A stretch of DNA of 64,000 nucleotides from Polaribacter dokdonensis (lineage in GTDB: Bacteria > Bacteroidota > Bacteroidia > Flavobacteriales > Flavobacteriaceae), in NCBI RefSeq assembly GCF_024362345.1, contig NZ_CP101505.1, positions 268,001-332,000 of the forward strand, read 5' to 3'. The position numbers were made by a program, and so were the translations under genes. How positions within the stretch are numbered: position 1 is the first letter of the stretch; each line of letters starts with the position of its first letter. Under the pieces are notes generated by a model. That model saw only the letters and a program-made list of their open reading frames with translations, was not told the origin of the DNA and made no database searches. Below, piece by piece: positions 1 through 64,000 of this stretch.

Positions 1-230
1 TTGCAATCAAAGCATAAGCAGTAATCTCCTATTCCACCTTGTTCAACTTTGGTTTTTATCTTCTCCTCTTTACTCAAATACTTTTCTACTTTTGTATAAT
101 ATTCAGTCGAATCAACTATTTGGTATCTACTTTTGTTAAAGGCTGACCTTGGAGGAATATGCTCAAAATTTAATTCTTTTTCTTCTTTGCAAATTCTACA
201 AATTCCAATCTTAGTTTTTTTGTTTTTCAT
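1..230 (-). CDS. Partial cassette gene, HNH-like zinc-finger protein (N-terminal 76 residues)
   Basis: An open frame starts with ATG at 228-230 and runs off the left edge. The start MKNKKTKIGICRICKEE has a CxxC pair, followed by an EHIPPRSAFN segment and, near the edge, a second CxxxxC pair. The C-x2-C...EH(V/I)PP arrangement is familiar from HNH-endonuclease-like hypothetical proteins found in phages, defence loci and mobile DNA; the catalytic part would lie outside the window, so nuclease activity is not shown. The start codon sits 26 bases inside the cassette from the core at 249-256, as in the other cassettes. This is the seventh cassette from the recombinase. Confidence 0.6.
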   Translation of the reverse strand, partial: MKNKKTKIGICRICKEEKELNFEHIPPRSAFNKSRYQIVDSTEYYTKVEKYLSKEEKIKTKVEQGGIGDYCLCFDC

Positions 231-247
231 TTTTTTTGGAAAATTGC

Positions 248-444
248 ATGTAACGGTTTGGCTAAGCTTAGTGTGGGATTTGATACTCACAAATTATCGA
301 AGACATCACTTAGCTTAGACTTATTTTATAGTTTTTTCTTTATTGACTTAAAATTAATCAAATAAGTTTAAGCGGACAAAATAAAAAAGCCAAAAACTTC
401 GAGAAAGGAATAAAACCCACATTAAGTTTAGCCGTTGTTGTAGC
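248..444. repeat. attC-like site 6 (divergent, long form)
   Basis: The site runs from a GCATGTAAC box (248-256) to a GTTGTAGC box (437-444). The arms pair as GGCTAAGCTTAGTGTGGG (261-278) with CCCACATTAAGTTTAGCC (416-433), only G-T wobbles interrupting. A second nested arm pairs GCTTAGACTTAT near 313 with ATAAGTTTAAGC near 362. The 3-to-5-base offset between core box and arm matches the other five sites, but the arm sequence, total length (about 197 bp) and apex differ, and the shared hairpin of the other sites is absent. The TAG stop of the cassette gene at 444-446 lies on the core box. Confidence 0.7.
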
Positions 445-1472
445 TAGTTTTTTTTATATTTACCTTCAATTCGACAAAAGGCACCTAACTGCCATTTTTC
501 ATATGAATCATTTGATGAAATCTGAATAGTTTCATTGTTTTTAATAATTTTTAAATGATGCTTTGATTCAAATATTTCTCCTTTGTCAGAGTATACAAAA
601 CCTTCATAAAAATTTTCTTTAGATTTTGATAATATTCCTTCATAATTAGGCATAGCACATTTTTCATTGGAAATCATTAAGTCAATTTTTATACTCTCAT
701 TATCAATGTTAACTATTTCTAAATGATTCGTATGGTTGTAGTAATTTTCAATTTTTGTTGATGGTTCAAAATTCAAATATTCTCTAATGTCATTATATTT
801 ATATTTTAAGTCAATAGCTGGAGTCATATTCTTAATAGCATTTGGAAGAGAACAAGTTTCAATGAATTCTATGTGATTTTCATTTAAAGAAAAATCTCCT
901 AATTCTTCATCATTCTTACATTTATTCAAGTATTCATATACCCAATCATATTCATTTTTGTCAATATCTTTTTGTTTAAAAAGTTCTTTAAGTTGTTTTA
1001 TTTCATTTTCAAATTGTTCATTTTTCTTATTAAGAATTTGTTGCTTAAAGTTATTCAACTTTAAAAGCGAATCAATTTTAATAGGTTTTCCAGTTTTTGT
1101 ATTGTAATTGAAATAGGATTTCCAATAAGTACAATATGCAGCGCATCCTTCAGTTTCAATATTAAATGATATTATATTATTTCTATTGTAAGTTATGTTA
1201 AAATTTATATAACCTATTTGGTCACCAATCCATTGTTTTAAAGTTTTATTTATAGATGAATTAGGAGCTTCATTATAAGTATATTTATTTTTTAAATCGA
1301 AATTTATTAAAGAATCGATTTTCTTATTTCCTGTTTTGAATATTGGGTATATTAATTTGTCTAATGGTGAAGTATTTTGCTCACTTTTATAAAGATGTAA
1401 AGTGTCTATTTTGACTGTTTGAGAAAATGAATTCAAAGAAATTATTAATATAAAGTATAATAGTTTTTTCAT
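444..1472 (-). CDS. Cassette gene: secreted DUF3298/DUF4163-like protein
   Basis: The 342-residue protein has a signal peptide (MKKLLYFILIISLNSFSQ) and is probably exported to the periplasm or surface. The middle contains a WKSYFNYNTKTGKPIKIDSLL segment around residues 117-137 that resembles the 'F-N-x-D-x-x-T-G-K-x-I-x-L-x-D' stretch of DUF4163/DUF3298 proteins (PdaC and RsiV extracellular parts, which bind peptidoglycan or lysozyme). That family match is from memory and moderate. The rest is rich in Lys, Asn and Glu with a probable coiled segment near residues 145-175. The start is 13 bases after the core box at 1485-1492 and the stop lies in the core of the next site, so the gene fills its cassette. 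No promoter of its own is visible. Confidence 0.75.
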   Translation of the reverse strand: MKKLLYFILIISLNSFSQTVKIDTLHLYKSEQNTSPLDKLIYPIFKTGNKKIDSLINFDLKNKYTYNEAPNSSINKTLKQWIGDQIGYINFNITYNRNNIISFNIETEGCAAYCTYWKSYFNYNTKTGKPIKIDSLLKLNNFKQQILNKKNEQFENEIKQLKELFKQKDIDKNEYDWVYEYLNKCKNDEELGDFSLNENHIEFIETCSLPNAIKNMTPAIDLKYKYNDIREYLNFEPSTKIENYYNHTNHLEIVNIDNESIKIDLMISNEKCAMPNYEGILSKSKENFYEGFVYSDKGEIFESKHHLKIIKNNETIQISSNDSYEKWQLGAFCRIEGKYKKN

Positions 1473-1484
1473 TTTTCGTAATTA

Positions 1485-1619
1485 GCTACAACGTGTTTGT
1501 ACAAGGTTAGTTGCGTGGTTTAAGCAATAAATTTACTAAATAATTACTGACAAAGAAAATCCGCGAGGATTTTCGTAAGTAAGCAAAAAGCAAGCAATTA
1601 ATTTTGTACGGTGTTGGGC
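1485..1619. repeat. attC-like recombination site 5
   Basis: The site starts with GCTACAAC (1485-1492) and ends with GTTGGGC (1613-1619). The core boxes are followed by an asymmetric loop (GTGTTT on one side, a 3-base GGT on the other) and a paired arm GTACAAGGTTAGTTGC with GCAATTAATTTTGTAC. The apex is a perfect 8-bp hairpin, GAAAATCC + GCGA + GGATTTTC, at 1555-1574, followed by the conserved CGTAAGTA. Core boxes of one site do not match each other but match the outer boxes of the adjoining cassettes, as expected for attC sites in a linear array. Confidence 0.85.
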
Positions 1620-1623
1620 ACAG

Positions 1624-2391
1624 TTATTTATATTCAATTTTCCTAGTTTTAATATATTCTAGTTTTCCATTTTCAAAAGACTCTCTTTTAATCCAATTTT
1701 TGAATTTGTCAAATTCATATTTATATTCTGTTTTTGAAATTAGCGAATCTTTATCGTTAAATTCCTTTACTGCTTTTAAGATTCCACATTCATATTCATA
1801 TTTAGAATTTATATTTCTTTCGGGTTTTATTAAATCAGATAATCTAGATTCAGTTATTAATTCCTTTTTGTCATATTTACTAATTTCAATTGTATTCGAA
1901 ATTGTATCATTGGATTCAATATCTATATATTGGTTTAGTAATGAAGTTTGTTTTAGGGTCTTGTCAGAATTATATTCATATTTTCCAATTTGTTTCATAT
2001 GAAAAATATCATTTTTAGTTTCTGATTTTGTTTTGAAAACTAAACTGTCTTTATAGAAATAATTGACAGTAAACATTATGCTATCAGTTGAAATTTTTCC
2101 AATTTCTTTTTTTATTTTGTTAAACTCGTCATATATGTATTCAATTTCCATTTGTTCATTCGTAAATAATGGATTTTGAGTTAAATAGGATATTTTGTCA
2201 TTATTATTATATTTATTTTCAATAATTGATACTGTATCTTGAATTTTCTTATTTAAAGAATCTTTCCGAATATTGATAAAATAAATGGTTGTTTTATGAG
2301 CTTTTTTAGTAAGTCCATTATTCAGCAATTTTGGTTGATTACAGCAACCAATTAAGAAAATTGAAAAAAGTAAAATTAGGAGTCTATTCAT
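1624..2391 (-). CDS. Cassette gene: lipoprotein with YD/RHS-like tyrosine repeats
   Basis: The protein has 255 residues and a lipoprotein signal (MNRLLILLFSIFLIGCCNQ, lipobox ending at Cys16). The C-terminal half has short repeated segments such as KYEYNSDKTLKQ, KYEYECGILKAVKEFNDKDSL and YKYEFDKFKNWIKRESFENG. These resemble the degenerate YD-type beta-strand repeats of many Bacteroidota outer-membrane lipoproteins. No catalytic motif is seen and the function is unknown. The start lies about 20 bases inside the cassette and the stop about 5 bases from the start of the next core box, leaving little room for a ribosome-binding site. Confidence 0.8.
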   Translation of the reverse strand: MNRLLILLFSIFLIGCCNQPKLLNNGLTKKAHKTTIYFINIRKDSLNKKIQDTVSIIENKYNNNDKISYLTQNPLFTNEQMEIEYIYDEFNKIKKEIGKISTDSIMFTVNYFYKDSLVFKTKSETKNDIFHMKQIGKYEYNSDKTLKQTSLLNQYIDIESNDTISNTIEISKYDKKELITESRLSDLIKPERNINSKYEYECGILKAVKEFNDKDSLISKTEYKYEFDKFKNWIKRESFENGKLEYIKTRKIEYK

Positions 2392-2405
2392 TCAGTTTTA
2401 ATTGT

Positions 2406-2538
2406 GCCCAACGTGTTTTTATATGGTTTGTTGCGTGGTTTAGCACGTAATTTAGCAAATAAAAACCGATTAGAAAATCCGCGAGGATTTTCGTAAGTAT
2501 GCAAGAAGCCAGCAATAAATTATATAAGGTGTTATAGC
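2406..2538. repeat. attC-like recombination site 4
   Basis: The site runs from GCCCAAC (2406-2412, a perfect RYYYAAC box) to GTTATAGC (2531-2538). The paired arm is TTATATGGTTTGTTGC with GCAATAAATTATATAA, allowing G-T wobbles. The internal loop next to the core is GTGTTT opposite GGT. The apex hairpin GAAAATCC + GCGA + GGATTTTC is at 2473-2492. Length, order of elements and apex match sites 1, 2, 3 and 5. Confidence 0.87.
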
Positions 2539-2544
2539 ACTTTT

Positions 2545-4071
2545 TTAATTATTGTTAATATCATTTAAAGCACCAATAAAACTATTATACTCCGTAGGTT
2601 TTGGAGCTTTGTCATTTACTAAATATCCATTTTTATTAAAAATAATATACCTTGGAATAGAATTAATTTCAAATTTCTTTTTTAGTTCTGAGTTTATAGT
2701 ATCTAGCAAAAGATATTGATTATTTAAAGTTCCAAATTTTTTTAATTCTAAAGTTTTTTGTTTCCATTTTTCTAAATCTGTGTCTATTGATATATATACC
2801 CAATCTAGAAAATAGTTTTCAGCAAACAATCCTTTATTCTTTCCTCCTTTTTTAATGTCATATATGCAAGGTCCACACCAACTTGCCCAGAAATCTATAA
2901 CTCTAATTTTTTCACCAGTTTGTATAAGCATATCGCTAAATGTTATGGTATCTCCTTTTATTGTAATTAATTTCTCATCAAGAACCTCCTTAGGAGGCAA
3001 CTTATTTAACAATTCAATATTTTTTGCTGCCTCATCTATTTTTATTAAATAATTTGAATTAGGGAATAGAACTTTAAACTCTTTAATTGCTTCTTTAATG
3101 TTACTGCTATTTCTAAAAGGGCTTACCTCTATGTATTTAAGAATAGTATTGGCAAGTCCTCCCTCTTGTGCTTTGTTGCTAAATTTATTTAAAAATATTT
3201 CCTTTTCTATTAAAAATTGGGATGGTGAATAAGAGTCTGTTAAATTTTGATTTAAGTGCACATAACTTCTAAGAATACCCAAATAGTTTTTATTCTTCAA
3301 TACCTTTGGATTATTCAATAACTGAAAAGAAAGATTTCCGAAATATGATTCGGAAAATTTTAAAGAAGTTTCTATTCCATATCCTTTAGATACTTGTTCA
3401 AAATGACTTGCATCAAGTTCTTTTACACGACCAGATTTGTCAATTGTTAAATGAAGGATTCTAGAATAATATTCAAATAGAATTCTAGTACGGGTTTTTT
3501 CAATAAAATCTTCGCTAACTTCAGGGTTTTTTAATATGAAGTATTCAAACAAACTGTCTCTTTTTTGAAAAACTTCCCAACATTTATTTTTGTATTGTAA
3601 TAAGTCATTTCTAAATATTGGATATTCATTTAAAGAAATGTCTTTGTAGAGTTTATAATGATTTTTATTAGTTCCAGCTACAGATAACTCTCCATTTTTT
3701 ATTATAATATTTATACTGTCTCCAGGACTAATAAAAATAGGAAGTTCATAAACTTTTTTCATTCCAAACGCAAGGATTTCAATGTATTGAGATTCAAGTA
3801 AATCTTCGGTTTTAAAAAAAATGGAATCTGGGTGATTGAGTACTTTAAAGTTTTTTGATTTTAGTTTTTTTTTAGGAACATCTAAATAAAGAAAATTTAA
3901 ATATTTAAATGCTTGTGGGTCATCTGATTTACCCGTAATTATAGTTTCTAAATGTTGAGTAGAGTCTTTGTTTTCTAAAACCAAATTAGTCGTGCTTGTA
4001 CTCGCTTTTTTACAGCTGACTAAAAATAATATTATAAAGAGTTTAATAATAAGAGGAATTGGATTTTTCAT
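2545..4071 (-). CDS. Cassette gene: TlpA/ResA-type thioredoxin-fold lipoprotein
   Basis: The 508-residue protein has a lipoprotein signal (lipobox ending LFLVSC, Cys20). A long N-terminal region without a recognised domain is followed by a C-terminal thioredoxin fold. The redox motif WCGPC lies near residue 397 within IRVIDFWASWCGPC, with EINSIPRYIIFNKNG carrying the cis-Pro of the fold. The family comprises membrane-anchored periplasmic thiol oxidoreductases of the TlpA/ResA/AhpC group, common in Bacteroidota. Here it is the longest cassette gene (cassette about 1.7 kb), so the array can carry full enzymes. The longer 60-base leader may give it its own expression signal, but none is recognisable. 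Confidence 0.85.
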   Translation of the reverse strand: MKNPIPLIIKLFIILFLVSCKKASTSTTNLVLENKDSTQHLETIITGKSDDPQAFKYLNFLYLDVPKKKLKSKNFKVLNHPDSIFFKTEDLLESQYIEILAFGMKKVYELPIFISPGDSINIIIKNGELSVAGTNKNHYKLYKDISLNEYPIFRNDLLQYKNKCWEVFQKRDSLFEYFILKNPEVSEDFIEKTRTRILFEYYSRILHLTIDKSGRVKELDASHFEQVSKGYGIETSLKFSESYFGNLSFQLLNNPKVLKNKNYLGILRSYVHLNQNLTDSYSPSQFLIEKEIFLNKFSNKAQEGGLANTILKYIEVSPFRNSSNIKEAIKEFKVLFPNSNYLIKIDEAAKNIELLNKLPPKEVLDEKLITIKGDTITFSDMLIQTGEKIRVIDFWASWCGPCIYDIKKGGKNKGLFAENYFLDWVYISIDTDLEKWKQKTLELKKFGTLNNQYLLLDTINSELKKKFEINSIPRYIIFNKNGYLVNDKAPKPTEYNSFIGALNDINNN

Positions 4072-4123
4072 TATGTTTAAATTTTAGTCAACCTATTTCA
4101 GGAAAGTACAAGGCTCATAATGT

Positions 4124-4257
4124 GCTATAACGTGTTTGTGTAGGAAAAGTTACGTGGTTTAAGAACTAAAGTTAGTAAATAAAACACAAACCAAGAAAAT
4201 CCGCGAGGATTTTCGTAAGTAGGCTTTTACCAGTAATTTTTTTTACACGTTGTTAGC
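4124..4257. repeat. attC-like recombination site 3
   Basis: The site runs from GCTATAAC (4124-4131; the longer box GTGCTATAAC begins at 4122) to GTTAGC (4252-4257). The arm is GTGTAGGAAAAGTTAC with GTAATTTTTTTTACAC, with an internal loop GTGTTT opposite GTT. The apex hairpin GAAAATCC + GCGA + GGATTTTC is at 4195-4214. The stop codon of the neighbouring cassette gene (4243-4245) lies within the site, so the last residues of that protein are encoded by the recombination site. Confidence 0.86.
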
Positions 4258-4845
4258 AAAAGTTTTTTCTTTTTTCAATTCATCTATACTTTGATAACCT
4301 TTAAAAATCATAAACAAAGCATATAAGTGAACTCCAAAACTTAACCAATCCTGAATACTTAATAAAATCAAAGCATCTATACCATATATTATCATTCCAA
4401 TTATGAATGCTGGTTTACTCAAATTTTTCGAAAAATGCCAAATGACAGCAAAAGTTCCAGAAATAAAAAGGCTAATTATAACTCCTAACAAATTAAAGTT
4501 TCCAAATGCGGCAAGATAAATTCCTTCAAATACTTGAGTTATTCCAAGTCCAAATATGAATGAAACTTGTCCTCCGAAATAGAGTATTAAAGTATTTATA
4601 GCAGATAAACCAAAAATCCATAAAAACCATTGCGATCCATTGTTCAGCTTTGCAACACTTTCAACTTGTTCAATAGTTGGTATTTCTTCCAATTCTTTTT
4701 TCTTTATTGGGTCTTCTTTAAAACTCTCACAGGTTTCTTGAAAACTTGCAATTTCATTTGTTAAATTACAGATTAATCCTTTTTTCAGGTCCATTTTTCT
4801 ATTCAAACATATTTTGCAATAGGATAAATGTTCTTCTCTTGTCAT
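4243..4845 (-). CDS. Cassette gene: membrane protein with N-terminal four-cysteine motif
   Basis: The protein has 200 residues. The first 40 hold CKIC, a Cys near residue 26 and a Cys near residue 39 (YCKICLNRKMDLKKGLICNL), which suggests a small zinc-binding module. It is followed by four hydrophobic segments between about residues 72 and 185. I recall similar N-termini in unnamed flavobacterial proteins; function is unknown. The C-terminus (KTFANNV) is encoded inside attC-like site 3, showing gene and recombination site travel together. The start is 32 bases after the core at 4872-4877. The nested frame at 4799-5062 is not a gene. Confidence 0.8.
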   Translation of the reverse strand: MTREEHLSYCKICLNRKMDLKKGLICNLTNEIASFQETCESFKEDPIKKKELEEIPTIEQVESVAKLNNGSQWFLWIFGLSAINTLILYFGGQVSFIFGLGITQVFEGIYLAAFGNFNLLGVIISLFISGTFAVIWHFSKNLSKPAFIIGMIIYGIDALILLSIQDWLSFGVHLYALFMIFKGYQSIDELKKEKTFANNV

Positions 4846-4871
4846 AGTTTTTATTTGTGTAGTTAATTTTT

Positions 4872-5005
4872 GCTAACGTGATTGTATAAGCTTTGTTGCG
4901 TGTTTTAAGCACTAAAGTTAGCAAATAAAACACAGATAGAAAGTCCGCGAGGACTTTCGTAAGTAAGCTAGAACTAGCAATTAATTTTATACGGTGTTGT
5001 AAACA
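4872..5005. repeat. attC-like recombination site 2
   Basis: The site runs from GCTAAC (4872-4877) to GTTGTAAACA (4996-5005). The arm GTATAAGCTTTGTTGC pairs with GCAATTAATTTTATAC. The internal loop is GTGATT opposite GGT. The apex is GAAAGTCC + GCGA + GGACTTTC at 4939-4958; compared with sites 3-5 an A-T pair has become G-C on both sides of the stem, a compensatory change that argues the fold itself is selected. Confidence 0.86.
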
Positions 5006-5009
5006 GTTT

Positions 5010-5600
5010 TTATCCATCATAACCAAACCATTCGTTCTCACACTTAACTTTTTTCGATTCAATTTCCTTGAATTTATTTTCCTTTAAGTCAATAAACCAA
5101 GTTTTTAATATTTTATCAAAAAATTCAACATCCTCATTCTCTACCAAACTGAAAACCATTCTTTCATTTGGATTTTCAATTAATTCACATTGAGTTAAAG
5201 CGACGTATTGGTCAGAATTTTTAAATATCAAATTCACTTCGTCAAGAATTGAATAGTTAGGTTTAGGTGATGAATTTTTGATTATTTTTTCTAAAATCAA
5301 CACTTTTAGACTGTCTTTTTGAATGTAAACCAAAGCCTTATCTGAATTTCCTAAAACTTGCGCACTTACTTTTTCAAATCCATTATACTTTTCTAAATCC
5401 GTTATATTTCGGAAAGTAACATTTTCAGAGTCATTTTTTGAGATAGGATTGGTATCAGATACAGATTTAAATTCCGTTTCTGATTTTTCTTTTTCAAGTT
5501 CAATTTTTGAATCATTTTTTGATTCCGATTCTTTCTTTTCTTTTTGACAACTAAATGTCAAAATCAGAACTAAAATTATTATGATTTTCTCGGTTCTCAT
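5010..5600 (-). CDS. Cassette gene: lipoprotein of unknown function
   Basis: The 196-residue protein has a lipoprotein signal (MRTEKIIIILVLILTFSC, Cys18) followed by a Lys/Glu/Ser-rich linker up to about residue 60. The remaining domain is predicted mixed alpha/beta, with no motif I recognise. The ATG is only about a dozen bases after the core box at 5605-5614, so the mRNA leader is essentially the recombination site; no ribosome-binding site can fit except within the core. This is typical of short-leader integron cassettes and normal for Bacteroidota initiation. Confidence 0.78.
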   Translation of the reverse strand: MRTEKIIIILVLILTFSCQKEKKESESKNDSKIELEKEKSETEFKSVSDTNPISKNDSENVTFRNITDLEKYNGFEKVSAQVLGNSDKALVYIQKDSLKVLILEKIIKNSSPKPNYSILDEVNLIFKNSDQYVALTQCELIENPNERMVFSLVENEDVEFFDKILKTWFIDLKENKFKEIESKKVKCENEWFGYDG

Positions 5601-5604
5601 AAAT

Positions 5605-5744
5605 TGTTTACAACGTTATTGTATATGGTTTGTTGCGTGTTTCAAGCACCTAATTTAGTAAATAATTACCGACCAAGAAAGTCCGAGAGGACTTTCGTAA
5701 GTATGCGAGAAGCCAGCAACAAATTATATACGGTGTTAGCCACA
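5605..5744. repeat. attC-like recombination site 1 (nearest the recombinase)
   Basis: The site runs from TGTTTACAAC (5605-5614) to GTTAGCCACA (5735-5744). The arm GTATATGGTTTGTTGC pairs with GCAACAAATTATATAC, and the internal loop is GTTATT opposite GGT. The apex is GAAAGTCC + GAGA + GGACTTTC at 5677-5696: the stem carries the same compensated pair as site 2, and the loop has changed from GCGA to GAGA, both of the GNRA form. The right box is identical in complement to the attI-side box at 6256-6265. Confidence 0.87.
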
Positions 5745-5775
5745 GATGTATTCTCTCAATATTCAAGTCAGAATT

Positions 5776-6231
5776 TTATTCAATTCTATTTTTCCAATAG
5801 TTGTAAATTCTATTTATTTCAAAAGGGTCTATAGATGATTTATCTTTATACTCATACCATGATAAATTATTCAATGAGTATTCAGTAAAATTCCATTCTT
5901 CATTTTCTTTGTTTTCATTAAAATGTTGTTTCCAAAAAAAGACTTCAGGTTCCCATATTTTAGTCAGTATCATATGAATAACTACAGATTTTTCAGTTGT
6001 TTTTAATTCTTCAAGTAAATCCGTAGAACAACTTTTACCTATTTCTATTAGTTCTTTTGAATCATCATTAAGAATCAAGGCAGTTCCGTAATTAATTTGG
6101 AAATAAAATGAACTCCATGACAGGTTTTGGATAAGTTCTTTAACTTTAGATTCATTCTGTGAGAACGAATTAAAGTTTATAATCAATAATAAGAATAAAA
6201 CGATTTCTTTTTTATTTTCTAACATTATCAT
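5776..6231 (-). CDS. Cassette gene: secreted protein of unknown function (first cassette)
   Basis: The 151-residue protein has a signal peptide (cleavage likely after FNSFSQ near residue 25). The start could be the first ATG or the ATG two codons later. The mature part is rich in Trp, Asn and Glu, with a WEPEVFFWKQHF segment near residues 93-104; no family is recognised. It is the cassette next to the attI-like junction and so, by integron logic, the most recently acquired. Its start is 34 bases from the core and 70 bases beyond the recombinase stop codon, so it could be read from the recombinase transcript. Confidence 0.75.
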   Translation of the reverse strand: MIMLENKKEIVLFLLLIINFNSFSQNESKVKELIQNLSWSSFYFQINYGTALILNDDSKELIEIGKSCSTDLLEELKTTEKSVVIHMILTKIWEPEVFFWKQHFNENKENEEWNFTEYSLNNLSWYEYKDKSSIDPFEINRIYNYWKNRIE

Positions 6232-6255
6232 GATTTATCTGTCAAATCTGTAATT

Positions 6256-6300
6256 TGTGGCTAACTGGTTATATCTTTATAATATACGTCGTTTTTAGGG
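6256..6300 (-). other. attI-like junction
   Basis: The box TGTGGCTAAC (6256-6265) is the exact complement of GTTAGCCACA at the far end of the first cassette. Beyond it, toward the recombinase, the attC-type palindrome is absent, so the platform side looks like a simple (attI-type) site. On the minus strand the crossover would be G^TTAGCC. The insertion point lies about 40 bases from the recombinase stop codon, so the site is at the 3' end of the recombinase gene, not upstream of its start as in class 1 integrons. Confidence 0.7.
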
Positions 6301-6324
6301 TTTATTTTCCGGATATCGACGTAT
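6284..6324. repeat. Inverted repeat at recombinase end
   Basis: ATACGTCG (6284-6291) and CGACGTAT (6317-6324) form an 8-bp inverted repeat with a 25-base spacer that includes the recombinase stop codon. It may be part of the attI recognition region or a weak plus-strand terminator, since TTTTTAT follows. Either role is an inference. Confidence 0.45.
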
Positions 6325-7486
6325 TTTTATCGTTGTTATCAGAAATAAATGTAGTACTTTTTTGTGAATTTTTATATTGAGCTACAATTAAATCTAATGG
6401 GTTATTTATCTTTTTTACAGCATCACTCTGCACATGAGTATATACCATTGTTGTTTCTGGTTTACTATGCCCCAATAAGGCTTGTATGTATCTTATATCT
6501 GTACCACTCTCTAATAAATGTGTGGCATAACTATGTCTTAATGTATGTGGTGTAACCGCCTTTTGTATACCTGCTCTTTCTACACTTCTTTTTAAAAAAC
6601 TTCGAACTGATGTTGCTGCATAAGGTATATGCTTGCTATCATTTTCTATTAAATACTGTTGTGGAGTATATGTGGTTATATAATTATGCAACATAGGTAA
6701 TAAACTATTTGCCATGGGTACATACCTGTCTTTTCTTCCTTTACCCATACTTACTTTTAACATCTGCCTTTCAAAATCTAAATCTTTAAGTTTTAGATTT
6801 AAAAGTTCTCCAATACGTAAACCAGATGAATACAATAAAGCAATACAAACACGGTGCTTTAAGTTTTTTGTGACCTGTATTAAACGAATCACTTCTTCTT
6901 TAGACAATACACTAGGTAATTTTTTATCCTTTCTTGGTGCAATACTTTTAAAATCTAATTCAAAATTAGCTTTAGTATATATTAAAAAATGTTTTAAAGC
7001 ACTTATCAATTGTCTATGAGTGCTAATAGATGGATTCTTTTTAATAAAATCACTCTCTATATATCGTTCAATTTCTCTAACATTATCTATCGTTTCTTTT
7101 TGATGATAGAGTATAAAATCTGCCACTAAATAGGTATAAGTTTTTAAAGTACTAGCACTATAACGCTTTCCTTTTAAGTAAGTGTAAAATCCATTTAATA
7201 AGCTTCTTTCTTTTTCTTTTAATTTAATTTTTAAAGTGGTAGTAGGGGTAAACTGATCAAATTTAACATTGGTAATTTTAACTAACTTTTCTTTAATTAG
7301 TAGATAGTTTTCTTCCGTAAAAGGTAAATGCCAACAAGCTAGCTGTTTACTCCATCTTGCATTAGGTAATTTTTTTACAATGTTTATTAAAGGAGTATGA
7401 TAATCAAAATATAAACAAAGGCTTTGTTTACCTCTATGTTTTTTAGAGATTACTGTAATAGGAGGGTATGTACTAATCTTTTTCAA
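6302..7486 (-). CDS. Tyrosine recombinase, integron-integrase-like
   Basis: The protein has 394 residues. Residues 1-75 form an N-terminal domain with the pattern ARWSKQLACWHLPF, frequent in flavobacterial integrases; 88-180 is a SAM-like core-binding domain; 190-365 is the catalytic domain. All catalytic residues are visible: R224 (SGLRIGE), K249 (MGKGRKDR), H314 and R317 (PHTLRHSYATH), H340 (LLGHS) and Y349 (MVYTHV). The end KKINNPLDL resembles the SPLD end of IntI proteins. The stretch between K249 and H314 is short and seems to lack the roughly 20-residue insertion that IntI uses to grip attC extrahelical bases. The gene is intact and co-directional with the cassettes. It is best seen as the array's recombinase; XerC/D-type housekeeping is unlikely given the context. 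Confidence 0.9.
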   Translation of the reverse strand: MKKISTYPPITVISKKHRGKQSLCLYFDYHTPLINIVKKLPNARWSKQLACWHLPFTEENYLLIKEKLVKITNVKFDQFTPTTTLKIKLKEKERSLLNGFYTYLKGKRYSASTLKTYTYLVADFILYHQKETIDNVREIERYIESDFIKKNPSISTHRQLISALKHFLIYTKANFELDFKSIAPRKDKKLPSVLSKEEVIRLIQVTKNLKHRVCIALLYSSGLRIGELLNLKLKDLDFERQMLKVSMGKGRKDRYVPMANSLLPMLHNYITTYTPQQYLIENDSKHIPYAATSVRSFLKRSVERAGIQKAVTPHTLRHSYATHLLESGTDIRYIQALLGHSKPETTMVYTHVQSDAVKKINNPLDLIVAQYKNSQKSTTFISDNNDKNTSISGK

Positions 7487-7781
7487 TGCGTAAACAATTT
7501 ACAAAAAATAATTGTATAGTAGAATAGAATTCTATTAAAAAGCATTTTATTACTAAGTAAGTTTTGTTTAAAGGTTACTTATGTTTTATGGTAAAGTTGC
7601 TTTACTTTTTTAGCATTCATAAAGAGAAAGTAAAAAATTAATGTAGTAAATGTTATAAAAAATACTAGAATATATATATGAAAATACTAGAATAAATTAT
7701 GAAAAATACTAGTAAAAAAATAAATTAGTATATATTGAAGGCTAAATAAGTTACCTACAAAATACAAAAAAAAAGCTAAAC
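7487..7781. promoter_or_regulatory. Divergent intergenic region, recombinase / HU-like gene
   Basis: These 295 AT-rich bases must hold the promoters of both divergent genes. I do not find an exact TAnnTTTG box for either; the clearest structure is the 22-bp direct-repeat set at 7660-7712. Confidence 0.5.
7660..7712. repeat. Three direct repeats AAATACTAG with 22-bp period
   Basis: AAATACTAG occurs at 7660-7668, 7682-7690 and 7704-7712, an exact 22-bp spacing or about two helical turns, so all copies lie on one face of the DNA. They sit between the divergent recombinase and HU-like genes, about 70 bases before the HU-like start and 170 bases before the recombinase start. This layout suits an operator or an architectural-protein binding array. 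What binds is unknown. Confidence 0.6.
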
Positions 7782-8177
7782 ATGTCATTACGTTATAGAA
7801 TAACTAAAAGAAATAACTCTTTAAAAAACAATACAGAGCAATATATTTTACAAGCTGTTAATACAGGTACTATAGAATTAGATTACATTAGTAAACTAAT
7901 TAGTGAAGAGTGCAGCCTACATGAAGTTGATGTAAAAGCAGTTTTAATTGCTTTGGGGTTAAAACTAGAATTTTTTCTTACAGATGGTAAAATAGTAGAA
8001 TTAGGTGATATTGGCCGTTTTAAAATGGGTTTTAACGGTACTGCAAGTAACGACCCTAATACTTTAACGCCTAAACGTAACATTAAAAAATACCATATAA
8101 ACTATCAACCTTCTAAGAAATTAAAGCAACGTCTAAAAGCAGGTGTAGATACTTATAAAGAGGGTAGAAGGGGTTAA
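7782..8177 (+). CDS. HU/IHF-like DNA-binding protein
   Basis: The 131-residue protein matches the Bacteroidota HU-related group (TIGR01201/'HU-HIG' type). A helical N-terminal half (YISKLISEECSLHEVDVKAVLIALG) is followed by the beta-arm region LGDIGRFKMGFNG, typical of HU DNA-binding arms, then a basic tail (KKYHINYQPSKKLKQRLKAG). Such proteins bend or wrap DNA. It lies divergent from the recombinase and is followed by its own terminator. Because integrase family reactions often need a DNA-bending helper, a role as accessory factor for cassette recombination is possible, but the same family is also common as ordinary chromosomal protein. Confidence 0.85.
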   Translation: MSLRYRITKRNNSLKNNTEQYILQAVNTGTIELDYISKLISEECSLHEVDVKAVLIALGLKLEFFLTDGKIVELGDIGRFKMGFNGTASNDPNTLTPKRNIKKYHINYQPSKKLKQRLKAGVDTYKEGRRG

Positions 8178-8207
8178 ACTAAACATAAAGCATAAAACAT
8201 AAAAAAT

Positions 8208-8232
8208 GACGCTATAAAATAGCGCCTTTTTA
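8208..8232 (+). terminator. Terminator of HU-like gene
   Basis: GACGCTAT and ATAGCGCC form a stem (one mismatch) separated by AAA and followed by TTTTTAA, about 30 bases after the HU-like stop codon. Confidence 0.75.
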
Positions 8233-8287
8233 ATAGTAGGATTTAAAACCTATGTTAACATAGTAACACGGTTTTCTATATACGTTT

Positions 8288-8422
8288 TTAAGGTTTGTAA
8301 AAATTGGCACATACAGAACCATCTTTTGTGTCAAAGTATACCACATTTACACTTCTTTCAATTGATGCATTATTTAGTGGATTTTCATTATTTATACCGT
8401 TTATCAATAGATGTGTTTTGGG
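8288..8422 (-). pseudogene. Possible C-terminal gene remnant
   Basis: In the otherwise gene-free stretch 8233-8710 a 44-codon open frame has no start and is entered directly after a stop (8423-8425). It reads as protein-like sequence (..NNASIERSVNVVYFDTKDG.., ending CANFYKP) and stops with TAA at 8288-8290. It could be the tail of a decayed secreted-protein gene, consistent with turnover beside a mobile platform. A chance open frame cannot be excluded. The rest of 8233-8650 shows only AT-rich sequence with no other feature I can support. Confidence 0.3.
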
Positions 8423-8653
8423 CTATCATAGTTGACGTTAATTATCTATAGTATTTTATTCGATAAGAATACTTTGGGAAAACTCGATATTTCTTTTCTC
8501 TTTTAATATATCAAGTATAGAAAAAAAATAAGCAATTTCACCTGTTTTTAAAAAGTTGATTTTTAGTAGCTAAAAAAAACTCTAAATTGATTACGTATGC
8601 AGCTTTCCTTGCGTCCTGAAGCGATTCGAGTTACTGTATTTAAAACCCAAAAA

Positions 8654-8683
8654 AAACTCGATTAACAAAAGCTAATCGAGTTT
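8654..8683 (-). terminator. Terminator of FecA-like receptor gene
   Basis: On the minus strand AAACTCGATTA + loop + TAATCGAGTTT is followed by a run of T. It lies about 30 bases after the receptor stop codon. Confidence 0.85.
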
Positions 8684-8710
8684 AGTATAAGTTATAATTT
8701 AATTATGAAA

Positions 8711-10942
8711 TTAGAATCTAAATTCTAAACCTGCAAAAGCTCCAAAAGGATGCCCAGGTCTTAAGCCAGCAGGTACTCTAGAAACAGCGTAAGTTTCATC
8801 TAATAAATTAATGATATTTGCTGTAACATTTAAGTTTTTTGTAACATAATATTTACCAGAGACATCAACTATAAAATTAGAGTCTACACGTTCATTATCA
8901 GCAATTGCTCCAGAACCTGCCAAGGTTCTAAATTCACCATTAAAACGACCATTAAAATTAAGTTCAAATTTAGAATGCTCTAAAGAGAAACCAACATTAA
9001 ATTGGTGTTTTGGTATGTATGGTAATTCATCACCTACAGTTACTGTACCCCATAAATCGTTAGAACTACCAAAACTATTTTGAAATTCTGTGTTTGTATA
9101 AGTATAACCAAATGATAATGGTAATGAAAGCGTTGCATTTTCTTTTGCAAAATTATAGTTTACTAACAATTCTAAACCATTTACATTTACTTCACCAGCA
9201 TTAAATTGATCTAATGAACCTGTACCACCAGTTGCTGCTAAATCGCTTCCTAATAAGTTAGAATAATCGTTAAAGAAACCAACTACTTCACCAGAAATAC
9301 CTAAGAAGTTAAAACGTGTTCCTAATTCATAGTTAATACTCTCTTCTGGTTCTTGACCATCTTGATTTCCTGGAGGTGAAAATCCTTTATGAACACCTCC
9401 AAAGATAGAAAAGTCGTTACTAAATTTATAGTTTGTTCCTATTCCAGGGATTAGTACATCAACATTATTTTCTCTTGTGGCTAAATTAACTCCAGTTCTA
9501 TCTACATCACTCTTACCAAAATCCTCTCTTTGTAAAGAAATGTTTTCATAACGTAAACCAGGTGTAAATGTCCAGTTTTTATACTTTAATCTGTAAGTAA
9601 TAAAAGAAGCAAATGCATTGGCACTAGAAATTCTATTAGCATCTGTACCAGGAACACCAGCAGTAGTTAATGCTAAATTACCTGTATTGCTTATACTATA
9701 TTGATCTACCCATTGAAAACGGTCTTCTTCATCATAATGAAAACGAACACCAAATTCTATATCATGAAAAGCGTCTCCATTATACCAATGATAATCTAAT
9801 TTAGATTGTATACCTTGTGAGTAGTAAGCTCTATTATTTGCTTTAACACCAATGGCATCAGCACCAGAATTTACACTTCCATTCACAATAGCAAAATGAT
9901 CTGATAACGTGTTAGGGTCTTCTAATACATTAGCAATAGATTGTTTATCACCATTAAAAGTAACATCATTTAACTTATACCAATTTCTAGCAAAATTGTT
10001 TCTATAAGCTGTAGTTGTTAAACGTACATTTTTAGAAAAATCAGCTTTGTGTGTTATAGCATATTGAGTATGGTCTGTAGTCATTTTATCTTCATTAGAA
10101 GAAGCATATCTAGAAAACGGATTTGCATTAAAATCTGCTTCTGTTAAGCCTAAATAAGTTTCATTACCTACTTCATCTGAATATTGAAATTTAAACTCTA
10201 ATGATTGCTTTACTTTTGAATTTGGAAATAAGTTTACCGAAAACTTAGCAACAATATCATTCTTATCAAAGCCAGTATCTTTTCCACTTGGTAAGGTTTT
10301 AAATCCATCAGAACCATAATTTAGATACTCTACCATATATCCAAAAGTAGCATTACCACCACCAACTTTGGCATGTAATTGTTGCGAATTAAAACTACCA
10401 TAACTAGCTCTAATTTTACCACCAAACTCTGTCGGAATTTGAGAAGATATCATATTTATTGCACCACCTGTAGTAAATGGTCCATATTGCACTTGGCTAC
10501 TTCCTTTTAATACTTCTACAGCTTCCATTCTTGCAATAGTTGGAAAATAATAAGCAGATGATGCACTATAAGGTGCAGGTGCTATTAGTATACCATCTTC
10601 CATAATTGTAATTTTAGAACTTCTTTCTGGAGATGTACCTCTTAAACTTATATTTGGTCGTAAACCAAAACCATCTTCTTCATATATAGAAACACCAGGC
10701 ACAGTTCTTAAAGCTCTATTAACATCTGTAAAACTAAATTTTTGTAATTCTTTAGGAGATAAATAGTAAGCAGAACCTGTTCTGTTTTTTGCAACATATT
10801 TGTTTCCAAAAATTGCTGTTGTAGAAATGATAACTTCGTCTAATTGTTGTATAGAATCTAAAGTTTTTGCGACTTCCTTTTTCTCTTGAGCGCTTATTAT
10901 TAAAGTGATAAATGATAAAATTAATACTGCTACCTTCTTCAT
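8711..10942 (-). CDS. TonB-dependent outer-membrane receptor, FecA-like
   Basis: The start is set at MKKVAVLILSFITLIISAQ (10940-10942), giving a clean signal peptide; the 19 upstream codons of the open frame precede the promoter-proximal leader and are left out. The 743-residue protein has a plug domain with VNRALRTVPGVSIYEEDG, NISLRGTSPERSSKIT and MEDGILIAPAPYSASSAYYF, close to FecA, the ferric dicitrate receptor, followed by a 22-stranded-type barrel ending in FAGLEFRF (terminal aromatic). It should import an iron chelate or other ligand with TonB-ExbBD energy. No siderophore genes or FecIR-type regulators are adjacent, so the ligand is not shown. It is a single-gene unit with its own -7 box and terminator. 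Confidence 0.9.
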   Translation of the reverse strand: MKKVAVLILSFITLIISAQEKKEVAKTLDSIQQLDEVIISTTAIFGNKYVAKNRTGSAYYLSPKELQKFSFTDVNRALRTVPGVSIYEEDGFGLRPNISLRGTSPERSSKITIMEDGILIAPAPYSASSAYYFPTIARMEAVEVLKGSSQVQYGPFTTGGAINMISSQIPTEFGGKIRASYGSFNSQQLHAKVGGGNATFGYMVEYLNYGSDGFKTLPSGKDTGFDKNDIVAKFSVNLFPNSKVKQSLEFKFQYSDEVGNETYLGLTEADFNANPFSRYASSNEDKMTTDHTQYAITHKADFSKNVRLTTTAYRNNFARNWYKLNDVTFNGDKQSIANVLEDPNTLSDHFAIVNGSVNSGADAIGVKANNRAYYSQGIQSKLDYHWYNGDAFHDIEFGVRFHYDEEDRFQWVDQYSISNTGNLALTTAGVPGTDANRISSANAFASFITYRLKYKNWTFTPGLRYENISLQREDFGKSDVDRTGVNLATRENNVDVLIPGIGTNYKFSNDFSIFGGVHKGFSPPGNQDGQEPEESINYELGTRFNFLGISGEVVGFFNDYSNLLGSDLAATGGTGSLDQFNAGEVNVNGLELLVNYNFAKENATLSLPLSFGYTYTNTEFQNSFGSSNDLWGTVTVGDELPYIPKHQFNVGFSLEHSKFELNFNGRFNGEFRTLAGSGAIADNERVDSNFIVDVSGKYYVTKNLNVTANIINLLDETYAVSRVPAGLRPGHPFGAFAGLEFRF

Positions 10943-10982
10943 TTTATTTAGATTAAGTATAAATAGTTTTTTAAATCGGGTG

Positions 10983-10990
10983 CAAATATA
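10983..10990 (-). promoter_or_regulatory. Bacteroidota -7 box (TATATTTG) of FecA-like gene
   Basis: On the minus strand TATATTTG matches TAnnTTTG and lies 41 bases before the chosen ATG at 10942, supporting the downstream start. No clear -33 TTTG is present. Confidence 0.6.
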
Positions 10991-11137
10991 CAACCTCATA
11001 AGAGTTTTTCCAAAGCTTATTTAGAATAAATTAAAATAAAATTTAAGATTTTTATTAAAACGTTTAGGAAATGCCTGATAATCATAATGAAAGCAATAAT
11101 GCTTAAAATTAAATTAGTTTAAAATCATTATATATTG

Positions 11138-11145
11138 TAAATTTG
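11138..11145 (+). promoter_or_regulatory. Bacteroidota -7 box (TAAATTTG) of guaB
   Basis: TAAATTTG matches TAnnTTTG and is 25 bases before the guaB ATG. Confidence 0.6.
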
Positions 11146-11170
11146 CTCGCAATTATATCTTAATTGCCAC

Positions 11171-12646
11171 ATGATCGCACACGAAAACAAAATTTTAGGA
11201 GAAGGTCTTACTTATGATGACGTACTTCTAGTTCCAGCATTCTCAGAAGTTCTTCCTAGAGAAGTTAGTATTCAAACAAAATTTACAAGAAACATTACTA
11301 TTAATGTACCTATAGTTTCTGCAGCTATGGATACTGTTACAGAATCTTCTTTGGCTATCGCAATTGCAAGAGAAGGTGGTATTGGTGTTTTACATAAAAA
11401 CATGACTACAGACCAACAAGCACAAGAAGTTAGAAGAGTAAAACGTGCAGAAAGTGGTATGATTTTAGACCCAGTAACACTTCAAATGGATGCTACTGTT
11501 ATAGATGCGAAATTAAGCATGAAAGAACATAGCATTGGTGGTATTCCAATTGTAGATAAAGAGGGTATATTAAAAGGTATTGTAACCAATAGAGATTTAC
11601 GTTTCGAACATAAAAATAAAAGACCTATTGTAGAAGTAATGACAAGTGAAAACTTGGTTACTGCAGATGTAGGTACCTCATTAAAAGACGCAGAGAAAAT
11701 TCTACAAAATTATAAAATTGAAAAGCTTTTAATTGTTGATGCAGATTATAAATTAAAAGGTTTAATAACGTTTAGAGATATAACAAAGGTTACACAAAAA
11801 CCTATAGCAAATAAAGATTCTTTTGGTAGATTAAGAGTAGCTGCAGCCTTAGGTGTTACTGCAGATGCAGTAGAAAGAGCTTCTGCACTTGTTAAAGCAG
11901 GGGTAGATGCTGTAATAATAGATACTGCTCATGGTCATACAGCTGGTGTTGTAAAAGTTTTAAAAGCAGTAAAAGAAAAATTTCCAGATTTAGATGTAGT
12001 TGTTGGTAATATAGCAACTGCAGAAGCTGCAAAATATTTAGTTGATGCTGGTGCAGATGCAGTAAAAGTAGGAATCGGACCTGGTTCTATTTGTACTACA
12101 AGAGTTGTTGCTGGAGTAGGTTTTCCTCAATTCTCGGCAGTATTAGAAGTAGCTAATGCCATAAAAGGTAGTGGCGTTCCTGTTATTGCAGATGGAGGTA
12201 TACGTTATACAGGTGATATACCTAAAGCAATTGCAGCAGGTGCAGATTGTGTTATGTTAGGATCGCTGCTTGCAGGTACTAAAGAGTCTCCAGGAGAAAC
12301 CATTATTTACGAAGGAAGAAAATTCAAATCATACAGAGGTATGGGGTCTGTAGAAGCAATGAAACAAGGTTCTAAAGACAGGTACTTTCAAGATGTAGAA
12401 GATGATATTAAAAAATTAGTACCAGAAGGTATTGTTGGTAGAGTTCCTTATAAAGGAGAATTATACGAAAGCATACATCAATTTATTGGAGGTTTACGAG
12501 CTGGTATGGGGTATTGTGGTTCTAAAGATATAGAAACGTTAAAAGAAACTGGTAGGTTCGTAAGAATTACAGCTAGTGGAATTAATGAGAGTCATCCTCA
12601 TGATGTAGCCATTACAAAAGAAGCACCAAATTATAGTAGGAGGTAA
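11171..12646 (+). CDS. guaB: IMP dehydrogenase
   Basis: The 491-residue protein oxidises IMP to XMP with NAD, the committed step of GMP synthesis in the cytosol. It starts with the N-terminal [17 protein letters not shown] strand of the barrel. Two CBS domains occupy about residues 90-205 ([21 protein letters not shown] in the second). The catalytic loop [15 protein letters not shown] contains the active-site Cys. The phosphate-binding [11 protein letters not shown] and [13 protein letters not shown] motifs and the flap region [10 protein letters not shown] are present. Length equals that of the family. It is monocistronic, with a -7 box upstream and a terminator downstream. Confidence 0.98.
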
Positions 12647-12669
12647 GCGGCTTTTTTAAAAATATAGAT

Positions 12670-12712
12670 AAACTTTTCTCTGTTCTTTTTAGAATGTAGA
12701 AAAGTTTTTTGT
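12670..12712 (+). terminator. Terminator of guaB
   Basis: AAACTTTTCT (12670-12679) pairs with AGAAAAGTTT (12698-12707), followed by TTTTG, 25 bases after the guaB stop. Confidence 0.75.
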
Positions 12713-12864
12713 TTCCCAATATTCTGTTAAAGCAAAATACATCTGTAACAAAATACAAATGTAAGCGTCATATATATGATTGCAATAAGAAGGATAAACT
12801 GTAGATTAAACTACACACAACCAACTTATACAAATCATATTAGTTAGTTTTTAATAGTTTGACT

Positions 12865-12899
12865 AGAGTCAGGAGCAGTAAATGTTTCTGACTCTTTTC
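12865..12899 (+). terminator. Orphan terminator-like hairpin
   Basis: AGAGTCAG pairs with CTGACTCT and is followed by TTTCT on the plus strand. guaB already has its own terminator 150 bases upstream, so this one may end a short transcript from 12713-12864, or be a two-way element for the convergent gene that stops at 12911. The stretch 12713-12864 holds no coding frame I can support. Confidence 0.5.
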
Positions 12900-12910
12900 T
12901 ATAGGGAGTA

Positions 12911-13717
12911 TTAGTTTTTTTTAGAGGGTATTTTATCTCTTTCAATCTTACCCTTTTTTAAGGCCTTATAGTTTTCATAACAATCTAAGACAGCTTCAAT
13001 CAATTGCAAGTCAGAGGCCTTTCTAATAAAGTATTCAGAGTAACTACAATCCGTTAAGAGTTCACTTAATTCTTGTCGATCCATATCAAGATATTCCATC
13101 ATTACTTCTCTATCAAATTTACCTGCTAACATTTTTCGTAAATCGTCTTCTTTCTTAAGTTTTTGTAGTTTTTTAAGTTGCTTTGGTTTTTTACCAAACA
13201 AATTATACAAATAGTCTACAGGTTGAAAGAGCGCTGCTAATGGCGATGAGAAATCTCTTTTTTGAGGTTTACCTACCTCATAGGTTTGTCTTAGTCCGTT
13301 AATATGAATTCTAGTAAATTTATCTTTAGGCACTTGCTTTACATCAATCTCTAAAACACCAATTAATTTGGTAGATTTTATAACCACTTCTTTTATTTCC
13401 TGAGGCTTTTCATACAACGCAATTTCTAGTTCATTCCCTTTTAATAAATCGTTGGTAATTTTTAATTTTATCGATGAGAAACCTAAGTAAGAGACCAATA
13501 TAGTATCATTTACCCTAGTAGGTAATTCAAAAAAACCTTTATCATTTGTAATGGTTCCTTGTACTGTGTTTAGATTTAAAACGTGAGCAGCACTTAAGGC
13601 ACTATTATTATCAGCATGAATAATCTGACCTTTTAAAATAGTTTTTTGAATACTGTCATTCTGAGAAAATGCATTTAGCGTGAATACAAAACTCAATAAA
13701 AAGATAATTTTTCGCAT
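12911..13717 (-). CDS. Secreted carboxypeptidase-regulatory-like domain protein
   Basis: The start is set at MRKIIFLLSFVFTLNAFSQ (13715-13717), which gives a standard signal peptide; 27 further upstream codons would run into the tRNA-Leu gene and are excluded. The 268-residue protein has a CarboxypepD_reg-like beta-sandwich at about residues 25-110 (LKGQIIHADNNSALSAAHV, GTITNDKGFFELP, VSYLGFSSIKLKI). It is the domain often found at the front of TonB receptors but here stands alone, followed by a helical, Lys/Leu-rich region. Stand-alone versions in Bacteroidota are of unknown function, probably envelope-associated. It lies downstream of two tRNA genes on the same strand. Confidence 0.8.
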   Translation of the reverse strand: MRKIIFLLSFVFTLNAFSQNDSIQKTILKGQIIHADNNSALSAAHVLNLNTVQGTITNDKGFFELPTRVNDTILVSYLGFSSIKLKITNDLLKGNELEIALYEKPQEIKEVVIKSTKLIGVLEIDVKQVPKDKFTRIHINGLRQTYEVGKPQKRDFSSPLAALFQPVDYLYNLFGKKPKQLKKLQKLKKEDDLRKMLAGKFDREVMMEYLDMDRQELSELLTDCSYSEYFIRKASDLQLIEAVLDCYENYKALKKGKIERDKIPSKKN

Positions 13718-13791
13718 AAACACAAAATTAAGTATTAAACGCGGTATAAAGGTTAATATTTTGTGAAGAAGTATAAAAAAGAGGCAATTAG

Positions 13792-13875
13792 TGCGCACGA
13801 GAAGATTCGAACTTCCACAAACTTGCGTTTACAGCCCCCTCAAGGCTGCGCGTCTACCAGTTTCGCCACGTGCGC
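13792..13875 (-). tRNA. tRNA-Leu (GAG anticodon)
   Basis: The 84-base gene folds as a class II tRNA with a long variable arm (TGTAAACGCAAGTTTG region). The acceptor GCGCACG pairs with CGTGCGC. The anticodon loop TTGAGGG reads GAG, for CUC and CUU leucine codons. The T-arm GTTCGAATC is standard and the discriminator is A. CCA is not encoded, so it must be added by the nucleotidyltransferase. Confidence 0.95.
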
Positions 13876-13889
13876 GTTGTAATTAGAAA

Positions 13890-13922
13890 ACAAAAAAGTT
13901 AAGCAAATGCTTAACTTTTTTT
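13890..13922 (-). terminator. Terminator between tRNA-Lys and tRNA-Leu
   Basis: AAAAAGTTAAGC and GCTTAACTTTTT form a symmetrical hairpin with runs of T on either strand. It lies between the two same-strand tRNA genes, directly after tRNA-Lys, so tRNA-Leu may need its own promoter or depend on read-through. Confidence 0.7.
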
Positions 13923-13926
13923 CTTG

Positions 13927-13999
13927 TGACCGGGCTGGGGCTCGAACCCAGGACCCTCTCCTTAAAAGGGAGATGCTCTACCAACTGAGCTACCAGGTC
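13927..13999 (-). tRNA. tRNA-Lys (TTT anticodon)
   Basis: The 73-base gene has acceptor GACCTGG pairing with CCCGGTC (one T-G wobble), D-arm TAGCTCAGTTGGTAGAGC, anticodon loop TTTTAAG (UUU) and T-arm GGGTTCGAGCCCC. CCA is not encoded. A -7 box (TATATTTG) lies just upstream. Confidence 0.96.
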
Positions 14000-14014
14000 A
14001 AAAATTAACAGGTG

Positions 14015-14022
14015 CAAATATA
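14015..14022 (-). promoter_or_regulatory. Bacteroidota -7 box (TATATTTG) of tRNA-Lys
   Basis: On the minus strand TATATTTG lies 15 bases before the mature 5' end, matching a short tRNA leader. Confidence 0.6.
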
Positions 14023-14092
14023 CTATCAATCTTTGAAAATGAAATAGAAAAAAGCATAAATTTTTATCGATATTTGTAGAAAATATGAAATT

Positions 14093-14614
14093 ATGAGAAT
14101 TGTCTTATTAGGTTACATGGCTTCAGGTAAATCTAGTATTGGTAAAAGAATGGCTAAATCTTTAAATATCAGTTTTATAGATTTAGATGACTATATCATT
14201 GAGAAAGAAAACCAGAGTATTGCAGATATTTTTAGCACTAAAGGCGAAATTTATTTTCGAAAAATAGAGCATTTATACCTTAAAGAAATTCTTGAAAATG
14301 AAAAAAACTTTATACTTTCTTTAGGTGGAGGTACACCATGTTATGCCAATAATATGGAACTCATAAAAAATAGTAAAGCAACCTCTATTTACTTGCAAGG
14401 TAATGTAACCACTTTAGTAGAAAGGTTAATTAAAAAGAAAGCGAAAAGACCTTTAATAGCTTCTTTATCTGACGAACAAATACCAGAGTTTGTAGCAAAA
14501 CATCTTTTTGAAAGAAGAGCATTTTACGAATTGGCGGAAATGACCTTTAAAATAGATCAGAAGAAAAAGAAAGAAGTAGCTAAAGAAATAGAAGCAACAC
14601 TGTTGTTACAGTAA
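14093..14614 (+). CDS. aroK: Shikimate kinase
   Basis: The 173-residue protein phosphorylates shikimate at the 3-hydroxyl with ATP, the fifth step toward chorismate. The Walker A motif GYMASGKSSIGK is at residues 7-18. The shikimate-binding FIDLDDYIIEKEN (DxD) follows, then FRKIEHLYL and LGGGTPCY near residue 80. The lid arginines lie in KRPLIA and ERRAFYE. Length fits the family. It is alone on the plus strand and ends 9 bases past the stop of the convergent phosphoribosyltransferase gene, so the two coding ends overlap. Confidence 0.96.
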   Translation: MRIVLLGYMASGKSSIGKRMAKSLNISFIDLDDYIIEKENQSIADIFSTKGEIYFRKIEHLYLKEILENEKNFILSLGGGTPCYANNMELIKNSKATSIYLQGNVTTLVERLIKKKAKRPLIASLSDEQIPEFVAKHLFERRAFYELAEMTFKIDQKKKKEVAKEIEATLLLQ

Positions 14615-15109
14615 ATAGGCTTTAGCTTCTTGGTCAGAAAAATCTACTTGTATATGTTCTTTAATCGATGTAGAAAGTGAAACACCCTTAAAGTCTGCCT
14701 TTACAGGATATTTTTTATGATTTCTATTCACTAAAACAGCCGTTTTAAAACGTTTTAAAGGTACATCTAAAAAGTGTTTTACACCGTAAATAAGAGTGGT
14801 ACCAGAGTTTAAGACATCGTCTACCAACACCAAAGATTTGTTTTTATAATCAGCAACATCTAGAGAAGTAGATACAGCTTCTAATGGTTTCTTCTTATTA
14901 ATATGTACTTCGCAAATGGTAATGGTAAGCGAAGAAATTTCTTGTAAAGTAGCTACAAGTTTCTCAGCAAATATAAAGCCATTACCTACAATACCAGCTA
15001 TAATAACTTCGGTTTCATTGCTATTGCTCTCGTAAATTTGGTAAGCAATTCGCTTTATCTTTTGGTTAATCTGAATGTGATCTAAAATTATATTGCTTTC
15101 AGTGGTCAT
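14606..15109 (-). CDS. Phosphoribosyltransferase family protein (PyrR-like)
   Basis: The 167-residue type I PRTase fold has the PRPP-binding motif LVLVDDVLNSGTTL near residues 94-107 and an N-terminal QINQKIKRIAYQIYE helix as in PyrR and related proteins. It could salvage a base from PRPP or act as a PyrR-type regulator; Bacteroidota copies next to an S4 protein are usually left as 'phosphoribosyltransferase'. It overlaps the upstream S4-domain gene by 4 bases (ATGA type), so the two are translationally coupled, and its 3' end overlaps aroK by 9 bases. Confidence 0.85.
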   Translation of the reverse strand: MTTESNIILDHIQINQKIKRIAYQIYESNSNETEVIIAGIVGNGFIFAEKLVATLQEISSLTITICEVHINKKKPLEAVSTSLDVADYKNKSLVLVDDVLNSGTTLIYGVKHFLDVPLKRFKTAVLVNRNHKKYPVKADFKGVSLSTSIKEHIQVDFSDQEAKAYLL

Positions 15110-15483
15110 AATTCTTCAGTATTGTCTGTATATCCTTCTATATCTCTTCTGTCTTTTTTAGTTGGCCTACCAGTACCTTTTTTTCGGTAATAGTCTTTTG
15201 AGTATTTTAAAAGTTCATTTTTCTGAAACTCTTCTTTTGGAGTTACATCTTTTCGATATAAATCTACCAATTTTGCACCAACTCTACTGTCAGGTAAATC
15301 TAAAACTTTTATTTGATAATTGATTTGATTTTTTCGAACTCTTATCAGCTCATTACCAAACACCTCTTTAGAAGGTTTAACATTGGCATCTGCCAACTTT
15401 ACTTGTCCTTTTTTACAAGCATTAGTGGCTAAACTTCTTGTCTTAAAAAGTCTAATACACCATAAGTATTTATCAATTCTCAT
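15106..15483 (-). CDS. S4-domain RNA-binding protein, Hsp15-like
   Basis: The 125-residue protein has an S4 domain in residues 1-65 (MRIDKYLWCIRLFKTRSLATNACKKGQVKL...NVKPSKEV), the start typical of Hsp15/HslR. In E. coli Hsp15 binds stalled 50S subunits carrying nascent chain-tRNA and helps recycle them. The C-terminal tail is basic (YYRKKGTGRPTKKDRRD), also as in the family. It is the first gene of a two-gene unit with the PRTase, with a -7 box (TACCTTTG) 34 bases upstream. Confidence 0.9.
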   Translation of the reverse strand: MRIDKYLWCIRLFKTRSLATNACKKGQVKLADANVKPSKEVFGNELIRVRKNQINYQIKVLDLPDSRVGAKLVDLYRKDVTPKEEFQKNELLKYSKDYYRKKGTGRPTKKDRRDIEGYTDNTEEL

Positions 15484-15516
15484 AAAAAAAGTTAAAATAT
15501 AGGTTTTGTCTTTTTA

Positions 15517-15524
15517 CAAAGGTA
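15517..15524 (-). promoter_or_regulatory. Bacteroidota -7 box (TACCTTTG) of S4/PRTase unit
   Basis: On the minus strand TACCTTTG matches TAnnTTTG, 34 bases before the S4-protein ATG. Confidence 0.55.
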
Positions 15525-15562
15525 TAAAAATGGTAAATTGCGCGCTCAAATTTAAGCTATAA

Positions 15563-16480
15563 ATGATAAAATTTAGAAATATAATTGTAGTTCTTGTACT
15601 ATCAATTTTAATATATGCATGTGGAGATGATGGTTTCTTAGTAAATCCGTTTGCAGATGTAAATCATATAGAACTTGCAAAAACAGATAATGACTCTATT
15701 GTAAAGTTTTTACAGAACCACTATTATGATAAAGATTTAGACTCTGTTAAGCCTTTAGTAGATGGTGAAACTGCAATGATTAATGATGTTTCTAGTTTAA
15801 GAACATTAGAGGTTACAGAAAATACTATCGATTATAAATTGTACGTTTATGTAGCAAGACAAGGAGATTCTGGTGCAGATCCAGATAAAGGTTTTCCTAC
15901 AGGTGTAGATTCTGTATTTGTAAAATACGATGGAAGAACTATGGGAGGAACAACCTTTTCTGAAAATAGTTTTGATAGCAATACCTCAGGAATCTGGTTT
16001 ACCTTAATTTCTGTAATTAGAGGATGGTCTTATGGTTTTACGCAAGTAAAAGGAGGAGAGCTTAAAAAAGAAGCAAATGGAGATCCTTTTAATGGCCCTG
16101 TAACGTATTTAAATGGAGCTAAAGGAGTATTATTTATACCTTCTGGTTTGGCTTACCCATCATCTAACGTAAACAACCAATCTAATGCTTTAGTAGATAC
16201 TAATTTAATGTTCTACTTTGATTTATTAACTATTGTACCAGATACAGACCATGATAATGATGGAGTGCCTTCTATAGATGAAGATGTGGATGGAGATGGA
16301 ATTGTGACTAATGATGATACAGATGAAGATGGTTTTCCAAACTATTTTGATGTAGATGATGATGGAGATGGAGTTTTTACTTTAGATGAAGATGCAAATG
16401 GAGATGGAGACCCAACTAATGATTTTAGTGATCCTAATAATCCTGATTTACCAGATTATTTAAATCCAGATATCAATTAG
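15563..16480 (+). CDS. FKBP-type lipoprotein with acidic Ca-binding-type tail
   Basis: The 305-residue lipoprotein (signal ending LSILIYAC, Cys20) has an FKBP-like fold at about residues 90-230: VKYDGRTMGGTTFSENSF, SVIRGWSYGFTQVKGGE and GVLFIPSGLAYP match the order of strands in FKBP isomerases, although some active-site aromatics differ. The last 80 residues are repeats rich in DxDxDG (DTDHDNDGVPSIDEDVDGDG), the pattern of thrombospondin type-3/EF-like calcium-binding loops used as stalks on the outer surface. It is probably a surface-exposed folding helper. It is followed by a strong bidirectional terminator shared with folD. Confidence 0.82.
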   Translation: MIKFRNIIVVLVLSILIYACGDDGFLVNPFADVNHIELAKTDNDSIVKFLQNHYYDKDLDSVKPLVDGETAMINDVSSLRTLEVTENTIDYKLYVYVARQGDSGADPDKGFPTGVDSVFVKYDGRTMGGTTFSENSFDSNTSGIWFTLISVIRGWSYGFTQVKGGELKKEANGDPFNGPVTYLNGAKGVLFIPSGLAYPSSNVNNQSNALVDTNLMFYFDLLTIVPDTDHDNDGVPSIDEDVDGDGIVTNDDTDEDGFPNYFDVDDDGDGVFTLDEDANGDGDPTNDFSDPNNPDLPDYLNPDIN

Positions 16481-16502
16481 GGTAAACTCTAACTAATAAA
16501 AT

Positions 16503-16540
16503 AAAAAAGCTCTTTTAATAATTATTAAAAGAGCTTTTTT
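16503..16540. terminator. Bidirectional terminator between FKBP lipoprotein and folD
   Basis: A perfect palindrome, AAAAAAGCTCTTTTAATA followed by its complement ending AAAGAGCTTTTTT, serves both convergent genes. Confidence 0.9.
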
Positions 16541-16560
16541 ATGCTTTATGTATTTTTAAA

Positions 16561-17439
16561 TTACTTGTTCTTGCGTTTACAAGCTAGTAAAGTATTCTTT
16601 AATAACATAGCTATGGTCATTGGCCCAACTCCACCAGGTACTGGTGTTATAAATTCTGATTTTGCAGCAACTTCATCAAAAGCTACATCACCAATTAATC
16701 TAAAGCCTCTTTTTTTGCTGGAGTCTGCTATTCTAGTAATACCTACATCTATAACAGTAACATTATCTTTTACCATATCTGCTTTTACAAATTCTGGTAT
16801 ACCAATAGCAGCAATAATAATATCTGCTTGTAATGTAATTTCTTTTAGGTTTTTAGTTCTACTATGACACATAGTTACAGTAGCATTACCTACTTTTCTT
16901 TTCTGAGACAAAAGAATACTCATTGGGCTACCAACAATATGACTTCTACCTAAAACAACAACGTGCTTACCAGATGTTTCTACATTGTATCTTTCTAACA
17001 GTTCTAAAATGCCAAAAGGTGTTGCAGAAATAAAGGTAGGCAAGTTTAAAGCCATTTTACCAACATTGGTTGGATGAAATCCGTCTACATCTTTATCAGG
17101 ATGAACAGCCATAATTACTTTTTGCTCATCTATATGTTTTGGTAAAGGTAGTTGTACAATAAAACCATCAATATCATTATCTACATTAAGAACAGCAATT
17201 TCATTTAATAAATCTTCTTCAGAAATATCTTCAGATAATCGTATTAGAGTAGACTCGAAACCAACTCGTTCACAAGCTTTTACTTTTGCATTTACGTAAG
17301 TTATACTTGCACCATCATTACCTACAATAATTGCGGCTAAATGAGGTGTTTTATGACCTTTGTCTTTTAATTCTGTTACTTCTAAGGCTATTTCTTCTTT
17401 AATGTCTGCAGAAGTTTTTTTGCCATCTAATAATATCAT
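16561..17439 (-). CDS. folD: Methylenetetrahydrofolate dehydrogenase/cyclohydrolase
   Basis: The 292-residue bifunctional enzyme interconverts 5,10-methylene-, 5,10-methenyl- and 10-formyl-THF with NADP, supplying one-carbon units for purines and formyl-Met. It shows [13 protein letters not shown] (catalytic Lys/Tyr region), [12 protein letters not shown], the dinucleotide-binding [17 protein letters not shown] and the C-terminal [13 protein letters not shown] signature. Length is normal. It lies 32 bases downstream of ffh on the same strand with no terminator between, so the pair is probably one transcript. Confidence 0.97.
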
Positions 17440-17471
17440 GTGTTGTTATGTAAGTGTGTTGTTTCTTGTTT

Positions 17472-18803
17472 TTATGAACGCATACCCTGCATCATTTGCA
17501 TCATTTTTTTGCCTCCACCACCTTGCATCATCTTCATCATTTTGCTCATTTGGTTGAATTGCTTCATTAATTGATTTACTTCTTGAATAGAAGTACCTGA
17601 ACCTTTTGCAATTCTTTTCTTTCTGCTTGCATTTATGGTAGATGGCATGCTTCTTTCTTTAGGTGTCATAGAGTGTATTATAGCTTCTATACCCTTAAAT
17701 GCATCATCATCTATATCTACATCTTTCATGGCTTTACCTGCACCAGGAATCATACCCACTAAATCCTTCATGCTACCCATCTTTTTAATCTGCTGAATCT
17801 GATTTAAGAAATCATCAAAACCAAATTGATTTTTAGCAATCTTCTTTTGTAATTTTCTAGCTTCTTCTTCATCATATTGGTCTTGTGCTCTTTCTACTAA
17901 AGAAATAACATCACCCATTCCCAAAATACGATCAGCCATTCTATCTGGATAGAATACATCAATGGCTTCCATTTTTTCACCTGTACCAATAAACTTAATT
18001 GGTTTGTTTACTACAGATTTAATAGATAATGCAGCACCACCTCTTGTATCTCCATCTAATTTGGTAAGTACAACACCATCAAAATTTAAGATATCGTTAA
18101 AAGCTTTTGCTGTATTTACAGCATCTTGCCCAGTCATAGAATCTACAACAAATAAAGTTTCTTGTGGCGTTATTGCTTTATGGATGTTAGAAATCTCTGT
18201 CATCATTTCTTGATCTACAGCTAAACGTCCTGCAGTATCAATAATAACCACATTTTTACCATTTGCTTTGGCATGTTTTATAGCATTTTCAGAAATTTCT
18301 ACAGGGTTATTGTTACCAACTTCTGCATACACTTCAACACCAATTTGCTCACCAACTACTTGTAATTGATTTATGGCTGCAGGTCTATATACATCACAAC
18401 CTACTAATAATACTTGCTTAGATTTTTTAGTTTTTAAATAATTGGCAAGTTTACCAGAAAACGTAGTTTTACCAGAACCTTGTAAACCAGACATTAAGAT
18501 AACAGTAGGTGAACCACCAAGGTTAATACCAACAGTTTCACCACCCATTAATTTGGTTAACTCATCTTTAACCAATTTAACCATTAATTGACCTGGGTTT
18601 AATGTGGTTAAAACATCTTGTCCAATAGCTTCTGTTTGTACCTTTTTGGTAAATTCTTTGGCTATTTTAAAATTAACATCGGCATCTAATAATGCTCTTC
18701 TAACTTCTTTTAAAGTTTCTGCAACATTAATCTCTGTTATTTGCCCATGACCTTTTAAGGTGTGTAAGGCTTTATCTAATTTATCACTTAAATTATTAAA
18801 CAT
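17472..18803 (-). CDS. ffh: Signal recognition particle protein Ffh
   Basis: The 443-residue GTPase binds 4.5S RNA and signal peptides and delivers ribosomes to FtsY at the inner membrane. N domain: residues 1-90. G domain: GLQGSGKTTFSGKLA (G1), DVYRPAAINQL, DTAGRLAVD (G3), TKLDGDTRGGAAL (G4) and GTGEKMEAIDVF. The methionine-rich M domain begins around residue 325 and ends with FNQMSKMMKMMQGGGG. A -7 box (TAAATTTG) lies 26 bases upstream. The SRP RNA gene is not in this window. Confidence 0.98.
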   Translation of the reverse strand: MFNNLSDKLDKALHTLKGHGQITEINVAETLKEVRRALLDADVNFKIAKEFTKKVQTEAIGQDVLTTLNPGQLMVKLVKDELTKLMGGETVGINLGGSPTVILMSGLQGSGKTTFSGKLANYLKTKKSKQVLLVGCDVYRPAAINQLQVVGEQIGVEVYAEVGNNNPVEISENAIKHAKANGKNVVIIDTAGRLAVDQEMMTEISNIHKAITPQETLFVVDSMTGQDAVNTAKAFNDILNFDGVVLTKLDGDTRGGAALSIKSVVNKPIKFIGTGEKMEAIDVFYPDRMADRILGMGDVISLVERAQDQYDEEEARKLQKKIAKNQFGFDDFLNQIQQIKKMGSMKDLVGMIPGAGKAMKDVDIDDDAFKGIEAIIHSMTPKERSMPSTINASRKKRIAKGSGTSIQEVNQLMKQFNQMSKMMKMMQGGGGKKMMQMMQGMRS

Positions 18804-18828
18804 AATTTGAATTCGTTTTTTGGAAAAA

Positions 18829-18836
18829 CAAATTTA
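18829..18836 (-). promoter_or_regulatory. Bacteroidota -7 box (TAAATTTG) of ffh-folD
   Basis: On the minus strand TAAATTTG matches TAnnTTTG, 26 bases before the ffh ATG. Confidence 0.55.
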
Positions 18837-18869
18837 CAAATTACAGTTCGCTTATAAAAATTTTAAAAC

Positions 18870-19307
18870 CTAATCTCTCTTTAAAAAAAGACTGGTTAAA
18901 AAGTTGATTAAATGTATAAATATGGAGATTAAAAAAAGAATAAATGATACAACAAATATGCTATTTAAATCGATGCCTAATAAGGTTTGTTTTTGTAAAG
19001 TTCCATTTTCATCCAAATTAAAAATTGCATATAAATAGGGTAGTAGCGAGGCTATTTGTAATATAATATGTAGCACAGTTAAGGCTTTTTGTGGGGTTTT
19101 ATTTGCCCAATTTAAAGCTAAGTAATTTAGGCCTATTAAGCCAAAATAAACAGCAGATACATAACACCAGAAATCTACATTAATTAAATAATATATGTAA
19201 GAGATGCTTAAATCTATAGGTACATTTCGTTTTACGAAACCTAAAATTAAAAAAATAGGTATTAAATAAAAAAAGAAGAGATGGGGTTTGTTAATGATTT
19301 TTTTCAA
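18870..19307 (-). CDS. Small membrane protein of unknown function
   Basis: The 145-residue protein has four hydrophobic segments (about 10-25, 48-68, 80-95 and 115-138) and no motif I recognise. The start is TTG, directly adjoining the TAG stop of the DinB gene, so translation is almost surely coupled to it. It looks like a paralogue of generic integral membrane proteins in flavobacteria. The function is unknown. Confidence 0.7.
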   Translation of the reverse strand: MKKIINKPHLFFFYLIPIFLILGFVKRNVPIDLSISYIYYLINVDFWCYVSAVYFGLIGLNYLALNWANKTPQKALTVLHIILQIASLLPYLYAIFNLDENGTLQKQTLLGIDLNSIFVVSFILFLISIFIHLINFLTSLFLKRD

Positions 19308-19832
19308 CTAGTAATATAATTTTAAGGAATTTAAGTGATGTTCTGTGTGATGTGCTGTCCACATAATAATTTCTCTTATAGTCATTTTACCCATAAGAGG
19401 ATGAGGTACTATTAAAGTGTCTAAATTTTTCTCGCTAATTTTTTTAGTCTTGTATTGTAACTTTTTTTGTTGGATTTGATAACGAGTTAACAATCGATCT
19501 CTTTGTTTTAACGTAGGTTTTTTCAAATCCTTATTAAACTTTGCAGCTCTGTCTTTATTAGCTATCAATTTGTCTTGATATTTATTAGCGACAGTTTCAT
19601 AATCTCTACTTTCTCTGTTGGCTACACCAAACTTGTATTTCAAGAAAAATCTTGGATAACTTAAGGCATTATTTAAGAGTTGAATGCTATCTACCAAATG
19701 TAAAATGTGCTGACCTGTGGTCCATTTTCCTTCAGGACCCTCCATCCAAATATCTCTGGGGTTCTCTTTGAGCCAATCAAAAAGTTCTTTGTGTTTTTCT
19801 TCTAATAAATTGGCAATGTCAACTTTATCCAT
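19308..19832 (-). CDS. DinB-family (YfiT-like) putative metal-dependent protein
   Basis: The 174-residue four-helix-bundle protein has three spaced histidines: H45 in TGQHILHLVDSIQLL, and the C-terminal MWTAHHTEHHLNSL with the HxxxH pair. These fit the metal site of the DinB/YfiT superfamily, which includes bacillithiol/mycothiol S-transferases and many of unknown substrate. WTTGQH and REIIMWTAHHTEHH are diagnostic. It is the first gene of a two-gene unit with the small membrane protein. Confidence 0.87.
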   Translation of the reverse strand: MDKVDIANLLEEKHKELFDWLKENPRDIWMEGPEGKWTTGQHILHLVDSIQLLNNALSYPRFFLKYKFGVANRESRDYETVANKYQDKLIANKDRAAKFNKDLKKPTLKQRDRLLTRYQIQQKKLQYKTKKISEKNLDTLIVPHPLMGKMTIREIIMWTAHHTEHHLNSLKLYY

Positions 19833-19939
19833 CTTTTATTTATAAGTCTTTAAAAGTATGAAAATAAATTAGATCTACAATTCATTACAGTCTTTAAACA
19901 GTTCATTACATTTCATTTTTTATGAGTTTAATAGCCATA

Positions 19940-19947
19940 TATATTTG
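19940..19947 (+). promoter_or_regulatory. Bacteroidota -7 box (TATATTTG) of sensory operon
   Basis: TATATTTG matches TAnnTTTG and lies 27 bases before the ATG of the repeat protein. Confidence 0.55.
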
Positions 19948-19973
19948 TAGCATCAAACTAAAAATAAATAATT

Positions 19974-21311
19974 ATGCATTCATTATCAATCATCCAAAAA
20001 ACATTTTTAAAATTCAGTTTCATCATTTGCTTTTTGGCAAATTCATCAATATTTAATGCTCAAAATACTGTTACCATTAATAACAGTAAAAGTAAAATAA
20101 GTATTAATAAAGGTAAGAATGACCTTACTATAGAGTATGATGGAGAAATTAAATTAACAGATAATGATAAGGATATTAAATCTATTTCTAGAGGTGGTTA
20201 TATAGAAATTAAAAAGTCTTCATTTGGAAGAAAACGTAAAATTGTAATTGAAAATGATGGTGGAGAGTTGGTTAGGAAATTTTATGTAGGTTGGAGTGAG
20301 AAAGATTATTATCCTGATGGAAAACAATGGTTAGAAGATATACTTCCAGAAATATTAAGATCTACAACTATTGCAGCTAAAAGTAGAGTAGATAGGTTTT
20401 ATAAAGCTGGAGGAGCAGATAAAGTACTTTCAGAAATAAAAAGTATGGATAGTGATTATGTGCAAAGCCATTATTTTAAATTGTTGTTAACTAAAAATTT
20501 AAGTACTAATGAAATAGTAAGTACTATTAAAACTGCTGGGAATACCATAAATTCTGATCACTACTTATCACAAATATTAAAAGTGAATCAGCAATTATTT
20601 TTGAAAAATCCAAAAACAATTGATGCATACATAAATGCTACAAAAAGTATTAATTCTGATCATTATCTAGCTCAAATTTTGAAGAGTACAATAAGTGATA
20701 GAGGTATTTCTGATGATCAATTAGGCAGTTTGCTGAAGATCTCTGAGACTATAAATTCCGATCATTATTTGAGTGAAGTTTTAAAGGAAATTATGGACAA
20801 AAGAGAGTTAAATAAGCAAAATATGGAGCAAGTTATGATACTTTCAAAATCTATAAATTCAGATCATTATAAAACAGGAATCTTAAAAAAAGCACTTAGA
20901 AGTAACAACCTGTCTAAAGAAGCTTATACTAGCTTTATTAACTCTTTAGATGATATAAGTTCAGATCATTATGCTTCTGAAGTAATAAAAGAGTTAATGA
21001 GCAATGAGTTAGATACAGATAAATTAAATAAAGTTTTAGTTATAATAGAGAAAAACATTAGTTCAGATCATTATGCTACAGCTATTTACAAAAAAATGGC
21101 AAAAAGAAGAGATCTTACTGAAGAACAAATGATGAATGTTTTAAGCGCTATAAAGAGTATTAACTCTAGTCATTATTTATCAGAAACATTAGTGGCTTTT
21201 GCTCCTGTAGTTAAAAACGGATCTAGCCAACTTAAAGAGGCTTATACAAAAGCTGCAAAATCAATCAATTCTGAAACTTACTTTGGTAGAGTAATGAAAG
21301 CTATTTATTAA
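19974..21311 (+). CDS. Secreted alpha-solenoid protein with 34-residue SDHY repeats
   Basis: The 445-residue protein has a signal peptide ending near FNAQ (residue 30). An N-terminal beta domain (about 31-105: LTIEYDGEIKLTDNDKDI, GGYIEIKKSS) is followed by a helical array. The His of an (I)NSDHY motif recurs at residues 196, 230, 264, 298, 332, 366 and 400, exactly 34 apart, with degenerate copies at 162 (SDY) and 435 (SETY). That is nine or so two-helix repeats, HEAT/TPR-like in size. A similar beta-plus-helical arrangement occurs in proteins linked to BlaR/M56 sensors. It precedes a two-kinase/LytTR operon, 51 bases away, and is likely its cell-envelope input or output; that link is inferred. 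Confidence 0.8.
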   Translation: MHSLSIIQKTFLKFSFIICFLANSSIFNAQNTVTINNSKSKISINKGKNDLTIEYDGEIKLTDNDKDIKSISRGGYIEIKKSSFGRKRKIVIENDGGELVRKFYVGWSEKDYYPDGKQWLEDILPEILRSTTIAAKSRVDRFYKAGGADKVLSEIKSMDSDYVQSHYFKLLLTKNLSTNEIVSTIKTAGNTINSDHYLSQILKVNQQLFLKNPKTIDAYINATKSINSDHYLAQILKSTISDRGISDDQLGSLLKISETINSDHYLSEVLKEIMDKRELNKQNMEQVMILSKSINSDHYKTGILKKALRSNNLSKEAYTSFINSLDDISSDHYASEVIKELMSNELDTDKLNKVLVIIEKNISSDHYATAIYKKMAKRRDLTEEQMMNVLSAIKSINSSHYLSETLVAFAPVVKNGSSQLKEAYTKAAKSINSETYFGRVMKAIY

Positions 21312-21362
21312 AAAGTTTTTATCAGGTAATGAATCTTTTATAAGATTCATTACCTTGCTTAT

Positions 21363-22412
21363 ATGCAATTTTTCAATCAATCAACCAATCAACTTCTTTT
21401 GAAAAAGTATTTCTTTATTGCTTTCTTGGGTGCACTTTTAGGTATTTCAATATGTTATTTTATCCTTTATAGTGAATTACAAGAAACGCTAAATTTTTCG
21501 TTTACTTTTGGTTTTTATGGTGGTGTTTTAGGTGTATTTGCACTGGTTTCACTAGTGAAAATTGCAGAAATTCTTAATAAGTATTTTCCTTGGCATCAAA
21601 ATGTAGGAGTTCGTCTGTTTGTTGGGTTTTTAGTACATTTTGTGTATTTGTTTATACTTATAGTCAGTTCTTTTTATATACATGAGTGGTTTTTTAATAG
21701 AAATAACGACTTTTTTCTAAATCATAATGCTGCATTTATAAAATTGGGTATTGTGTTTTTAATATTCTCTCTAATTTTTGAAGTTATTTACTTTGCTTTG
21801 TATTCTTACTATTCTTTTTCTAAATTCCAGATAGAAACTGTAAAACAAGAAAGAAAGCAAATCGAATTACAATTAAATGCTTTAAAATCTCAATTAAGTC
21901 CGCATTTTTTGTTTAATAGTTTAAACACAATTTCATCGCTAATTCATAAAGATGAGCACAAAGCAAGTTTATTTGTTAGAAAATTAGCATCCATGTATGA
22001 TGCTATTTTAAAAAGTTATCATCAAAAATTAATAACTATTGAGGAAGAGTTAGCGTTTTTAAATTCTTATAATTACTTACTAGAAACTCGTTTTCAAGAC
22101 AAATATTCTTGTAATATTCAAATAGATGATGCATTACTATCTTCTAAAATTCCGCCTTTAACATTACAGATGCTGGTAGAAAATGCTGTAAAGCATAATC
22201 AATTTTCAAAAGAACAACCTTTGTTGGTAAGTATTACATCATCAGAATCTAAAATAATAATCACAAATAATATTACGAAAGCTGCACTACACATCACTTC
22301 ATTCAATATTGGGTTAGATAATATTAACTCACGTTATTTACTTTTGATAAATGAAGCCATATCTGTAATCAAGGATAAAAGTTTCAGAGTACAAATTCCG
22401 ATAATTAGATGA
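21363..22412 (+). CDS. LytS/YehU-type sensor histidine kinase
   Basis: The 349-residue protein has four transmembrane segments in residues 15-148 and a short coiled coil (about 155-178). The His_kinase (HPK7/8) box SQLSPHFLFNSLNTI carries phosphoacceptor H181. The ATPase part has LTLQMLVENAVKHNQ (N box) and a short NIGLDNINSRY (G box). The histidine kinase transfers phosphate to the LytTR regulator encoded two genes downstream. It has no extracytoplasmic sensory domain of size, so it may sense through its membrane part or a partner. The stop overlaps the next start by 4 bases. Confidence 0.92.
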   Translation: MQFFNQSTNQLLLKKYFFIAFLGALLGISICYFILYSELQETLNFSFTFGFYGGVLGVFALVSLVKIAEILNKYFPWHQNVGVRLFVGFLVHFVYLFILIVSSFYIHEWFFNRNNDFFLNHNAAFIKLGIVFLIFSLIFEVIYFALYSYYSFSKFQIETVKQERKQIELQLNALKSQLSPHFLFNSLNTISSLIHKDEHKASLFVRKLASMYDAILKSYHQKLITIEEELAFLNSYNYLLETRFQDKYSCNIQIDDALLSSKIPPLTLQMLVENAVKHNQFSKEQPLLVSITSSESKIIITNNITKAALHITSFNIGLDNINSRYLLLINEAISVIKDKSFRVQIPIIR

Positions 22413-23437
22413 GAAAATTATTTGTACATCAACCATTGTTTAGACTTTTAAGCCCATTATTTTCTGGGTTTATTGTTTATCTCTTGTTACTATTATTAAA
22501 TAATAATGTTGGGCAAATTCAGGAAGAATTTTTTAATTCAGAATTATATTTCTGTATTGGATTATGTTATTTAATTCAAGAGTTTTCTCGATTGTTACTA
22601 TTACTATTCAAACACTTTTTCTCAAATAGCTTGTCTGCAATTACAATTATTGTTCAAATAGTAGTTTCACTTTTTTTATGTGTTTTATTATCTACTATTG
22701 CCATTAATTTGTTTTTTGAATTCGTTTTGGGCTTTTCAGTCACTATTGATGAAATTTATGTTTTTGATAGTATACTTTGTGTCATTACCTTTTTTTATAT
22801 CTTACTATATATTAGTCATCAATATTTGTATACAATAAATACAGATAAGCTAAACCAAGAGCTATTAATCAAAAAGAATATTGAAGAAGATTTTAGGCAA
22901 TTTAAAAGAGGAATTAACCCTAATTTACTTTTTGAAAGTTTAGAGTTTTTATTAGTATTAATTAAAACAGATAAAGAGCAATCTGATGATTTTATTGATA
23001 ATTTGGCTACTATTTACAGATACATCTTATCAAAAAAAAATGAACAGTTAATTGAATTTTTTGAAGAATTAGAAGGAGTACATAATTTAGTGGCTTTATT
23101 AAATTATTTACCAAACACCGAGATAAAAATTCAAAATAAATGTAAGTCTCACTTTTTAGTAGTTCCAGGAAGTTTATTACTTCTAATAGAACAAATTGCT
23201 AGAACATCAATAGCGTCAAGAAAAATTCCAATAGCTATAAATATTACAGAAGAAACTAAGTTTTTAATAGTCTCTTATTTGATAAATGATAAGATAAATG
23301 ATAAACTATCTTACAAAGATTTAAAGGATATAATAAGAACTTATAAAATATATTCTAAAGAAAAAATTACAATTTTAGAAGATACTCAGATTAGACAAAT
23401 CAAAATACCAAGATTAGAAATACAATCAGAATTATGA
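22409..23437 (+). CDS. Degenerate LytS-type histidine kinase (pseudokinase)
   Basis: The 342-residue protein is laid out like its upstream neighbour: four membrane segments in residues 15-140, then a kinase region. In the phosphoacceptor box RGINPNLLFESLEFL the His is replaced by N172, and the N box is replaced by LLLLIEQIARTSIAS, so neither autophosphorylation nor ATP binding looks possible. The reading frame is intact and both ends overlap neighbours by 4 bases, so it is a maintained gene rather than a decayed one. It probably forms a heterodimer with the active kinase and tunes it. Confidence 0.85.
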   Translation: MRKLFVHQPLFRLLSPLFSGFIVYLLLLLLNNNVGQIQEEFFNSELYFCIGLCYLIQEFSRLLLLLFKHFFSNSLSAITIIVQIVVSLFLCVLLSTIAINLFFEFVLGFSVTIDEIYVFDSILCVITFFYILLYISHQYLYTINTDKLNQELLIKKNIEEDFRQFKRGINPNLLFESLEFLLVLIKTDKEQSDDFIDNLATIYRYILSKKNEQLIEFFEELEGVHNLVALLNYLPNTEIKIQNKCKSHFLVVPGSLLLLIEQIARTSIASRKIPIAINITEETKFLIVSYLINDKINDKLSYKDLKDIIRTYKIYSKEKITILEDTQIRQIKIPRLEIQSEL

Positions 23438-24186
23438 AAATAGTTATTGTAGAAGATGAGCAATTAGCTGCTGAAAAGTTAGAGCGTTATTTATTAAAAT
23501 ATAATACAGAAAATAAAATAGTAGTTGTTTTAACTAGTATAACAGATGCAGTAAGCTGGTTTAATACGAATATAGATTATGATGTTATTTTTATGGATAT
23601 CCAATTGACAGATGGTTTAAGTTTTGAAATTTTTAATCAGACAAAAATTAATAAACCAGTAATTTTTTCAACTGCTTTTGATGAATATGCTGTAGATGCT
23701 TTTAAAGTAAATAGTATTGATTATATCCTGAAGCCGATAACCTTTACAGATATTTCTAAGGCTATGAATAAATTAAAACAAATGCAATCTATATTTAGCT
23801 CTGAATCTATTGCTGTTATTACGAATGATCTTCAAAAAAAGAAAACAAAAGATCGATTTTTAGTTCGTTTAGGAAATCATATCCATTCAATAAAAACAGA
23901 AGATATTGCGTTGTTTTATGCAGAGGGTAGAACAGTTTATTTGATCACCAAAGAGCAGAAAAGGTTTATACTTGATTTTAAATTAGAAGATGTTCATAAT
24001 CTGTTGAGTAGTCAATCATTTTTTAGAGTAAATCGTTCTTTTATTGTAAATATTAATAGCATAAAAGATGTTTTGGTATTTTCTAATAGCAGGCTTAAAA
24101 TAACATCTAAAGTTAATGTTGATAAAGAAATAATTGTAAGTAGAGAAAAAGTTTCTGCCTTTAAAACATGGTTAGAAGGTATTTAG
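23434..24186 (+). CDS. LytTR-family response regulator
   Basis: The 250-residue protein has an N-terminal receiver domain (acidic pocket VEDEQ, phosphoacceptor D55 in VIFMDIQLTDG, then STAFDEYAVDAF and the Lys in DYILKPI) and a C-terminal LytTR DNA-binding domain from about residue 145 (FLVRLGNHIHSIKTEDIALFYAEGR, FFRVNRSFIVNI). LytTR regulators bind 9-bp direct repeats upstream of target promoters. It is the last gene of the operon. Its targets cannot be named from the window, but the repeat-protein gene at the head of the operon is a candidate. Confidence 0.95.
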   Translation: MKIVIVEDEQLAAEKLERYLLKYNTENKIVVVLTSITDAVSWFNTNIDYDVIFMDIQLTDGLSFEIFNQTKINKPVIFSTAFDEYAVDAFKVNSIDYILKPITFTDISKAMNKLKQMQSIFSSESIAVITNDLQKKKTKDRFLVRLGNHIHSIKTEDIALFYAEGRTVYLITKEQKRFILDFKLEDVHNLLSSQSFFRVNRSFIVNINSIKDVLVFSNSRLKITSKVNVDKEIIVSREKVSAFKTWLEGI

Positions 24187-24265
24187 TGATTATTAAAAGC
24201 CTCTCTTGTTGAAGTTACTTTAGTTAAAGGTATTGTAAGAATTTATATAACTACTTATAATCCAT

Positions 24266-24302
24266 AAAAAAAACTCACTAAAATATAATCCTAGTGAGTT
24301 CA
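24266..24302 (-). terminator. Terminator of msrB unit
   Basis: On the minus strand AACTCACTA + loop + TAGTGAGTT is followed by a T run, 21 bases after the msrB stop. Confidence 0.85.
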
Positions 24303-24322
24303 ACTTTTATTAAGAGTTTGTC

Positions 24323-24808
24323 TTATTGCTCTTTTGGAATAAAATTTAAAGCAACTCCATTGATGCAATGACGTTTACCAGTTGTTTTGGCAGGGCCATC
24401 ATCAAAAGAATGCCCTAAATGACCACCACAAGTATTACATTTCAACTCTGTTCTTGCATAACCAATTTTGTAATCTACATCTAGTTCTACATTGCCTTTA
24501 ATAGCTCTATCAAATGAAGGCCAACCTGTACCTGAATCAAATTTATGTTCTGATTTATACAAAGGTGTTTTACAAGCAGCACAAACAAAGGTGCCTTCTT
24601 TATAGTTTTTGTTTAAAGGACTTGTAAAAGGTCTTTCTGTTCCTGCTTCTCTCAACACATAATACTCTTGAGGAGAAAGTAATTTTTTCCATTCAGAAGC
24701 TGTTTTTTCTACCTTGTAGGTTTTATTTTCTTCTTTTTTTGTGTTTTGAGCATTGCCTGCACAACTTATAGTTAGTACTAAAATGAGTAAAATTGCTATT
24801 TTTTTCAT
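24323..24808 (-). CDS. msrB: Peptide-methionine (R)-S-oxide reductase, lipoprotein form
   Basis: The 161-residue protein reduces Met-R-sulfoxide in damaged proteins. A lipoprotein signal (LILVLTISC, Cys16) places it in the envelope. Zinc-binding CxxC pairs are CAAC near 75 and CNTC near 124; FDSGTGWPSFDRAI and the catalytic end RHCINGVALNF carrying the active Cys are all present. Envelope MsrB would repair oxidised periplasmic proteins. Its start overlaps the stop of the alpha/beta hydrolase gene by 4 bases, so the two are co-transcribed. Confidence 0.96.
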   Translation of the reverse strand: MKKIAILLILVLTISCAGNAQNTKKEENKTYKVEKTASEWKKLLSPQEYYVLREAGTERPFTSPLNKNYKEGTFVCAACKTPLYKSEHKFDSGTGWPSFDRAIKGNVELDVDYKIGYARTELKCNTCGGHLGHSFDDGPAKTTGKRHCINGVALNFIPKEQ

Positions 24809-25680
24809 GTATGTTGTTTTATAAAATTTACGATTCTTAATGCGATTTCTTTATTTCTTAAAATTTTGGTGTGCCCTAAACCTTGTGTAATTAGAAGAGC
24901 ACCCTTCTGTAAACTTTGACGAATACTAGTGGCACAACTTACAGAAACATCTCCATCTAAAACATCGTGAACAATTAAAGCAGGAATAGTAATTTTTTTG
25001 GCAACTATACTTGTTGCTTTATCATCTAGTTGGATGTTTAGTTTTTTTTCAAAACGAGCTATAAACTTTTTACCAAAAGAATTGTCTAAGCCTATATTAT
25101 TTGCAAAATTATAGAATATTTTAGAAACTTTATCTGCAGCACCCACTGTTACTAAACATTTAAAAGCACTACATTCAGCTTGCACATTCATTAAAACCAT
25201 ACCTCCAAAAGAATGACCTACAGCTGCATCAAATGGTCCATATTCATAATGTATGGCTTTAACTGCTTCTATATATTCTATGAGATTGGTTGATTTACCA
25301 GAAGAGGAACCATGAGCAGGCGCATCAAAAGAAATAACCATATAACCCTGTTCTAATAAATAATTGGCAATCATATATAATTGTGTAGATCTACCTGACC
25401 AACCATGAGCAAGTAATACTTTTTTATCAGAAAAGCCATAAGACAAAACATTTATATTTTTACTAGTACCTTGTATTTGTAACTTTTTTACCTGAGAACT
25501 TTGCAGCATACCTAGTTCTCTTTTTGGGGTCGCAAATACTATAGGTTTAGCAAATAGACTACTCGTAATTTTTAGTGTGAGTTGGGTAGAAATAAGAGAT
25601 AAGGCCTTAATAGCCAACTTAAAAGCTTTAGGAATGGCTAAATTAGATTCAAATTTGGGTTGGTTAAAAAAGGAATTCAT
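24805..25680 (-). CDS. Alpha/beta hydrolase
   Basis: The 291-residue protein has the alpha/beta-hydrolase fold: LLAHGWSGRSTQL (oxyanion HGW), VISFDAPAHGSSSGKST, nucleophile elbow VGHSFGGM with the catalytic Ser, acid region LIVHDVLDGDVSV and final His in LGHTKILRN. The substrate is unknown; ester or thioester cleavage is the usual guess. There is no signal peptide, so it is cytosolic. It is the first gene of the msrB unit. Confidence 0.9.
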   Translation of the reverse strand: MNSFFNQPKFESNLAIPKAFKLAIKALSLISTQLTLKITSSLFAKPIVFATPKRELGMLQSSQVKKLQIQGTSKNINVLSYGFSDKKVLLAHGWSGRSTQLYMIANYLLEQGYMVISFDAPAHGSSSGKSTNLIEYIEAVKAIHYEYGPFDAAVGHSFGGMVLMNVQAECSAFKCLVTVGAADKVSKIFYNFANNIGLDNSFGKKFIARFEKKLNIQLDDKATSIVAKKITIPALIVHDVLDGDVSVSCATSIRQSLQKGALLITQGLGHTKILRNKEIALRIVNFIKQHT

Positions 25681-25780
25681 TGTTGATTAAAGTCGAAAAG
25701 GTTCTTTTAATTTTCAATACAGCACAAATATTGTGTATTTAATTAATAAATTGCTCTCGGAAACATAAAAATACTGAATA

Positions 25781-26596
25781 ATGAAAAAAATAATAACATT
25801 AGTGCTTACCGTTTTTCTATTTGTAGAATGTAGTACAGTGCCAATTACAGGAAGAAAGAGAGTAAATTTTGTAAGCGATTCTCAAGTATTACCAGCAAGT
25901 TTTGCTCAATATAATAACTTTTTAGAAGAAAATAAATTATCTACAAATAGAGCTATGAGTAACCAAGTTAAAAATGTTGGTAAAAATATTTCAGCAGCTG
26001 TAGATCGTTTCATGAGAGCTAATAATATGGTAGAAGAAGCTAATAATTATAAATGGGAGTTTAATTTAGTTGAAGATCAAACTGTTAACGCTTGGTGTTT
26101 GCCAGGAGGTAAAGTTGTATTTTATACTGGAATAATGCCAATTTGTGATAATGAGGATGGAGTTGCAGCAGTTATGGGACATGAGGTTGCACATGCTTTT
26201 GCAAAACATGGACAAGAAAGAATGTCTCAAGGACAATTGCAACAAATAGGTGGTTTGGCTGTGGCTTTAGGAACATCTTCCCAAAACCCAGAAACACAGC
26301 AATTATGGAATACTGCTTTTGGTATCGGTTCTGGTTTAGGAATGTTAAAATTTAGTAGAACCCATGAAGAAGAGGCAGATAGATTAGGATTGGTATTTAT
26401 GATTATGGCTGGTTATGAAGGTACTGAAGCTGCAGAGGTTTGGGTAAGAATGAGCCAAAGAGCAGGTGGAGGTAGTCAAGGACCAGAAATTTTAAGTACA
26501 CACCCACACAATGAATCTAGAATTCAAGATTTAAGAGCATATTTACCAACTGCAAGAAAATTAGCAGCTCAATATAATGCACCACAAAAAAGTTAA
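25781..26596 (+). CDS. M48-family metallopeptidase lipoprotein (LoiP/BepA-like)
   Basis: The 271-residue lipoprotein (lipobox VFLFVEC, Cys17) has the zinc-protease motif HEVAH at residues 134-138 within AAVMGHEVAHAFAKH. The third zinc ligand lies in RTHEEEADRLGLVFM. WCLPGGKVVFYTGI is the strand next to the active site and LSTHPHNESRI the conserved C-terminal segment. Members are periplasmic proteases for outer-membrane protein quality control. It is monocistronic, with a strong terminator 32 bases downstream. Confidence 0.94.
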   Translation: MKKIITLVLTVFLFVECSTVPITGRKRVNFVSDSQVLPASFAQYNNFLEENKLSTNRAMSNQVKNVGKNISAAVDRFMRANNMVEEANNYKWEFNLVEDQTVNAWCLPGGKVVFYTGIMPICDNEDGVAAVMGHEVAHAFAKHGQERMSQGQLQQIGGLAVALGTSSQNPETQQLWNTAFGIGSGLGMLKFSRTHEEEADRLGLVFMIMAGYEGTEAAEVWVRMSQRAGGGSQGPEILSTHPHNESRIQDLRAYLPTARKLAAQYNAPQKS

Positions 26597-26628
26597 GAGT
26601 TTAAAGAAATAAAATTTCTATATTGTAA

Positions 26629-26657
26629 CCGCTCAAAATATTTTGAGCGGTTTTTTT
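26629..26657 (+). terminator. Terminator of M48 protease gene
   Basis: A perfect inverted repeat CCGCTCAAAAT/ATTTTGAGCGG is followed by seven T. Confidence 0.92.
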
Positions 26658-26670
26658 ATAAATACGATAT

Positions 26671-27966
26671 ATGTTTAAAAAAGGTGATCAAAAACTAATC
26701 AATGCTTGGGCTTTTTATGATTGGGCAAACTCTGTATATTCTTTAGTAATTAGTACAGCAGTTTTTCCTTTGTATTACAGTGCAGTAACAGAAGGTGAAA
26801 CTGTTTCTTTTTTAGGTATGGATTGGGATCATCCAGATAGTTTATACAGCTATGCTTTATCATTTTCATTTTTGGTAGTTGCTTTTATATCACCAATTTT
26901 ATCTGGTATTGCAGATTATACAGGAAGCAAAAAGAAGTTTATGAAATTCTTCTGTCTTGTTGGGAGTTTGTCTGTAATGAGTTTGTATTTCTTTGATGGA
27001 TTAGATACAGTTTGGATAGGAATTGTGTTTACAATCTTAGCAAGTATTGGTTTTTGGGCAAGTTTAGTTTTTTACAATGCCTATTTGCCAGAAGTTGCAA
27101 ACCCAGAGCAACAAGATAGAGCAAGTGCAAAAGGATTTATGTATGGTTATGTGGGTTCTATTATTCTGTTAATCATTAACTTAATAATGATTCAGAAACC
27201 AGATTTATTTGGTATATCTGCTTCTTTAGCATCAAGATTGTCTTTTGTGATGGTTGGTCTGTGGTGGTTAGGATTTGCACAAATAACATTTAAAAAATTA
27301 CCTGATGATATTTATAATAAAAAACCAGAGAAAGATTATATATGGAAAGGCTTTAGAGAATTAAAAATTGTGGCAAAAGAAGTGGTTAATTACCCTACAT
27401 TAAAACGTTTTTTAATTTCTTTTTTTCTGCTAAGTGTTGGTGTGCAAACCATTATTTTATTAGCTACTATTTTTGGCTCTACAGAGCTTGGCTTAGAAAC
27501 CATAGATTTAATAGTTACAGTATTATTAATTCAGGTTGTTGCTATTTTAGGGGCATTCTTATTTTCGAGATTATCTGAAAGTAAAGGTAACTTCTTTGCG
27601 CTTAAAGTAACTATTGTTATTTGGATGGTTGTGTGTTTTTGTGCATTTATGTTGCATAAAGATTTACCCAATGTTTCTATTTACTTTTACTCTTTAGGTG
27701 CTATTTTAGGGCTAGTTCTAGGGGCAATACAATCTTTAACAAGATCTACCTATTCTAAATTACTCCCAGAAACAGAAGATCATGCAACGTATTTTAGCTT
27801 TTATGATGTAACTGAAAAAATAGCTATTGTATTAGGGACTTTTGTATACGGTTTACTTTATGCTATTACAGACTCTATGCAATGGTCTGTATTATGTTTG
27901 GCTTTCTTTTTCTTGGCGTCTTTTATTATATTAAGTACTTTAAAACGCACCAAATACGTTAGCTAA
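26671..27966 (+). CDS. MFS permease of the UMF1/Atg22-like group
   Basis: The 431-residue protein has twelve predicted membrane segments. The start INAWAFYDWANSVYSLVIST is the hallmark of the UMF1 group, and SPILSGIADYTGSKKKFM is the cytosolic loop after helix 2. The group is related to fungal vacuolar Atg22 amino-acid exporters; bacterial substrates are unknown. It ends convergently with the phosphatidyltransferase gene, their coding ends overlapping by 8 bases. Confidence 0.92.
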   Translation: MFKKGDQKLINAWAFYDWANSVYSLVISTAVFPLYYSAVTEGETVSFLGMDWDHPDSLYSYALSFSFLVVAFISPILSGIADYTGSKKKFMKFFCLVGSLSVMSLYFFDGLDTVWIGIVFTILASIGFWASLVFYNAYLPEVANPEQQDRASAKGFMYGYVGSIILLIINLIMIQKPDLFGISASLASRLSFVMVGLWWLGFAQITFKKLPDDIYNKKPEKDYIWKGFRELKIVAKEVVNYPTLKRFLISFFLLSVGVQTIILLATIFGSTELGLETIDLIVTVLLIQVVAILGAFLFSRLSESKGNFFALKVTIVIWMVVCFCAFMLHKDLPNVSIYFYSLGAILGLVLGAIQSLTRSTYSKLLPETEDHATYFSFYDVTEKIAIVLGTFVYGLLYAITDSMQWSVLCLAFFFLASFIILSTLKRTKYVS

Positions 27967-28726
27967 AGAATATTCTTCTAATAAGAATGTATACAAAGAT
28001 TAAGCCTGAATACATGATAAAAAAAGGAATGATAATTTCTTTTAAATCTAAAATCAATAAAGCGCTTATAATTAGCAGTTGAAAGCCTAAACCAAATGTT
28101 GAGATACAAGACATTAACCAATTAGGTAATGGTTTTCCATTTGGGGCATTTCTATCTAAAGCATAAATAATTTCATCAAAAACACCATATAATTTTTTAT
28201 AAATACCGAATAAAATATTTACAGATTTTTGAGTTTCTCCTTTTAATGCAATTGGTGTAGTATCTTCAAAAACCCTGCTTGTAGTATCACCATTAAAACG
28301 ATTTCTTAGAATAACATAATAATAGTTATACAAAGTACCTTGCAATTGTATACCAAAAAAAGCCAACAAAGCAAACCCAATATGTATGTTGGTTAATTGC
28401 CAAATACTTATGATTATGATAAAGTTTAGAATAATATCTGCAATAGAATCAAAAAAACGTCCAGTGTAAGAAGGTGTGTCTTTTATTCTGGCAAGTTCAC
28501 CATCTGCAGCATCTAAAATTGATTTAAAGATGATAAAAAATGCAGCAAAGAAGTAGTGGTTTTCAAATATAAAATAAACGCCCAACAATCCAGATATAAT
28601 AAAGGCTAATGTAACATCTATGGGAGTAATACTTGTGTTTTTAAGAGATTTGGCAATTACTTTAGCAACAGGTCTGCCATAATCTGATAAATCTAAAAAT
28701 TGATATTCTTTAGGTAATTTAGACAT
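27959..28726 (-). CDS. CDP-alcohol phosphatidyltransferase family protein
   Basis: The 255-residue protein has the metal-binding signature DAADGELARIKDTPSYTGRF.. completed by DSIAD, matching D-x2-D-G-x2-A-R-x8-G-x3-D-x3-D at about residues 86-110. About six membrane segments follow the expected pattern. It joins a CDP-activated lipid head to an alcohol in the inner membrane; the acceptor (glycerol phosphate, inositol or other) is not shown. A -7 box lies 67 bases upstream. Confidence 0.9.
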   Translation of the reverse strand: MSKLPKEYQFLDLSDYGRPVAKVIAKSLKNTSITPIDVTLAFIISGLLGVYFIFENHYFFAAFFIIFKSILDAADGELARIKDTPSYTGRFFDSIADIILNFIIIISIWQLTNIHIGFALLAFFGIQLQGTLYNYYYVILRNRFNGDTTSRVFEDTTPIALKGETQKSVNILFGIYKKLYGVFDEIIYALDRNAPNGKPLPNWLMSCISTFGLGFQLLIISALLILDLKEIIIPFFIMYSGLIFVYILIRRIFFS

Positions 28727-28793
28727 AAAATGCTTTTGTTATGAGCATTTTTATTTTTTGCGAAGAATAAAACAGCACAATTAATTTGAAGTG

Positions 28794-28801
28794 CAAAATT
28801 A
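28794..28801 (-). promoter_or_regulatory. Bacteroidota -7 box (TAATTTTG) of phosphatidyltransferase gene
   Basis: On the minus strand TAATTTTG matches TAnnTTTG, 68 bases before the ATG, and directly follows the terminator of the upstream lipoprotein gene. Confidence 0.45.
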
Positions 28802-28817
28802 AAGAAATTATATAAAA

Positions 28818-28850
28818 AAAGGCCTGAAATTCTAAAAATTTCAGACCTTT
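28818..28850 (-). terminator. Terminator of metal-uptake operon
   Basis: On the minus strand AAAGGTCTGAAATT + loop + AATTTCAGGCCTTT is followed by a T run, 16 bases after the lipoprotein stop. Confidence 0.88.
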
Positions 28851-28866
28851 CTAAGAATGCTATTTA

Positions 28867-29415
28867 TTACTGAACTGTAATTGGAAAAGTAACTTCTACA
28901 TCTGTACTTCCTCCTGCACCAGCAGCTGTACCATCATTTGGTTTTGTTGGCTCATGCTTTAAGATAACTGTTAAAGTTCCTGTGCTTGCTGTGCCTGTTA
29001 CTAATTCTGTTTCAATTCCTAAAGGATTTGTACCATCATTATCAGTTTTTGTTACACTTAAGTTAACACTGTTTGGAGTATAGAAAAATTCATGCTCATC
29101 TCCTTCAGCTCTTACTTCTACAGTAATATCTTCTGCAGGTGATTCTGTTTCGTTTAATAACTGAATAGATCCTGTATAAGTTGTATTTGCCATTAAGGTT
29201 CCAGAAGTAATTGTTGGATCATTACCTGTATCACCATCTAAATCTTGCCATTGTAAAACTACATCAGGGTTTGTACCATCTGTTAATGTGTAAATTACAG
29301 TTGTTATTAATTCTTCATCATCTCCATGGTCATGATCATCATCATGATCATCACTACATGCTGTAAATACTAATGTTGAAATAAATAATACTGCTAATAA
29401 TTTTATTGTTTTCAT
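28867..29415 (-). CDS. His/Asp-rich lipoprotein, partner of TonB receptor
   Basis: The 182-residue lipoprotein (lipobox LVFTAC, Cys20) begins its mature part with SDDHDDDHDHGDDEEL, a strong divalent-metal-binding stretch (Zn, Ni or Cu by composition). The rest is a predicted beta-sandwich (YTLTDGTNPDVVLQW, GSIQLLNETESPAEDI, TGTLTVILKHEPTKP). It lies 12 bases downstream of a TonB receptor and so probably is the surface or periplasmic ligand-binding partner. The ligand as metal ion is inferred from the His cluster. Confidence 0.82.
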   Translation of the reverse strand: MKTIKLLAVLFISTLVFTACSDDHDDDHDHGDDEELITTVIYTLTDGTNPDVVLQWQDLDGDTGNDPTITSGTLMANTTYTGSIQLLNETESPAEDITVEVRAEGDEHEFFYTPNSVNLSVTKTDNDGTNPLGIETELVTGTASTGTLTVILKHEPTKPNDGTAAGAGGSTDVEVTFPITVQ

Positions 29416-29427
29416 CTTTTTAATTCT

Positions 29428-31827
29428 TTAATAATTTAGTTTAATTTTTAGGTTATAATTTCGTCCTAAGTCATCAGCAAAATAACGCAGTCTGTTTAAG
29501 TTTTCTCTATAACTTACATTAAATAGATTGTCTATATTAAAACCAACTTCCATACTTCCTTTTTTAAATGGATAAAAAACAGCAGAAGAATTGAATCCGT
29601 AAAGTGTATAACTTGGTGGGGTAGAACTAATGTCTACAAATACTTGTTGCTGTGTTACAGGGTTGAAAGTTGTAAAATTAAAATCTGGAAATCTATTTTG
29701 TTGTAAGGTTGTTCTTTGACTTACACCAATTTTTAGTTGATGAAAATCGTTGTTTGTATATGTAATTTTATTGCTAAAATTTGCAGAAGGCATATGAATT
29801 AAAGGGTTGTTGTTGGTTAAGTCATCACCTTGTAATAAACTTAAACTTCCTTTATAATCGAAATTCTTTGTAATTTCTTTATTAATATCAATGTCTACTC
29901 CAAAAATTCTAGCATTTACTTGGTTGTATTCCCAAACAGGAAAAGCGCCTCTAATTGTGGTTTTTATACCTGTTGGTATTAATTGTATAAAGCCATCAAT
30001 TTGTTTGTAATATGGACTGATAGAAAAACCAAAATTTTTGTTGTTTCTCTCTAAAGTCATTATAAACTTATTGGCAGTTTCTTTGTTAATAGTTAAAAAA
30101 CCAAACTCAATTCTAGCTGCACTATGATGCAAACCACCACTAAATAATTCAGACGGATTTGGCATTCTTTGAGACAAACCATAATTGAATAAAAATGCAT
30201 AAGCATCTCCAAATCTTTTGGAATATCCAACATTAGTAGAGAAATTATTGAATGTAAATTCAGGTCTCGTTAAAAGTTCTAAACCATCAGTAATACCAGT
30301 ATCAAATTCTGGGAATAAAACGTCATAATTTAATGCAGTCCAATCTGATTCTACGTACCATTTTCTAGCCTTTATTTTAGAATAATCATATCTCACACCA
30401 AAACTTAGTTCTGAAGTTTCGTTTAGATTGTAATCTAAAATAGCGTAAGTACCTAATTCGTATTTGTTATAATCTGGTATTAACGTATTGGCACCTGTAT
30501 TAACAATAGCATCATTGTTTTGGTAACGTACTAAAAGTCCTGTATTTATTTTAAAATCTTCGAATTTGTTAATTTCTAGGTTAGGCTGAATACTTGTAGT
30601 AAACAATTGTAAATCTATAACAGGTCTGTTTCTTAAATCTCCTCTTCTAAGATCGAACTCTTTTCTTCTATTCAGCTGGGCATCTAATTGAATACTTAGT
30701 TTACCTAAGTTTTTATATCTCTTAAATGCTTCTACTTTTGCTAAATGATGAAATATGTTTTGTCTTGGAAAATTAATATCATAAGAAAAGTCTTCAACAA
30801 TTCTAGGTTCTCTATTGTTAATAGCCTCAACCAAATCACTTACGTTACCAATATGAGAAGATCTTAAAATACCTATCTTATTATTTACAAAGCTATAATA
30901 GGCATCAAAACCTTTTTCATAACTGTTGTAACCAACTCTAAAAGATCCATTAATACTTTGTATGCCTGTATTGGTTAAATAATAATTTGGAGCTCTAAAA
31001 TCTCCAAATCTTTTGTAATTACCTTGAAGCTTTGTGTAATAGCCAGATTTAAATGTTTTAACGATTTCTGTATTTACATTGCCTCCAAAACCATTAGAAT
31101 TTAGAGAAGTTGTTGTACTACCAAATAAGCTATCTATAATAGCATATTTTTTAGGTCTAATTAAAATTAAACCACCTACAGCATCACTTCCATATCTTAA
31201 TGAATTAGCACCTTTAATAACATCAATTCTATCACTAGAATTAATATCTATGTTTGGTGCGTGTTCATCTCCCCATTCTTGATCGAACATTCGTACATTA
31301 TTATTAATAATTAATAATCTACTACTGTGTAAACCATGAATCATAGGTTTTACGATTGAATTCCCAGTATTTAGAGAAGTCACACCACTTATTGTATTTA
31401 AGGCATCACCTAAAGATTTATCAGTAAATTGTGTAATTACTTCTTTTTTAAGTGATTTTTCTATACTTGTAATTTCTGTTTTGGTATTTGTTTTTACCAC
31501 AACTTCTTTCAATTCTTCTAAATGATGTTCTAAAGAGATTTCTTTAAACGTATTTTTAGTTAAATTATAAGACACTCTCTTAGTATCACAGGCAACATGT
31601 TTTATTTCTAGTGTTAGTTTACCTTCACATAAATTATTAAACATAAACTCACCTTCTAAATTAGAAGAGGTAAATTTATTTGTATTAATAATCTGTACAG
31701 ATGCACCAACAATAATACTATTGTCGTGAAAATCGGTTATTTTACCCTTAAAAGTGTAATTACAGTCTTGTGCATTTATATGGTTTATACACCATATAAA
31801 GACACAAAAAATAAATAGTTTTTGCAT
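29428..31827 (-). CDS. TonB-dependent outer-membrane receptor with CarboxypepD_reg domain
   Basis: The 799-residue protein has a signal peptide ending near HINAQ, and a carboxypeptidase-regulatory-like beta-sandwich at about 22-110 (FKGKITDFHDNSIIVGASVQI). The plug domain follows at about 125-230 (LGDALNTISGVTSLNTGNSIVKP, INNNVRMFDQEWGDEHAPNID, GANSLRYGSDAVGGLI), then a barrel ending YNLKIKLNY. The DQEWGDEHAPNID segment is shared with receptors for metals such as ZnuD-like proteins. Flanked by a His/Asp-rich lipoprotein and a small Cys/His protein, it is likely a metal or metal-chelate importer. Confidence 0.92.
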   Translation of the reverse strand: MQKLFIFCVFIWCINHINAQDCNYTFKGKITDFHDNSIIVGASVQIINTNKFTSSNLEGEFMFNNLCEGKLTLEIKHVACDTKRVSYNLTKNTFKEISLEHHLEELKEVVVKTNTKTEITSIEKSLKKEVITQFTDKSLGDALNTISGVTSLNTGNSIVKPMIHGLHSSRLLIINNNVRMFDQEWGDEHAPNIDINSSDRIDVIKGANSLRYGSDAVGGLILIRPKKYAIIDSLFGSTTTSLNSNGFGGNVNTEIVKTFKSGYYTKLQGNYKRFGDFRAPNYYLTNTGIQSINGSFRVGYNSYEKGFDAYYSFVNNKIGILRSSHIGNVSDLVEAINNREPRIVEDFSYDINFPRQNIFHHLAKVEAFKRYKNLGKLSIQLDAQLNRRKEFDLRRGDLRNRPVIDLQLFTTSIQPNLEINKFEDFKINTGLLVRYQNNDAIVNTGANTLIPDYNKYELGTYAILDYNLNETSELSFGVRYDYSKIKARKWYVESDWTALNYDVLFPEFDTGITDGLELLTRPEFTFNNFSTNVGYSKRFGDAYAFLFNYGLSQRMPNPSELFSGGLHHSAARIEFGFLTINKETANKFIMTLERNNKNFGFSISPYYKQIDGFIQLIPTGIKTTIRGAFPVWEYNQVNARIFGVDIDINKEITKNFDYKGSLSLLQGDDLTNNNPLIHMPSANFSNKITYTNNDFHQLKIGVSQRTTLQQNRFPDFNFTTFNPVTQQQVFVDISSTPPSYTLYGFNSSAVFYPFKKGSMEVGFNIDNLFNVSYRENLNRLRYFADDLGRNYNLKIKLNY

Positions 31828-31856
31828 AGTTGTTTTCTATATTCTAATTAAGTTTT

Positions 31857-32141
31857 TTAAGCTAGAATATAAATAGGTGGCCCTCTTAAAGAAAACGATA
31901 ATTGCTGATAATTTTGTAAGAAATTATAGGTTGCACAATTGTTACTTTTAACAAATGTGTTTATTGCTGGTTGAAATGTATTTTCTGCAAGAAAAACATC
32001 ATTCTGTTTTAATAGATGTAGTTTACAATCTACATCTTTTTCATGCACATGTTTTACCACCTTAGAACTACAAACTGTATGCTCATGATTTAATAAATCA
32101 TGCACAGAATTGATAGCCAATGGTAATAGAAAAATTACCAC
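31857..32141 (-). CDS. Small Cys/His-containing envelope protein
   Basis: The 94-residue frame starts with GTG at 32141; no ATG fits, and the frame stays open upstream into the terC stop region, so the true N-terminus (a longer signal anchor such as KNFKTHIGTLLVV..) is unsure. It has a hydrophobic start, then HDLLNHEHTVCSSKVVKHVHEKDVDC with several His and Cys, and ends LSFSLRGPPIYILA. Short proteins with this SLRGPP end commonly precede TonB receptor genes in Bacteroidota. It lies 29 bases before the receptor start and may bind or sense metal. Confidence 0.65.
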   Translation of the reverse strand: MVIFLLPLAINSVHDLLNHEHTVCSSKVVKHVHEKDVDCKLHLLKQNDVFLAENTFQPAINTFVKSNNCATYNFLQNYQQLSFSLRGPPIYILA

Positions 32142-32178
32142 TAATAAAGTGCCTATATGTGTTTTAAAATTCTTGATA

Positions 32179-32946
32179 TTAACTTTTCTTTCTAATTCTT
32201 AGATTAAGCATTTCTACACCTAGCGAAAATGCGATTGCAAAGTACAAATATCCTTTAGGAATAGCACCTACAGTTTTGTTAAAAAATTCTGTATGAGATA
32301 AATGAGCTCCTTCTGTAATTAGCATAAAACCAATTAAAATTAAGAAAGATAAAGCCAACATTTGAATAGTAGGATTTCTATTTACAAATTTATTAATAGG
32401 TTGTGCAAATAACATCATAATCACAATAGAAATAATTACAGCAATAACCATAATTGTTAAAGCTCCATTTACACCATTAGTCATACCAACAGCAGTTAAA
32501 ATACTATCGAAAGAGAAAACAATATCAATTAATATAATTTGAATGATAACACTTCTAAAAGAGATTATTTTTGGTGATTTAATAACTTGCTCTTCATTCG
32601 TGTTTTCCATTTTCTGACGAATTTCATTGGTACTTTTGTACAGCAGAAAAATTCCTCCTAAAAATAGAATTAAACTTTGTCCAGTTAAACCTGTCTTAAA
32701 CCATCCAGCATCAATAGTCCAAAAAGGATCTTTTAAAGCAATTAAGTAAGAAACACTAAATAACAGGGCTATTCTTGTAATCATGGCCAAAGCCAAACCT
32801 AGTAAAGTTGCTTTTCTAACCTGATTTTCTGGTAGTTTATTTGCTGAGATAGAAATAAATATAATATTATCTATACCTAAAATAATTTCTAGAAACGTTA
32901 GTGTAAGTAGTGAAACCCAGGTTTCTGCTTGTAAAAATATCTCCAT
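32179..32946 (-). CDS. TerC-family integral membrane protein
   Basis: The 255-residue protein has seven or so membrane segments with the TerC signatures FLEIILGIDNIIFISI (residues about 18-33) and IVFSFDSILTAVGMTN (about 141-156), each with conserved acidic residues in the membrane. TerC/Alx proteins export Mn(II) or support metal loading of exported proteins. It adjoins the preceding lipoprotein gene without gap. Its place ahead of a probable metal-uptake cluster fits a metal-homeostasis role. Confidence 0.92.
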   Translation of the reverse strand: MEIFLQAETWVSLLTLTFLEIILGIDNIIFISISANKLPENQVRKATLLGLALAMITRIALLFSVSYLIALKDPFWTIDAGWFKTGLTGQSLILFLGGIFLLYKSTNEIRQKMENTNEEQVIKSPKIISFRSVIIQIILIDIVFSFDSILTAVGMTNGVNGALTIMVIAVIISIVIMMLFAQPINKFVNRNPTIQMLALSFLILIGFMLITEGAHLSHTEFFNKTVGAIPKGYLYFAIAFSLGVEMLNLRIRKKS

Positions 32947-33318
32947 TTACTTTACTTTATAAATTGTACCCTTTTTGGTAAATTTAGAAAAACCAATTTT
33001 TACAGTAAAATCATAAGAATCTTCATTGATTTTATTAATCTGAATATACATAGGATCTTCCTGTAAACTATTTTTTGGATTGATGTATTTTAGTGTGTAA
33101 AAGAAATTGTTTTTCCACTTAATAGATAAAGTATCTATGTTATCTCCATACTTACTTATCTGTATACTATCTTTTCTAATAATCGTTTCCTTTACAAAAT
33201 TATCTCCAGCAGGAATTTCAAATATACCTTCTTTAAACTTGTTTGAATTGTCTTCAAACTCAGATTTACAAGATGTTAAAATTAAGATTCCAAAAAGAAG
33301 ATAAATGATATTTTTCAT
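32947..33318 (-). CDS. Small lipoprotein, flavobacterial family
   Basis: The 123-residue lipoprotein (lipobox ILILTSC, Cys17) has a single beta-rich domain (FKEGIFEIPAGDNFVKETI, DTLSIKWKNNFFYTLKYI). The family is widespread in flavobacteria, and I recall copies mislabelled 'DNA topoisomerase IV'; nothing in the sequence supports that. The function is unknown. Its start shares one base with the purB stop and its stop adjoins terC, so it sits inside an operon. Confidence 0.8.
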   Translation of the reverse strand: MKNIIYLLFGILILTSCKSEFEDNSNKFKEGIFEIPAGDNFVKETIIRKDSIQISKYGDNIDTLSIKWKNNFFYTLKYINPKNSLQEDPMYIQINKINEDSYDFTVKIGFSKFTKKGTIYKVK

Positions 33319-34661
33319 TAGATTCCTGTGTAATTTGATGGTGTAATTGCTTTTAATTCTGTTTTAATATCGTCAGAAACTTCTAGGGTATCAATAAAAT
33401 TAGCAATTGAATTTTGATTAATTTTTTCGTTAGTTCTTGTCAATCCTTTTAATGCTTCATAAGGATTAGGATAAGCTTCTCTTCTTAAAATAGTTTGAAT
33501 AGCTTCTGCGACTACAGCCCAATTATTTTCTAAATCTTGCTCAAACTTTTCTTTGTTTAGCAATAATTTATTCAATCCTTTTAAAGTAGAAGTAAATGCA
33601 ATAATGGTATGCCCAAAAGGTACACCAACATTTCTTAAAACAGTACTGTCTGTTAAATCACGTTGTAAACGAGAAATAGGCAATTTTGCAGATAAGTGTT
33701 CAAAAATGGCATTTGCAATACCTAAATTTCCTTCAGAATTTTCAAAATCAATAGGATTTACTTTATGAGGCATTGCAGAAGAACCAACTTCTCCTTTTTT
33801 AATTTTTTGTTTAAAATAATCCATAGAAACATAGGTCCAAAAATCTCTGTCTAAATCTATGATTATAGTATTTATACGTTTTATAGTATCAAAAAGCGCA
33901 GCTAAATGATCATAATGTTCTATTTGTGTTGTAGGAAAAGAGTGCTGTAAACCTAACTTTTCTTGTACAAAATCTGTTCCAAATTGTTTCCAATCTGTAG
34001 CAGGATATGCAACTTTATGGGCGTTAAAATTACCAGTTGCTCCACCAAACTTGGCAGCACTTGGTATGTCATTCAATAAATTAAATTGCTCTTTTAAACG
34101 CACTACAAAAACATCTATTTCTTTACCTAATCTTGTAGGCGATGCAGGCTGACCATGAGTTCTTGCCAACATAGAAATATCTTTCCACTCAATAACCAAC
34201 TCCTCTAATTTTTCTAAAACCTCAAAATAATGAGGTACAAAAACATCATTCATTGCTTCCTTTATTGATAAAGGAATAGCAGTATTATTAATGTCTTGAG
34301 AAGTTAATCCAAAATGAATAAACTCTTTGTATTGTTGCAGGTTTAAAGCATCAAATTGTTCTTTAATAAAATACTCTACAGCCTTAACATCATGATTGGT
34401 TACTTTTTCTATATCTTTAATTTTCTGAGCATCATCTGCAGTAAAATCAGTATAGATCTTACGTAAATCTGCAAACAAATCTGTATTAAAGTCTTCTAAT
34501 TGTGCTAAAGGAATTTCGCACAAAGCAATAAAATATTCAATTTCTACACGAACTCTATATTTTATTAAAGCTTCTTCAGAAAAATAGTTAGAAAGTTTAG
34601 ATATTTTATTTCTGTAACGACCATCAATAGGAGAGATGGCATTTAATTGAGTCAAGTTCAT
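33318..34661 (-). CDS. purB: Adenylosuccinate lyase
   Basis: The 447-residue enzyme of the fumarase/aspartase superfamily cleaves SAICAR and adenylosuccinate in purine synthesis. It starts LNAISPIDGRYRNKISKLSNYF. The catalytic His regions are KVTNHDVKAVEYFI and LARTHGQPASPTRLGKE. The flexible signature loop GEVGSSAMPHKVNPIDFENSEGN carries the catalytic Ser. Length is normal for the long PurB subgroup. A -7 box (TATTTTTG) lies 20 bases upstream, so it can be expressed apart from the gene ahead. Confidence 0.97.
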   Translation of the reverse strand: MNLTQLNAISPIDGRYRNKISKLSNYFSEEALIKYRVRVEIEYFIALCEIPLAQLEDFNTDLFADLRKIYTDFTADDAQKIKDIEKVTNHDVKAVEYFIKEQFDALNLQQYKEFIHFGLTSQDINNTAIPLSIKEAMNDVFVPHYFEVLEKLEELVIEWKDISMLARTHGQPASPTRLGKEIDVFVVRLKEQFNLLNDIPSAAKFGGATGNFNAHKVAYPATDWKQFGTDFVQEKLGLQHSFPTTQIEHYDHLAALFDTIKRINTIIIDLDRDFWTYVSMDYFKQKIKKGEVGSSAMPHKVNPIDFENSEGNLGIANAIFEHLSAKLPISRLQRDLTDSTVLRNVGVPFGHTIIAFTSTLKGLNKLLLNKEKFEQDLENNWAVVAEAIQTILRREAYPNPYEALKGLTRTNEKINQNSIANFIDTLEVSDDIKTELKAITPSNYTGI

Positions 34662-34680
34662 TTTGTTGTGTTATTAAATG

Positions 34681-34688
34681 CAAAAATA
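34681..34688 (-). promoter_or_regulatory. Bacteroidota -7 box (TATTTTTG) of purB
   Basis: On the minus strand TATTTTTG matches TAnnTTTG, 20 bases before the purB ATG. Confidence 0.5.
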
Positions 34689-34706
34689 AGGATTTAATGA
34701 GATTTA

Positions 34707-35291
34707 CTATCTAGATTTTTCATGTTTTTCTATCAAATTTAAAATGTGTTTTCCTCTTGCTTTTGTGCCCTTACTTTCATGAATAATTTTACTTTCTATG
34801 AGGTGTTTTAATTCAGGATGCACCCAATCCTGTTCTAAACCAAATAAATACAAAGTGTTCATGGTATAAGCTCTAACAGCAATTTTTTGTGGTGTAATTA
34901 ACCAATCAAATCCTGTTTCTAATATTGCTTGAATATGTTCCTCTGTCAAATGATGTTTAATTTTATTATCATTTTTAGAATAATATGCATTTGCAATATG
35001 TTCACAAATTTTAGCACAAGGTCTAATTGCGCTATCTAAGGTTAAATATTTAATGTTCTGAGTAAAAAAGGGTAGCTGAGGAATTATCAAATTTAAGTTA
35101 TGATGTGTACAAATCCATTCTAATACCCAAGCAGCTTTTACAGAAATGGGTTGGTTTACTTGAAAGGTAACCTGAACAAGAGGTTCAAACAAATCTTGGT
35201 TAGCAAGAACAATATTAGCTACCCTTTGTCTGTTTTCTCTTGCAGCATTCCCTAAGTTTTGCAGTTCTTCTGTAATTTTTAGAATGCTCAT
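34707..35291 (-). CDS. purB-linked helical repeat protein
   Basis: The 194-residue soluble protein is predicted all-helical with HEAT-like pairs (QRVANIVLANQDLFEPLVQV, KAAWVLEWICTHHNLNLI, AVRAYTMNTLYLFGLEQDW). It is known as a conserved unnamed neighbour of purB in flavobacteria and sometimes inherits its label, but it has no lyase motif. It lies 45 bases upstream of purB. A role in protein-protein contact is likely from the fold; nothing more can be said. Confidence 0.75.
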   Translation of the reverse strand: MSILKITEELQNLGNAARENRQRVANIVLANQDLFEPLVQVTFQVNQPISVKAAWVLEWICTHHNLNLIIPQLPFFTQNIKYLTLDSAIRPCAKICEHIANAYYSKNDNKIKHHLTEEHIQAILETGFDWLITPQKIAVRAYTMNTLYLFGLEQDWVHPELKHLIESKIIHESKGTKARGKHILNLIEKHEKSR

Positions 35292-35332
35292 TTTAAATTG
35301 AAAATTATATATTTACTCTAAATAGAAAATTC

Positions 35333-36043
35333 ATGCTAAAGATAAAAAGACTTGGTATTGTAATCGTATTTTTCTCTTGCTTTTTTTTAGGTAAAACTTC
35401 GTTTGCTCAAAAAATAAATCAGTTTGATGCCAATAAGAAACGAACTGGAGTTTGGAAAAAGTATTATCCAAACAAAAGAATACGTTATCAAGGTCAGTTT
35501 AAAGAGGGTAAAGAAATAGGTGTTTTTAAATATTATGACATTTCTGATTCAAGATACCCAATCATTATTAAAAAATTTAATGAAGAGAACGATTCTGTTG
35601 CAGTTTCTTTTTACAGTATTTCAGGTAAAAAGCAAAGTGAAGGAATTTTTATCAATAAGAAAAGAGTAGGTAAATGGGTGTATTATTTTGATAAAGAGAA
35701 TATAATGTCTACCGAATTTTATGTTGATGGAAAATTAAATGGAAAAGTCATTAATTATTACCCTAATGGAAAACCGACTGAAATCACTAATTATAAAATG
35801 GGTTTAAAAGAGGGTTTATCTCAGAAATTTTCAAGTGCAGGAATTTTGATTGAAGAAGTAAATTACAAGAATGATAAAGAAAATGGTGTAGCCAAGTATT
35901 TTGAATTGAATGGTAATTTAAAAGAAACAGGCGTTTATAAAAACGGAAAAAGAATAGGAGAGTGGGAATTTTATTTGGATGGTGAAATTTCAGACAAGAA
36001 AGAATTGGAGAAAGAAAACAAATATAAAAAAGGTAACAATTAA
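35333..36043 (+). CDS. Secreted MORN-repeat (YwqK-like) protein
   Basis: The 236-residue protein has a signal peptide ending near TSFAQ and a series of MORN_2-type repeats of about 22 residues: TGVWKKYYPNKRIRYQGQFK, VGKWVYYFDKENIMSTEFY, NGKVINYYPNGKPTEI, GVAKYFELNGNLKETGVYK and IGEWEFYLDGE. Such proteins are often labelled 'toxin-antitoxin system YwqK family antitoxin', a name without functional support here. It precedes a lipoprotein gene by 3 bases. Confidence 0.85.
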   Translation: MLKIKRLGIVIVFFSCFFLGKTSFAQKINQFDANKKRTGVWKKYYPNKRIRYQGQFKEGKEIGVFKYYDISDSRYPIIIKKFNEENDSVAVSFYSISGKKQSEGIFINKKRVGKWVYYFDKENIMSTEFYVDGKLNGKVINYYPNGKPTEITNYKMGLKEGLSQKFSSAGILIEEVNYKNDKENGVAKYFELNGNLKETGVYKNGKRIGEWEFYLDGEISDKKELEKENKYKKGNN

Positions 36044-36046
36044 ATT

Positions 36047-36772
36047 ATGAAATCAATTTATCGATCGCTTTTAGTGTCTTTTGTAGTACTAATATCTTGT
36101 TCAAAAAGTAAAAAACAATCTAATGAAAACAATATTGATGGCTTATGGAAGGTAACTAAGGTAAACATTGGAGAGCAAGAAATGACGCCTATTGCAAGAT
36201 GGATGAAATTTAATGCAGATTCTACACAAACTTCAGGTAATGGTTGGTTGCAACATTCTATAGGAACTTGGTCTTTTAATTCTGATAAAAACTTGTTGCA
36301 AGTAGAAAATACAAATGGAGTGCAAGATGAATTTAATGATCCTTTTAAGGTGAATTTTTCTCGTGATAACATGATCTGGCAAAGAAAAGAAGGCGAATTT
36401 GATGTAACTGTAACCCTAGAGAAGATTAATAAATTACCAACATCGCCAGCAAATGAGTTATATGGTTTATGGAAGTTTGATACCATAACTGAGGAGGGTA
36501 AAGAGGTTTCTGAAACATTAAATTCTAATCAAAAAGCAATGTTGTTTTTAAGGTGGGACAATACCTATGTATTGCACAATTATCCAGAAGGTGAAAAATA
36601 TGGAATGTTTAAAACTCATGGGCATAGACCCCAAATAGACATGGTTAGTTATAGTAAAGTGCCTGAATTTAAGTTCTACACCTTTCAACTAAATAATGAT
36701 AAATTAGAATTAACATCAACCAATTCTAATGCTAAAATTACCTTAACTAGAATACATCAATTTATACAATAG
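36047..36772 (+). CDS. Lipocalin-like lipoprotein
   Basis: The 241-residue lipoprotein (lipobox VVLISC, Cys18) contains two related beta-barrel halves, each opening with a G-x-W-K pattern (IDGLWKVTKVNIGEQEMTP near residue 29 and LYGLWKFDTITEEGKEVSE near 139). This resembles a duplicated lipocalin-like (DUF4488/DUF5004-type) domain; the family match is tentative. Three bases after the MORN gene and same strand, so probably co-expressed. The ligand is unknown. Confidence 0.75.
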   Translation: MKSIYRSLLVSFVVLISCSKSKKQSNENNIDGLWKVTKVNIGEQEMTPIARWMKFNADSTQTSGNGWLQHSIGTWSFNSDKNLLQVENTNGVQDEFNDPFKVNFSRDNMIWQRKEGEFDVTVTLEKINKLPTSPANELYGLWKFDTITEEGKEVSETLNSNQKAMLFLRWDNTYVLHNYPEGEKYGMFKTHGHRPQIDMVSYSKVPEFKFYTFQLNNDKLELTSTNSNAKITLTRIHQFIQ

Positions 36773-36813
36773 ATACATCAATTCTTTCAATTTCTTATTC
36801 CTAATCAAAAGCG

Positions 36814-36821
36814 TAACTTTG
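36814..36821 (+). promoter_or_regulatory. Bacteroidota -7 box (TAACTTTG) of mnmA
   Basis: TAACTTTG matches TAnnTTTG and lies 18 bases before the mnmA ATG. Confidence 0.65.
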
Positions 36822-36839
36822 CATCCTCAAAAATAAAAA

Positions 36840-38027
36840 ATGAAACGAGTAGTTGTTGGTCTTTCTGGTGGAGTAGATTCTAGTGTAACAGCACATTTGC
36901 TTAAAGAACAAGGATATGAAGTTATTGGTCTTTTTATGAAAAATTGGCACGATGATTCTGTAACCATTTCTAATGAATGTCCTTGGTTAGAAGATAGTAA
37001 TGATGCCATGATTGTAGCAGAGAAACTAGGAATACCTTTTCAAGTAGTAGATTTAAGTGAGCAGTACAAAGAACGTATTGTAGATTACATGTTTGCTGAA
37101 TATGAGAAAGGTAGAACTCCAAACCCAGATGTACTTTGTAACAGAGAAATTAAGTTTGATGTCTTCATGGATATTGCCTTAAAGTTGGGCGCAGATTATG
37201 TAGCAACAGGTCATTATTGTAGAAAAGGTGAGGAAGTTATTGATGGTAAACCTGTTTATAAATTATTAGCAGGTAAAGACAATAATAAAGATCAGTCTTA
37301 TTTTTTATGTCAATTGTCCCAACAACAATTAGCAAAAGCTTTATTTCCTATTGGTGAACTTACAAAACCAGAGGTAAGAGAAATTGCAAAAGAAGCAGAT
37401 TTAATTACTGCAGAAAAGAAAGATTCTCAAGGGTTATGTTTTATTGGTAAAGTACGTTTGCCAGAATTTTTACAACAAAAACTACAGCCAAAAAAAGGGG
37501 ATATAGTTACAATCCCTGCTGATTACTTAGAGTACGTAAAAGAACAACCACAGTTTGAAACTAAAGAAGAGCAGCTAAAACACTTATCAACCAAATTTGT
37601 ATACCATAAAACCCATGGTAAAATTGTGGGTTCACATCAAGGAGCACATTATTTTACAAAAGGACAACGTAAAGGTTTAAATGTTGGTGGTACAAAAGAA
37701 GCATTGTATGTAATTGAAACTGATGTTGTAGATAATGTAATTTATACAGGAGAAGGTAAACAACACAAAGGTTTGTATAGAAATGTATTGTTTGTTGCTA
37801 ATGATGAAATACATTGGATTCGTGAAGATTTAACCTTAAAATCTGGTGAAACCATGCACGTTGATGCACGAATAAGATACAGACAAGCATTAGAAAAAGC
37901 TACTTTATACAAAGTAGATTCAGGGTTGTATGTTGAATTTGAAAACAAACAATCTGCCATTCAAGAAGGGCAATTTGTAGCTTGGTATAAAAATGAAGAG
38001 TTGTTAGGTTCTGGAGTAATTTCGTAG
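36840..38027 (+). CDS. mnmA: tRNA-specific 2-thiouridylase
   Basis: The 395-residue enzyme thiolates U34 of tRNA-Lys, -Glu and -Gln. PP-loop [15 protein letters not shown] is at residues 8-22, followed by [10 protein letters not shown]. The catalytic Cys of [13 protein letters not shown] and the second Cys of [13 protein letters not shown] are both present. ATGHYCR lies between them. The C-terminal beta-barrel ([22 protein letters not shown]) is complete. An insertion near 225-245 ([20 protein letters not shown]) is longer than in E. coli. A -7 box is close upstream. Confidence 0.97.
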
Positions 38028-38042
38028 ATTTATAAAAATCTT

Positions 38043-38840
38043 GTGGTGAAAAAATCTTGCTTAATTATTTTTTTGTTTTTCTCTTTCTTAGGTTTCTCAC
38101 AAAATGAAGAAATTACTACGTTTTATGACTCAAAAGGTAATATCACTAAAGATCCATTACAAACAAGAATCATACAAAAATTGACGAAAGAGAACGATTC
38201 GCTTTGGTTATTTAGACGCTTTAGAAGGAATAATCAATTGGCTGTTTATTGGTATTCTAAAACTAAAGATTCTAAAAATAAGATTGGTCAAATGGTTACT
38301 TACGATATCAATGATAGTATTTCAAGGATATTATACTATAATGAAAAAGGATTGAAAAACGGAAAGTTTTCTTCTTGGTTTGATAATCGTAATAAGAATT
38401 TTGAAGGAAGATATATTAATGGGAAAAGAGAAGGTCTTTGGAGACGTTATTATTACTCAGGGGAATTAGCAGCAAAAGCTTTATTTAAGAATGATTCATT
38501 ATTGAGTGAAAGATTTTATGAAAAAAACGGAGAAGAGAAAAAAATAAATAAAAATTGTTGCAACAGTAAACCAGAGTTTAAAGGTGGAATAAAGAAATAT
38601 AGAAAAATTGTTCAAAAATTTGTAAAGGGTTTAAATTATAACATCAAAGGTTCTATTACAGTTGATTATACAATTGGTGTAGATGGCAAACTAAGAAACG
38701 TAAGAATTTATGATGTTTTGCCTCTTGAATTAAAAAATAAAATAATTGATTTCTTTAGTAAAATAAATGGATGGCAACCAGGTTTTTCGGGTGGAAGAGA
38801 GGTGCCTATTCAAAACTCATTTACAGTATATTTTAAATAA
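38043..38840 (+). CDS. Secreted MORN-repeat protein with TonB-like C-terminus
   Basis: The frame starts with GTG GTG AAA AAA; either GTG may be used. A signal peptide ends near FLGFSQ. MORN_2-type repeats follow (NEKGLKNGKFSSWFDNRNK, GKREGLWRRYYYSGELAAK), and from about residue 185 a TonB C-terminal-like domain (GSITVDYTIGVDGKLRNVRI, GWQPGFSGGREVPIQNSFTV). There is no TonB transmembrane anchor or Pro-rich spacer, so it is not an energy transducer in the classical sense. It lies 15 bases after mnmA and 2 before the oxidoreductase gene. Confidence 0.78.
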   Translation: MVKKSCLIIFLFFSFLGFSQNEEITTFYDSKGNITKDPLQTRIIQKLTKENDSLWLFRRFRRNNQLAVYWYSKTKDSKNKIGQMVTYDINDSISRILYYNEKGLKNGKFSSWFDNRNKNFEGRYINGKREGLWRRYYYSGELAAKALFKNDSLLSERFYEKNGEEKKINKNCCNSKPEFKGGIKKYRKIVQKFVKGLNYNIKGSITVDYTIGVDGKLRNVRIYDVLPLELKNKIIDFFSKINGWQPGFSGGREVPIQNSFTVYFK

Positions 38841-38842
38841 TT

Positions 38843-39784
38843 ATGACAAATAAAATCACACAGCTTTTTAATATACAATATCCAATTATCCAAGGTGGAA
38901 TGATTTGGGTTTCTGGTTGGAAACTAGCTTCTGCAGTTTCAAATGCAGGAGGTTTAGGTTTAATTGGTGCTGGTTCTATGTATCCAGAAGTATTAAGAGA
39001 ACACATTCAGAAATGTAAAAAAGAAACAGATAAACCTTTTGGGGTTAACGTTCCTATGTTGTATCCTCAAATAGAGGAAATCATGAAAATTATTATTGAA
39101 GAAGGTGTAAAAATTGTTTTTACTTCTGCAGGTAATCCAAAAACATGGACAGCACATTTAAAATCTAAAGGAATTACAGTAGTTCATGTTGTAAGTTCTG
39201 TAAAGTTTGCTTTAAAAGCACAAGCAGCAGGTGTAGATGCTGTTGTTTGTGAAGGTTTTGAGGCTGGAGGTCATAATGGACGTGAAGAAACTACCACTTT
39301 TACCTTAATACCCATGGTTAAAGAACAAGTAGAAATTCCTGTAATTGCAGCAGGTGGCATTGGTTCAGGAAGAGGAATGTTAGCAGCTATGGTACTAGGA
39401 GCAGATGCTGTTCAAATAGGCAGTAGGTTTGCAGCTACTAAAGAATCTTCTGCCCACAATAACTTTAAAGAAACCATTGTAAACGTTAAAGACGGTGATA
39501 CACATTTAACTTTAAAGGAATTGGCTCCTGTTCGTTTGGTAAAAAATAAATTTTATCAAGAAGTGCAAGAGTTATATCAGCAAAAACCAACTATTGAAGA
39601 TTTAAAAGAATTGTTAGGCAGAGCTAGAGCAAAAAAAGGAATGTTTGAAGGCGATTTAGAGAATGGAGAGCTAGAAATTGGTCAAATTGCAGGTTTAATA
39701 CATGAAATAAAACCTGCAAAACAGGTCTTAAAGGATATAATAGTAGAATTTGAAAAAGTTAAAATTTCTTTGAGTAAGCTTTAA
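38843..39784 (+). CDS. Nitronate monooxygenase / FabK-like flavoprotein
   Basis: The 313-residue FMN TIM-barrel protein has the start FNIQYPIIQGGMIWVSGWKLASAVSNAGGLGLIGAG, the catalytic-region VCEGFEAGGHNGREETTTF with the conserved His, and the FMN-phosphate motif PVIAAGGIGSGRGMLAAMVLGADAVQIGSRF. The family comprises nitronate monooxygenases, which detoxify nitronates, and FabK enoyl-ACP reductases; these are hard to tell apart by eye. It is followed by a gene-free stretch that ends at the fructan operon. Confidence 0.9.
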   Translation: MTNKITQLFNIQYPIIQGGMIWVSGWKLASAVSNAGGLGLIGAGSMYPEVLREHIQKCKKETDKPFGVNVPMLYPQIEEIMKIIIEEGVKIVFTSAGNPKTWTAHLKSKGITVVHVVSSVKFALKAQAAGVDAVVCEGFEAGGHNGREETTTFTLIPMVKEQVEIPVIAAGGIGSGRGMLAAMVLGADAVQIGSRFAATKESSAHNNFKETIVNVKDGDTHLTLKELAPVRLVKNKFYQEVQELYQQKPTIEDLKELLGRARAKKGMFEGDLENGELEIGQIAGLIHEIKPAKQVLKDIIVEFEKVKISLSKL

Positions 39785-39896
39785 CTTTTTTATTAAACTT
39801 TTTACTTTTTTTATTTAATTAAATTATTTTGGTAATCATTAGTAACGTTAGATAAAAAAAAATATTTATTTTTATTTTTAATTAATTAATCAACTA
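39785..39896 (+). promoter_or_regulatory. Leader of fructan operon with TAACGTTA palindrome
   Basis: This AT-rich stretch holds GTAACGTTAG (about 39842-39851), whose core TAACGTTA is an 8-bp palindrome of the kind read by LacI-type repressors. No regulator gene is adjacent. Operator function is an inference. Confidence 0.35.
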
Positions 39897-41399
39897 ATGA
39901 AGCATACTTACTTTATCTTATGTCTAGTTTTACTTATGGGCTGTAAAAAAACAGATAATACCCTTATTAAAAAGGAAACCATAATTGAAAAAAAATCAGG
40001 AGAACAATATAGACCTGCATATCATTTTACCCCTGAGAAAAATTGGATGAATGATCCAAATGGATTAGTTTATTTTGAAGGAGAATATCATCTTTTTTAT
40101 CAATATTATCCAGATGATAATATTTGGGGACCAATGCATTGGGGGCATGCAATTTCTAAAGATATGGTTCATTGGAAAAGACTTCCAATTGCTTTATTTC
40201 CAGACAAATTAGGTTATATTTTTAGTGGAAGTGCTGTTATTGATTGGAATAATACAACAGGTTTTGGTACAAAAGAAAAACCAGCAATGGTTGCTATATA
40301 TACCTATCATGATATGGCTGGTGAAAAATCTGGAAAAATTAAATATCAAACACAAGCTATTGCCTATAGTTTAGATAAAGGTAGAACTTGGGTTAAGTAT
40401 GAAAAAAATCCTGTTCTAGAAAATCCAGGTATAAAAGATTTTAGAGATCCAAAAGTTTTCTGGCATCAAGAAAGTAATAAGTGGATTATGAGTTTAGCAG
40501 TTCACGATCAAATTAATTTTTATAGCTCTAAAAATTTAAAAGAATGGGTTTTAGAGAGTGAGTTTGGTAAAAACATTGGTTCTCATGGAGGTATTTGGGA
40601 ATGTCCAGATTTATTTCCAATAAAAGATTCATATGGTAATACAAAGTGGGTACTTCTAGTAAGTTTGAACCCTAATGGCCCTCAAGGAGGTTCAGCTACA
40701 CAATATTTTATTGGAGATTTTAATGGTAGTGTATTTACTTCAGACGATACAAAAATAAGATGGTTAGATTATGGAGCAGATAATTATGCAGGTGTAACAT
40801 TTAGTGATATACCCAAAGATGATGGAAGAAGAATTTTAATTGGTTGGATGAGCAATTGGCAGTATTCTCAAGCAGTACCTACTTACTCTTGGAGAAGTGC
40901 TATGACCTTACCTAGAGAATTATTATTAAGTAAAAATAATAATGAGTACTATATACAATCTAAACCTATAGATGAAATAAAAAATATCCTAACAAAATCA
41001 GAATTAATTACTTCTAAAATTCATACTGTAAAAACATCATCTTATTTAATTGAAATAAATAAAGAAATTCAAGATTTTAAAATTAACCTCCAAAATTCTA
41101 CAGGAGATATTTTTAAAATAGAAACTAAAAATGGAATTTTAATTACAGATAGAACAAAAACAGGAGATAATTCTTTTAGTGAAGAATTTGGTGCTGTTCA
41201 TAAAAGTATGGAATTAGAAAAAATTTTTAATGTAAAGATTTTTGTAGATAATTCTTCTGTAGAAATATTCTTGAACAATGGTGAATTGGTAATGACAGAA
41301 TTAATATTTCCAACAAATCCACTTACAGAAATTTATGTAAATGAAGCAATAAAAGACTACAAATTAACTCCAATAAAACCAATTTGGAAAACAAATTAA
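39897..41399 (+). CDS. Glycoside hydrolase family 32 lipoprotein (fructan hydrolase / invertase)
   Basis: The 500-residue lipoprotein (lipobox VLLMGC, Cys16) hydrolyses beta-fructosyl bonds (levan, inulin or sucrose). The five-bladed propeller carries nucleophile D53 in WMNDPNGLVYF, stabiliser in IKDFRDPKVFW and acid/base Glu in GIWECPDLFPI. A C-terminal beta-sandwich (FNVKIFVDNSSVEIFLNNGE) completes the family layout. It is anchored in the envelope ahead of a sugar porter and a fructokinase, so it probably releases fructose or sucrose-derived sugar for import. Confidence 0.95.
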   Translation: MKHTYFILCLVLLMGCKKTDNTLIKKETIIEKKSGEQYRPAYHFTPEKNWMNDPNGLVYFEGEYHLFYQYYPDDNIWGPMHWGHAISKDMVHWKRLPIALFPDKLGYIFSGSAVIDWNNTTGFGTKEKPAMVAIYTYHDMAGEKSGKIKYQTQAIAYSLDKGRTWVKYEKNPVLENPGIKDFRDPKVFWHQESNKWIMSLAVHDQINFYSSKNLKEWVLESEFGKNIGSHGGIWECPDLFPIKDSYGNTKWVLLVSLNPNGPQGGSATQYFIGDFNGSVFTSDDTKIRWLDYGADNYAGVTFSDIPKDDGRRILIGWMSNWQYSQAVPTYSWRSAMTLPRELLLSKNNNEYYIQSKPIDEIKNILTKSELITSKIHTVKTSSYLIEINKEIQDFKINLQNSTGDIFKIETKNGILITDRTKTGDNSFSEEFGAVHKSMELEKIFNVKIFVDNSSVEIFLNNGELVMTELIFPTNPLTEIYVNEAIKDYKLTPIKPIWKTN

Positions 41400-41408
41400 A
41401 CTGTAAGA

Positions 41409-42758
41409 ATGAATTCGAAAAAAATAATTTATTGGTCCATAACTGTTGCACTAGCAGGTTTTTTGTTTGGTTTTGATACTATCGTAATTAGTGGTGCAGA
41501 ACAAGATATTCAAAAACTTTGGGGAACGTATACCCTTTTTGGTAGAAATGATTTATTTCATGGTATTGTAGTTGTAGGTTCTGCTTTATGGGGTACTGTT
41601 TTTGGTGCTATCTTTGGAGCTATTCCAAATGATAGGTTAGGAAGAAAGAAAACTTTAATAATTATAGGAATTTTATATACCTTTTCTGCAATTGGTTCCT
41701 CATTATCAACAGATCCTTGGTTATTTGCAATATTTAGATTTATTGGAGGTATAGGTGTTGGAGCATCAACAATAGCTGCACCCGCATTTATTTCAGAAAT
41801 TGCTCCTAAAGAAAAAAGAGGAAGACTAGTAGCAACCTATCAATTTAATATCGTTTTTGGAATTTTAATCGCATTTGTTTCTAATGCACTATTCGCAAAA
41901 TTTATTGATGTAGATGCATGGAGATGGATGATTGGTATTGAGGCTTTACCAGCATTTATTTATACTATTTTGGTTTTTACAGTACCAGAAAGTCCAAGAT
42001 GGTTGTTATCTAAAAAAAATGATGTAGAAAGAGCTAAAGAAATATTTAGAAGTTTATATAAAAAAGAGGATGATGTAGAAGCGCAAGTTAAAATGATTTT
42101 AGATTCTCAAGAAAACGTAAATACAACAGAACGTCTTTTTAATAAGAAATATTCAATTCCTTTATCACTAGCATTTTTTATTGCTTTTTTTAATCAATTT
42201 AGTGGTATTAATGCAATTTTATATTATGCAAATAGAATTTTTGAAGAAGCAGGTTTAGCAGAACAAGCTAGCGATTTAAGCTCAATAGGTTTAGGAGTTA
42301 CAAATTTTATATTTACTTTGCTTGGTATGTTCTTAATAGACAAATTAGGAAGAAAACAATTACTTTATATTGGCTCATTTGGTTATATAATATCACTAAG
42401 TATAGTTTCTCTATGTTTTTATAATAATTGGTCTGGTATGATAGTTCCAACCTCATTATTCTTATTTATTGCTTCACATGCAATAGGACAAGGAGCAGTT
42501 ATTTGGGTTTTTATGTCAGAAATTTTCCCAAACCATATGAGATCTTCTGGACAAGCTTTCACTAGTTCTGTTCATTGGATTTTAGCAGCAATAATACCTT
42601 CACTAGTACCTATTTTATTTAATTTGATAGGAGCAGCAGTTGTATTTGCCATTTTTGCAATAATGATGATTTTACAATTGATTTGGGTAAGGTTTTATGT
42701 TCCAGAAACAAAAGGAAAATCTTTAGAGGAATTATCTGCATCTTTAACTAAGAAATAG
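41409..42758 (+). CDS. Sugar porter (MFS), probable fructose or glucose/proton symporter
   Basis: The 449-residue protein with twelve membrane segments has the sugar-porter signatures: FLFGFDTIVISGAEQDIQ in helix 1, PNDRLGRKKTLI (loop 2-3), PESPRWLLSKK after helix 6, QFSGINAILYYA in helix 7 and PETKGKSLEELS at the end. It is XylE/GLUT-like. It sits 9 bases after the GH32 gene and 1 base before the fructokinase gene, so fructose is the likely substrate. Confidence 0.94.
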   Translation: MNSKKIIYWSITVALAGFLFGFDTIVISGAEQDIQKLWGTYTLFGRNDLFHGIVVVGSALWGTVFGAIFGAIPNDRLGRKKTLIIIGILYTFSAIGSSLSTDPWLFAIFRFIGGIGVGASTIAAPAFISEIAPKEKRGRLVATYQFNIVFGILIAFVSNALFAKFIDVDAWRWMIGIEALPAFIYTILVFTVPESPRWLLSKKNDVERAKEIFRSLYKKEDDVEAQVKMILDSQENVNTTERLFNKKYSIPLSLAFFIAFFNQFSGINAILYYANRIFEEAGLAEQASDLSSIGLGVTNFIFTLLGMFLIDKLGRKQLLYIGSFGYIISLSIVSLCFYNNWSGMIVPTSLFLFIASHAIGQGAVIWVFMSEIFPNHMRSSGQAFTSSVHWILAAIIPSLVPILFNLIGAAVVFAIFAIMMILQLIWVRFYVPETKGKSLEELSASLTKK

Positions 42759-42759
42759 T

Positions 42760-43647
42760 ATGTTAAAAATATTTTGTTTTGGTGAAATTCTTTGGGATGT
42801 TTTTGCTACACATAAAAAAATTGGAGGAGCACCATTAAATGTTGCTCTGCGTTTACAATCTCTAAAAAATAAAGTATCAATAATAAGTAGTGTTGGTAAA
42901 GATATAGAAGGAGAAGAGTTAATTAATTTTATAAAAGAACACAATGTAAATGTAGATTTTATTCAAATTAATGAAAAATATAAAACAGGTAATGTTCAAG
43001 TAACCTTAGATAAATTTGGGAGTGCAACATATGATATTCAATACCCAAGTTCTTGGGATTTTATCGAATTTAATAATGAATTAGTAAATTCAATAGAAAC
43101 TTCAGATGCATTTATTTTTGGGAGTTTAATAACTAGAAATAAAGTGTCTAAAGAAACATTATATCATTTGATTAAAAGTTCTAAGTACTCGATTTTTGAT
43201 GTTAATTTAAGGGCACCACATTATACTAAAGATATTTTAATTGATTTGTTACATAAAAGTGATTTTGTAAAGTTTAATGATGATGAACTCTTAGAAATCA
43301 GTAATTTTTTAGGTTCTAGATTAAAGTCAATTGAAAAGAATATTGAATTTATAGCAGAAAAAACAAACACAAGTCATATTTGTGTAACTAGAGGTAGTAA
43401 TGGTGCAATATTGTATTATAATAAAAAGTTTTATTCAAATTCTGGATATTCAGTAAGCGTTAAAGATACAGTTGGGGCTGGAGATTCTTTTTTAGCTACC
43501 TTAATAAATTTTCTTTTAAAGAAAGAACCACCACAAAAAGCAATCGATATTGCATGTGCAATGGGTGCCTTAGTAGCTAAAAATGAAGGTGCTAATCCAA
43601 AAATTACACAAGAAGAAATATTTAATTTAATGAAAACTTCTTACTAA
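42760..43647 (+). CDS. PfkB-family carbohydrate kinase, probable fructokinase
   Basis: The 295-residue ribokinase-fold protein has the first PfkB signature IGGAPLNVALRLQSL (residues about 24-38) and the second DTVGAGDSFLATLINF (about 236-251) with catalytic Asp in GAGD. With GH32 and sugar porter just upstream it would phosphorylate fructose to fructose-6-phosphate and so feed glycolysis. The three genes form one operon with no regulator inside. Confidence 0.93.
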   Translation: MLKIFCFGEILWDVFATHKKIGGAPLNVALRLQSLKNKVSIISSVGKDIEGEELINFIKEHNVNVDFIQINEKYKTGNVQVTLDKFGSATYDIQYPSSWDFIEFNNELVNSIETSDAFIFGSLITRNKVSKETLYHLIKSSKYSIFDVNLRAPHYTKDILIDLLHKSDFVKFNDDELLEISNFLGSRLKSIEKNIEFIAEKTNTSHICVTRGSNGAILYYNKKFYSNSGYSVSVKDTVGAGDSFLATLINFLLKKEPPQKAIDIACAMGALVAKNEGANPKITQEEIFNLMKTSY

Positions 43648-43716
43648 TTTGTTTAAATAAATTAGAATTAAATAAAAGAATATCAATATTTTACATAGAA
43701 ATTGAAATAATGGCAT

Positions 43717-43724
43717 TATCTTTG
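43717..43724 (+). promoter_or_regulatory. Bacteroidota -7 box (TATCTTTG) of cold-shock gene
   Basis: TATCTTTG matches TAnnTTTG. The start codon is 55 bases downstream, leaving a leader of roughly 50 bases, which may fold as cold-shock leaders do; the fold is an inference. Confidence 0.6.
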
Positions 43725-43778
43725 CAACTTACATAAACGTTGCTAGGAATTAATTTAGCAGCACATAATTTTTTTATA

Positions 43779-43970
43779 ATGAATAAAGGTACCGTAAAAT
43801 TTTTCAATGAGTCTAAAGGATTTGGATTTATCACTGAAGAAGGATCAAACAAAGAACATTTTGTACACGTGTCAGGATTAGTTGACGAAATTCGTGAAAA
43901 CGATGAAGTTGAATTCGACTTACAAGATGGAAGAAAAGGATTAAACGCAGTAAACGTAAGAGTATTATAA
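43779..43970 (+). CDS. Cold-shock domain protein
   Basis: The start is set at MNKGTVKFFNESKGFGFITE (43779); the 13 upstream codons in frame belong to the mRNA leader. The 63-residue protein is a single cold-shock domain with RNP1 KGFGFITEE and RNP2 HFVHVSGL, an RNA chaperone that opens mRNA structure. It has its own -7 box and a strong terminator. Confidence 0.97.
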   Translation: MNKGTVKFFNESKGFGFITEEGSNKEHFVHVSGLVDEIRENDEVEFDLQDGRKGLNAVNVRVL

Positions 43971-44001
43971 TATATATTTATTACTAGTTAAATTTTTATC
44001 T

Positions 44002-44031
44002 AAAAGCCTCGCAATTTGCGAGGCTTTTTTT
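44002..44031 (+). terminator. Terminator of cold-shock gene
   Basis: AAAAGCCTCGCAA and TTGCGAGGCTTTT form a near-perfect hairpin with a T tail. Confidence 0.93.
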
Positions 44032-44054
44032 ATTTTAGTTTTTCAATAGTTATT

Positions 44055-44252
44055 ATGATTGACGGTCGAAAAAGAAAAAACATTAAAATAGGATTATTTG
44101 TAGAAATTGTACAAAAACCCCATCAAAGATCAGGTGAACTTACAGAAGGTGAAGTTGCCAAAATTCTTACCAAATCTGTACAACATCCTCATGGAATTAA
44201 AGTTCAGTTAAAATCTGGTTTGGTGGGTAGAGTTAAAAATGTATTGGAGTAA
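44055..44252 (+). CDS. YwbE-family protein
   Basis: The start is set at MIDGRKRKNIKIGLFVEIV (44055), the normal N-terminus; the preceding in-frame codons overlap the cold-shock terminator. The 65-residue protein matches the YwbE family (VEIVQKPHQRSGELTEGEVAKILTKS, HPHGIKVQL, GLVGRVKNV). The function is unknown; the small beta-barrel shape suggests nucleic-acid or protein binding. Confidence 0.93.
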   Translation: MIDGRKRKNIKIGLFVEIVQKPHQRSGELTEGEVAKILTKSVQHPHGIKVQLKSGLVGRVKNVLE

Positions 44253-44254
44253 CC

Positions 44255-45157
44255 TTATCTAATAGGTATTTTTATTTGGTACAGTTTTCTGCTTTTATTG
44301 TTTAAGTGATTCTCTCTTAACCAAGGATTGTACTTCTTAAACTCTTTGTAGTTTAATCCGTAATTTTTAGCAAAAGTGGCAATATTTGTAATTGCAGTAT
44401 CTACCTCTATTTCTTTGGTTTTTTCTAAGGTATATAAATCGCTTTCAGCAAAAACAAAACCGTATTTTCTAGGGTTACTAATTACTTCTTTTAAAGCTAA
44501 AATTCTAAAAATATAACGTTCAGTTTCATCTGGTAATAAAGCATCATAGTAATTGTCTACTTCCTGAGTTTCTAATCTACTAGCCACTCCATAATTCCCT
44601 GCATTGTAAGCTGCTGCTGCTAATGTCCAAGAACCTAATTTTTCTTTAGATTTTTTTAAATACTCAGCTGCAACCTTTGTAGATTTTTCTATGTTATAGC
44701 GTTCATCAACATTTTTATTGATTTCCAGTCCATATTCTTTTCCAGTAGTTTTCATAAAATGCCACATTCCTGCTGCACCAACAGAAGAAGTTTCATCAAT
44801 TAAGCCACTTTCTGCTAAAGCCAAAAATTTAAAATCATCAGGTAAACCGTATTTTTTTAATAAAGGTTCTAGGATAGGAAAGTATTGATTAGCCCTTTTT
44901 ATTAATAGTAAACCATTTGATTGCCAATAAGTATTTACAAGTAACTCTCTGTCCATTCGTTCTTTAACATCAGGAATTTCAATAGGTACTCTTTCACCTG
45001 CTAAATTTAAATTTGCTGGTAATTGCAATGCTTGAATCTTATAGTTTTTATGGGTGTTAGTAATAGATTGCACTTCGTTCTCATGAATGGCATTCATGAA
45101 AAATATAGTTATTAAAACAACACCAACTAAGGTTAAAAGGCGAAATGATTTTTTCAT
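44255..45157 (-). CDS. Membrane-anchored lytic transglycosylase (MltD-like SLT domain)
   Basis: The 300-residue protein has an N-terminal membrane anchor (LLTLVGVVLITIFFMNA) and an SLT/GH23 domain at about 85-240: FLALAESGLIDETSSVGAAGMWHFM with the catalytic Glu and the GAAGxW motif, then AAAAYNAGNYGVASRL. A short C-terminal segment (NYKEFKKYNPWLRENHL...KIPIR) looks like a partial LysM-like fold. It cleaves peptidoglycan glycan strands to 1,6-anhydro ends in the periplasm. It stands alone. Confidence 0.93.
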   Translation of the reverse strand: MKKSFRLLTLVGVVLITIFFMNAIHENEVQSITNTHKNYKIQALQLPANLNLAGERVPIEIPDVKERMDRELLVNTYWQSNGLLLIKRANQYFPILEPLLKKYGLPDDFKFLALAESGLIDETSSVGAAGMWHFMKTTGKEYGLEINKNVDERYNIEKSTKVAAEYLKKSKEKLGSWTLAAAAYNAGNYGVASRLETQEVDNYYDALLPDETERYIFRILALKEVISNPRKYGFVFAESDLYTLEKTKEIEVDTAITNIATFAKNYGLNYKEFKKYNPWLRENHLNNKSRKLYQIKIPIR

Positions 45158-45200
45158 GCGAAATTGTAATTTTACTTTAAAAATAAAGAAAATATTGAGT

Positions 45201-45866
45201 CTAAGCAGTTAAATTTTCGTGAATTATTTGAGTAATTTCTTTGGCTTTAATTATTATCATAGAGTGATTACCATTCTCTATTCTAATACAGTTAGATATG
45301 CTCTTTATTGGAAAGATTTCATCTTTAGTACCATGAATATGTACAATATCTTTTATAACGTTTGTATGTTTCCAATTAATGGCATTATGTATAGACCATT
45401 TTATGTAAGTTTCACCCCTAACAGAAAGATATTTTTTATATAGTTTGGCTTTTTTTTCTAAAGTTTTACCAACAAAAAATTTAGAGTAATCTTCAAAATT
45501 GGTTACTATTTGTGTTGGGAATAATTTATAGATTTTGCTTTTACTTGCCAAAACAAATCTTTTTGGCAATTCTTCAGAAGATTTTATACTAGAAATAATA
45601 ATTAATTTTTGAACGGGAATTAACTTGCTTATTTCCTGAACAATAATTCCGCCAAAAGAAACACCAACCAAAACAGGATTATCATGATTTATTTCTTTAG
45701 ATAATCGTAAAGCGTAATTACTAATTTCTTCTTCTAGATCTAAAGGTTCTATCCAAGATAAATAATGACATTCGTATAGATTTGGGTCTAAAGCTAAGTT
45801 TTCGAATATTTCAGGACCAGCTGCTAAACCTGGCATAAAGTAAATAGGAATCTTAGCATTTACCAT
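45201..45866 (-). CDS. Alpha/beta hydrolase, small
   Basis: The 221-residue protein has FMPGLAAGPEIF near the N-terminus, the nucleophile elbow VGVSFGGIIVQEIS with Ser, HIHGTKDEIFPIKSI with the acid, and a final GNHSMII carrying the His. It is cytosolic, with unknown substrate. It begins 2 bases after the mtaB stop on the same strand, so it is probably co-transcribed. Confidence 0.87.
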   Translation of the reverse strand: MVNAKIPIYFMPGLAAGPEIFENLALDPNLYECHYLSWIEPLDLEEEISNYALRLSKEINHDNPVLVGVSFGGIIVQEISKLIPVQKLIIISSIKSSEELPKRFVLASKSKIYKLFPTQIVTNFEDYSKFFVGKTLEKKAKLYKKYLSVRGETYIKWSIHNAINWKHTNVIKDIVHIHGTKDEIFPIKSISNCIRIENGNHSMIIIKAKEITQIIHENLTA

Positions 45867-45868
45867 TT

Positions 45869-47203
45869 TTATACATTTACGGTTTCTGATACAAAATCAA
45901 AACGAACCAAACCATCTTCATCAATTTTGGTAAGTTGAATTGTATGTAAAGTATTTACTAACTCAGGATTCCAAGGTGTTTTTACTTTTACATAGTTTTC
46001 TGTAAATCCGTTTATATAGCCCTCTTTATTTTCATTTTCAAATAGTACAGTTAAGGTGTTTCCTAATTGAGATTCATAGAAAGCTCTTCTTTTTTTAGCT
46101 GATAAACCACGTAACATTTTACTACGTTTTGCTCTTGTTTTTTTAGGTACAACACCTTCAAAATCTACAGCTTCAGTATTTGGTCTTTCAGAATACGTAA
46201 ATACATGTAAGTAAGAAATATCTAAATCATTTAAATAATTGTAGGTTTCTAGAAATAATTCCTCTGTTTCACCAGGAAAACCAACAATTACATCTACACC
46301 AATACAAGCATTTGGCATTACTTCTTTAATTCTATGAACTCTATTGGTATAAGTGTTCTTTAAATACCTACGTTTCATCTTTTTTAGTAACTCATCACTT
46401 CCAGATTGCAATGGAATATGAAAATGAGGAACAAAAGAGTTTGATTTAGAGACGAAATCTATAGTTTCATCCTTTAGTAAATTGGGTTCTATAGAAGATA
46501 TTCGTAAACGATGAATGCCATCTACTTGATCTAATTCTTTAACCAATTCTAAAAATGTATGTTCGTGCTTTTTATTGCCAAACTCACCTTTTCCATAATC
46601 TCCAATATTAACTCCTGTTAATACAATTTCTTTAATGCCTTTAGACGATATTTCTTTAGCATTTTCAATCACATTTTGCAAAGTATCGCTTCTAGATATT
46701 CCTCTAGCTAGAGGTATAGTACAATAGGTGCATTTATAATCGCAACCATCTTGAACCTTTAGAAAAGCACGAGTTCTATCACCTATAGAATAAGAGCCTA
46801 CATAAAAATCGGCATCAACAATTTCACAAGAATGGACTTCACCTAAATCATTTTTACTTAAATCATTTAAATAACTAGTTACATTAAATTTTTCTGTTGC
46901 TCCTAAAACCAAATCTACACCATCTACAGCAGCCAATTCTTCTGGTTTTAATTGTGCATAACAACCAACAGCTATTAAATAAGCATTTTCGTTTTTCTTT
47001 AATGCGTTTTTTACAATAGATTTAAAACGCTTATCTGCATTGTCTGTTACAGAACATGTATTTATTACATAAATATCTGCAACATCCTCAAAATCAACTT
47101 TTTCAAAACCTTCATTTACAAAGTTTCTTGCAATTGTTGAGGTTTCAGAAAAATTTAATTTACACCCTAAGGTATAAAAAGCGACTTTTTTATCTGACAT
47201 CAT
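45869..47203 (-). CDS. mtaB: tRNA t6A37 methylthiotransferase
   Basis: The 444-residue radical-SAM enzyme adds a methylthio group to t6A37 of ANN-decoding tRNAs. The N-terminal UPF0004 domain has three cluster cysteines (TLGCKLN, NTCSVTD, VGCYAQL). The radical-SAM motif CDYKCTYCTIPLARG lies near 155. PLQSGSDELLKKMKRRY and the C-terminal TRAM domain (LTVLFENENKEGYINGFTENY) are complete. The MtaB rather than MiaB or RimO assignment rests on the start and the PLARG region. Two adjacent ATGs can serve as start. Confidence 0.93.
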   Translation of the reverse strand: MMSDKKVAFYTLGCKLNFSETSTIARNFVNEGFEKVDFEDVADIYVINTCSVTDNADKRFKSIVKNALKKNENAYLIAVGCYAQLKPEELAAVDGVDLVLGATEKFNVTSYLNDLSKNDLGEVHSCEIVDADFYVGSYSIGDRTRAFLKVQDGCDYKCTYCTIPLARGISRSDTLQNVIENAKEISSKGIKEIVLTGVNIGDYGKGEFGNKKHEHTFLELVKELDQVDGIHRLRISSIEPNLLKDETIDFVSKSNSFVPHFHIPLQSGSDELLKKMKRRYLKNTYTNRVHRIKEVMPNACIGVDVIVGFPGETEELFLETYNYLNDLDISYLHVFTYSERPNTEAVDFEGVVPKKTRAKRSKMLRGLSAKKRRAFYESQLGNTLTVLFENENKEGYINGFTENYVKVKTPWNPELVNTLHTIQLTKIDEDGLVRFDFVSETVNV

Positions 47204-47223
47204 TCCTTTACTTTTATCGTTGG

Positions 47224-47231
47224 CAAATTTA
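47224..47231 (-). promoter_or_regulatory. Bacteroidota -7 box (TAAATTTG) of mtaB
   Basis: On the minus strand TAAATTTG matches TAnnTTTG, 21 bases before the mtaB start. Confidence 0.55.
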
Positions 47232-47243
47232 CAATAATATTTG

Positions 47244-47741
47244 ATGATTTTTGAAACGCAAAGGTTACGAATCAGATTACTTACATTAAATGATTTAGAT
47301 TCTTTTCATAAAATGCAGAGTAATCCTAAAGTAATGCAATATGCTGATGGTGAGGTTAATGATTTTATTGGGCATCAAAAAGAATTATTAAACCTAATTG
47401 ATAAATACCAAATCACAAATAATGATTTTTGGATTTATGCAATTGATCATAAAATAGACGAAGTTTTTGTAGGTACTTTAGCCCTTGTAAAAGATAATGC
47501 AGATGACGAAATTGGGTATCGATTTTTAGAAGACTATTGGAACAAAGGTTATGGGTTAGAAGTGTGTAAAGGTGCTTTAGCCTATTGCAAAAAGATTGGA
47601 ATGAAGCAATTAGTTGCTTATTGTGCAGATGAAAATAAAGCATCAATTAAAATTTTAGAAAAATTAAATTTTAAAGTTGTAGAAAGATTTAATACAGCTA
47701 TTAATCAATTAACAGAAACAAAATATAAAATTCACTTATGA
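47244..47741 (+). CDS. GNAT-family N-acetyltransferase (RimJ/RimL-like)
   Basis: The start is set at ATG 47244, one codon inside a TTG-initiated frame. The 165-residue protein starts FETQRLRIRLLTLNDLDSFH, the pattern of RimJ/RimL-type acetyltransferases; the acetyl-CoA site is IGYRFLEDYWNKGYGLEVCKG, followed by ENKASIKILEKLNFKVVE. It would acetylate an amine or protein N-terminus; the substrate is unknown. The stop overlaps the next gene by 4 bases. Confidence 0.92.
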   Translation: MIFETQRLRIRLLTLNDLDSFHKMQSNPKVMQYADGEVNDFIGHQKELLNLIDKYQITNNDFWIYAIDHKIDEVFVGTLALVKDNADDEIGYRFLEDYWNKGYGLEVCKGALAYCKKIGMKQLVAYCADENKASIKILEKLNFKVVERFNTAINQLTETKYKIHL

Positions 47742-48055
47742 TAGTAGATCATTTAAAACCTCCATATTATGCTGTAATTTTTACAACAATAATTAGCGAT
47801 AATACAGAAGGTTATACAGCAACTTCTGCTAGAATTGAAGCCTTAGCAAAGCAGCAAGAGGGTTATTTAGGTTTAGAGTTTGCAAGAAATGAAATTGGAA
47901 TTACAGTTTCTTACTGGAAAAGCTTAGAAGCTATCCAAAATTGGAAAAATAATATTGAACATACAGAAGCTAGAAATTTAGGAAGAGAAAAATGGTACAA
48001 ACAGTATCAATTAAGAATTTGTAAAGTTGAACGTGAATATGGATTTAAGAGATAA
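47738..48055 (+). CDS. Antibiotic-biosynthesis-monooxygenase (ABM) domain protein
   Basis: The 105-residue ferredoxin-like fold has YAVIFTTIISDNTEGY, EALAKQQEGYLGLEFARNE and TVSYWKSLEAIQNWKNNIEHTEARNLG, the usual ABM/YdhR pattern. Members act on quinones or as heme-degrading enzymes; no decisive residues are seen. It is translationally coupled to the acetyltransferase gene. Confidence 0.9.
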   Translation: MIVDHLKPPYYAVIFTTIISDNTEGYTATSARIEALAKQQEGYLGLEFARNEIGITVSYWKSLEAIQNWKNNIEHTEARNLGREKWYKQYQLRICKVEREYGFKR

Positions 48056-48058
48056 ATA

Positions 48059-48592
48059 ATGTACGCACAAATTCAAAAAGTATTAGAAAAATTCATGGGT
48101 AAAGCCAGTATTTACAAATATGGTTTTAACCTATCACCAATGTATAGAAGATCTACAGGTAGAATTATAGCAGTTTCTGATGATTTGTATTCGGTTACAA
48201 TTAAAATTAAATTAAGTTACAAAAACAGTAATTATGTTGGCTCTATCTTTGGAGGAAGTTTGTTTTCGGCAACTGACCCAATTTTTATGATTCAGCTTTT
48301 AAATATTTTGGATGATAATTATGTAGTTTGGGATAAATCTGCTTCTATAAAATTTAAAAGACCAGCAAGAGAAGCCTGCTATGTTGATTTTATTTTTACT
48401 AAAGATGAAATTGACAAAATAAAGACAGATGTTGCCAATCATAATGAGATTGACTTGGTAAAGCACATACAATTAACCAATAAGGATAAAAGCATTGTTT
48501 TTGCAGAAGTCTCTAAAACTGTATATATAGCTGATAAAAAGTATTACAAACAAAAACAGAAAAATAAAAAGCTTAAAAAGTCTACTTTATAA
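48059..48592 (+). CDS. DUF4442 (hot-dog fold, PaaI-like) protein
   Basis: The 177-residue protein fits DUF4442: FMGKASIYKYGFNLSPMYRRSTGRI, NYVGSIFGGSLFSATDPIFM and IKFKRPAREACYVDFIF. The hot-dog fold suggests acyl-CoA thioesterase relatives. The last 15 residues are very Lys-rich. It is third in a three-gene unit (GNAT, ABM, DUF4442), convergent with the EEP gene. Confidence 0.88.
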   Translation: MYAQIQKVLEKFMGKASIYKYGFNLSPMYRRSTGRIIAVSDDLYSVTIKIKLSYKNSNYVGSIFGGSLFSATDPIFMIQLLNILDDNYVVWDKSASIKFKRPAREACYVDFIFTKDEIDKIKTDVANHNEIDLVKHIQLTNKDKSIVFAEVSKTVYIADKKYYKQKQKNKKLKKSTL

Positions 48593-48594
48593 TT

Positions 48595-49605
48595 TTACCA
48601 ATTTATACGAGCTTGTATTGGGTAGTGATCTGAGTTTTTTTGTTTGAATGATGAAAATTGATTTACAATTGCATTTTCATCAACTAAAATAAAGTCGATT
48701 CTAAGTGGAAATGAATAGTTAAAAGTTTTTCCAAAACCATCACCAGCTTCTATAAAACCATCTTTTTTGTTGTTAGCAATTTGCTTGTATACCCAAGAAT
48801 AAGCTGTGTTATTAAAATCGCCAGCAACTATTTTTTTGCCTTCCCAGTTTGCTTCATGTATTAAAAATTCTTCAGTTTGTTCTGCCTGTTTTTTAAACCC
48901 TGCTCTTAACCTTGCTAATAATTTCTCAGAATTTTCTTGGCCGAAATTTTCAGCTTTCGTGTTCAACTCTAAAGATTGCAAGTGTAAATTATAAATTCTT
49001 ATTGTGTCTTTATCTTTTACGACATCTGCAAAAATAATATTGTTAGAAGTATCTGAGAGTTCCAAAGATCCTTTATTAATTATTTTATAATTTGAATAAA
49101 TGGCCAAACCAATAGTCGAGTTTGGTTTTTTTAATTTGATGTATTTATAAGGATAATCGAATTTTGGACTATCTGTTTTATGAAATTCTTGCAACAGTAA
49201 AATATCTGGTTCTTTATCAGAAACAAAATTGCTTATTTTTTCAGGTATTTTATCATCTTCAATCCATTGCCAATGGTTAAACATTCTCACATTATAAGAC
49301 ATGATTTTTAAATCGCTGTTTAGAGAAGATTTACCTTCATCAAACTTATAAAGAGGAGTTGTAACAAAATAGCCCAAACCTAAAATGAGAGCAGAAAGTA
49401 AAAATTGCTTTTTTAGTTGAATTAACCAGTAAACAACAAATACTAGATTGATAAGCATTAAAATAGGAACCAATAAACTTAAAATGGCAAAGCTAGATAA
49501 AGTTCTAGGCGAAACCCAAGGTAATAAATAGGAGAGAAGCAGACCTGTTGCTAACAGAGAGTTAAGCAGGTAAATAATTTTATTTATGAATGATAATTTC
49601 TTCAC
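48595..49605 (-). CDS. Membrane-anchored endonuclease/exonuclease/phosphatase family protein
   Basis: The 336-residue protein has three membrane segments in residues 1-90, then a DNase-I-like (EEP) domain: KIMSYNVRMF, DILLLQEF with the metal Glu, IRIYNLHLQS, VAGDFNNTAYSWVY (D and N), FPLRIDFILVD and KNSDHYPIQARI with the catalytic His. The active site faces the periplasm or exterior by topology. It may be a nuclease or phosphodiesterase; the substrate is unknown. It is followed upstream by two rhomboid genes on the same strand. Confidence 0.91.
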   Translation of the reverse strand: MKKLSFINKIIYLLNSLLATGLLLSYLLPWVSPRTLSSFAILSLLVPILMLINLVFVVYWLIQLKKQFLLSALILGLGYFVTTPLYKFDEGKSSLNSDLKIMSYNVRMFNHWQWIEDDKIPEKISNFVSDKEPDILLLQEFHKTDSPKFDYPYKYIKLKKPNSTIGLAIYSNYKIINKGSLELSDTSNNIIFADVVKDKDTIRIYNLHLQSLELNTKAENFGQENSEKLLARLRAGFKKQAEQTEEFLIHEANWEGKKIVAGDFNNTAYSWVYKQIANNKKDGFIEAGDGFGKTFNYSFPLRIDFILVDENAIVNQFSSFKQKNSDHYPIQARINW

Positions 49606-49615
49606 GAAATGAGAC

Positions 49616-50473
49616 CTACTTTTTTCCTTGTTTAAATAAAAATTCCTTTTCAGATTTGGTTAAAGTATCATAACCAGATTTACTAATTTTATCTAAAATA
49701 GCATCTACTTGTTTTTGTGTTAAATCTGTATTTTGGGTAGTTGTTGTTCGTTTGTTACTTTTAGATTTATGCACTGTTCTTAAAGGTTTCTCTTTCTTTT
49801 TAAACAGGTTTGAGAAAAAATCAAAAAGTTTAATTTCCTTGTTACTGGCTTGATTTACATATAAAAAGCCGAATAAAGCTCCACCTAAATGTGCAAAATG
49901 CCCACCAGCGTTAGTACCTATTAATCCAATGACATCTAATCCAATCCAAAAAGCAGCTAAATGCCATAGTTTTACAAAACCTATAAAACGTAATTTAATT
50001 TGGTAATTGGGTATATAAGTGGCTATACCTATAAAAATGGCAGATATTCCTGCAGAAGCACCTACTAAAACTGAGTTAGATCCTTCAAAAAGAGGAAAGT
50101 AATTCTGACTAAATAAATATAAAACACCTCCAAAGAAAGTACCTAAAAAGTAAAAAGTTAGTAGTTGTTTTTGAGTAAAATATTCTAAAAATAGGTTTCC
50201 AATAAAATAAAGTACAATTAAATTCATTAAAATGTGCAGAAAATCAGCATGTAAAAACCCATAAGAAATAATTGTCCATGGTTTTGTAAGTAACGAATTT
50301 ATAGAATGGTCTAAAGAAAACCAGTTCACGATAAAATTTTGCTGATTGGCATATAAACCTTCAACTACATTTATTAAAAGTGTAACAGCAAAAACAGCAA
50401 TATTTATGTAGATTAATTTCTCTACAATATTACCTTGTTTATATCTTACTCTTAAATTATCTAAAATGCTCAT
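49616..50473 (-). CDS. Rhomboid-family intramembrane serine protease (with C-terminal tail)
   Basis: The 285-residue protein has six membrane segments. It shows FLHILMNLIVLYFIGNL, the active Ser in VGASAGISAIF, and the catalytic His in GGHFAHLGGALFGFLY. The Ser motif is GASA rather than GASG. The cytosolic C-terminal tail (from about residue 220) is basic and ends with a helical part (LTQKQVDAILDKISKSGYDTLTKSE) similar to the DUF6576-type tail of many bacterial rhomboids. It overlaps the next rhomboid gene by 1 base, tandem arrangement being common in Bacteroidota. Confidence 0.92.
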   Translation of the reverse strand: MSILDNLRVRYKQGNIVEKLIYINIAVFAVTLLINVVEGLYANQQNFIVNWFSLDHSINSLLTKPWTIISYGFLHADFLHILMNLIVLYFIGNLFLEYFTQKQLLTFYFLGTFFGGVLYLFSQNYFPLFEGSNSVLVGASAGISAIFIGIATYIPNYQIKLRFIGFVKLWHLAAFWIGLDVIGLIGTNAGGHFAHLGGALFGFLYVNQASNKEIKLFDFFSNLFKKKEKPLRTVHKSKSNKRTTTTQNTDLTQKQVDAILDKISKSGYDTLTKSEKEFLFKQGKK

Positions 50474-51204
50474 TAATTAATTTTAAACTGATTTCTTTTC
50501 CAATAGTATGCAATAATAAAGCCAATTAAAGCACCACCTATATGTGCAAAATGAGCAATATTACCTACAGAATATTTGGTCATCCCAAAAAACAAATCAC
50601 CTAAAATCATAACAGGAATAAAATATTTTGCAGCAATTGGAACAGGAAAAAATATCAAGGCCAATTTTGCATTTTTAAAATATAATCCAAAAGCAACTAA
50701 AACTCCATAAACTGCTCCAGATGCACCAACAGCTGGTGTGTTATATAGGGCTGTAATTTTATTAAATTGTTCTTGTGATATTGCATTTATAACTCTTGCA
50801 TCGTTAGGAGAGCCTGATTTTAAGATTGATAAAACCTCAGAATCACTTAAACCAGCATTAATAAACAACTCAAAAATTCCATTAAATTGATAATAGTTAA
50901 CCAAAGTGTAAATTACACCTGCACCTAAACCTGCAGAAAAATAAAAAAACAGAAATTTTTTCTTACCCCACATTTGTTCTAAAGGTGTACCAAATGCCCA
51001 TAAACCATACATGTTAAACAAAATATGAGCAAAACTACCATGCATAAAAAGATGCGTTACATACTGCCAAAAGCCAAAATTTTCGTTCTTAGGAAAATGT
51101 AAAGCCAACATATTTGTAAAATCTAATTGTAATAATTGTGGAGCAACAAATACAATTACATTGATTATAATTAGGTGTTTTATGGCATCTGTAAGTCTAT
51201 TCAT
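50473..51204 (-). CDS. Rhomboid-family intramembrane serine protease
   Basis: The 243-residue protein has six membrane segments. It shows HGSFAHILFNMYGLWAFG, VGASGAVYGVLVAFG with catalytic Ser, and GNIAHFAHIGGALIGF with catalytic His. An extra loop (INAGLSDSEVLSILKSGSPNDARVI) lies between helices 3 and 4. It sits 2 bases after the mutL stop, so the unit reads mutL, rhomboid 1, rhomboid 2, EEP. The substrate is unknown. Confidence 0.94.
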   Translation of the reverse strand: MNRLTDAIKHLIIINVIVFVAPQLLQLDFTNMLALHFPKNENFGFWQYVTHLFMHGSFAHILFNMYGLWAFGTPLEQMWGKKKFLFFYFSAGLGAGVIYTLVNYYQFNGIFELFINAGLSDSEVLSILKSGSPNDARVINAISQEQFNKITALYNTPAVGASGAVYGVLVAFGLYFKNAKLALIFFPVPIAAKYFIPVMILGDLFFGMTKYSVGNIAHFAHIGGALIGFIIAYYWKRNQFKIN

Positions 51205-51206
51205 AC

Positions 51207-53021
51207 TTAGCTATTAAATAAATGATCTATTTCATTTAAAGTTAATGTTTTAAATGTAGATTTTCCAAAAGGAGAAATACTAGGTTCTTTACAAGAAAAC
51301 AAATTATTTACTAAACTTTCTTGTTCTTTTTCTGCTAATTGAGTACCTGTTTTAATAGATAATGTTTTTGCAAAAGATTTAGCCATAATATCAAAATGGC
51401 TAAAACTAGTGTCTGGCACTTCTAAATTCATGTCATTTAATAATTCTTCTAGAATTATAGTTATTTTACTTTCAGTTACAGAAACAGGTATCCCTTTAAT
51501 AGTTACACTATCTTTTGTAAATTCATCAAAAGAAAAACCAGCATTTTCTAATTCTGATTTAATAGTATAAATCATTTCTATTTCTGCTGATGAGAAAGAA
51601 ATCTTTACAGGAAACAATAATTGTTGACTATTGGCTTCCTTAACTGTAATGCTTTCTAAAAACTCTTCATACAAAATACGTTGATGAGCCAAAGATTGAT
51701 GAATTAAAACCACACCAGATTTTATTAAACTCATTACGTATTTACGTTGAATTTGAAATGTTTTCTGGGTTTTAACTTCTTGCTGATCTGTAAATAATTC
51801 ATCCTGTTTTTGCTCATCTGCAATAGATACAGAAGAGTATAAAGTTTCCCAATTTTGAGATTTTTGTTCTCTTTGATAAGGAAAATGAATTTCTTTCTGT
51901 TTTATTTCATTAAAAGGGTTAAAATCTGGATCAACCGTAATTTTTGGGGTGCTACTTTTTAAAGTACTTTTATTTTGATGATAAGATGTATCTAAATTAG
52001 CATCTCTATTAAAATCTAATACAGGTGCTACATTATATTGCCCTAAACTATGTTTTACAGTAGCTCTTAACATGGCATATAATGCCTTCTCATTATCGAA
52101 CTTTATTTCTGTTTTTGTGGGATGAATATTTATATCAATGGTGTTTGCAGGTACTTTTAAATATAAAAAATAAGAAGGATGTGAACCTTGCTCTAATAAA
52201 CCATCAAAAGCATTTACAACTGCATGATTTAGGTAAGAACTTTTTATAAAACGATCATTCACAAAAAAGAATTGTTCACCTCTTTTGCGTTTAGAAAATT
52301 CAGGCTTAGCTACAAAACCTTCAATATCTAAAATATCTGTCTGCTCATTTATTGGTACTAATTTTTCATTCATTTTAGAACCAAAGACAGCTACAATTCG
52401 TTGTCTTAAATTACTGCTTTTTAAATGATAAACCTCATTGTTGTTATGATGTAATAAAAAAGCAATGTTTGGGTGTGCCAAAGCAACTCTTTGAAACTCA
52501 TCTATAATATGCCTTGTTTCTACTGTATCTGATTTTAGGAAATTTCTACGAGCTGGAATATTATAAAATAAATTTTTAACGGCAATACTTGCACCTTTAC
52601 CTGTAGAAATAAAATCTTGAGAAATAATGGTGCTACCTTCTATTTTAAGACAAGTACCCAATTCTTCATTTTCTTGTTTAGTTTTTAGTTCTACATGCGC
52701 AATTGCTGCAATAGAGGCCAAAGCTTCTCCTCTAAACCCTTTGGTACACAAATTAAATAAATCTTCTGCCTTTTGAATTTTAGAAGTAGCATGCCTTTCA
52801 AAACACATTCTTGCGTCTGTAGCACTCATTCCTTTACCATCGTCAATAACTTGAATTAGTGTTTTACCAGCGTCTTTTAAAAGTAATTTAATACTGGTTG
52901 CACCTGCATCTATAGCGTTTTCTAAAAGTTCTTTTACTACAGAAGCAGGTCTTTGCACTACTTCTCCTGCAGCAATTTGGTTCGCTACATGATCTGGTAA
53001 AAGTTGAATGATGTCTGACAT
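51207..53021 (-). CDS. mutL: DNA mismatch repair protein MutL
   Basis: The 604-residue protein has a GHKL ATPase N-terminal half: VANQIAAGEVVQRPASVVKELLENAIDAG, IDDGKGM, ERHATSKI, GFRGEALASIAAI, and transducer GKGASIAVKNLFYNIPARRNFLK. The C-terminal dimerisation domain spans about 420-604. The endonuclease motif DQHA-x2-E-x4-E is not conserved: the matching stretch reads HQSLAHQRILYEE. The usual CPHGRP-type zinc site appears as SPFGKSTF. So the protein looks like MutL without its nicking site. It is followed by the rhomboid genes at 2 bases. Confidence 0.94.
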   Translation of the reverse strand: MSDIIQLLPDHVANQIAAGEVVQRPASVVKELLENAIDAGATSIKLLLKDAGKTLIQVIDDGKGMSATDARMCFERHATSKIQKAEDLFNLCTKGFRGEALASIAAIAHVELKTKQENEELGTCLKIEGSTIISQDFISTGKGASIAVKNLFYNIPARRNFLKSDTVETRHIIDEFQRVALAHPNIAFLLHHNNNEVYHLKSSNLRQRIVAVFGSKMNEKLVPINEQTDILDIEGFVAKPEFSKRKRGEQFFFVNDRFIKSSYLNHAVVNAFDGLLEQGSHPSYFLYLKVPANTIDINIHPTKTEIKFDNEKALYAMLRATVKHSLGQYNVAPVLDFNRDANLDTSYHQNKSTLKSSTPKITVDPDFNPFNEIKQKEIHFPYQREQKSQNWETLYSSVSIADEQKQDELFTDQQEVKTQKTFQIQRKYVMSLIKSGVVLIHQSLAHQRILYEEFLESITVKEANSQQLLFPVKISFSSAEIEMIYTIKSELENAGFSFDEFTKDSVTIKGIPVSVTESKITIILEELLNDMNLEVPDTSFSHFDIMAKSFAKTLSIKTGTQLAEKEQESLVNNLFSCKEPSISPFGKSTFKTLTLNEIDHLFNS

Positions 53022-53296
53022 TATTTTGATAAGAATATAGATAAATCAAAATCGATGATATACAAAAAACCAAAAACTAAAATTAAAATGATGTAAATAA
53101 TAGTTTTGTTTGTGCCTTGGTCTGATGTTTTTAAATCATTAATGGCATCTGTAAACTTCGATTTAATTCCTTTGTTTTTACCTGTGGTAGTTCTAAACTT
53201 ATCTAACTTATGCTCAATTTTAAAAGGGCTTCCTTCACCTTTATAATATCGAGGTTGATAATCAAATTTCTTATTTGTTCTTTTTAAAAATCCCAT
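53021..53296 (-). CDS. Small membrane protein upstream of mutL
   Basis: The 91-residue protein has a basic N-terminal half (LKRTNKKFDYQPRYYKGEGS) and one C-terminal membrane segment (TIIYIILILVFGFLYIIDF). It is a conserved flavobacterial family and is sometimes mislabelled as riboflavin synthase beta subunit, perhaps from the nearby ribH; nothing supports that. It shares one base with the mutL start. The function is unknown. Confidence 0.8.
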   Translation of the reverse strand: MGFLKRTNKKFDYQPRYYKGEGSPFKIEHKLDKFRTTTGKNKGIKSKFTDAINDLKTSDQGTNKTIIYIILILVFGFLYIIDFDLSIFLSK

Positions 53297-53440
53297 AGTT
53301 TCTAGTAAAAATTGATGTTCAATTACTTAGAAAAAGCAATTATTATACCAATTTAAAGGATTTCAAATTTAAAGAATTTAAAGGAATACATCAAGTATTG
53401 ATGTTAAAACCTTTCTTAAAATATAAGATTAGAAATGCAT

Positions 53441-53947
53441 TTAAAACCCAATGCTTTCTGAGCTGCGATCTGAATTTTTAATGGCTGCCATTTTTATAGC
53501 TGCAACTGCACATTCAATACCTTTATTACCTAATTTACCTCCAGATCTATCTAGAGATTGTTGTTTGGTATTGTCTGTTAGAACACAAAAGATAACAGGT
53601 ACATCATATTTTACATTTAAATCTATAATTCCTTGAGTCACGCCTTCACAAACAAAATCAAAGTGTTTTGTTTCTCCTTGAATTACATTACCAACTGCAA
53701 TTATTGCATCTAGTTTTTCAGCTTGAATCATTTTTTTACATCCGTAAACTAATTCAAAACTTCCAGGTACATCCCAAGAAACAATATTGTTCTTAGAAGC
53801 ACCACAATCTAATAGGGTTTCAATTGCTCCGTTTTTTAAGTTCTGTGTAATCTCAGGATTCCATTCTGAAACAACAATCCCAAATCGAAAATTCTTCGCA
53901 TTTGGGATTGTAGCTTTATCGTAATAAGATAAATTGGTTGTAGCCAT
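53441..53947 (-). CDS. ribH: 6,7-dimethyl-8-ribityllumazine synthase
   Basis: The 168-residue enzyme makes the riboflavin precursor lumazine. Visible are FGIVVSEWNPEITQNL, VPGSFELVYGCKKMI, AIIAVGNVIQGETKHFDFVCEGV (with the catalytic His of the GETxHFxxV segment) and PVIFCVLTDNTKQQSLDRSG. Length fits the icosahedral family. It lies 73 bases downstream of the TPR gene on the same strand. Confidence 0.97.
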   Translation of the reverse strand: MATTNLSYYDKATIPNAKNFRFGIVVSEWNPEITQNLKNGAIETLLDCGASKNNIVSWDVPGSFELVYGCKKMIQAEKLDAIIAVGNVIQGETKHFDFVCEGVTQGIIDLNVKYDVPVIFCVLTDNTKQQSLDRSGGKLGNKGIECAVAAIKMAAIKNSDRSSESIGF

Positions 53948-54020
53948 ATTTATAGTTTTCAGTCTTTAGTTTTCAATATTTAGTAAGCAGAGAACTGCAA
54001 ACTAAAAGAGATACTACCTA

Positions 54021-54788
54021 CTAATTTTTTGCATATTTTGCTGCATTGATAAATTTATCAATGTCTTTACCTTGGTCTGAAGTTGGATATTTTTCTTTAA
54101 TTATAGAAAACATATTTTCAGCTTTATCAAAATCCTTTAACAACATTGCAGTTTGTGCGCTTTTGTATAAAAATAGAGGTGTAGTAAATTCATTACTTTC
54201 TACATTTGCAGCTTTTTCATAGTATTCTAAAGCGTCTTCTTGCTGATCAATATCAGAAAAAGCATCTCCAATAGCACCTAAAGAAACTGCATTTAAAACA
54301 GCATTGTCAGAATTGAATTTACTTAAATATTCAATTGCTTTGTCATATTGTTTCATTTGTAAATAAGAAACACCTGCATAATAGTTTGCTAAGTTTCCTG
54401 CATCTGTACCACTATAAGCATCAGCAACATCTAAAAAACCATAGTTACCATCTGCACCTTCTAAACCTAAGTTTAATAAAGAATCGATACCTGAACCAGC
54501 AGTTGCTGCTTCATCAAAATATTTTCTTGGAAAAGCCAACTCATTAGAAGCCTCCAATTCATTAGGTTCTACAATGTATTTGTTATAACCTAAGAAAGCT
54601 AAAAACACAACCACAACTGCAATTAAAGCACCAAATAAAACTTTACTGTTTTTTTCTATCCATTGCTCAGATTTGGATGCAGTCTCATCTAAAGTGTTAA
54701 ACACTTCAGCAGTTGTGCTGTCCATTTCTTCTGCTTGTTGTTCAGCTTTTTTACCTTCTGGTTTGTATTTTTTCTTGTATGTTGCCAT
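54021..54788 (-). CDS. TPR protein with single membrane anchor (YfgM-like)
   Basis: The 255-residue protein has a charged N-terminus, a membrane segment at about 48-68 (VLFGALIAVVVVFLAFLGY) and tetratricopeptide repeats from about 120: NLANYYAGVSYLQMKQYDKAIEYL, VSLGAIGDAFSDIDQQEDALEYYEKA and FLYKSAQTAMLLKDFDKAENMFSII. The topology places the repeats in the periplasm as in YfgM, a partner of the SecYEG translocon and chaperones; that role is known for the E. coli protein only. A -7 box lies just upstream. Confidence 0.9.
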   Translation of the reverse strand: MATYKKKYKPEGKKAEQQAEEMDSTTAEVFNTLDETASKSEQWIEKNSKVLFGALIAVVVVFLAFLGYNKYIVEPNELEASNELAFPRKYFDEAATAGSGIDSLLNLGLEGADGNYGFLDVADAYSGTDAGNLANYYAGVSYLQMKQYDKAIEYLSKFNSDNAVLNAVSLGAIGDAFSDIDQQEDALEYYEKAANVESNEFTTPLFLYKSAQTAMLLKDFDKAENMFSIIKEKYPTSDQGKDIDKFINAAKYAKN

Positions 54789-54811
54789 ATTTCCTTAAAA
54801 ATTAGTGGCGA

Positions 54812-54819
54812 CAAAAATA
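54812..54819 (-). promoter_or_regulatory. Bacteroidota -7 box (TATTTTTG) of TPR/ribH unit
   Basis: On the minus strand TATTTTTG matches TAnnTTTG, 24 bases before the ATG. Confidence 0.5.
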
Positions 54820-54902
54820 GTTTTTTTAATTGGATTTTAAAAGAGGTTATTTCGCAAAATTTTCAATAATTTGCAGACGTTTTTTAATATCATTTTTTCT
54901 AC

Positions 54903-55982
54903 ATGTATTTACAACAACTTTCATTAGTTAATTTTAAGAATATAGCTTCGCAATCATTTGATTTTCAAGAGAAAATAAATTGTTTTGTAGGTAATAATGG
55001 TGTAGGAAAAACGAATGTTTTAGATGCAATTTATTATTTATCTTTTACAAAAAGTTACTTTAATTCTGTAGCTGTGCAGAATATAAAACACAATGAGTCC
55101 TTTTTTATGATAGAAGGAAATTACCTTTTAAATGATAGAAATGAAACCATAGTTTGTAGTTTAAAGAAAGGTCAGAAAAAAATCTTAAAACGAAATGCTA
55201 AAGCTTATGATCGATTTTCAGATCATATAGGACAATTTCCGTTAGTAATTATATCTCCTGCAGATAGAGATTTAGTGACTGAAGGTAGTGATTTAAGAAG
55301 AAAGTTTATAGATGGTGTAATTTCACAACAGAATAAAACGTACCTAAAAGATTTAATGGCCTACAATAAGGTTTTAACGCAGAGAAATGCATTACTAAAA
55401 TATTTTGCTGCTAATAGAACTTTTGATGCCTTAAACCTTGGTGTTTATGATGATCAACTAAGTGATTATGGAGCAAGAATTTATGAAGTTAGAAGTCAGT
55501 TTTTAGAAGAGTTTATTCCTATTTTTAATGAAAAATATAAAATAATTTCTGGGGATAAAGAGAATGTAAATCTCAACTATAAAAGCCAGTTACACGATTT
55601 TTCGATGCCAGATTTATTAAAAAAAGCATTAGATAAAGATAAGATTTTACAATACAGTACTTCAGGAATTCATAAAGATGATTTGAATTTTGAGATTGGT
55701 GATTATCCTATTAAAAAATTCGGTTCTCAAGGTCAACAAAAATCATTTTTAATCGCTTTAAAATTAGCACAATTCGAGTTTATAAAACAACAGGCAAATA
55801 TTACTCCTATTTTATTGTTGGATGATATTTTTGATAAGTTAGATGAAAATAGAGTAGCACAAATTATAGATTTGGTTAATAATGATGAATTTGGTCAAAT
55901 TTTTATTACTGATACTCATGCAGAAAGAACAGAAAATATTTTAAAGGAAGGTGATAAGCAATATCAAATTTTTAAACTGTAA
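54903..55982 (+). CDS. recF: DNA replication and repair protein RecF
   Basis: The 359-residue SMC-like ATPase loads RecA with RecOR at gapped DNA. Visible are [14 protein letters not shown], Walker [22 protein letters not shown], the signature region [18 protein letters not shown], Walker [17 protein letters not shown] and [10 protein letters not shown]. Length is normal. The next gene, dciA-like, is 25 bases downstream, a pairing seen in many genomes. Confidence 0.97.
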
Positions 55983-56007
55983 AGATTAATAAGAAAAAGT
56001 ACAAGAA

Positions 56008-56304
56008 ATGGCTAAAAGAGAGAATGATTCTTTTTCGATAGAAGATTTAATGCAAAGCTTTATTAAAGAAAATAACTTAAGTAAAGGAATGCAAAAAATT
56101 AAAGTAGAAGAAACTTGGACTAAAATGATGGGGCCAGGAGTTGCGAACAATACAACCTCTGTAAAATTGCAAAACAAAACATTAATTATTCAATTAAAAT
56201 CTTCTGTGTTAAGAGAGGAATTAAGTTATGGTAAAGAAAAAATTATTAAACTTATGAATGAAGAATTGGGTAGTTCTGTAATTTCTAAATTAATGTTGGT
56301 TTAG
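56008..56304 (+). CDS. DciA-like (DUF721) protein
   Basis: The 98-residue protein fits DUF721: SIEDLMQSFIKENNLSKGMQKIKVEETWTKMMGPGVANNT, then LIIQLKSSVLREELSYGKEKII. DciA loads the replicative helicase DnaB in bacteria lacking DnaC, and the short KH-like domain is what is seen here. Its position after recF fits a replication role. It is convergent with the lipoprotein gene at 56306. Confidence 0.9.
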   Translation: MAKRENDSFSIEDLMQSFIKENNLSKGMQKIKVEETWTKMMGPGVANNTTSVKLQNKTLIIQLKSSVLREELSYGKEKIIKLMNEELGSSVISKLMLV

Positions 56305-56305
56305 C

Positions 56306-56854
56306 TTAATAAGGAAAGTATTTCATATCAAATCTACCATCTGTAACTTTAATATCTACACAATTTTGAGTGCTGCCTTCAAATTCAAAAGTTCCAGAAA
56401 TAATATACTTAGTTCTATCAATTTTAGAGAATGTAATAGTACCTTTTGTAATATCTGAACTATTATAAATACAATTAGGTTTAGCATCTATGAAATCTGT
56501 GTATTGCACATTATATAAATCAATATTGGTAAGATCATAAGACACATTTTCTAATATATCTTTAGTGATTTTGAAACTAAAATTTTTAATAGGATCTGCA
56601 TACAATTGGTTGTCTACTGTATTTGAAAATCTTAAAAAGAAAAAATTACCTTGTGTTTCTGCTCTAGATAATTGTGTATGTCTTATTTGCACTAATCTAC
56701 CATTAACAAAACAGCCAAAAGAGTTTTTCCCAGTTTCTGTCTTTTCTGGCAGTGTTTCTGTATCATCAAACAAAAAACAACTTGTAAATAGTATTGATGA
56801 TAGTAAACAAAAAATAGAAATTAGTTTTCTCAAGCTATGTTTTTTACTTTTCAA
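56306..56854 (-). CDS. Lipoprotein of unknown function
   Basis: The 182-residue lipoprotein (lipobox ILFTSC, Cys26) has a beta-rich mature part (FGCFVNGRLVQIRHTQLS, GTITFSKIDRTKYIISGTFEFEG). Many Bacteroidota lipoproteins have this kind of single barrel-like domain (DUF6252-like, tentative). It lies between dciA and ndk. The function is unknown. Confidence 0.72.
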   Translation of the reverse strand: MKSKKHSLRKLISIFCLLSSILFTSCFLFDDTETLPEKTETGKNSFGCFVNGRLVQIRHTQLSRAETQGNFFFLRFSNTVDNQLYADPIKNFSFKITKDILENVSYDLTNIDLYNVQYTDFIDAKPNCIYNSSDITKGTITFSKIDRTKYIISGTFEFEGSTQNCVDIKVTDGRFDMKYFPY

Positions 56855-56866
56855 ATTTAATCAAAT

Positions 56867-56898
56867 AAAAAACTCATAACAATGAAGTTATGAGTTTT
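56867..56898 (-). terminator. Terminator of ndk
   Basis: On the minus strand AAACTCATAAC + loop + GTTATGAGTTT is followed by a T run, about 27 bases after the ndk stop. Confidence 0.85.
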
Positions 56899-56924
56899 GT
56901 ATTATTTATTAAGAATTTAAATTC

Positions 56925-57344
56925 TTAGAATTGCTCTCTACCAGAAAAATGGAAGTTACCTTCAATTTCTGCATTTTCGTCAGAATCTGAACCATGAACT
57001 GCATTTTCTCCCATAGAAGTTGCATATAATTTTCTAATTGTACCTTCAGCAGCATCAGCAGGATTTGTAGCACCAATTAAGGTTCTAAAATCATCTACTG
57101 CGTTATCTTTTTCTAAGATAGCAGCTACAATTGGTCCACGTGTCATAAATTCTACTAACTCACCAAAAAACGGACGCTCATTATGCACAGCATAAAAAGT
57201 TTCAGCATCTGCTTTTGTCATTTGAGTTTTCTTTAAAGCCACAATTCTAAATCCTGCAGCGTTTATTTTTTCTAAGATTGCACCTGTATGTCCGTTTTCT
57301 ACAGCATCAGGTTTAAGCATTGTAAATGTTCTATTTGTTGCCAT
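56925..57344 (-). CDS. ndk: Nucleoside diphosphate kinase
   Basis: The 139-residue enzyme equilibrates NTP and NDP pools through a phosphohistidine. [16 protein letters not shown] is the start. [33 protein letters not shown] and [15 protein letters not shown] carry the substrate site and the catalytic His (NAVHGSDS). Length is normal. A -7 box lies 21 bases upstream. Confidence 0.98.
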
Positions 57345-57364
57345 TTTATTTTATAAAATTTTTG

Positions 57365-57372
57365 CAAAAGTA
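57365..57372 (-). promoter_or_regulatory. Bacteroidota -7 box (TACTTTTG) of ndk
   Basis: On the minus strand TACTTTTG matches TAnnTTTG, 21 bases before the ndk ATG. Confidence 0.55.
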
Positions 57373-57395
57373 CGTCTTTTAATGTGATTTGCAAG

Positions 57396-58424
57396 TTAAT
57401 ATGATTGTTTCATTTTTTGCAGCAATTTATTGTTTCTTCCTCTCATTTCTAAATCGATAAATTTGTCATCAAAATTAAAATTTAATACTCCAAAACTAAT
57501 CTCATTTACTACTTCTTGAACTCTATATTTATTAGGTTCACCTGAATAACTGGTATAAGCATGTGTTAAACCACTAGAAGTGAAATCTGTAAGTTTATAA
57601 GGTAAATTCGGTACTTCTGTTTGTGAAAATTCTGAAATATGCCTATCTCCAGATAAAAGCAAAACACCTTTTGCTTTAGAAGAAATGATAGTTTCTTTTA
57701 GCTTATCTACTTCATGAGGAAAATTTCCCCAAGTTTCAAAACCATGTTCAGAAGACAAAACTTGAATACTACTTACTATCACATTAAAGTCGGCTTTAGA
57801 ATTGTTTAGCTCATTCTGTAACCAAGACCATTGTTCTTTTCCTAATATTGTACCTTCTCCGTTTTTATTCGGCACATATCTTCTTTTGCCCTTTGCTTTT
57901 GTTAGTTTGGTTCTAAAATAGCGAGTGTCTAATAAAATTACATTGATACTTCCTTTAGTAGTAATAAACTTTTTAGAATTATAAATACCTTCTTGTGATC
58001 TTCTTGCACTATTTTTAGAAACGCCTAAAAAGTCTAAAAATAGTTGTTGTGCTTCTTGCTTTTTTGGGAATTCTATTCCACCATCATTTACTCCATAATC
58101 ATGATCATCCCAAGTTGCTAAAATTGGAACTTTATTTGCCAAGTTTTTATAGGCCTCTTGGCTTAGTAAAGTTTCATAATCACTTTTCATTTTAGACATA
58201 TTTTCAGTATCAGAATAAATGATATCTCCACCCCAAATCCATAAATCTGGATTATTCTTCTTAACTTCTTGCCATAAAACATTGGTTTTGTTCTGTTTAT
58301 TGCAAGAACCAAAAGCTATTGTAAAATCAGAATTTTTAGAGACTTTAGTCACTTGGTTTTGTTTTTTTATATTGCAGTTAGAAAACAAGAAACTAGTAAG
58401 AAATAAAACGAAATAAATTCTCAT
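57396..58424 (-). CDS. PhoD-like phosphatase lipoprotein
   Basis: The 342-residue protein has a lipoprotein-type signal (LTSFLFSNC, Cys17) and a PhoD-type metallophosphatase domain: FGSCNKQ, DLWIWGGDIIYSD (metal Asp), ILATWDDHDYGVNDGG, VILLDTRYFR and GVLLLSGDRHISEFS. It would hydrolyse phosphomonoesters or diesters in the envelope; PhoD often serves phosphate scavenging. No Pho-box-like element was found. It is a single gene. Confidence 0.93.
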   Translation of the reverse strand: MRIYFVLFLTSFLFSNCNIKKQNQVTKVSKNSDFTIAFGSCNKQNKTNVLWQEVKKNNPDLWIWGGDIIYSDTENMSKMKSDYETLLSQEAYKNLANKVPILATWDDHDYGVNDGGIEFPKKQEAQQLFLDFLGVSKNSARRSQEGIYNSKKFITTKGSINVILLDTRYFRTKLTKAKGKRRYVPNKNGEGTILGKEQWSWLQNELNNSKADFNVIVSSIQVLSSEHGFETWGNFPHEVDKLKETIISSKAKGVLLLSGDRHISEFSQTEVPNLPYKLTDFTSSGLTHAYTSYSGEPNKYRVQEVVNEISFGVLNFNFDDKFIDLEMRGRNNKLLQKMKQSY

Positions 58425-58511
58425 AAAAAAGAGTTAAATAAACAGTTAAAGTTTTCAAATGTAATGTAAAAAATAATTAAGCAATGTTAATAAATTGTAT
58501 CTTCGCAAACT

Positions 58512-59540
58512 ATGATTTTAAAAGGATTTGATGAGTTAAAAAAGTTTTTAGAAACTCCTAAAAACATAGTGGTTGTAGGTCATAGAAATCCAGATGGAGA
58601 TGCTGTTGGTTCTACCTTAGCCTTAAGCCATTATCTAAACAAAAAAGGGCATCATGCAACAGTTGTAATGCCTAATGATTATCCTGATTTTTTACATTGG
58701 TTGCCAGGTTCTGAGAATACATATAGATTTGATTGGCAGAACAAACAATCTCAAAGAGCAATTCAAAAATCGGATATTATCTTTTTATTAGATTTTAATG
58801 CATTACATAGAGTAGGTTCTAATATGCAAAAAACCTTAGAAGAATATCCTAATGACTTTGCTATGATAGATCATCATCAACAACCAGATGATGTAAAATA
58901 CATGTATTCTGATGTTACTATTTGTTCTACTGCACAAATGGTATATCAATTTATTGAAATGAATAATGATGTTGATCTTATTGATAAGGATATAGCTACT
59001 TGCATGTATACAGGTATTATGACAGATACAGGTTCTTTTAGATTTAGATCTACTACAAGCACAACACATAGAATTATTGCAGATTTAATAGATAAAGGTG
59101 CAGAGAATGACAGAATACACAATAATGTATATGATGCGAATTCTTACAACCGACTTTTATTATTAGGCCAAGCTTTAAGTAATTTACAGATTTTACCTTC
59201 TTACAAAACAGCATACATTACCTTATCAGATGAAGAAAAGAAACGTTTCGATTTTCAAAAAGGAGATACAGAAGGTGTTGTAAATTATGCTTTATCTTTA
59301 AAAGGAATTATTTTTGCAGCAATTTTTATTGAAGATAAAGAACAGAATATTATTAAAATTTCTTTTAGATCTAAAGGTAAGTTTTCTGTAAATCAATTTG
59401 CTAGAAATCATTTTGAAGGAGGAGGACATGATAATGCAGCAGGTGGAAAATCGCATTTATCTATGGAGGAAACTGTAACTAAGTTTTCTTCTTTATTAGA
59501 TAATTATAAATCGGATTTAGAGGTTTCCTATGAAGTATAA
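58512..59540 (+). CDS. DHH-family phosphoesterase (NrnA-like)
   Basis: The 342-residue protein has the DHH motifs VVVGHRNPDGDAVGSTLAL, IIFLLDFNALHR, AMIDHHQQPDD and MTDTGSFRFRSTT. The DHHA1 domain at the C-terminus has FARNHFEGGGHDNAAGGKS. NrnA-type proteins degrade nano-RNA and pAp, and some hydrolyse c-di-AMP products. Its stop overlaps the gldI start by 11 bases. Confidence 0.95.
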   Translation: MILKGFDELKKFLETPKNIVVVGHRNPDGDAVGSTLALSHYLNKKGHHATVVMPNDYPDFLHWLPGSENTYRFDWQNKQSQRAIQKSDIIFLLDFNALHRVGSNMQKTLEEYPNDFAMIDHHQQPDDVKYMYSDVTICSTAQMVYQFIEMNNDVDLIDKDIATCMYTGIMTDTGSFRFRSTTSTTHRIIADLIDKGAENDRIHNNVYDANSYNRLLLLGQALSNLQILPSYKTAYITLSDEEKKRFDFQKGDTEGVVNYALSLKGIIFAAIFIEDKEQNIIKISFRSKGKFSVNQFARNHFEGGGHDNAAGGKSHLSMEETVTKFSSLLDNYKSDLEVSYEV

Positions 59541-60069
59541 ATTAGTGCTATTTTTGTTGTTGATGCTTGGTGCTGTTTCTTGCTCTAAAATAGAGCCAAG
59601 AAAACCTATAAACCCAAAACCATCTACAACACTGTATTTTGAAGCAATGCAACAAAATAAAATTTTAAATCAAAAAGCAGATGTACTTATTGCAGCATTA
59701 ATTCAAAAAGATTCTACAACTCAATACATACAATCATCAAATGGGTTTTGGTACACTTATAATGAAAAGGTAGAAGAAGATTTACCAACACCAAAACAAG
59801 GTGATGAAATTACAATCACTTATTCAATCTCCGATTTAAATGATTCTATCATTTATAGCAAAGAAGAATTAGGTTTAAAAACTTATAAAGTAGACAGAGA
59901 AGATTTTATTACAGGTCTGCAAAAAGGGGTTAAGCTTATGAAAGTAGGAGAAACAGTAACCTTTGTATTACCTGCATATAGTGCATTTGGTATTACAGGA
60001 GACAACAATAAAATAGGTTTAAACCAATCAATTAAAAGTACATTAACATTAATCAACATAAATAAATAG
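59530..60069 (+). CDS. gldI: Gliding-motility-associated peptidyl-prolyl isomerase GldI
   Basis: The 179-residue lipoprotein (lipobox MLGAVSC, Cys18) has an FKBP domain at about 70-178: NGFWYTYNEKVEEDLPTPKQGDEITITYSISDLND, DFITGLQKGVKLMKVGETVTFVLPAYSAFG. GldI is needed for gliding in Flavobacterium johnsoniae, where it probably folds Gld components in the periplasm. The name rests on length, lipoprotein nature and sequence; its place just after the DHH gene is the usual flavobacterial setting. Confidence 0.92.
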   Translation: MKYKLVLFLLLMLGAVSCSKIEPRKPINPKPSTTLYFEAMQQNKILNQKADVLIAALIQKDSTTQYIQSSNGFWYTYNEKVEEDLPTPKQGDEITITYSISDLNDSIIYSKEELGLKTYKVDREDFITGLQKGVKLMKVGETVTFVLPAYSAFGITGDNNKIGLNQSIKSTLTLININK

Positions 60070-60076
60070 AAAATAA

Positions 60077-60784
60077 ATGAAAGTAATTAAAAGTTTAGCG
60101 TTAGTAGCAGGTTTAGCTACAATGGTTTCTTGTAACAATCAAAAAGCAGATGTTAAGTCTTTAGAAACAGAAATAGATTCAGCTAGTTATGCTTTAGGTA
60201 TGGATATGGCTATTAAAATTAAATCTAATTTTAGTGAGGCAGACACAGATATGTTTTTACAAGGTTATAGAAATGGAATGGATTCAACAAATATGTTGAT
60301 GAAAGAAGAAGAACTTGGAGATTTCTTAAGAACGTTTTTCCAGAAACAACAAATGGAAAAAGCACAAAATGAAGCAAAAGTAAAATTTGCTGCAGTAAAA
60401 GCTGCAGGAGAAAAATTCTTAGCAGAAAACAAAACGAAAGAAGGTGTTGTAACTACAGATAGTGGATTACAATACATGGTTTTAAAAGAAGGTAAAGGTG
60501 ATGTGATAGACCCTACAAATAAAGTGAAGTTACATTATCATGGAACTACCATTGATGGACAAGTTTTTGATAGTACAGTAGATAGAAATGAACCATATGA
60601 AACTGTAGCAAACATTTTTATACCTGGCTTTAACGAAGGTTTAGCTATGATGAAAGTAGGTTCTAAATATAAATTCTTTATTCCACAAGAATTGGCATAT
60701 GGAGCACAACAAAGAGGACAATTAATTAAGCCTTTTTCTGCTTTAATTTTTGAGGTAGAGATTTTAGAAATTTTAGAAGACTAG
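60077..60784 (+). CDS. FKBP-type peptidyl-prolyl isomerase lipoprotein (FkpA/Mip-like)
   Basis: The 235-residue lipoprotein (lipobox LATMVSC, Cys19) has a helical N-terminal dimerisation domain (FLQGYRNGMDSTNMLMKEEELG) and a C-terminal FKBP domain from about 120: SGLQYMVLKEGKGD, VKLHYHGTTIDGQVFDSTVDR, FIPGFNEGLAMMKVGSKYKFFIPQELAYG. This is the FkpA/Mip layout: a V-shaped periplasmic chaperone. It is 7 bases after gldI and abuts the next isomerase gene. Confidence 0.95.
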   Translation: MKVIKSLALVAGLATMVSCNNQKADVKSLETEIDSASYALGMDMAIKIKSNFSEADTDMFLQGYRNGMDSTNMLMKEEELGDFLRTFFQKQQMEKAQNEAKVKFAAVKAAGEKFLAENKTKEGVVTTDSGLQYMVLKEGKGDVIDPTNKVKLHYHGTTIDGQVFDSTVDRNEPYETVANIFIPGFNEGLAMMKVGSKYKFFIPQELAYGAQQRGQLIKPFSALIFEVEILEILED

Positions 60785-61942
60785 ATGAAAAAGGGAATAT
60801 ATAGCGTATTATTTTTAGTATTACTTTTTAGTTGTAAACCAGCAGAGTATAAAGACTTAAACGATGGTCTTTATGCTGAGATACAGACAAATAAAGGTGA
60901 TATTTTAATAGAACTTTACGCAAAAGATGTTCCTATGACTGTGGCTAACTTTGTAGCTTTAGCAGAAGGTACAAACAATAGAGTAGCAGATTCTTTAAAA
61001 GGTAAAAAATTCTATGATGGCATTCGTTTTCATAGAGTTGTAGATAATTTTATCATACAAGGAGGAGATCCTACAGAAACAGGAAGAGGAACTGCAGGTT
61101 ATAGATTTGGAGACGAATTTACCAGAAATGAAGAAGGTGCATTAATGTATAAGCATAATGATGCAGGAATCTTATCTATGGCAAATGGAGGCCCTAATTC
61201 TAATGGAAGTCAGTTTTTTATTACACACAAACCAATACCACATTTAGATGGTAAGCATAGTGTTTTTGGTAAAACAATTGTAAATTCTAAGCAATTATCA
61301 GCTTTAAAAAAGCAATTTTCAGATTCTTTAGCTTTAGATAAAGCTATTGATTCTTTAAGAATGGCTGTTGTAAATAACATAAAAAGGTTAGATACCATAG
61401 AAACCATTAAAATTATTAGAATTGGTGCTGAAGCTAACTCTTTTGACGAGGCTGAAGTTTTTGATAGAGAACTATCTGAATTTGCTGAAAGCGAAGAAGA
61501 TCGTTTAAAAAAAGAGAAAGATATTGAAACTGCTCGTTATTCTAAATATTTGGCAAATAAGGATGTTTTTCTTGCAAAAATGGATGAAGCTAAGGCTAAG
61601 AAAACAGATTCTGGTTTACGTATTTTAAAATTAAAAAGTAATCCTTCAGGAGAAAAGGTAGTTGATAATAAACCAATTCAGGCACATTTTACTTTGTATA
61701 CTGCTGATGGTAAAAAAATTCAAACTACAGAAGAGAATAGTAAGCCATTTGTTTTTCAATTAGATGATGAGCAAAGGCCTATGATTACTGGTTTTAAAGA
61801 AGGTGTTAAAAACTTAAGAACAGGTGAAAAGGTTAGACTTTTTATTCCTTATTATATAGGATTTGGAGAGGCAAAATACGGTCCTTTTCCTGCAAAATCT
61901 GATTTAGTTTTCGAAGTAGAAATTTTAGAAATAGGCAAATAG
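60785..61942 (+). CDS. Cyclophilin-FKBP fusion isomerase lipoprotein
   Basis: The 385-residue lipoprotein (lipobox LVLLFSC, Cys17) has a cyclophilin domain at about 30-200 (GDILIELYAKDVPMTVANFV, GKKFYDGIRFHRVVDNFIIQGGDP, ILSMANGGPNSNGSQFFITH with catalytic Phe/Gln, HLDGKHSVFGKTI). A charged coiled linker follows at 220-275, then an FKBP domain to the end (VDNKPIQAHFTLYTADGKK, GFKEGVKNLRTGEKVRLFIPYYIGFG). Two unrelated isomerase folds on one chain are a recurrent flavobacterial form. It is the third isomerase gene in a row. Confidence 0.94.
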   Translation: MKKGIYSVLFLVLLFSCKPAEYKDLNDGLYAEIQTNKGDILIELYAKDVPMTVANFVALAEGTNNRVADSLKGKKFYDGIRFHRVVDNFIIQGGDPTETGRGTAGYRFGDEFTRNEEGALMYKHNDAGILSMANGGPNSNGSQFFITHKPIPHLDGKHSVFGKTIVNSKQLSALKKQFSDSLALDKAIDSLRMAVVNNIKRLDTIETIKIIRIGAEANSFDEAEVFDRELSEFAESEEDRLKKEKDIETARYSKYLANKDVFLAKMDEAKAKKTDSGLRILKLKSNPSGEKVVDNKPIQAHFTLYTADGKKIQTTEENSKPFVFQLDDEQRPMITGFKEGVKNLRTGEKVRLFIPYYIGFGEAKYGPFPAKSDLVFEVEILEIGK

Positions 61943-61943
61943 G

Positions 61944-62504
61944 TTGTTTGAATCATTAATACAATTAGACAAACAAGTTCTTATTTTTATAAATAATTTA
62001 GGAACAGAACAATGGGATCCATTTTGGTTGGCTGTAACCAATCAATTCAGTTGGATTCCATTGTTTGCTCTTATCTTATTTTTGATTCTAAAAAACTTTG
62101 GTTGGAAACGTGGAGGAGTAATGATTTTGTTCTTAATAGCATTAGTTGCTATATCAGATCAGTTTACGGTTTTTGTGAAAGATAATTCTTATAGATTAAG
62201 ACCAATTAATGATCCTGAGATAGCACATTTATTGCGTGTTTTGGTAAAACCACAAAGTTTTAGTTTTATGTCTGGGCATGCAACAACATCTACTTTCTTT
62301 TCAGTCTTTGTAATTTTCTTATTAAGAGAAAAGTATAAAAAGATATATTTAATCTTAATTTTTCCATTTCTTTTTGCTTTTAGTAGATTATACCTAGCAG
62401 TGCATTTCCCATTAGATGTAATATCAGGTATACTTACAGGGCTTATCTTTGCAAATATCTACTACTTTTTCTTTAAGAAAGTTGATGAAAAACTATTCTT
62501 CTAG
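61944..62504 (+). CDS. PAP2-family membrane phosphatase
   Basis: The 186-residue protein starts with TTG one base after the preceding stop. It has five or six membrane segments and the three-part phosphatase motif: VKDNSYRLRPIN (K-x6-RP), MSGHATTSTFF (PSGH position with Met for Pro) and SRLYLAVHFPLDVISG (S-R-x5-H-x3-D). It would dephosphorylate a lipid phosphate such as undecaprenyl diphosphate or PGP. Its end overlaps the convergent LTA-synthase-like gene by 12 bases. Confidence 0.93.
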   Translation: MFESLIQLDKQVLIFINNLGTEQWDPFWLAVTNQFSWIPLFALILFLILKNFGWKRGGVMILFLIALVAISDQFTVFVKDNSYRLRPINDPEIAHLLRVLVKPQSFSFMSGHATTSTFFSVFVIFLLREKYKKIYLILIFPFLFAFSRLYLAVHFPLDVISGILTGLIFANIYYFFFKKVDEKLFF

Positions 62505-64000
62505 CTTTTTATTATTGAAGTATAAATACTTTGTTGAGTGGTAATAAGCATTCAAAAGGCTATCCATAGCTGCTGCTTTATTAGGATATTTCTCTTTAAT
62601 ATCAACCAAGTTATTATCCTTTAAATTATACAATCCTTTTGTTTTGGAGATATTTGTTCTTGAGTAATACATGCTATCTTGCAGTAAACCAACAGTAGGT
62701 TCACCTTTCATATTTAAATACACAAAAGATGATGTTAGTTTATTATCTAAAGTGTCTAAAATATTACTTCCTAAAGTATAATTTGTATAATCTTCTTTAA
62801 TTAGATGCATAATTGTAGGGAATAAATCTATCAATTTTGCATTTTTCTGAACTACTTTAGGTTTTACATATTTTGGTCCATGGATAAAGAAAAGTGCGTG
62901 TTGTAAATTAATATTCAAATCATGCTCAGTTGTATATTGATGATTTCTGTTCATCATGGTATTATGATCACCAAAAAACACAAAAATGGTATTATCATAA
63001 TAACCAGATTCTTTAGCTCTTTCTAAAAATTTACCAATATTAAAATCTAAATAACGTAAAGCATTTAATTGTGCAACCGATTTAAAGCCAGATTTTTTTA
63101 ACAAGTCATTAGAAATGGCATCCTCAGAAAGAGGAGCAAAACTCTCTTTTTGATCGGGTACTGTAAATGGAATATGATTAGTTGCAGTCTGAATGTAAGC
63201 TACAAAAGGTTCTTCTTTTTCATGTAGTTTTTTAAGTACCTTATCTGACTCTTTAAACAACTCATAATCGTCTATACCCCAAACATCAGCTCTGTTTTCA
63301 TTTTCATAGCTGCCTTCTTCAAAAATTTTAAGTCCGTTAATGTTTGCTTGAAAAACTCCTCTAATATTGGCCCAATTTGCACTTCCACCAAGAAAGTAAA
63401 GTTTTTCATATCCTTCAAACTGATCAAACAAAATTCGTTGATTTATAATCATTGGATTCCTAGAAGCAGTGTTAATATCATCTATATCTGGTAAACCTGT
63501 TACACTTGCAAATACACTTGCAGCTGTTCCAGATTTATGCACATAAAAGTTAGAAAAACTAGTACTTAAAGGAATTAAAGAGTCTATTACAGGAGAACTG
63601 TTTATGGGATTTCCATAATAACTTAAAGGTTTTACTCCAACAGATTCTAACATTACAATAACCACATTTGGCTTTGTTTTTAAACTATCAGGAAAAACAA
63701 CTTTCCTTTCAAACGAAATTGTGTCTTTTGGTAAATTTAATTCTTCTGCGATTACTGGATAGTATTTTTTAAATTCTTCCATATCAACACTTTCGCTTCT
63801 AAATTTAAAGCTATCAAAGAAATATAGAACAGGATTTAAAGCAAACTGATTTACTTTATTATTCTTAGAGAAAAAAGCCTCACTCCATCTCAGAGGATAA
63901 TGAGTAAAACTATTATAAATACTAAATGAGAGTATTAATATTGTTGCTACAAAATATCCTGTTTTTAATTTTATTGAAAAATGAGTTTCTTGATTACTGA
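62493..64000 (-). CDS. LTA-synthase/phosphoglycerol-transferase family protein, N-terminus cut by window edge
   Basis: The frame stays open to the right edge, so this is the last 502 residues of a longer protein; the ATG at 63782 is internal. The visible part has a membrane segment (TGYFVATILILSFSIYNSF) and a sulfatase-fold domain: KPNVVIVMLESVGVKPLSYY (metal residues), VHKSGTAASVFASVTG with the nucleophile Thr/Ser, YLGGSANWANIRGVFQ, DNTIFVFFGDHNTMMN (metal DH) and HALFFIHGPK. In Gram-positives it polymerises lipoteichoic acid; in Bacteroidota the family probably transfers phosphoglycerol or phosphoethanolamine to envelope glycans. Confidence 0.92.
   Translation of the reverse strand, partial: SNQETHFSIKLKTGYFVATILILSFSIYNSFTHYPLRWSEAFFSKNNKVNQFALNPVLYFFDSFKFRSESVDMEEFKKYYPVIAEELNLPKDTISFERKVVFPDSLKTKPNVVIVMLESVGVKPLSYYGNPINSSPVIDSLIPLSTSFSNFYVHKSGTAASVFASVTGLPDIDDINTASRNPMIINQRILFDQFEGYEKLYFLGGSANWANIRGVFQANINGLKIFEEGSYENENRADVWGIDDYELFKESDKVLKKLHEKEEPFVAYIQTATNHIPFTVPDQKESFAPLSEDAISNDLLKKSGFKSVAQLNALRYLDFNIGKFLERAKESGYYDNTIFVFFGDHNTMMNRNHQYTTEHDLNINLQHALFFIHGPKYVKPKVVQKNAKLIDLFPTIMHLIKEDYTNYTLGSNILDTLDNKLTSSFVYLNMKGEPTVGLLQDSMYYSRTNISKTKGLYNLKDNNLVDIKEKYPNKAAAMDSLLNAYYHSTKYLYFNNKKLEE

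What the first reader, a model, noticed from the sequence alone, without database searches (positions are those of the whole stretch)
1..7486. Integron-like cassette system in a flavobacterium, with a recombinase outside the typical IntI form
Seven one-gene cassettes, six palindromic sites and a tyrosine recombinase form one unit. The bases at the start of each complete cassette are the exact reverse complement of the core box at its other end (six of six pairs, 7-10 bases each), and all cores have GTT on the minus strand. That is the footprint of G^TT crossover between attC-like sites. Integron families are well known in Proteobacteria and some spirochaetes; I know of no described system in Bacteroidota with these sites and this recombinase type.
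Basis: partly seen in the sequence, partly recalled or inferred. Interest (0 to 1): 0.95.

Follow-up and report, generated by a model that had tools for sequence, protein, structure and literature searches.

The report
Integron without the integron integrase
The chromosome of what is likely a marine flavobacterium carries a 34-kilobase row of 29 gene cassettes separated by sites predicted to fold into hairpins, beside a recombinase that lacks the hallmark domain of integron integrases and that likely captures and shuffles the cassettes, so there may be a second way to run one of the main gene-collecting machines of bacteria.

Summary
The six sites end a 29-site array (34 kb, G000:C1:239806-274265) that runs out of the window's left edge. 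In 28 of 29 cassettes the start is the reverse complement of the cassette's own far core (>=6 of 7 bases beyond GTT; 0 of 100,000 shuffles match). The closest relative fetched (recombinase 92% identical) is alike up to G^TT beside the recombinase, then carries other cassettes. Sites and recombinase recur in the genus and the class. The sites behave like attC: the bottom strand folds better in 188 of 188 selected sites, with 964 G.T pairs on the bottom strand and 5 on the top. Two hallmarks of integrons fail together. The recombinase lacks the IntI-specific domain, and no IntI passes the cut-off in 58 genomes of the genus. And 162 of 188 sites lack the extrahelical bases that this domain docks. 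I read it as an integron-type cassette system run by a likely sister family of IntI. That it recombines, and that this enzyme does it, is inferred.

The parts
6302..7486 (-). tyrosine recombinase, 394 aa, TTG start; R224, K249, H314, R317, H340 and Y349 invariant in an alignment of 51; residues 1 to about 90 an extra N-terminal domain
6263..6301 (-). attI-like region: ATATAACCAG^TT, core AAC (plus strand) at 6263-6265; homology to the closest relative ends here
5776..6231 (-). gene of cassette 1, 151 aa, no Pfam match
5612..5737 (-). attC-like site 1
5010..5600 (-). gene of cassette 2, 196 aa, likely lipoprotein (signal read by eye)
4875..4998 (-). attC-like site 2
4243..4845 (-). gene of cassette 3, 200 aa, no Pfam match
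4129..4254 (-). attC-like site 3; overlaps the end of the cassette 3 gene
2545..4071 (-). gene of cassette 4, 508 aa, thioredoxin-like
2410..2533 (-). attC-like site 4
1624..2391 (-). gene of cassette 5, 255 aa, no Pfam match
1490..1615 (-). attC-like site 5
444..1472 (-). gene of cassette 6, 342 aa, no Pfam match over a cut-off
252..439 (-). attC-like site 6, longer class (about 190 nt; not among the R1 matches at E <= 1e-3)
1..290 (-). gene of cassette 7, cut by the window edge (274 aa in L008, HNH match below its cut-off); the array goes on for 28 kb to the left with 23 more sites

Best explanation
This is a 29-cassette integron-type array whose neighbouring tyrosine recombinase, a likely sister of the integron integrases without their special hairpin-reading domain, likely inserts and removes the cassettes by recombining folded single-stranded sites at G^TT. 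Shown by sequence: the tandem array with the longest frame of every cassette in one direction; cassette ends that are complementary to each other and not to their neighbours; sites whose computed fold is better on the bottom strand; an attI-like motif after the recombinase; homology breaks at (C)G^TT; absence of the IntI-specific domain; absence of extrahelical bases in most sites. Inferred: a cassette circle presents its site as a bottom-strand hairpin; the recombinase joins it to the duplex attI-like site ATATAACNNG^TT; a single strand exchange is resolved by replication, as in integrons; and strand choice is read from an asymmetric 3-nt bulge and from G.T pairs that exist only on the bottom strand, in place of the extrahelical bases that IntI docks.
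For: Own-end complementarity: 28 of 29 own cassettes; 130 of 150 distinct consecutive pairs from 23 loci, mostly of the genus, where 2.9% of other pairings reach the same level; 32 of 47 distinct pairs under 3 kb in class-level arrays, other pairings 2.1%.

Bottom strand: folds lower in 188 of 188 selected sites, and G.T pairs number 964 on the bottom strand against 5 on the top. A transcript would need the opposite bias.

Breakpoints: the closest relative is alike up to ...ATATAACCAG and then diverges. Among 60 pairs of copies in 14 cassette families identity is 0.998 from GTT on, 0.43-0.45 two and three bases before it and 0.52 at -60 to -31.

No IntI domain: 53-54 residues between the conserved boxes in 28 relatives of the recombinase, 95 in 19 IntI, 55 and 57 in two XerA.

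No extrahelical base in the L stem of 162 of 188 selected sites, and a 3-nt asymmetric bulge in 176. A canonical integron of this phylum shows two single-base bulges in its attC fold (two near-identical sites).
Against: No recombination was observed. The sites analysed are related and not independent. The 188 sites were picked from 260 (own-end match >=6 of 7, length <=135, distinct), which drops duplicates, long sites and sites with no neighbour read. The lower bottom-strand energy follows in part from the G.T count. In other genera it holds for 56 of 67 sites.

20 consecutive pairs and 15 of 47 do not reach 6 of 7; 11 of the 20 lie more than 1.5 kb apart and may hide a missed site.

In the class the link to the recombinase is moderate: 34 of 47 site-bearing genomes have it at 1e-40, as do 161 of 348 others (Fisher p = 1e-3). 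13 site-bearing genomes lack it at that threshold, and one of them (G199) has a canonical IntI. Only 16 of 31 recombinase loci read with about 1.5 kb of flank (L070 with 10 kb) hold an R1 match, and 16 of 44 loci lack the attI-like motif. The arrays that I fetched were picked because site and recombinase were both in the tables.

The sister relation to IntI rests on one careful tree with few outgroups and some long branches (97/90) and one quick tree (SH-aLRT 88). The control for extrahelical bases is one canonical integron.
Confidence: 0.85

Rival explanations
1. The sites are ordinary attC sites moved by a canonical IntI acting in trans (plasmid or phage), and the neighbouring recombinase is a bystander; the array would be a cluster of attC sites lacking an integrase.
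For: Ten of the 11 genus genomes without a recombinase frame of >=340 aa still have 1 to 18 R1 matches. 13 of 47 site-bearing class genomes lack the recombinase at 1e-40, one of them with a canonical IntI, G199. Phage P12002L carries sites that model R1 finds, and PMC9892861 reports that IntI1 recombined one of two P12002L sites tested, with no recombinants from its top strand; I could not map that site.
Against: 0 of 58 genus genomes have an IntI over the cut-off (in three of them only 31 candidates were scored). The recombinase sits at the head of all 16 arrays fetched with it, is often followed by an attI-like motif (28 of 44), and genomes without its frame have fewer sites. Most sites lack extrahelical bases and the GTTRRRY box (13 of 151 fit).
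Confidence: 0.08
2. The recombinase joins the cassettes as ordinary duplex DNA, like a phage integrase building a tandem row at one site; the palindromes only present two inverted recombinase boxes.
For: The recombinase resembles XerA, a duplex recombinase, and lacks the domain credited with single-strand activity. The attI-like site is not a long palindrome (read by eye).
Against: The bias of G.T over A.C pairs to one strand (964 to 5; 436 to 10 in the L stem) has no evident meaning for duplex DNA. The arms pair well beyond two core boxes.
Confidence: 0.06
3. The repeats are RNA elements or terminators that happen to separate lipoprotein and orphan genes, in a cluster built by homologous recombination between repeats.
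For: They lie after genes, form hairpins and are repeated many times.
Against: Own-end complementarity is not expected this way. The fold is favoured on the strand opposite to the transcript. No Rfam family matches the first 8 kb of the window at E <= 1. Copies break at the core and not within the repeat.
Confidence: 0.01

Closest known systems
Chromosomal integrons (IntI, attI, attC), for example the Vibrio cholerae superintegron
   Same: Tandem cassettes in one direction, palindromic sites folding better as the bottom strand, an unpaired spacer between R and L boxes, G^TT crossover, an attI-like site beside a tyrosine recombinase.
   Different: The recombinase lacks the IntI-specific domain (I2 helix) and has about 90 extra N-terminal residues; most sites lack extrahelical bases; the R box is GTTR and rarely GTTRRRY; strand asymmetry lies in G.T pairs and a 3-nt bulge.
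Reverse chromosomal integrons of Treponema (co-directional integrase; recalled, only the listing of PMC3607928 seen)
   Same: Recombinase and cassettes point the same way.
   Different: From memory those have a canonical IntI; not compared here.
Canonical integrons in other classes of GTDB Bacteroidota (IntI over the cut-off in 105 of 395 genomes sampled)
   Same: Phylum; G483 has two attC sites near its IntI.
   Different: IntI has 95 residues between the boxes (19 compared); the G483 attC has single-base bulges; model R1 finds no site up to E = 10 in 20 IntI loci of a few kb each.
XerA and XerC/XerD recombinases (5hxy, 4a8e, 1a0p)
   Same: XerA is the best sequence and structure match; the protein passes the NF040815 cut-off (229.2 against 220 bits).
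   Different: Heads a cassette array; extra N-terminal domain; falls with IntI and apart from the Xer proteins in the tree (97/90).
attC clusters in phages, including Polaribacter phage P12002L (PMC9892861)
   Same: P12002L carries R1 sites, among them 54- and 56-nt ones around DNA methyltransferase gp54.
   Different: No integrase annotated there and no long array; divergent directions.

Membership tests
Integron (IntI type) | IntI with its unique additional domain around patch III | tested here: not met
   53-54 residues between boxes in 28 relatives of the recombinase, 95 in 19 IntI; TIGR02249 210 bits, cut-off 265, matched in two pieces; 0 of 58 genus genomes over the cut-off. Definition read in passages of PMC9668308 and PMC7790495.
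Integron (IntI type) | attC: imperfect palindrome with R and L boxes, unpaired spacer and variable terminal part | tested here: met
   Pairing in 25 sites; 3-nt asymmetric spacer in 176 of 188 selected sites.
Integron (IntI type) | Two to three extrahelical bases in the L stem | tested here: not met
   None in 162 of 188 selected sites, one in 23, two or more in 3; control: two bulges in the attC of one canonical integron, G483. Definition from passages of PMC2727003.
Integron (IntI type) | R box GTTRRRY | tested here: not met
   13 of 151 distinct cassette starts fit; GTTR fits 145.
Integron (IntI type) | Crossover between G and TT, cassette ends complementary to each other | tested here: met
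   28 of 29 own cassettes; breaks at (C)G^TT. In silico only.
Integron (IntI type) | Bottom strand is the folding strand | tested here: met
   Lower computed energy in 188 of 188 selected sites; 56 of 67 in other genera.
Integron (IntI type) | attI beside the integrase gene | tested here: met
   Present here; TATAAM..GTT in 28 of 44 loci, 81 of 2000 random windows; absent in 16.
Integron (IntI type) | Promoter Pc reading into the cassettes | tested here: inconclusive
   TAnnTTTG (Bacteroidetes -7 box, recalled) before attI in 7 of 28, 92 of 2000 random windows; two of the seven are the same array (L048, L076), and the own locus is not among them.
Integron (IntI type) | Demonstrated integration and excision of single-stranded cassettes | not testable with these tools
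   Needs a bench assay.
XerA / XerCD dimer resolvase | Passes the NF040815 equivalog cut-off | tested here: met
   229.2 bits, cut-off 220.
XerA / XerCD dimer resolvase | Housekeeping gene present in every genome | tested here: not met
   28 of 36 genus genomes have a match at 1e-40, some broken; the own genome has two other recombinase genes with strong PF00589 matches, C1:584512 and C1:1210682, which fall with Xer-like proteins in the tree.
XerA / XerCD dimer resolvase | Acts at a dif site | not tested
   No dif site was searched for.

The most novel reading that the evidence does not exclude
A second kind of integron: the sister family of IntI runs cassette capture through single-stranded hairpins without the I2 helix, reading strand polarity from G.T pairs and an asymmetric bulge instead of extrahelical bases. 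If so, hairpin recombination is older than I2 or arose without it, and Bacteroidia hold a large pool of cassettes that IntI-based tools would not call integrons.
Probability: 0.6. Interest if true: 0.95.

Novelty: new variant of a known kind. Interest (0 to 1): 0.88.

Why it matters
The accepted account is that integrons arose when a Xer-like recombinase gained the I2 helix, which docks extrahelical bases, lets IntI use single-stranded sites and impedes the second strand exchange; [quoted passage not shown] Here a likely sister family has no such domain, and most of its sites lack the bases it docks, yet it heads long cassette arrays whose sites are shaped for bottom-strand folding. That makes the question 'is I2 needed for hairpin recombination?' directly testable in nature and gives a possible outgroup to IntI. 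It also points to a large cassette pool: no cassette was shared between the 14 genomes compared, and those of this array include a GmrSD-type restriction gene, a protein with similarity to Ppl and a CDI immunity gene.

Tried and rejected
Considered and dropped: RNA element or terminator (no Rfam match; wrong strand bias). Cassettes shared between genomes as proof of transfer: among 231 cassettes of 14 genomes (blastn, E <= 1e-20, 60% of the shorter one) the only shared pair is an IS3-like element (named by eye) sitting in a site, so no transfer between genomes is shown. A claim that co-directional recombinase and cassettes are unique: dropped, because the canonical IntI of G483 also points towards its sites. 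A claim that the long R stem is unique: dropped for the same reason. Gain and loss between strains of one species: not possible, the genome scan gave one near relative, whose array differs.

Led nowhere: phage database with the window part of the array (no match); canonical attC sites by pattern in five of six IntI loci, and direct repeats in four of them; careful 101-row tree not finished in time (quick tree used); N-terminal domain (no Pfam family over its cut-off there; weak DUF5710, E 0.037-0.14, in three of seven proteins; barely tested by the fold search).

Papers: PMC9892861, passages and section 13 read; PMC9668308, PMC9024848, PMC8618304, PMC2727003, PMC7790495, PMC4792948, PMC8352920 and PMC8371274, passages only; PMC3607928, listing only. 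Ten searches of the held library listed no paper that I recognised as describing this system; for only the first 15, 15 and 10 of 63, 36 and 14 papers were shown. The library holds no preprints and few subscription papers, so absence from print is not shown.

Corrections: my notebook says 28 of 34 own-genome R1 hits lie in the array; the table shows 26 in the array (25 of them training sites) and 8 elsewhere. One search had one site in the wrong register and two incomplete; one search replaces it. In one search I called 28 proteins 'array' recombinases; they are the relatives less three (one cut, two broken), and an R1 match nearby is shown for 16 of those 31 loci.


Full report
What is there. 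The window is G000:C1:268001-332000 of a single-contig 3.09-Mb genome. The finding's six sites and seven genes are the right-hand end of an array that runs on to the left: 29 sites from 239806 to 273737 and an attI-like core at 274263-274265, about 34 kb, cassettes on the minus strand, with the recombinase (window 6302-7486, minus) at the head. In each of the 29 cassettes the longest reading frame is in the sense direction; 24 cassettes hold one main frame and five hold two or three. Of 26 array proteins searched against Pfam, 7 match a family over its cut-off: a thioredoxin-like protein, a GmrSD-type restriction enzyme, a TonB-C protein, a bacterial PH-domain protein, a MutS-like ATPase, a CDI immunity protein and a DUF6438 protein. 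Of ten searched against PADLOC one is similar to Ppl (64 bits).

Cassette ends. If cassettes move as circles cut at G^TT, the start of a cassette must pair with the core at its own far end and not with its neighbour's. That is so in 28 of 29 cassettes (>=6 of 7 bases beyond GTT, 22 perfect, one with 5). Other pairings reach this in 49 of 812 cases, the two halves of one linear site in 3 of 29, and 0 of 100,000 shuffles reach the observed sum. After these ten bases comes a mismatch in 29 of 29, with A on the start side. Over 23 loci the test gives 130 of 150 distinct pairs, against 2.9% of other pairings and 18 of 246 same-site pairs. Over arrays of other genera it gives 32 of 47 against 2.1%. 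The mismatch is present in 130 of 130 and 32 of 32 of the pairs that reach 6 of 7. Of the 20 misses, 11 span more than 1.5 kb and may hide a missed site.

The fold. On the gene strand the site reads AAC-ACC-GTATAT...GC (left arm) and GC...ATATAC-6 nt-GTT (right arm), with a variable middle that often holds a second hairpin. I joined each site to the start of its own cassette and folded both strands with DNA parameters: the bottom strand is lower in 188 of 188 (mean -25.9 against -21.0 kcal/mol). The 188 were chosen from 260 hits (own-end match, length up to 135, distinct), are related to one another, and the energy gap follows partly from the next count. In the arms there are 964 A.C oppositions on the gene strand, which are G.T pairs on the bottom strand, and 5 of the reverse. 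Counted over the L stem alone it is 436 to 10, with the wobble at L position 18 in 185 of 188 and at position 13 in 159. An RNA would show the opposite bias. In other genera the bottom strand is lower in 56 of 67 sites (site alone).

No extrahelical bases. PMC2727003 describes three features of attC: extrahelical bases, an unpaired central spacer and a variable terminal structure, and gives the first extrahelical base the main role in strand choice (passages). Here 162 of 188 sites have no extra base in the L stem, 23 have one and 3 have two or more; 176 have a 3-nt asymmetry in the spacer. As a control, the attC of a canonical integron in the same phylum (G483, two nearly identical sites) folds with two single-base bulges. 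In the five other canonical loci I found no site by pattern, so the control is thin. The R box differs too: 145 of 151 distinct starts fit GTTR but only 13 fit GTTRRRY.

Neighbourhood and distribution. Model R1 (25 own sites) finds 34 places in the own genome: 26 in the array, 25 of them training sites, and 8 elsewhere. It has matches in 35 of 36 genus genomes and in 4 of 23 others of the order (at most 59 candidates scored per genome), and in 47 of 395 class genomes from 40 of 196 genera (8 candidates per genome). In all 16 arrays (15 genomes, picked because both parts showed in the tables) that I fetched with their recombinase the sites lie downstream of it on its strand, as in 10 of 10 class genomes where both lie on one contig within about 25 kb in the printed tables. 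With only about 1.5 kb of flank in most, 16 of 31 recombinase loci hold an R1 match. Genus genomes with a recombinase frame of >=340 aa have a median of 34 matches (n = 25), those without 4 (n = 11, range 0-18). In the class, 34 of 47 site-bearing genomes and 161 of 348 others have the recombinase (p = 1e-3). No canonical IntI passes the cut-off in 58 genus genomes (candidates capped at 31 in three). In the phylum 105 of 395 do (5 candidates scored per genome), but only one of these, G199, is listed as of this class.

The attI-like site. Between the recombinase and the first cassette stands ATATAACNNG^TT. TATAAM..GTT occurs within 420 nt after the recombinase in 28 of 44 loci (L048 and L076 are one array) and in 81 of 2000 random windows; 16 loci lack it. 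In the closest relative fetched, an uncultured Polaribacter (contig NZ_CANMBY010000004.1, recombinase 92% identical), the DNA is about 91% identical through the recombinase up to ...ATATAACCAG and then unrelated. Apart from repeats of the sites themselves, its array shares nothing with this one that I found but one 242-bp piece at 73% in the most distal cassette. A TAnnTTTG box lies just before attI in 7 of 28 loci, the own locus not among them (92 of 2000 random windows), a hint of a promoter that reads into the cassettes.

Movement of cassettes. Within genomes G013, G035 and G009 there are 14 families of near-identical cassettes in different contexts (60 pairs compared): identity is 0.998 from GTT on, 0.43-0.45 two and three bases before it, 0.93 at the C just before the G, 0.52 at -60 to -31. 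So copies begin at (C)G^TT. Between genomes no cassette was found shared among 231.

How it most likely works. Shown: structure of array, sites, breakpoints, missing domain. Inferred: the recombinase pairs the bottom-strand hairpin of a cassette with its duplex attI-like site, exchanges one strand at G^TT, and replication resolves the junction; strand choice comes from the bulge and the G.T pairs. The asymmetry matters because IntI is said to use its I2 helix to dock extrahelical bases and to impede the second exchange (PMC7790495, passages). An enzyme without I2 next to sites without those bases is consistent with a different solution of the same problem.

Known or new. It works like an integron. 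By the definition in PMC9668308 (passages) it is not a member of the IntI integrons, since the defining domain was tested and is missing. Prior work touches it at two points: integrons are listed for Bacteroidota (PMC8618304; PMC9024848), and attC sites were found in Polaribacter phage P12002L, one of two tested being recombined by IntI1, with none from its top strand (PMC9892861). That phage holds R1 sites, but I could not tell which were tested. Ten searches of the held library listed no description of this system that I recognised.

Noticed in passing
G000:C1:1002157-1026378, 1692041-1697700, 2137855, 2792698: Eight R1 matches outside the main array, two groups of three within 25 kb and 6 kb; possibly small secondary arrays or single cassettes.
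   Followed up: no
L078 and L092 (G009, G033): An IS3-like transposase element (named by eye), about 92% alike, sits in the hairpin of a site in two genomes, apparently at the same place, as if it targets these sites.
   Followed up: partly
window 252-439; G000:C1:245783, 267276: A second, longer site class (about 190 nt, inner motif GTGTGGG) with the same core and end pairing.
   Followed up: partly
L126 (Polaribacter phage P12002L) 38036-38089, 38880-38935, 32224-32280: Short sites of 54-57 nt; the first two flank DNA methyltransferase gp54.
   Followed up: partly
L127 718-841 (Polaribacter phage Freya_2): One R1 hit of 42.5 bits beside small genes near the end of the record.
   Followed up: no
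G001:C1:2233248-2234378 and 2343133-2344263: Two recombinase genes about 110 kb apart, each heading its own array, with the same attI-like sequence.
   Followed up: partly
L080, L081 (G013): Dense arrays with up to five identical or near-identical copies of short cassettes.
   Followed up: partly
G013, G794, G805: Dozens of tyrosine-recombinase matches per genome in the TIGR02249 search (38, 30 and 53), many in a 128-aa frame in G794.
   Followed up: no
window 7219-7486, minus strand (residues 1-90 of the recombinase): Confidently predicted beta-alpha domain with W52 invariant and W45 nearly so; no library names it.
   Followed up: partly
window 7782-8177: HU-like DNA-binding protein (HU-HIG) next to the recombinase, opposite strand; conservation of the pairing not checked.
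   Followed up: no
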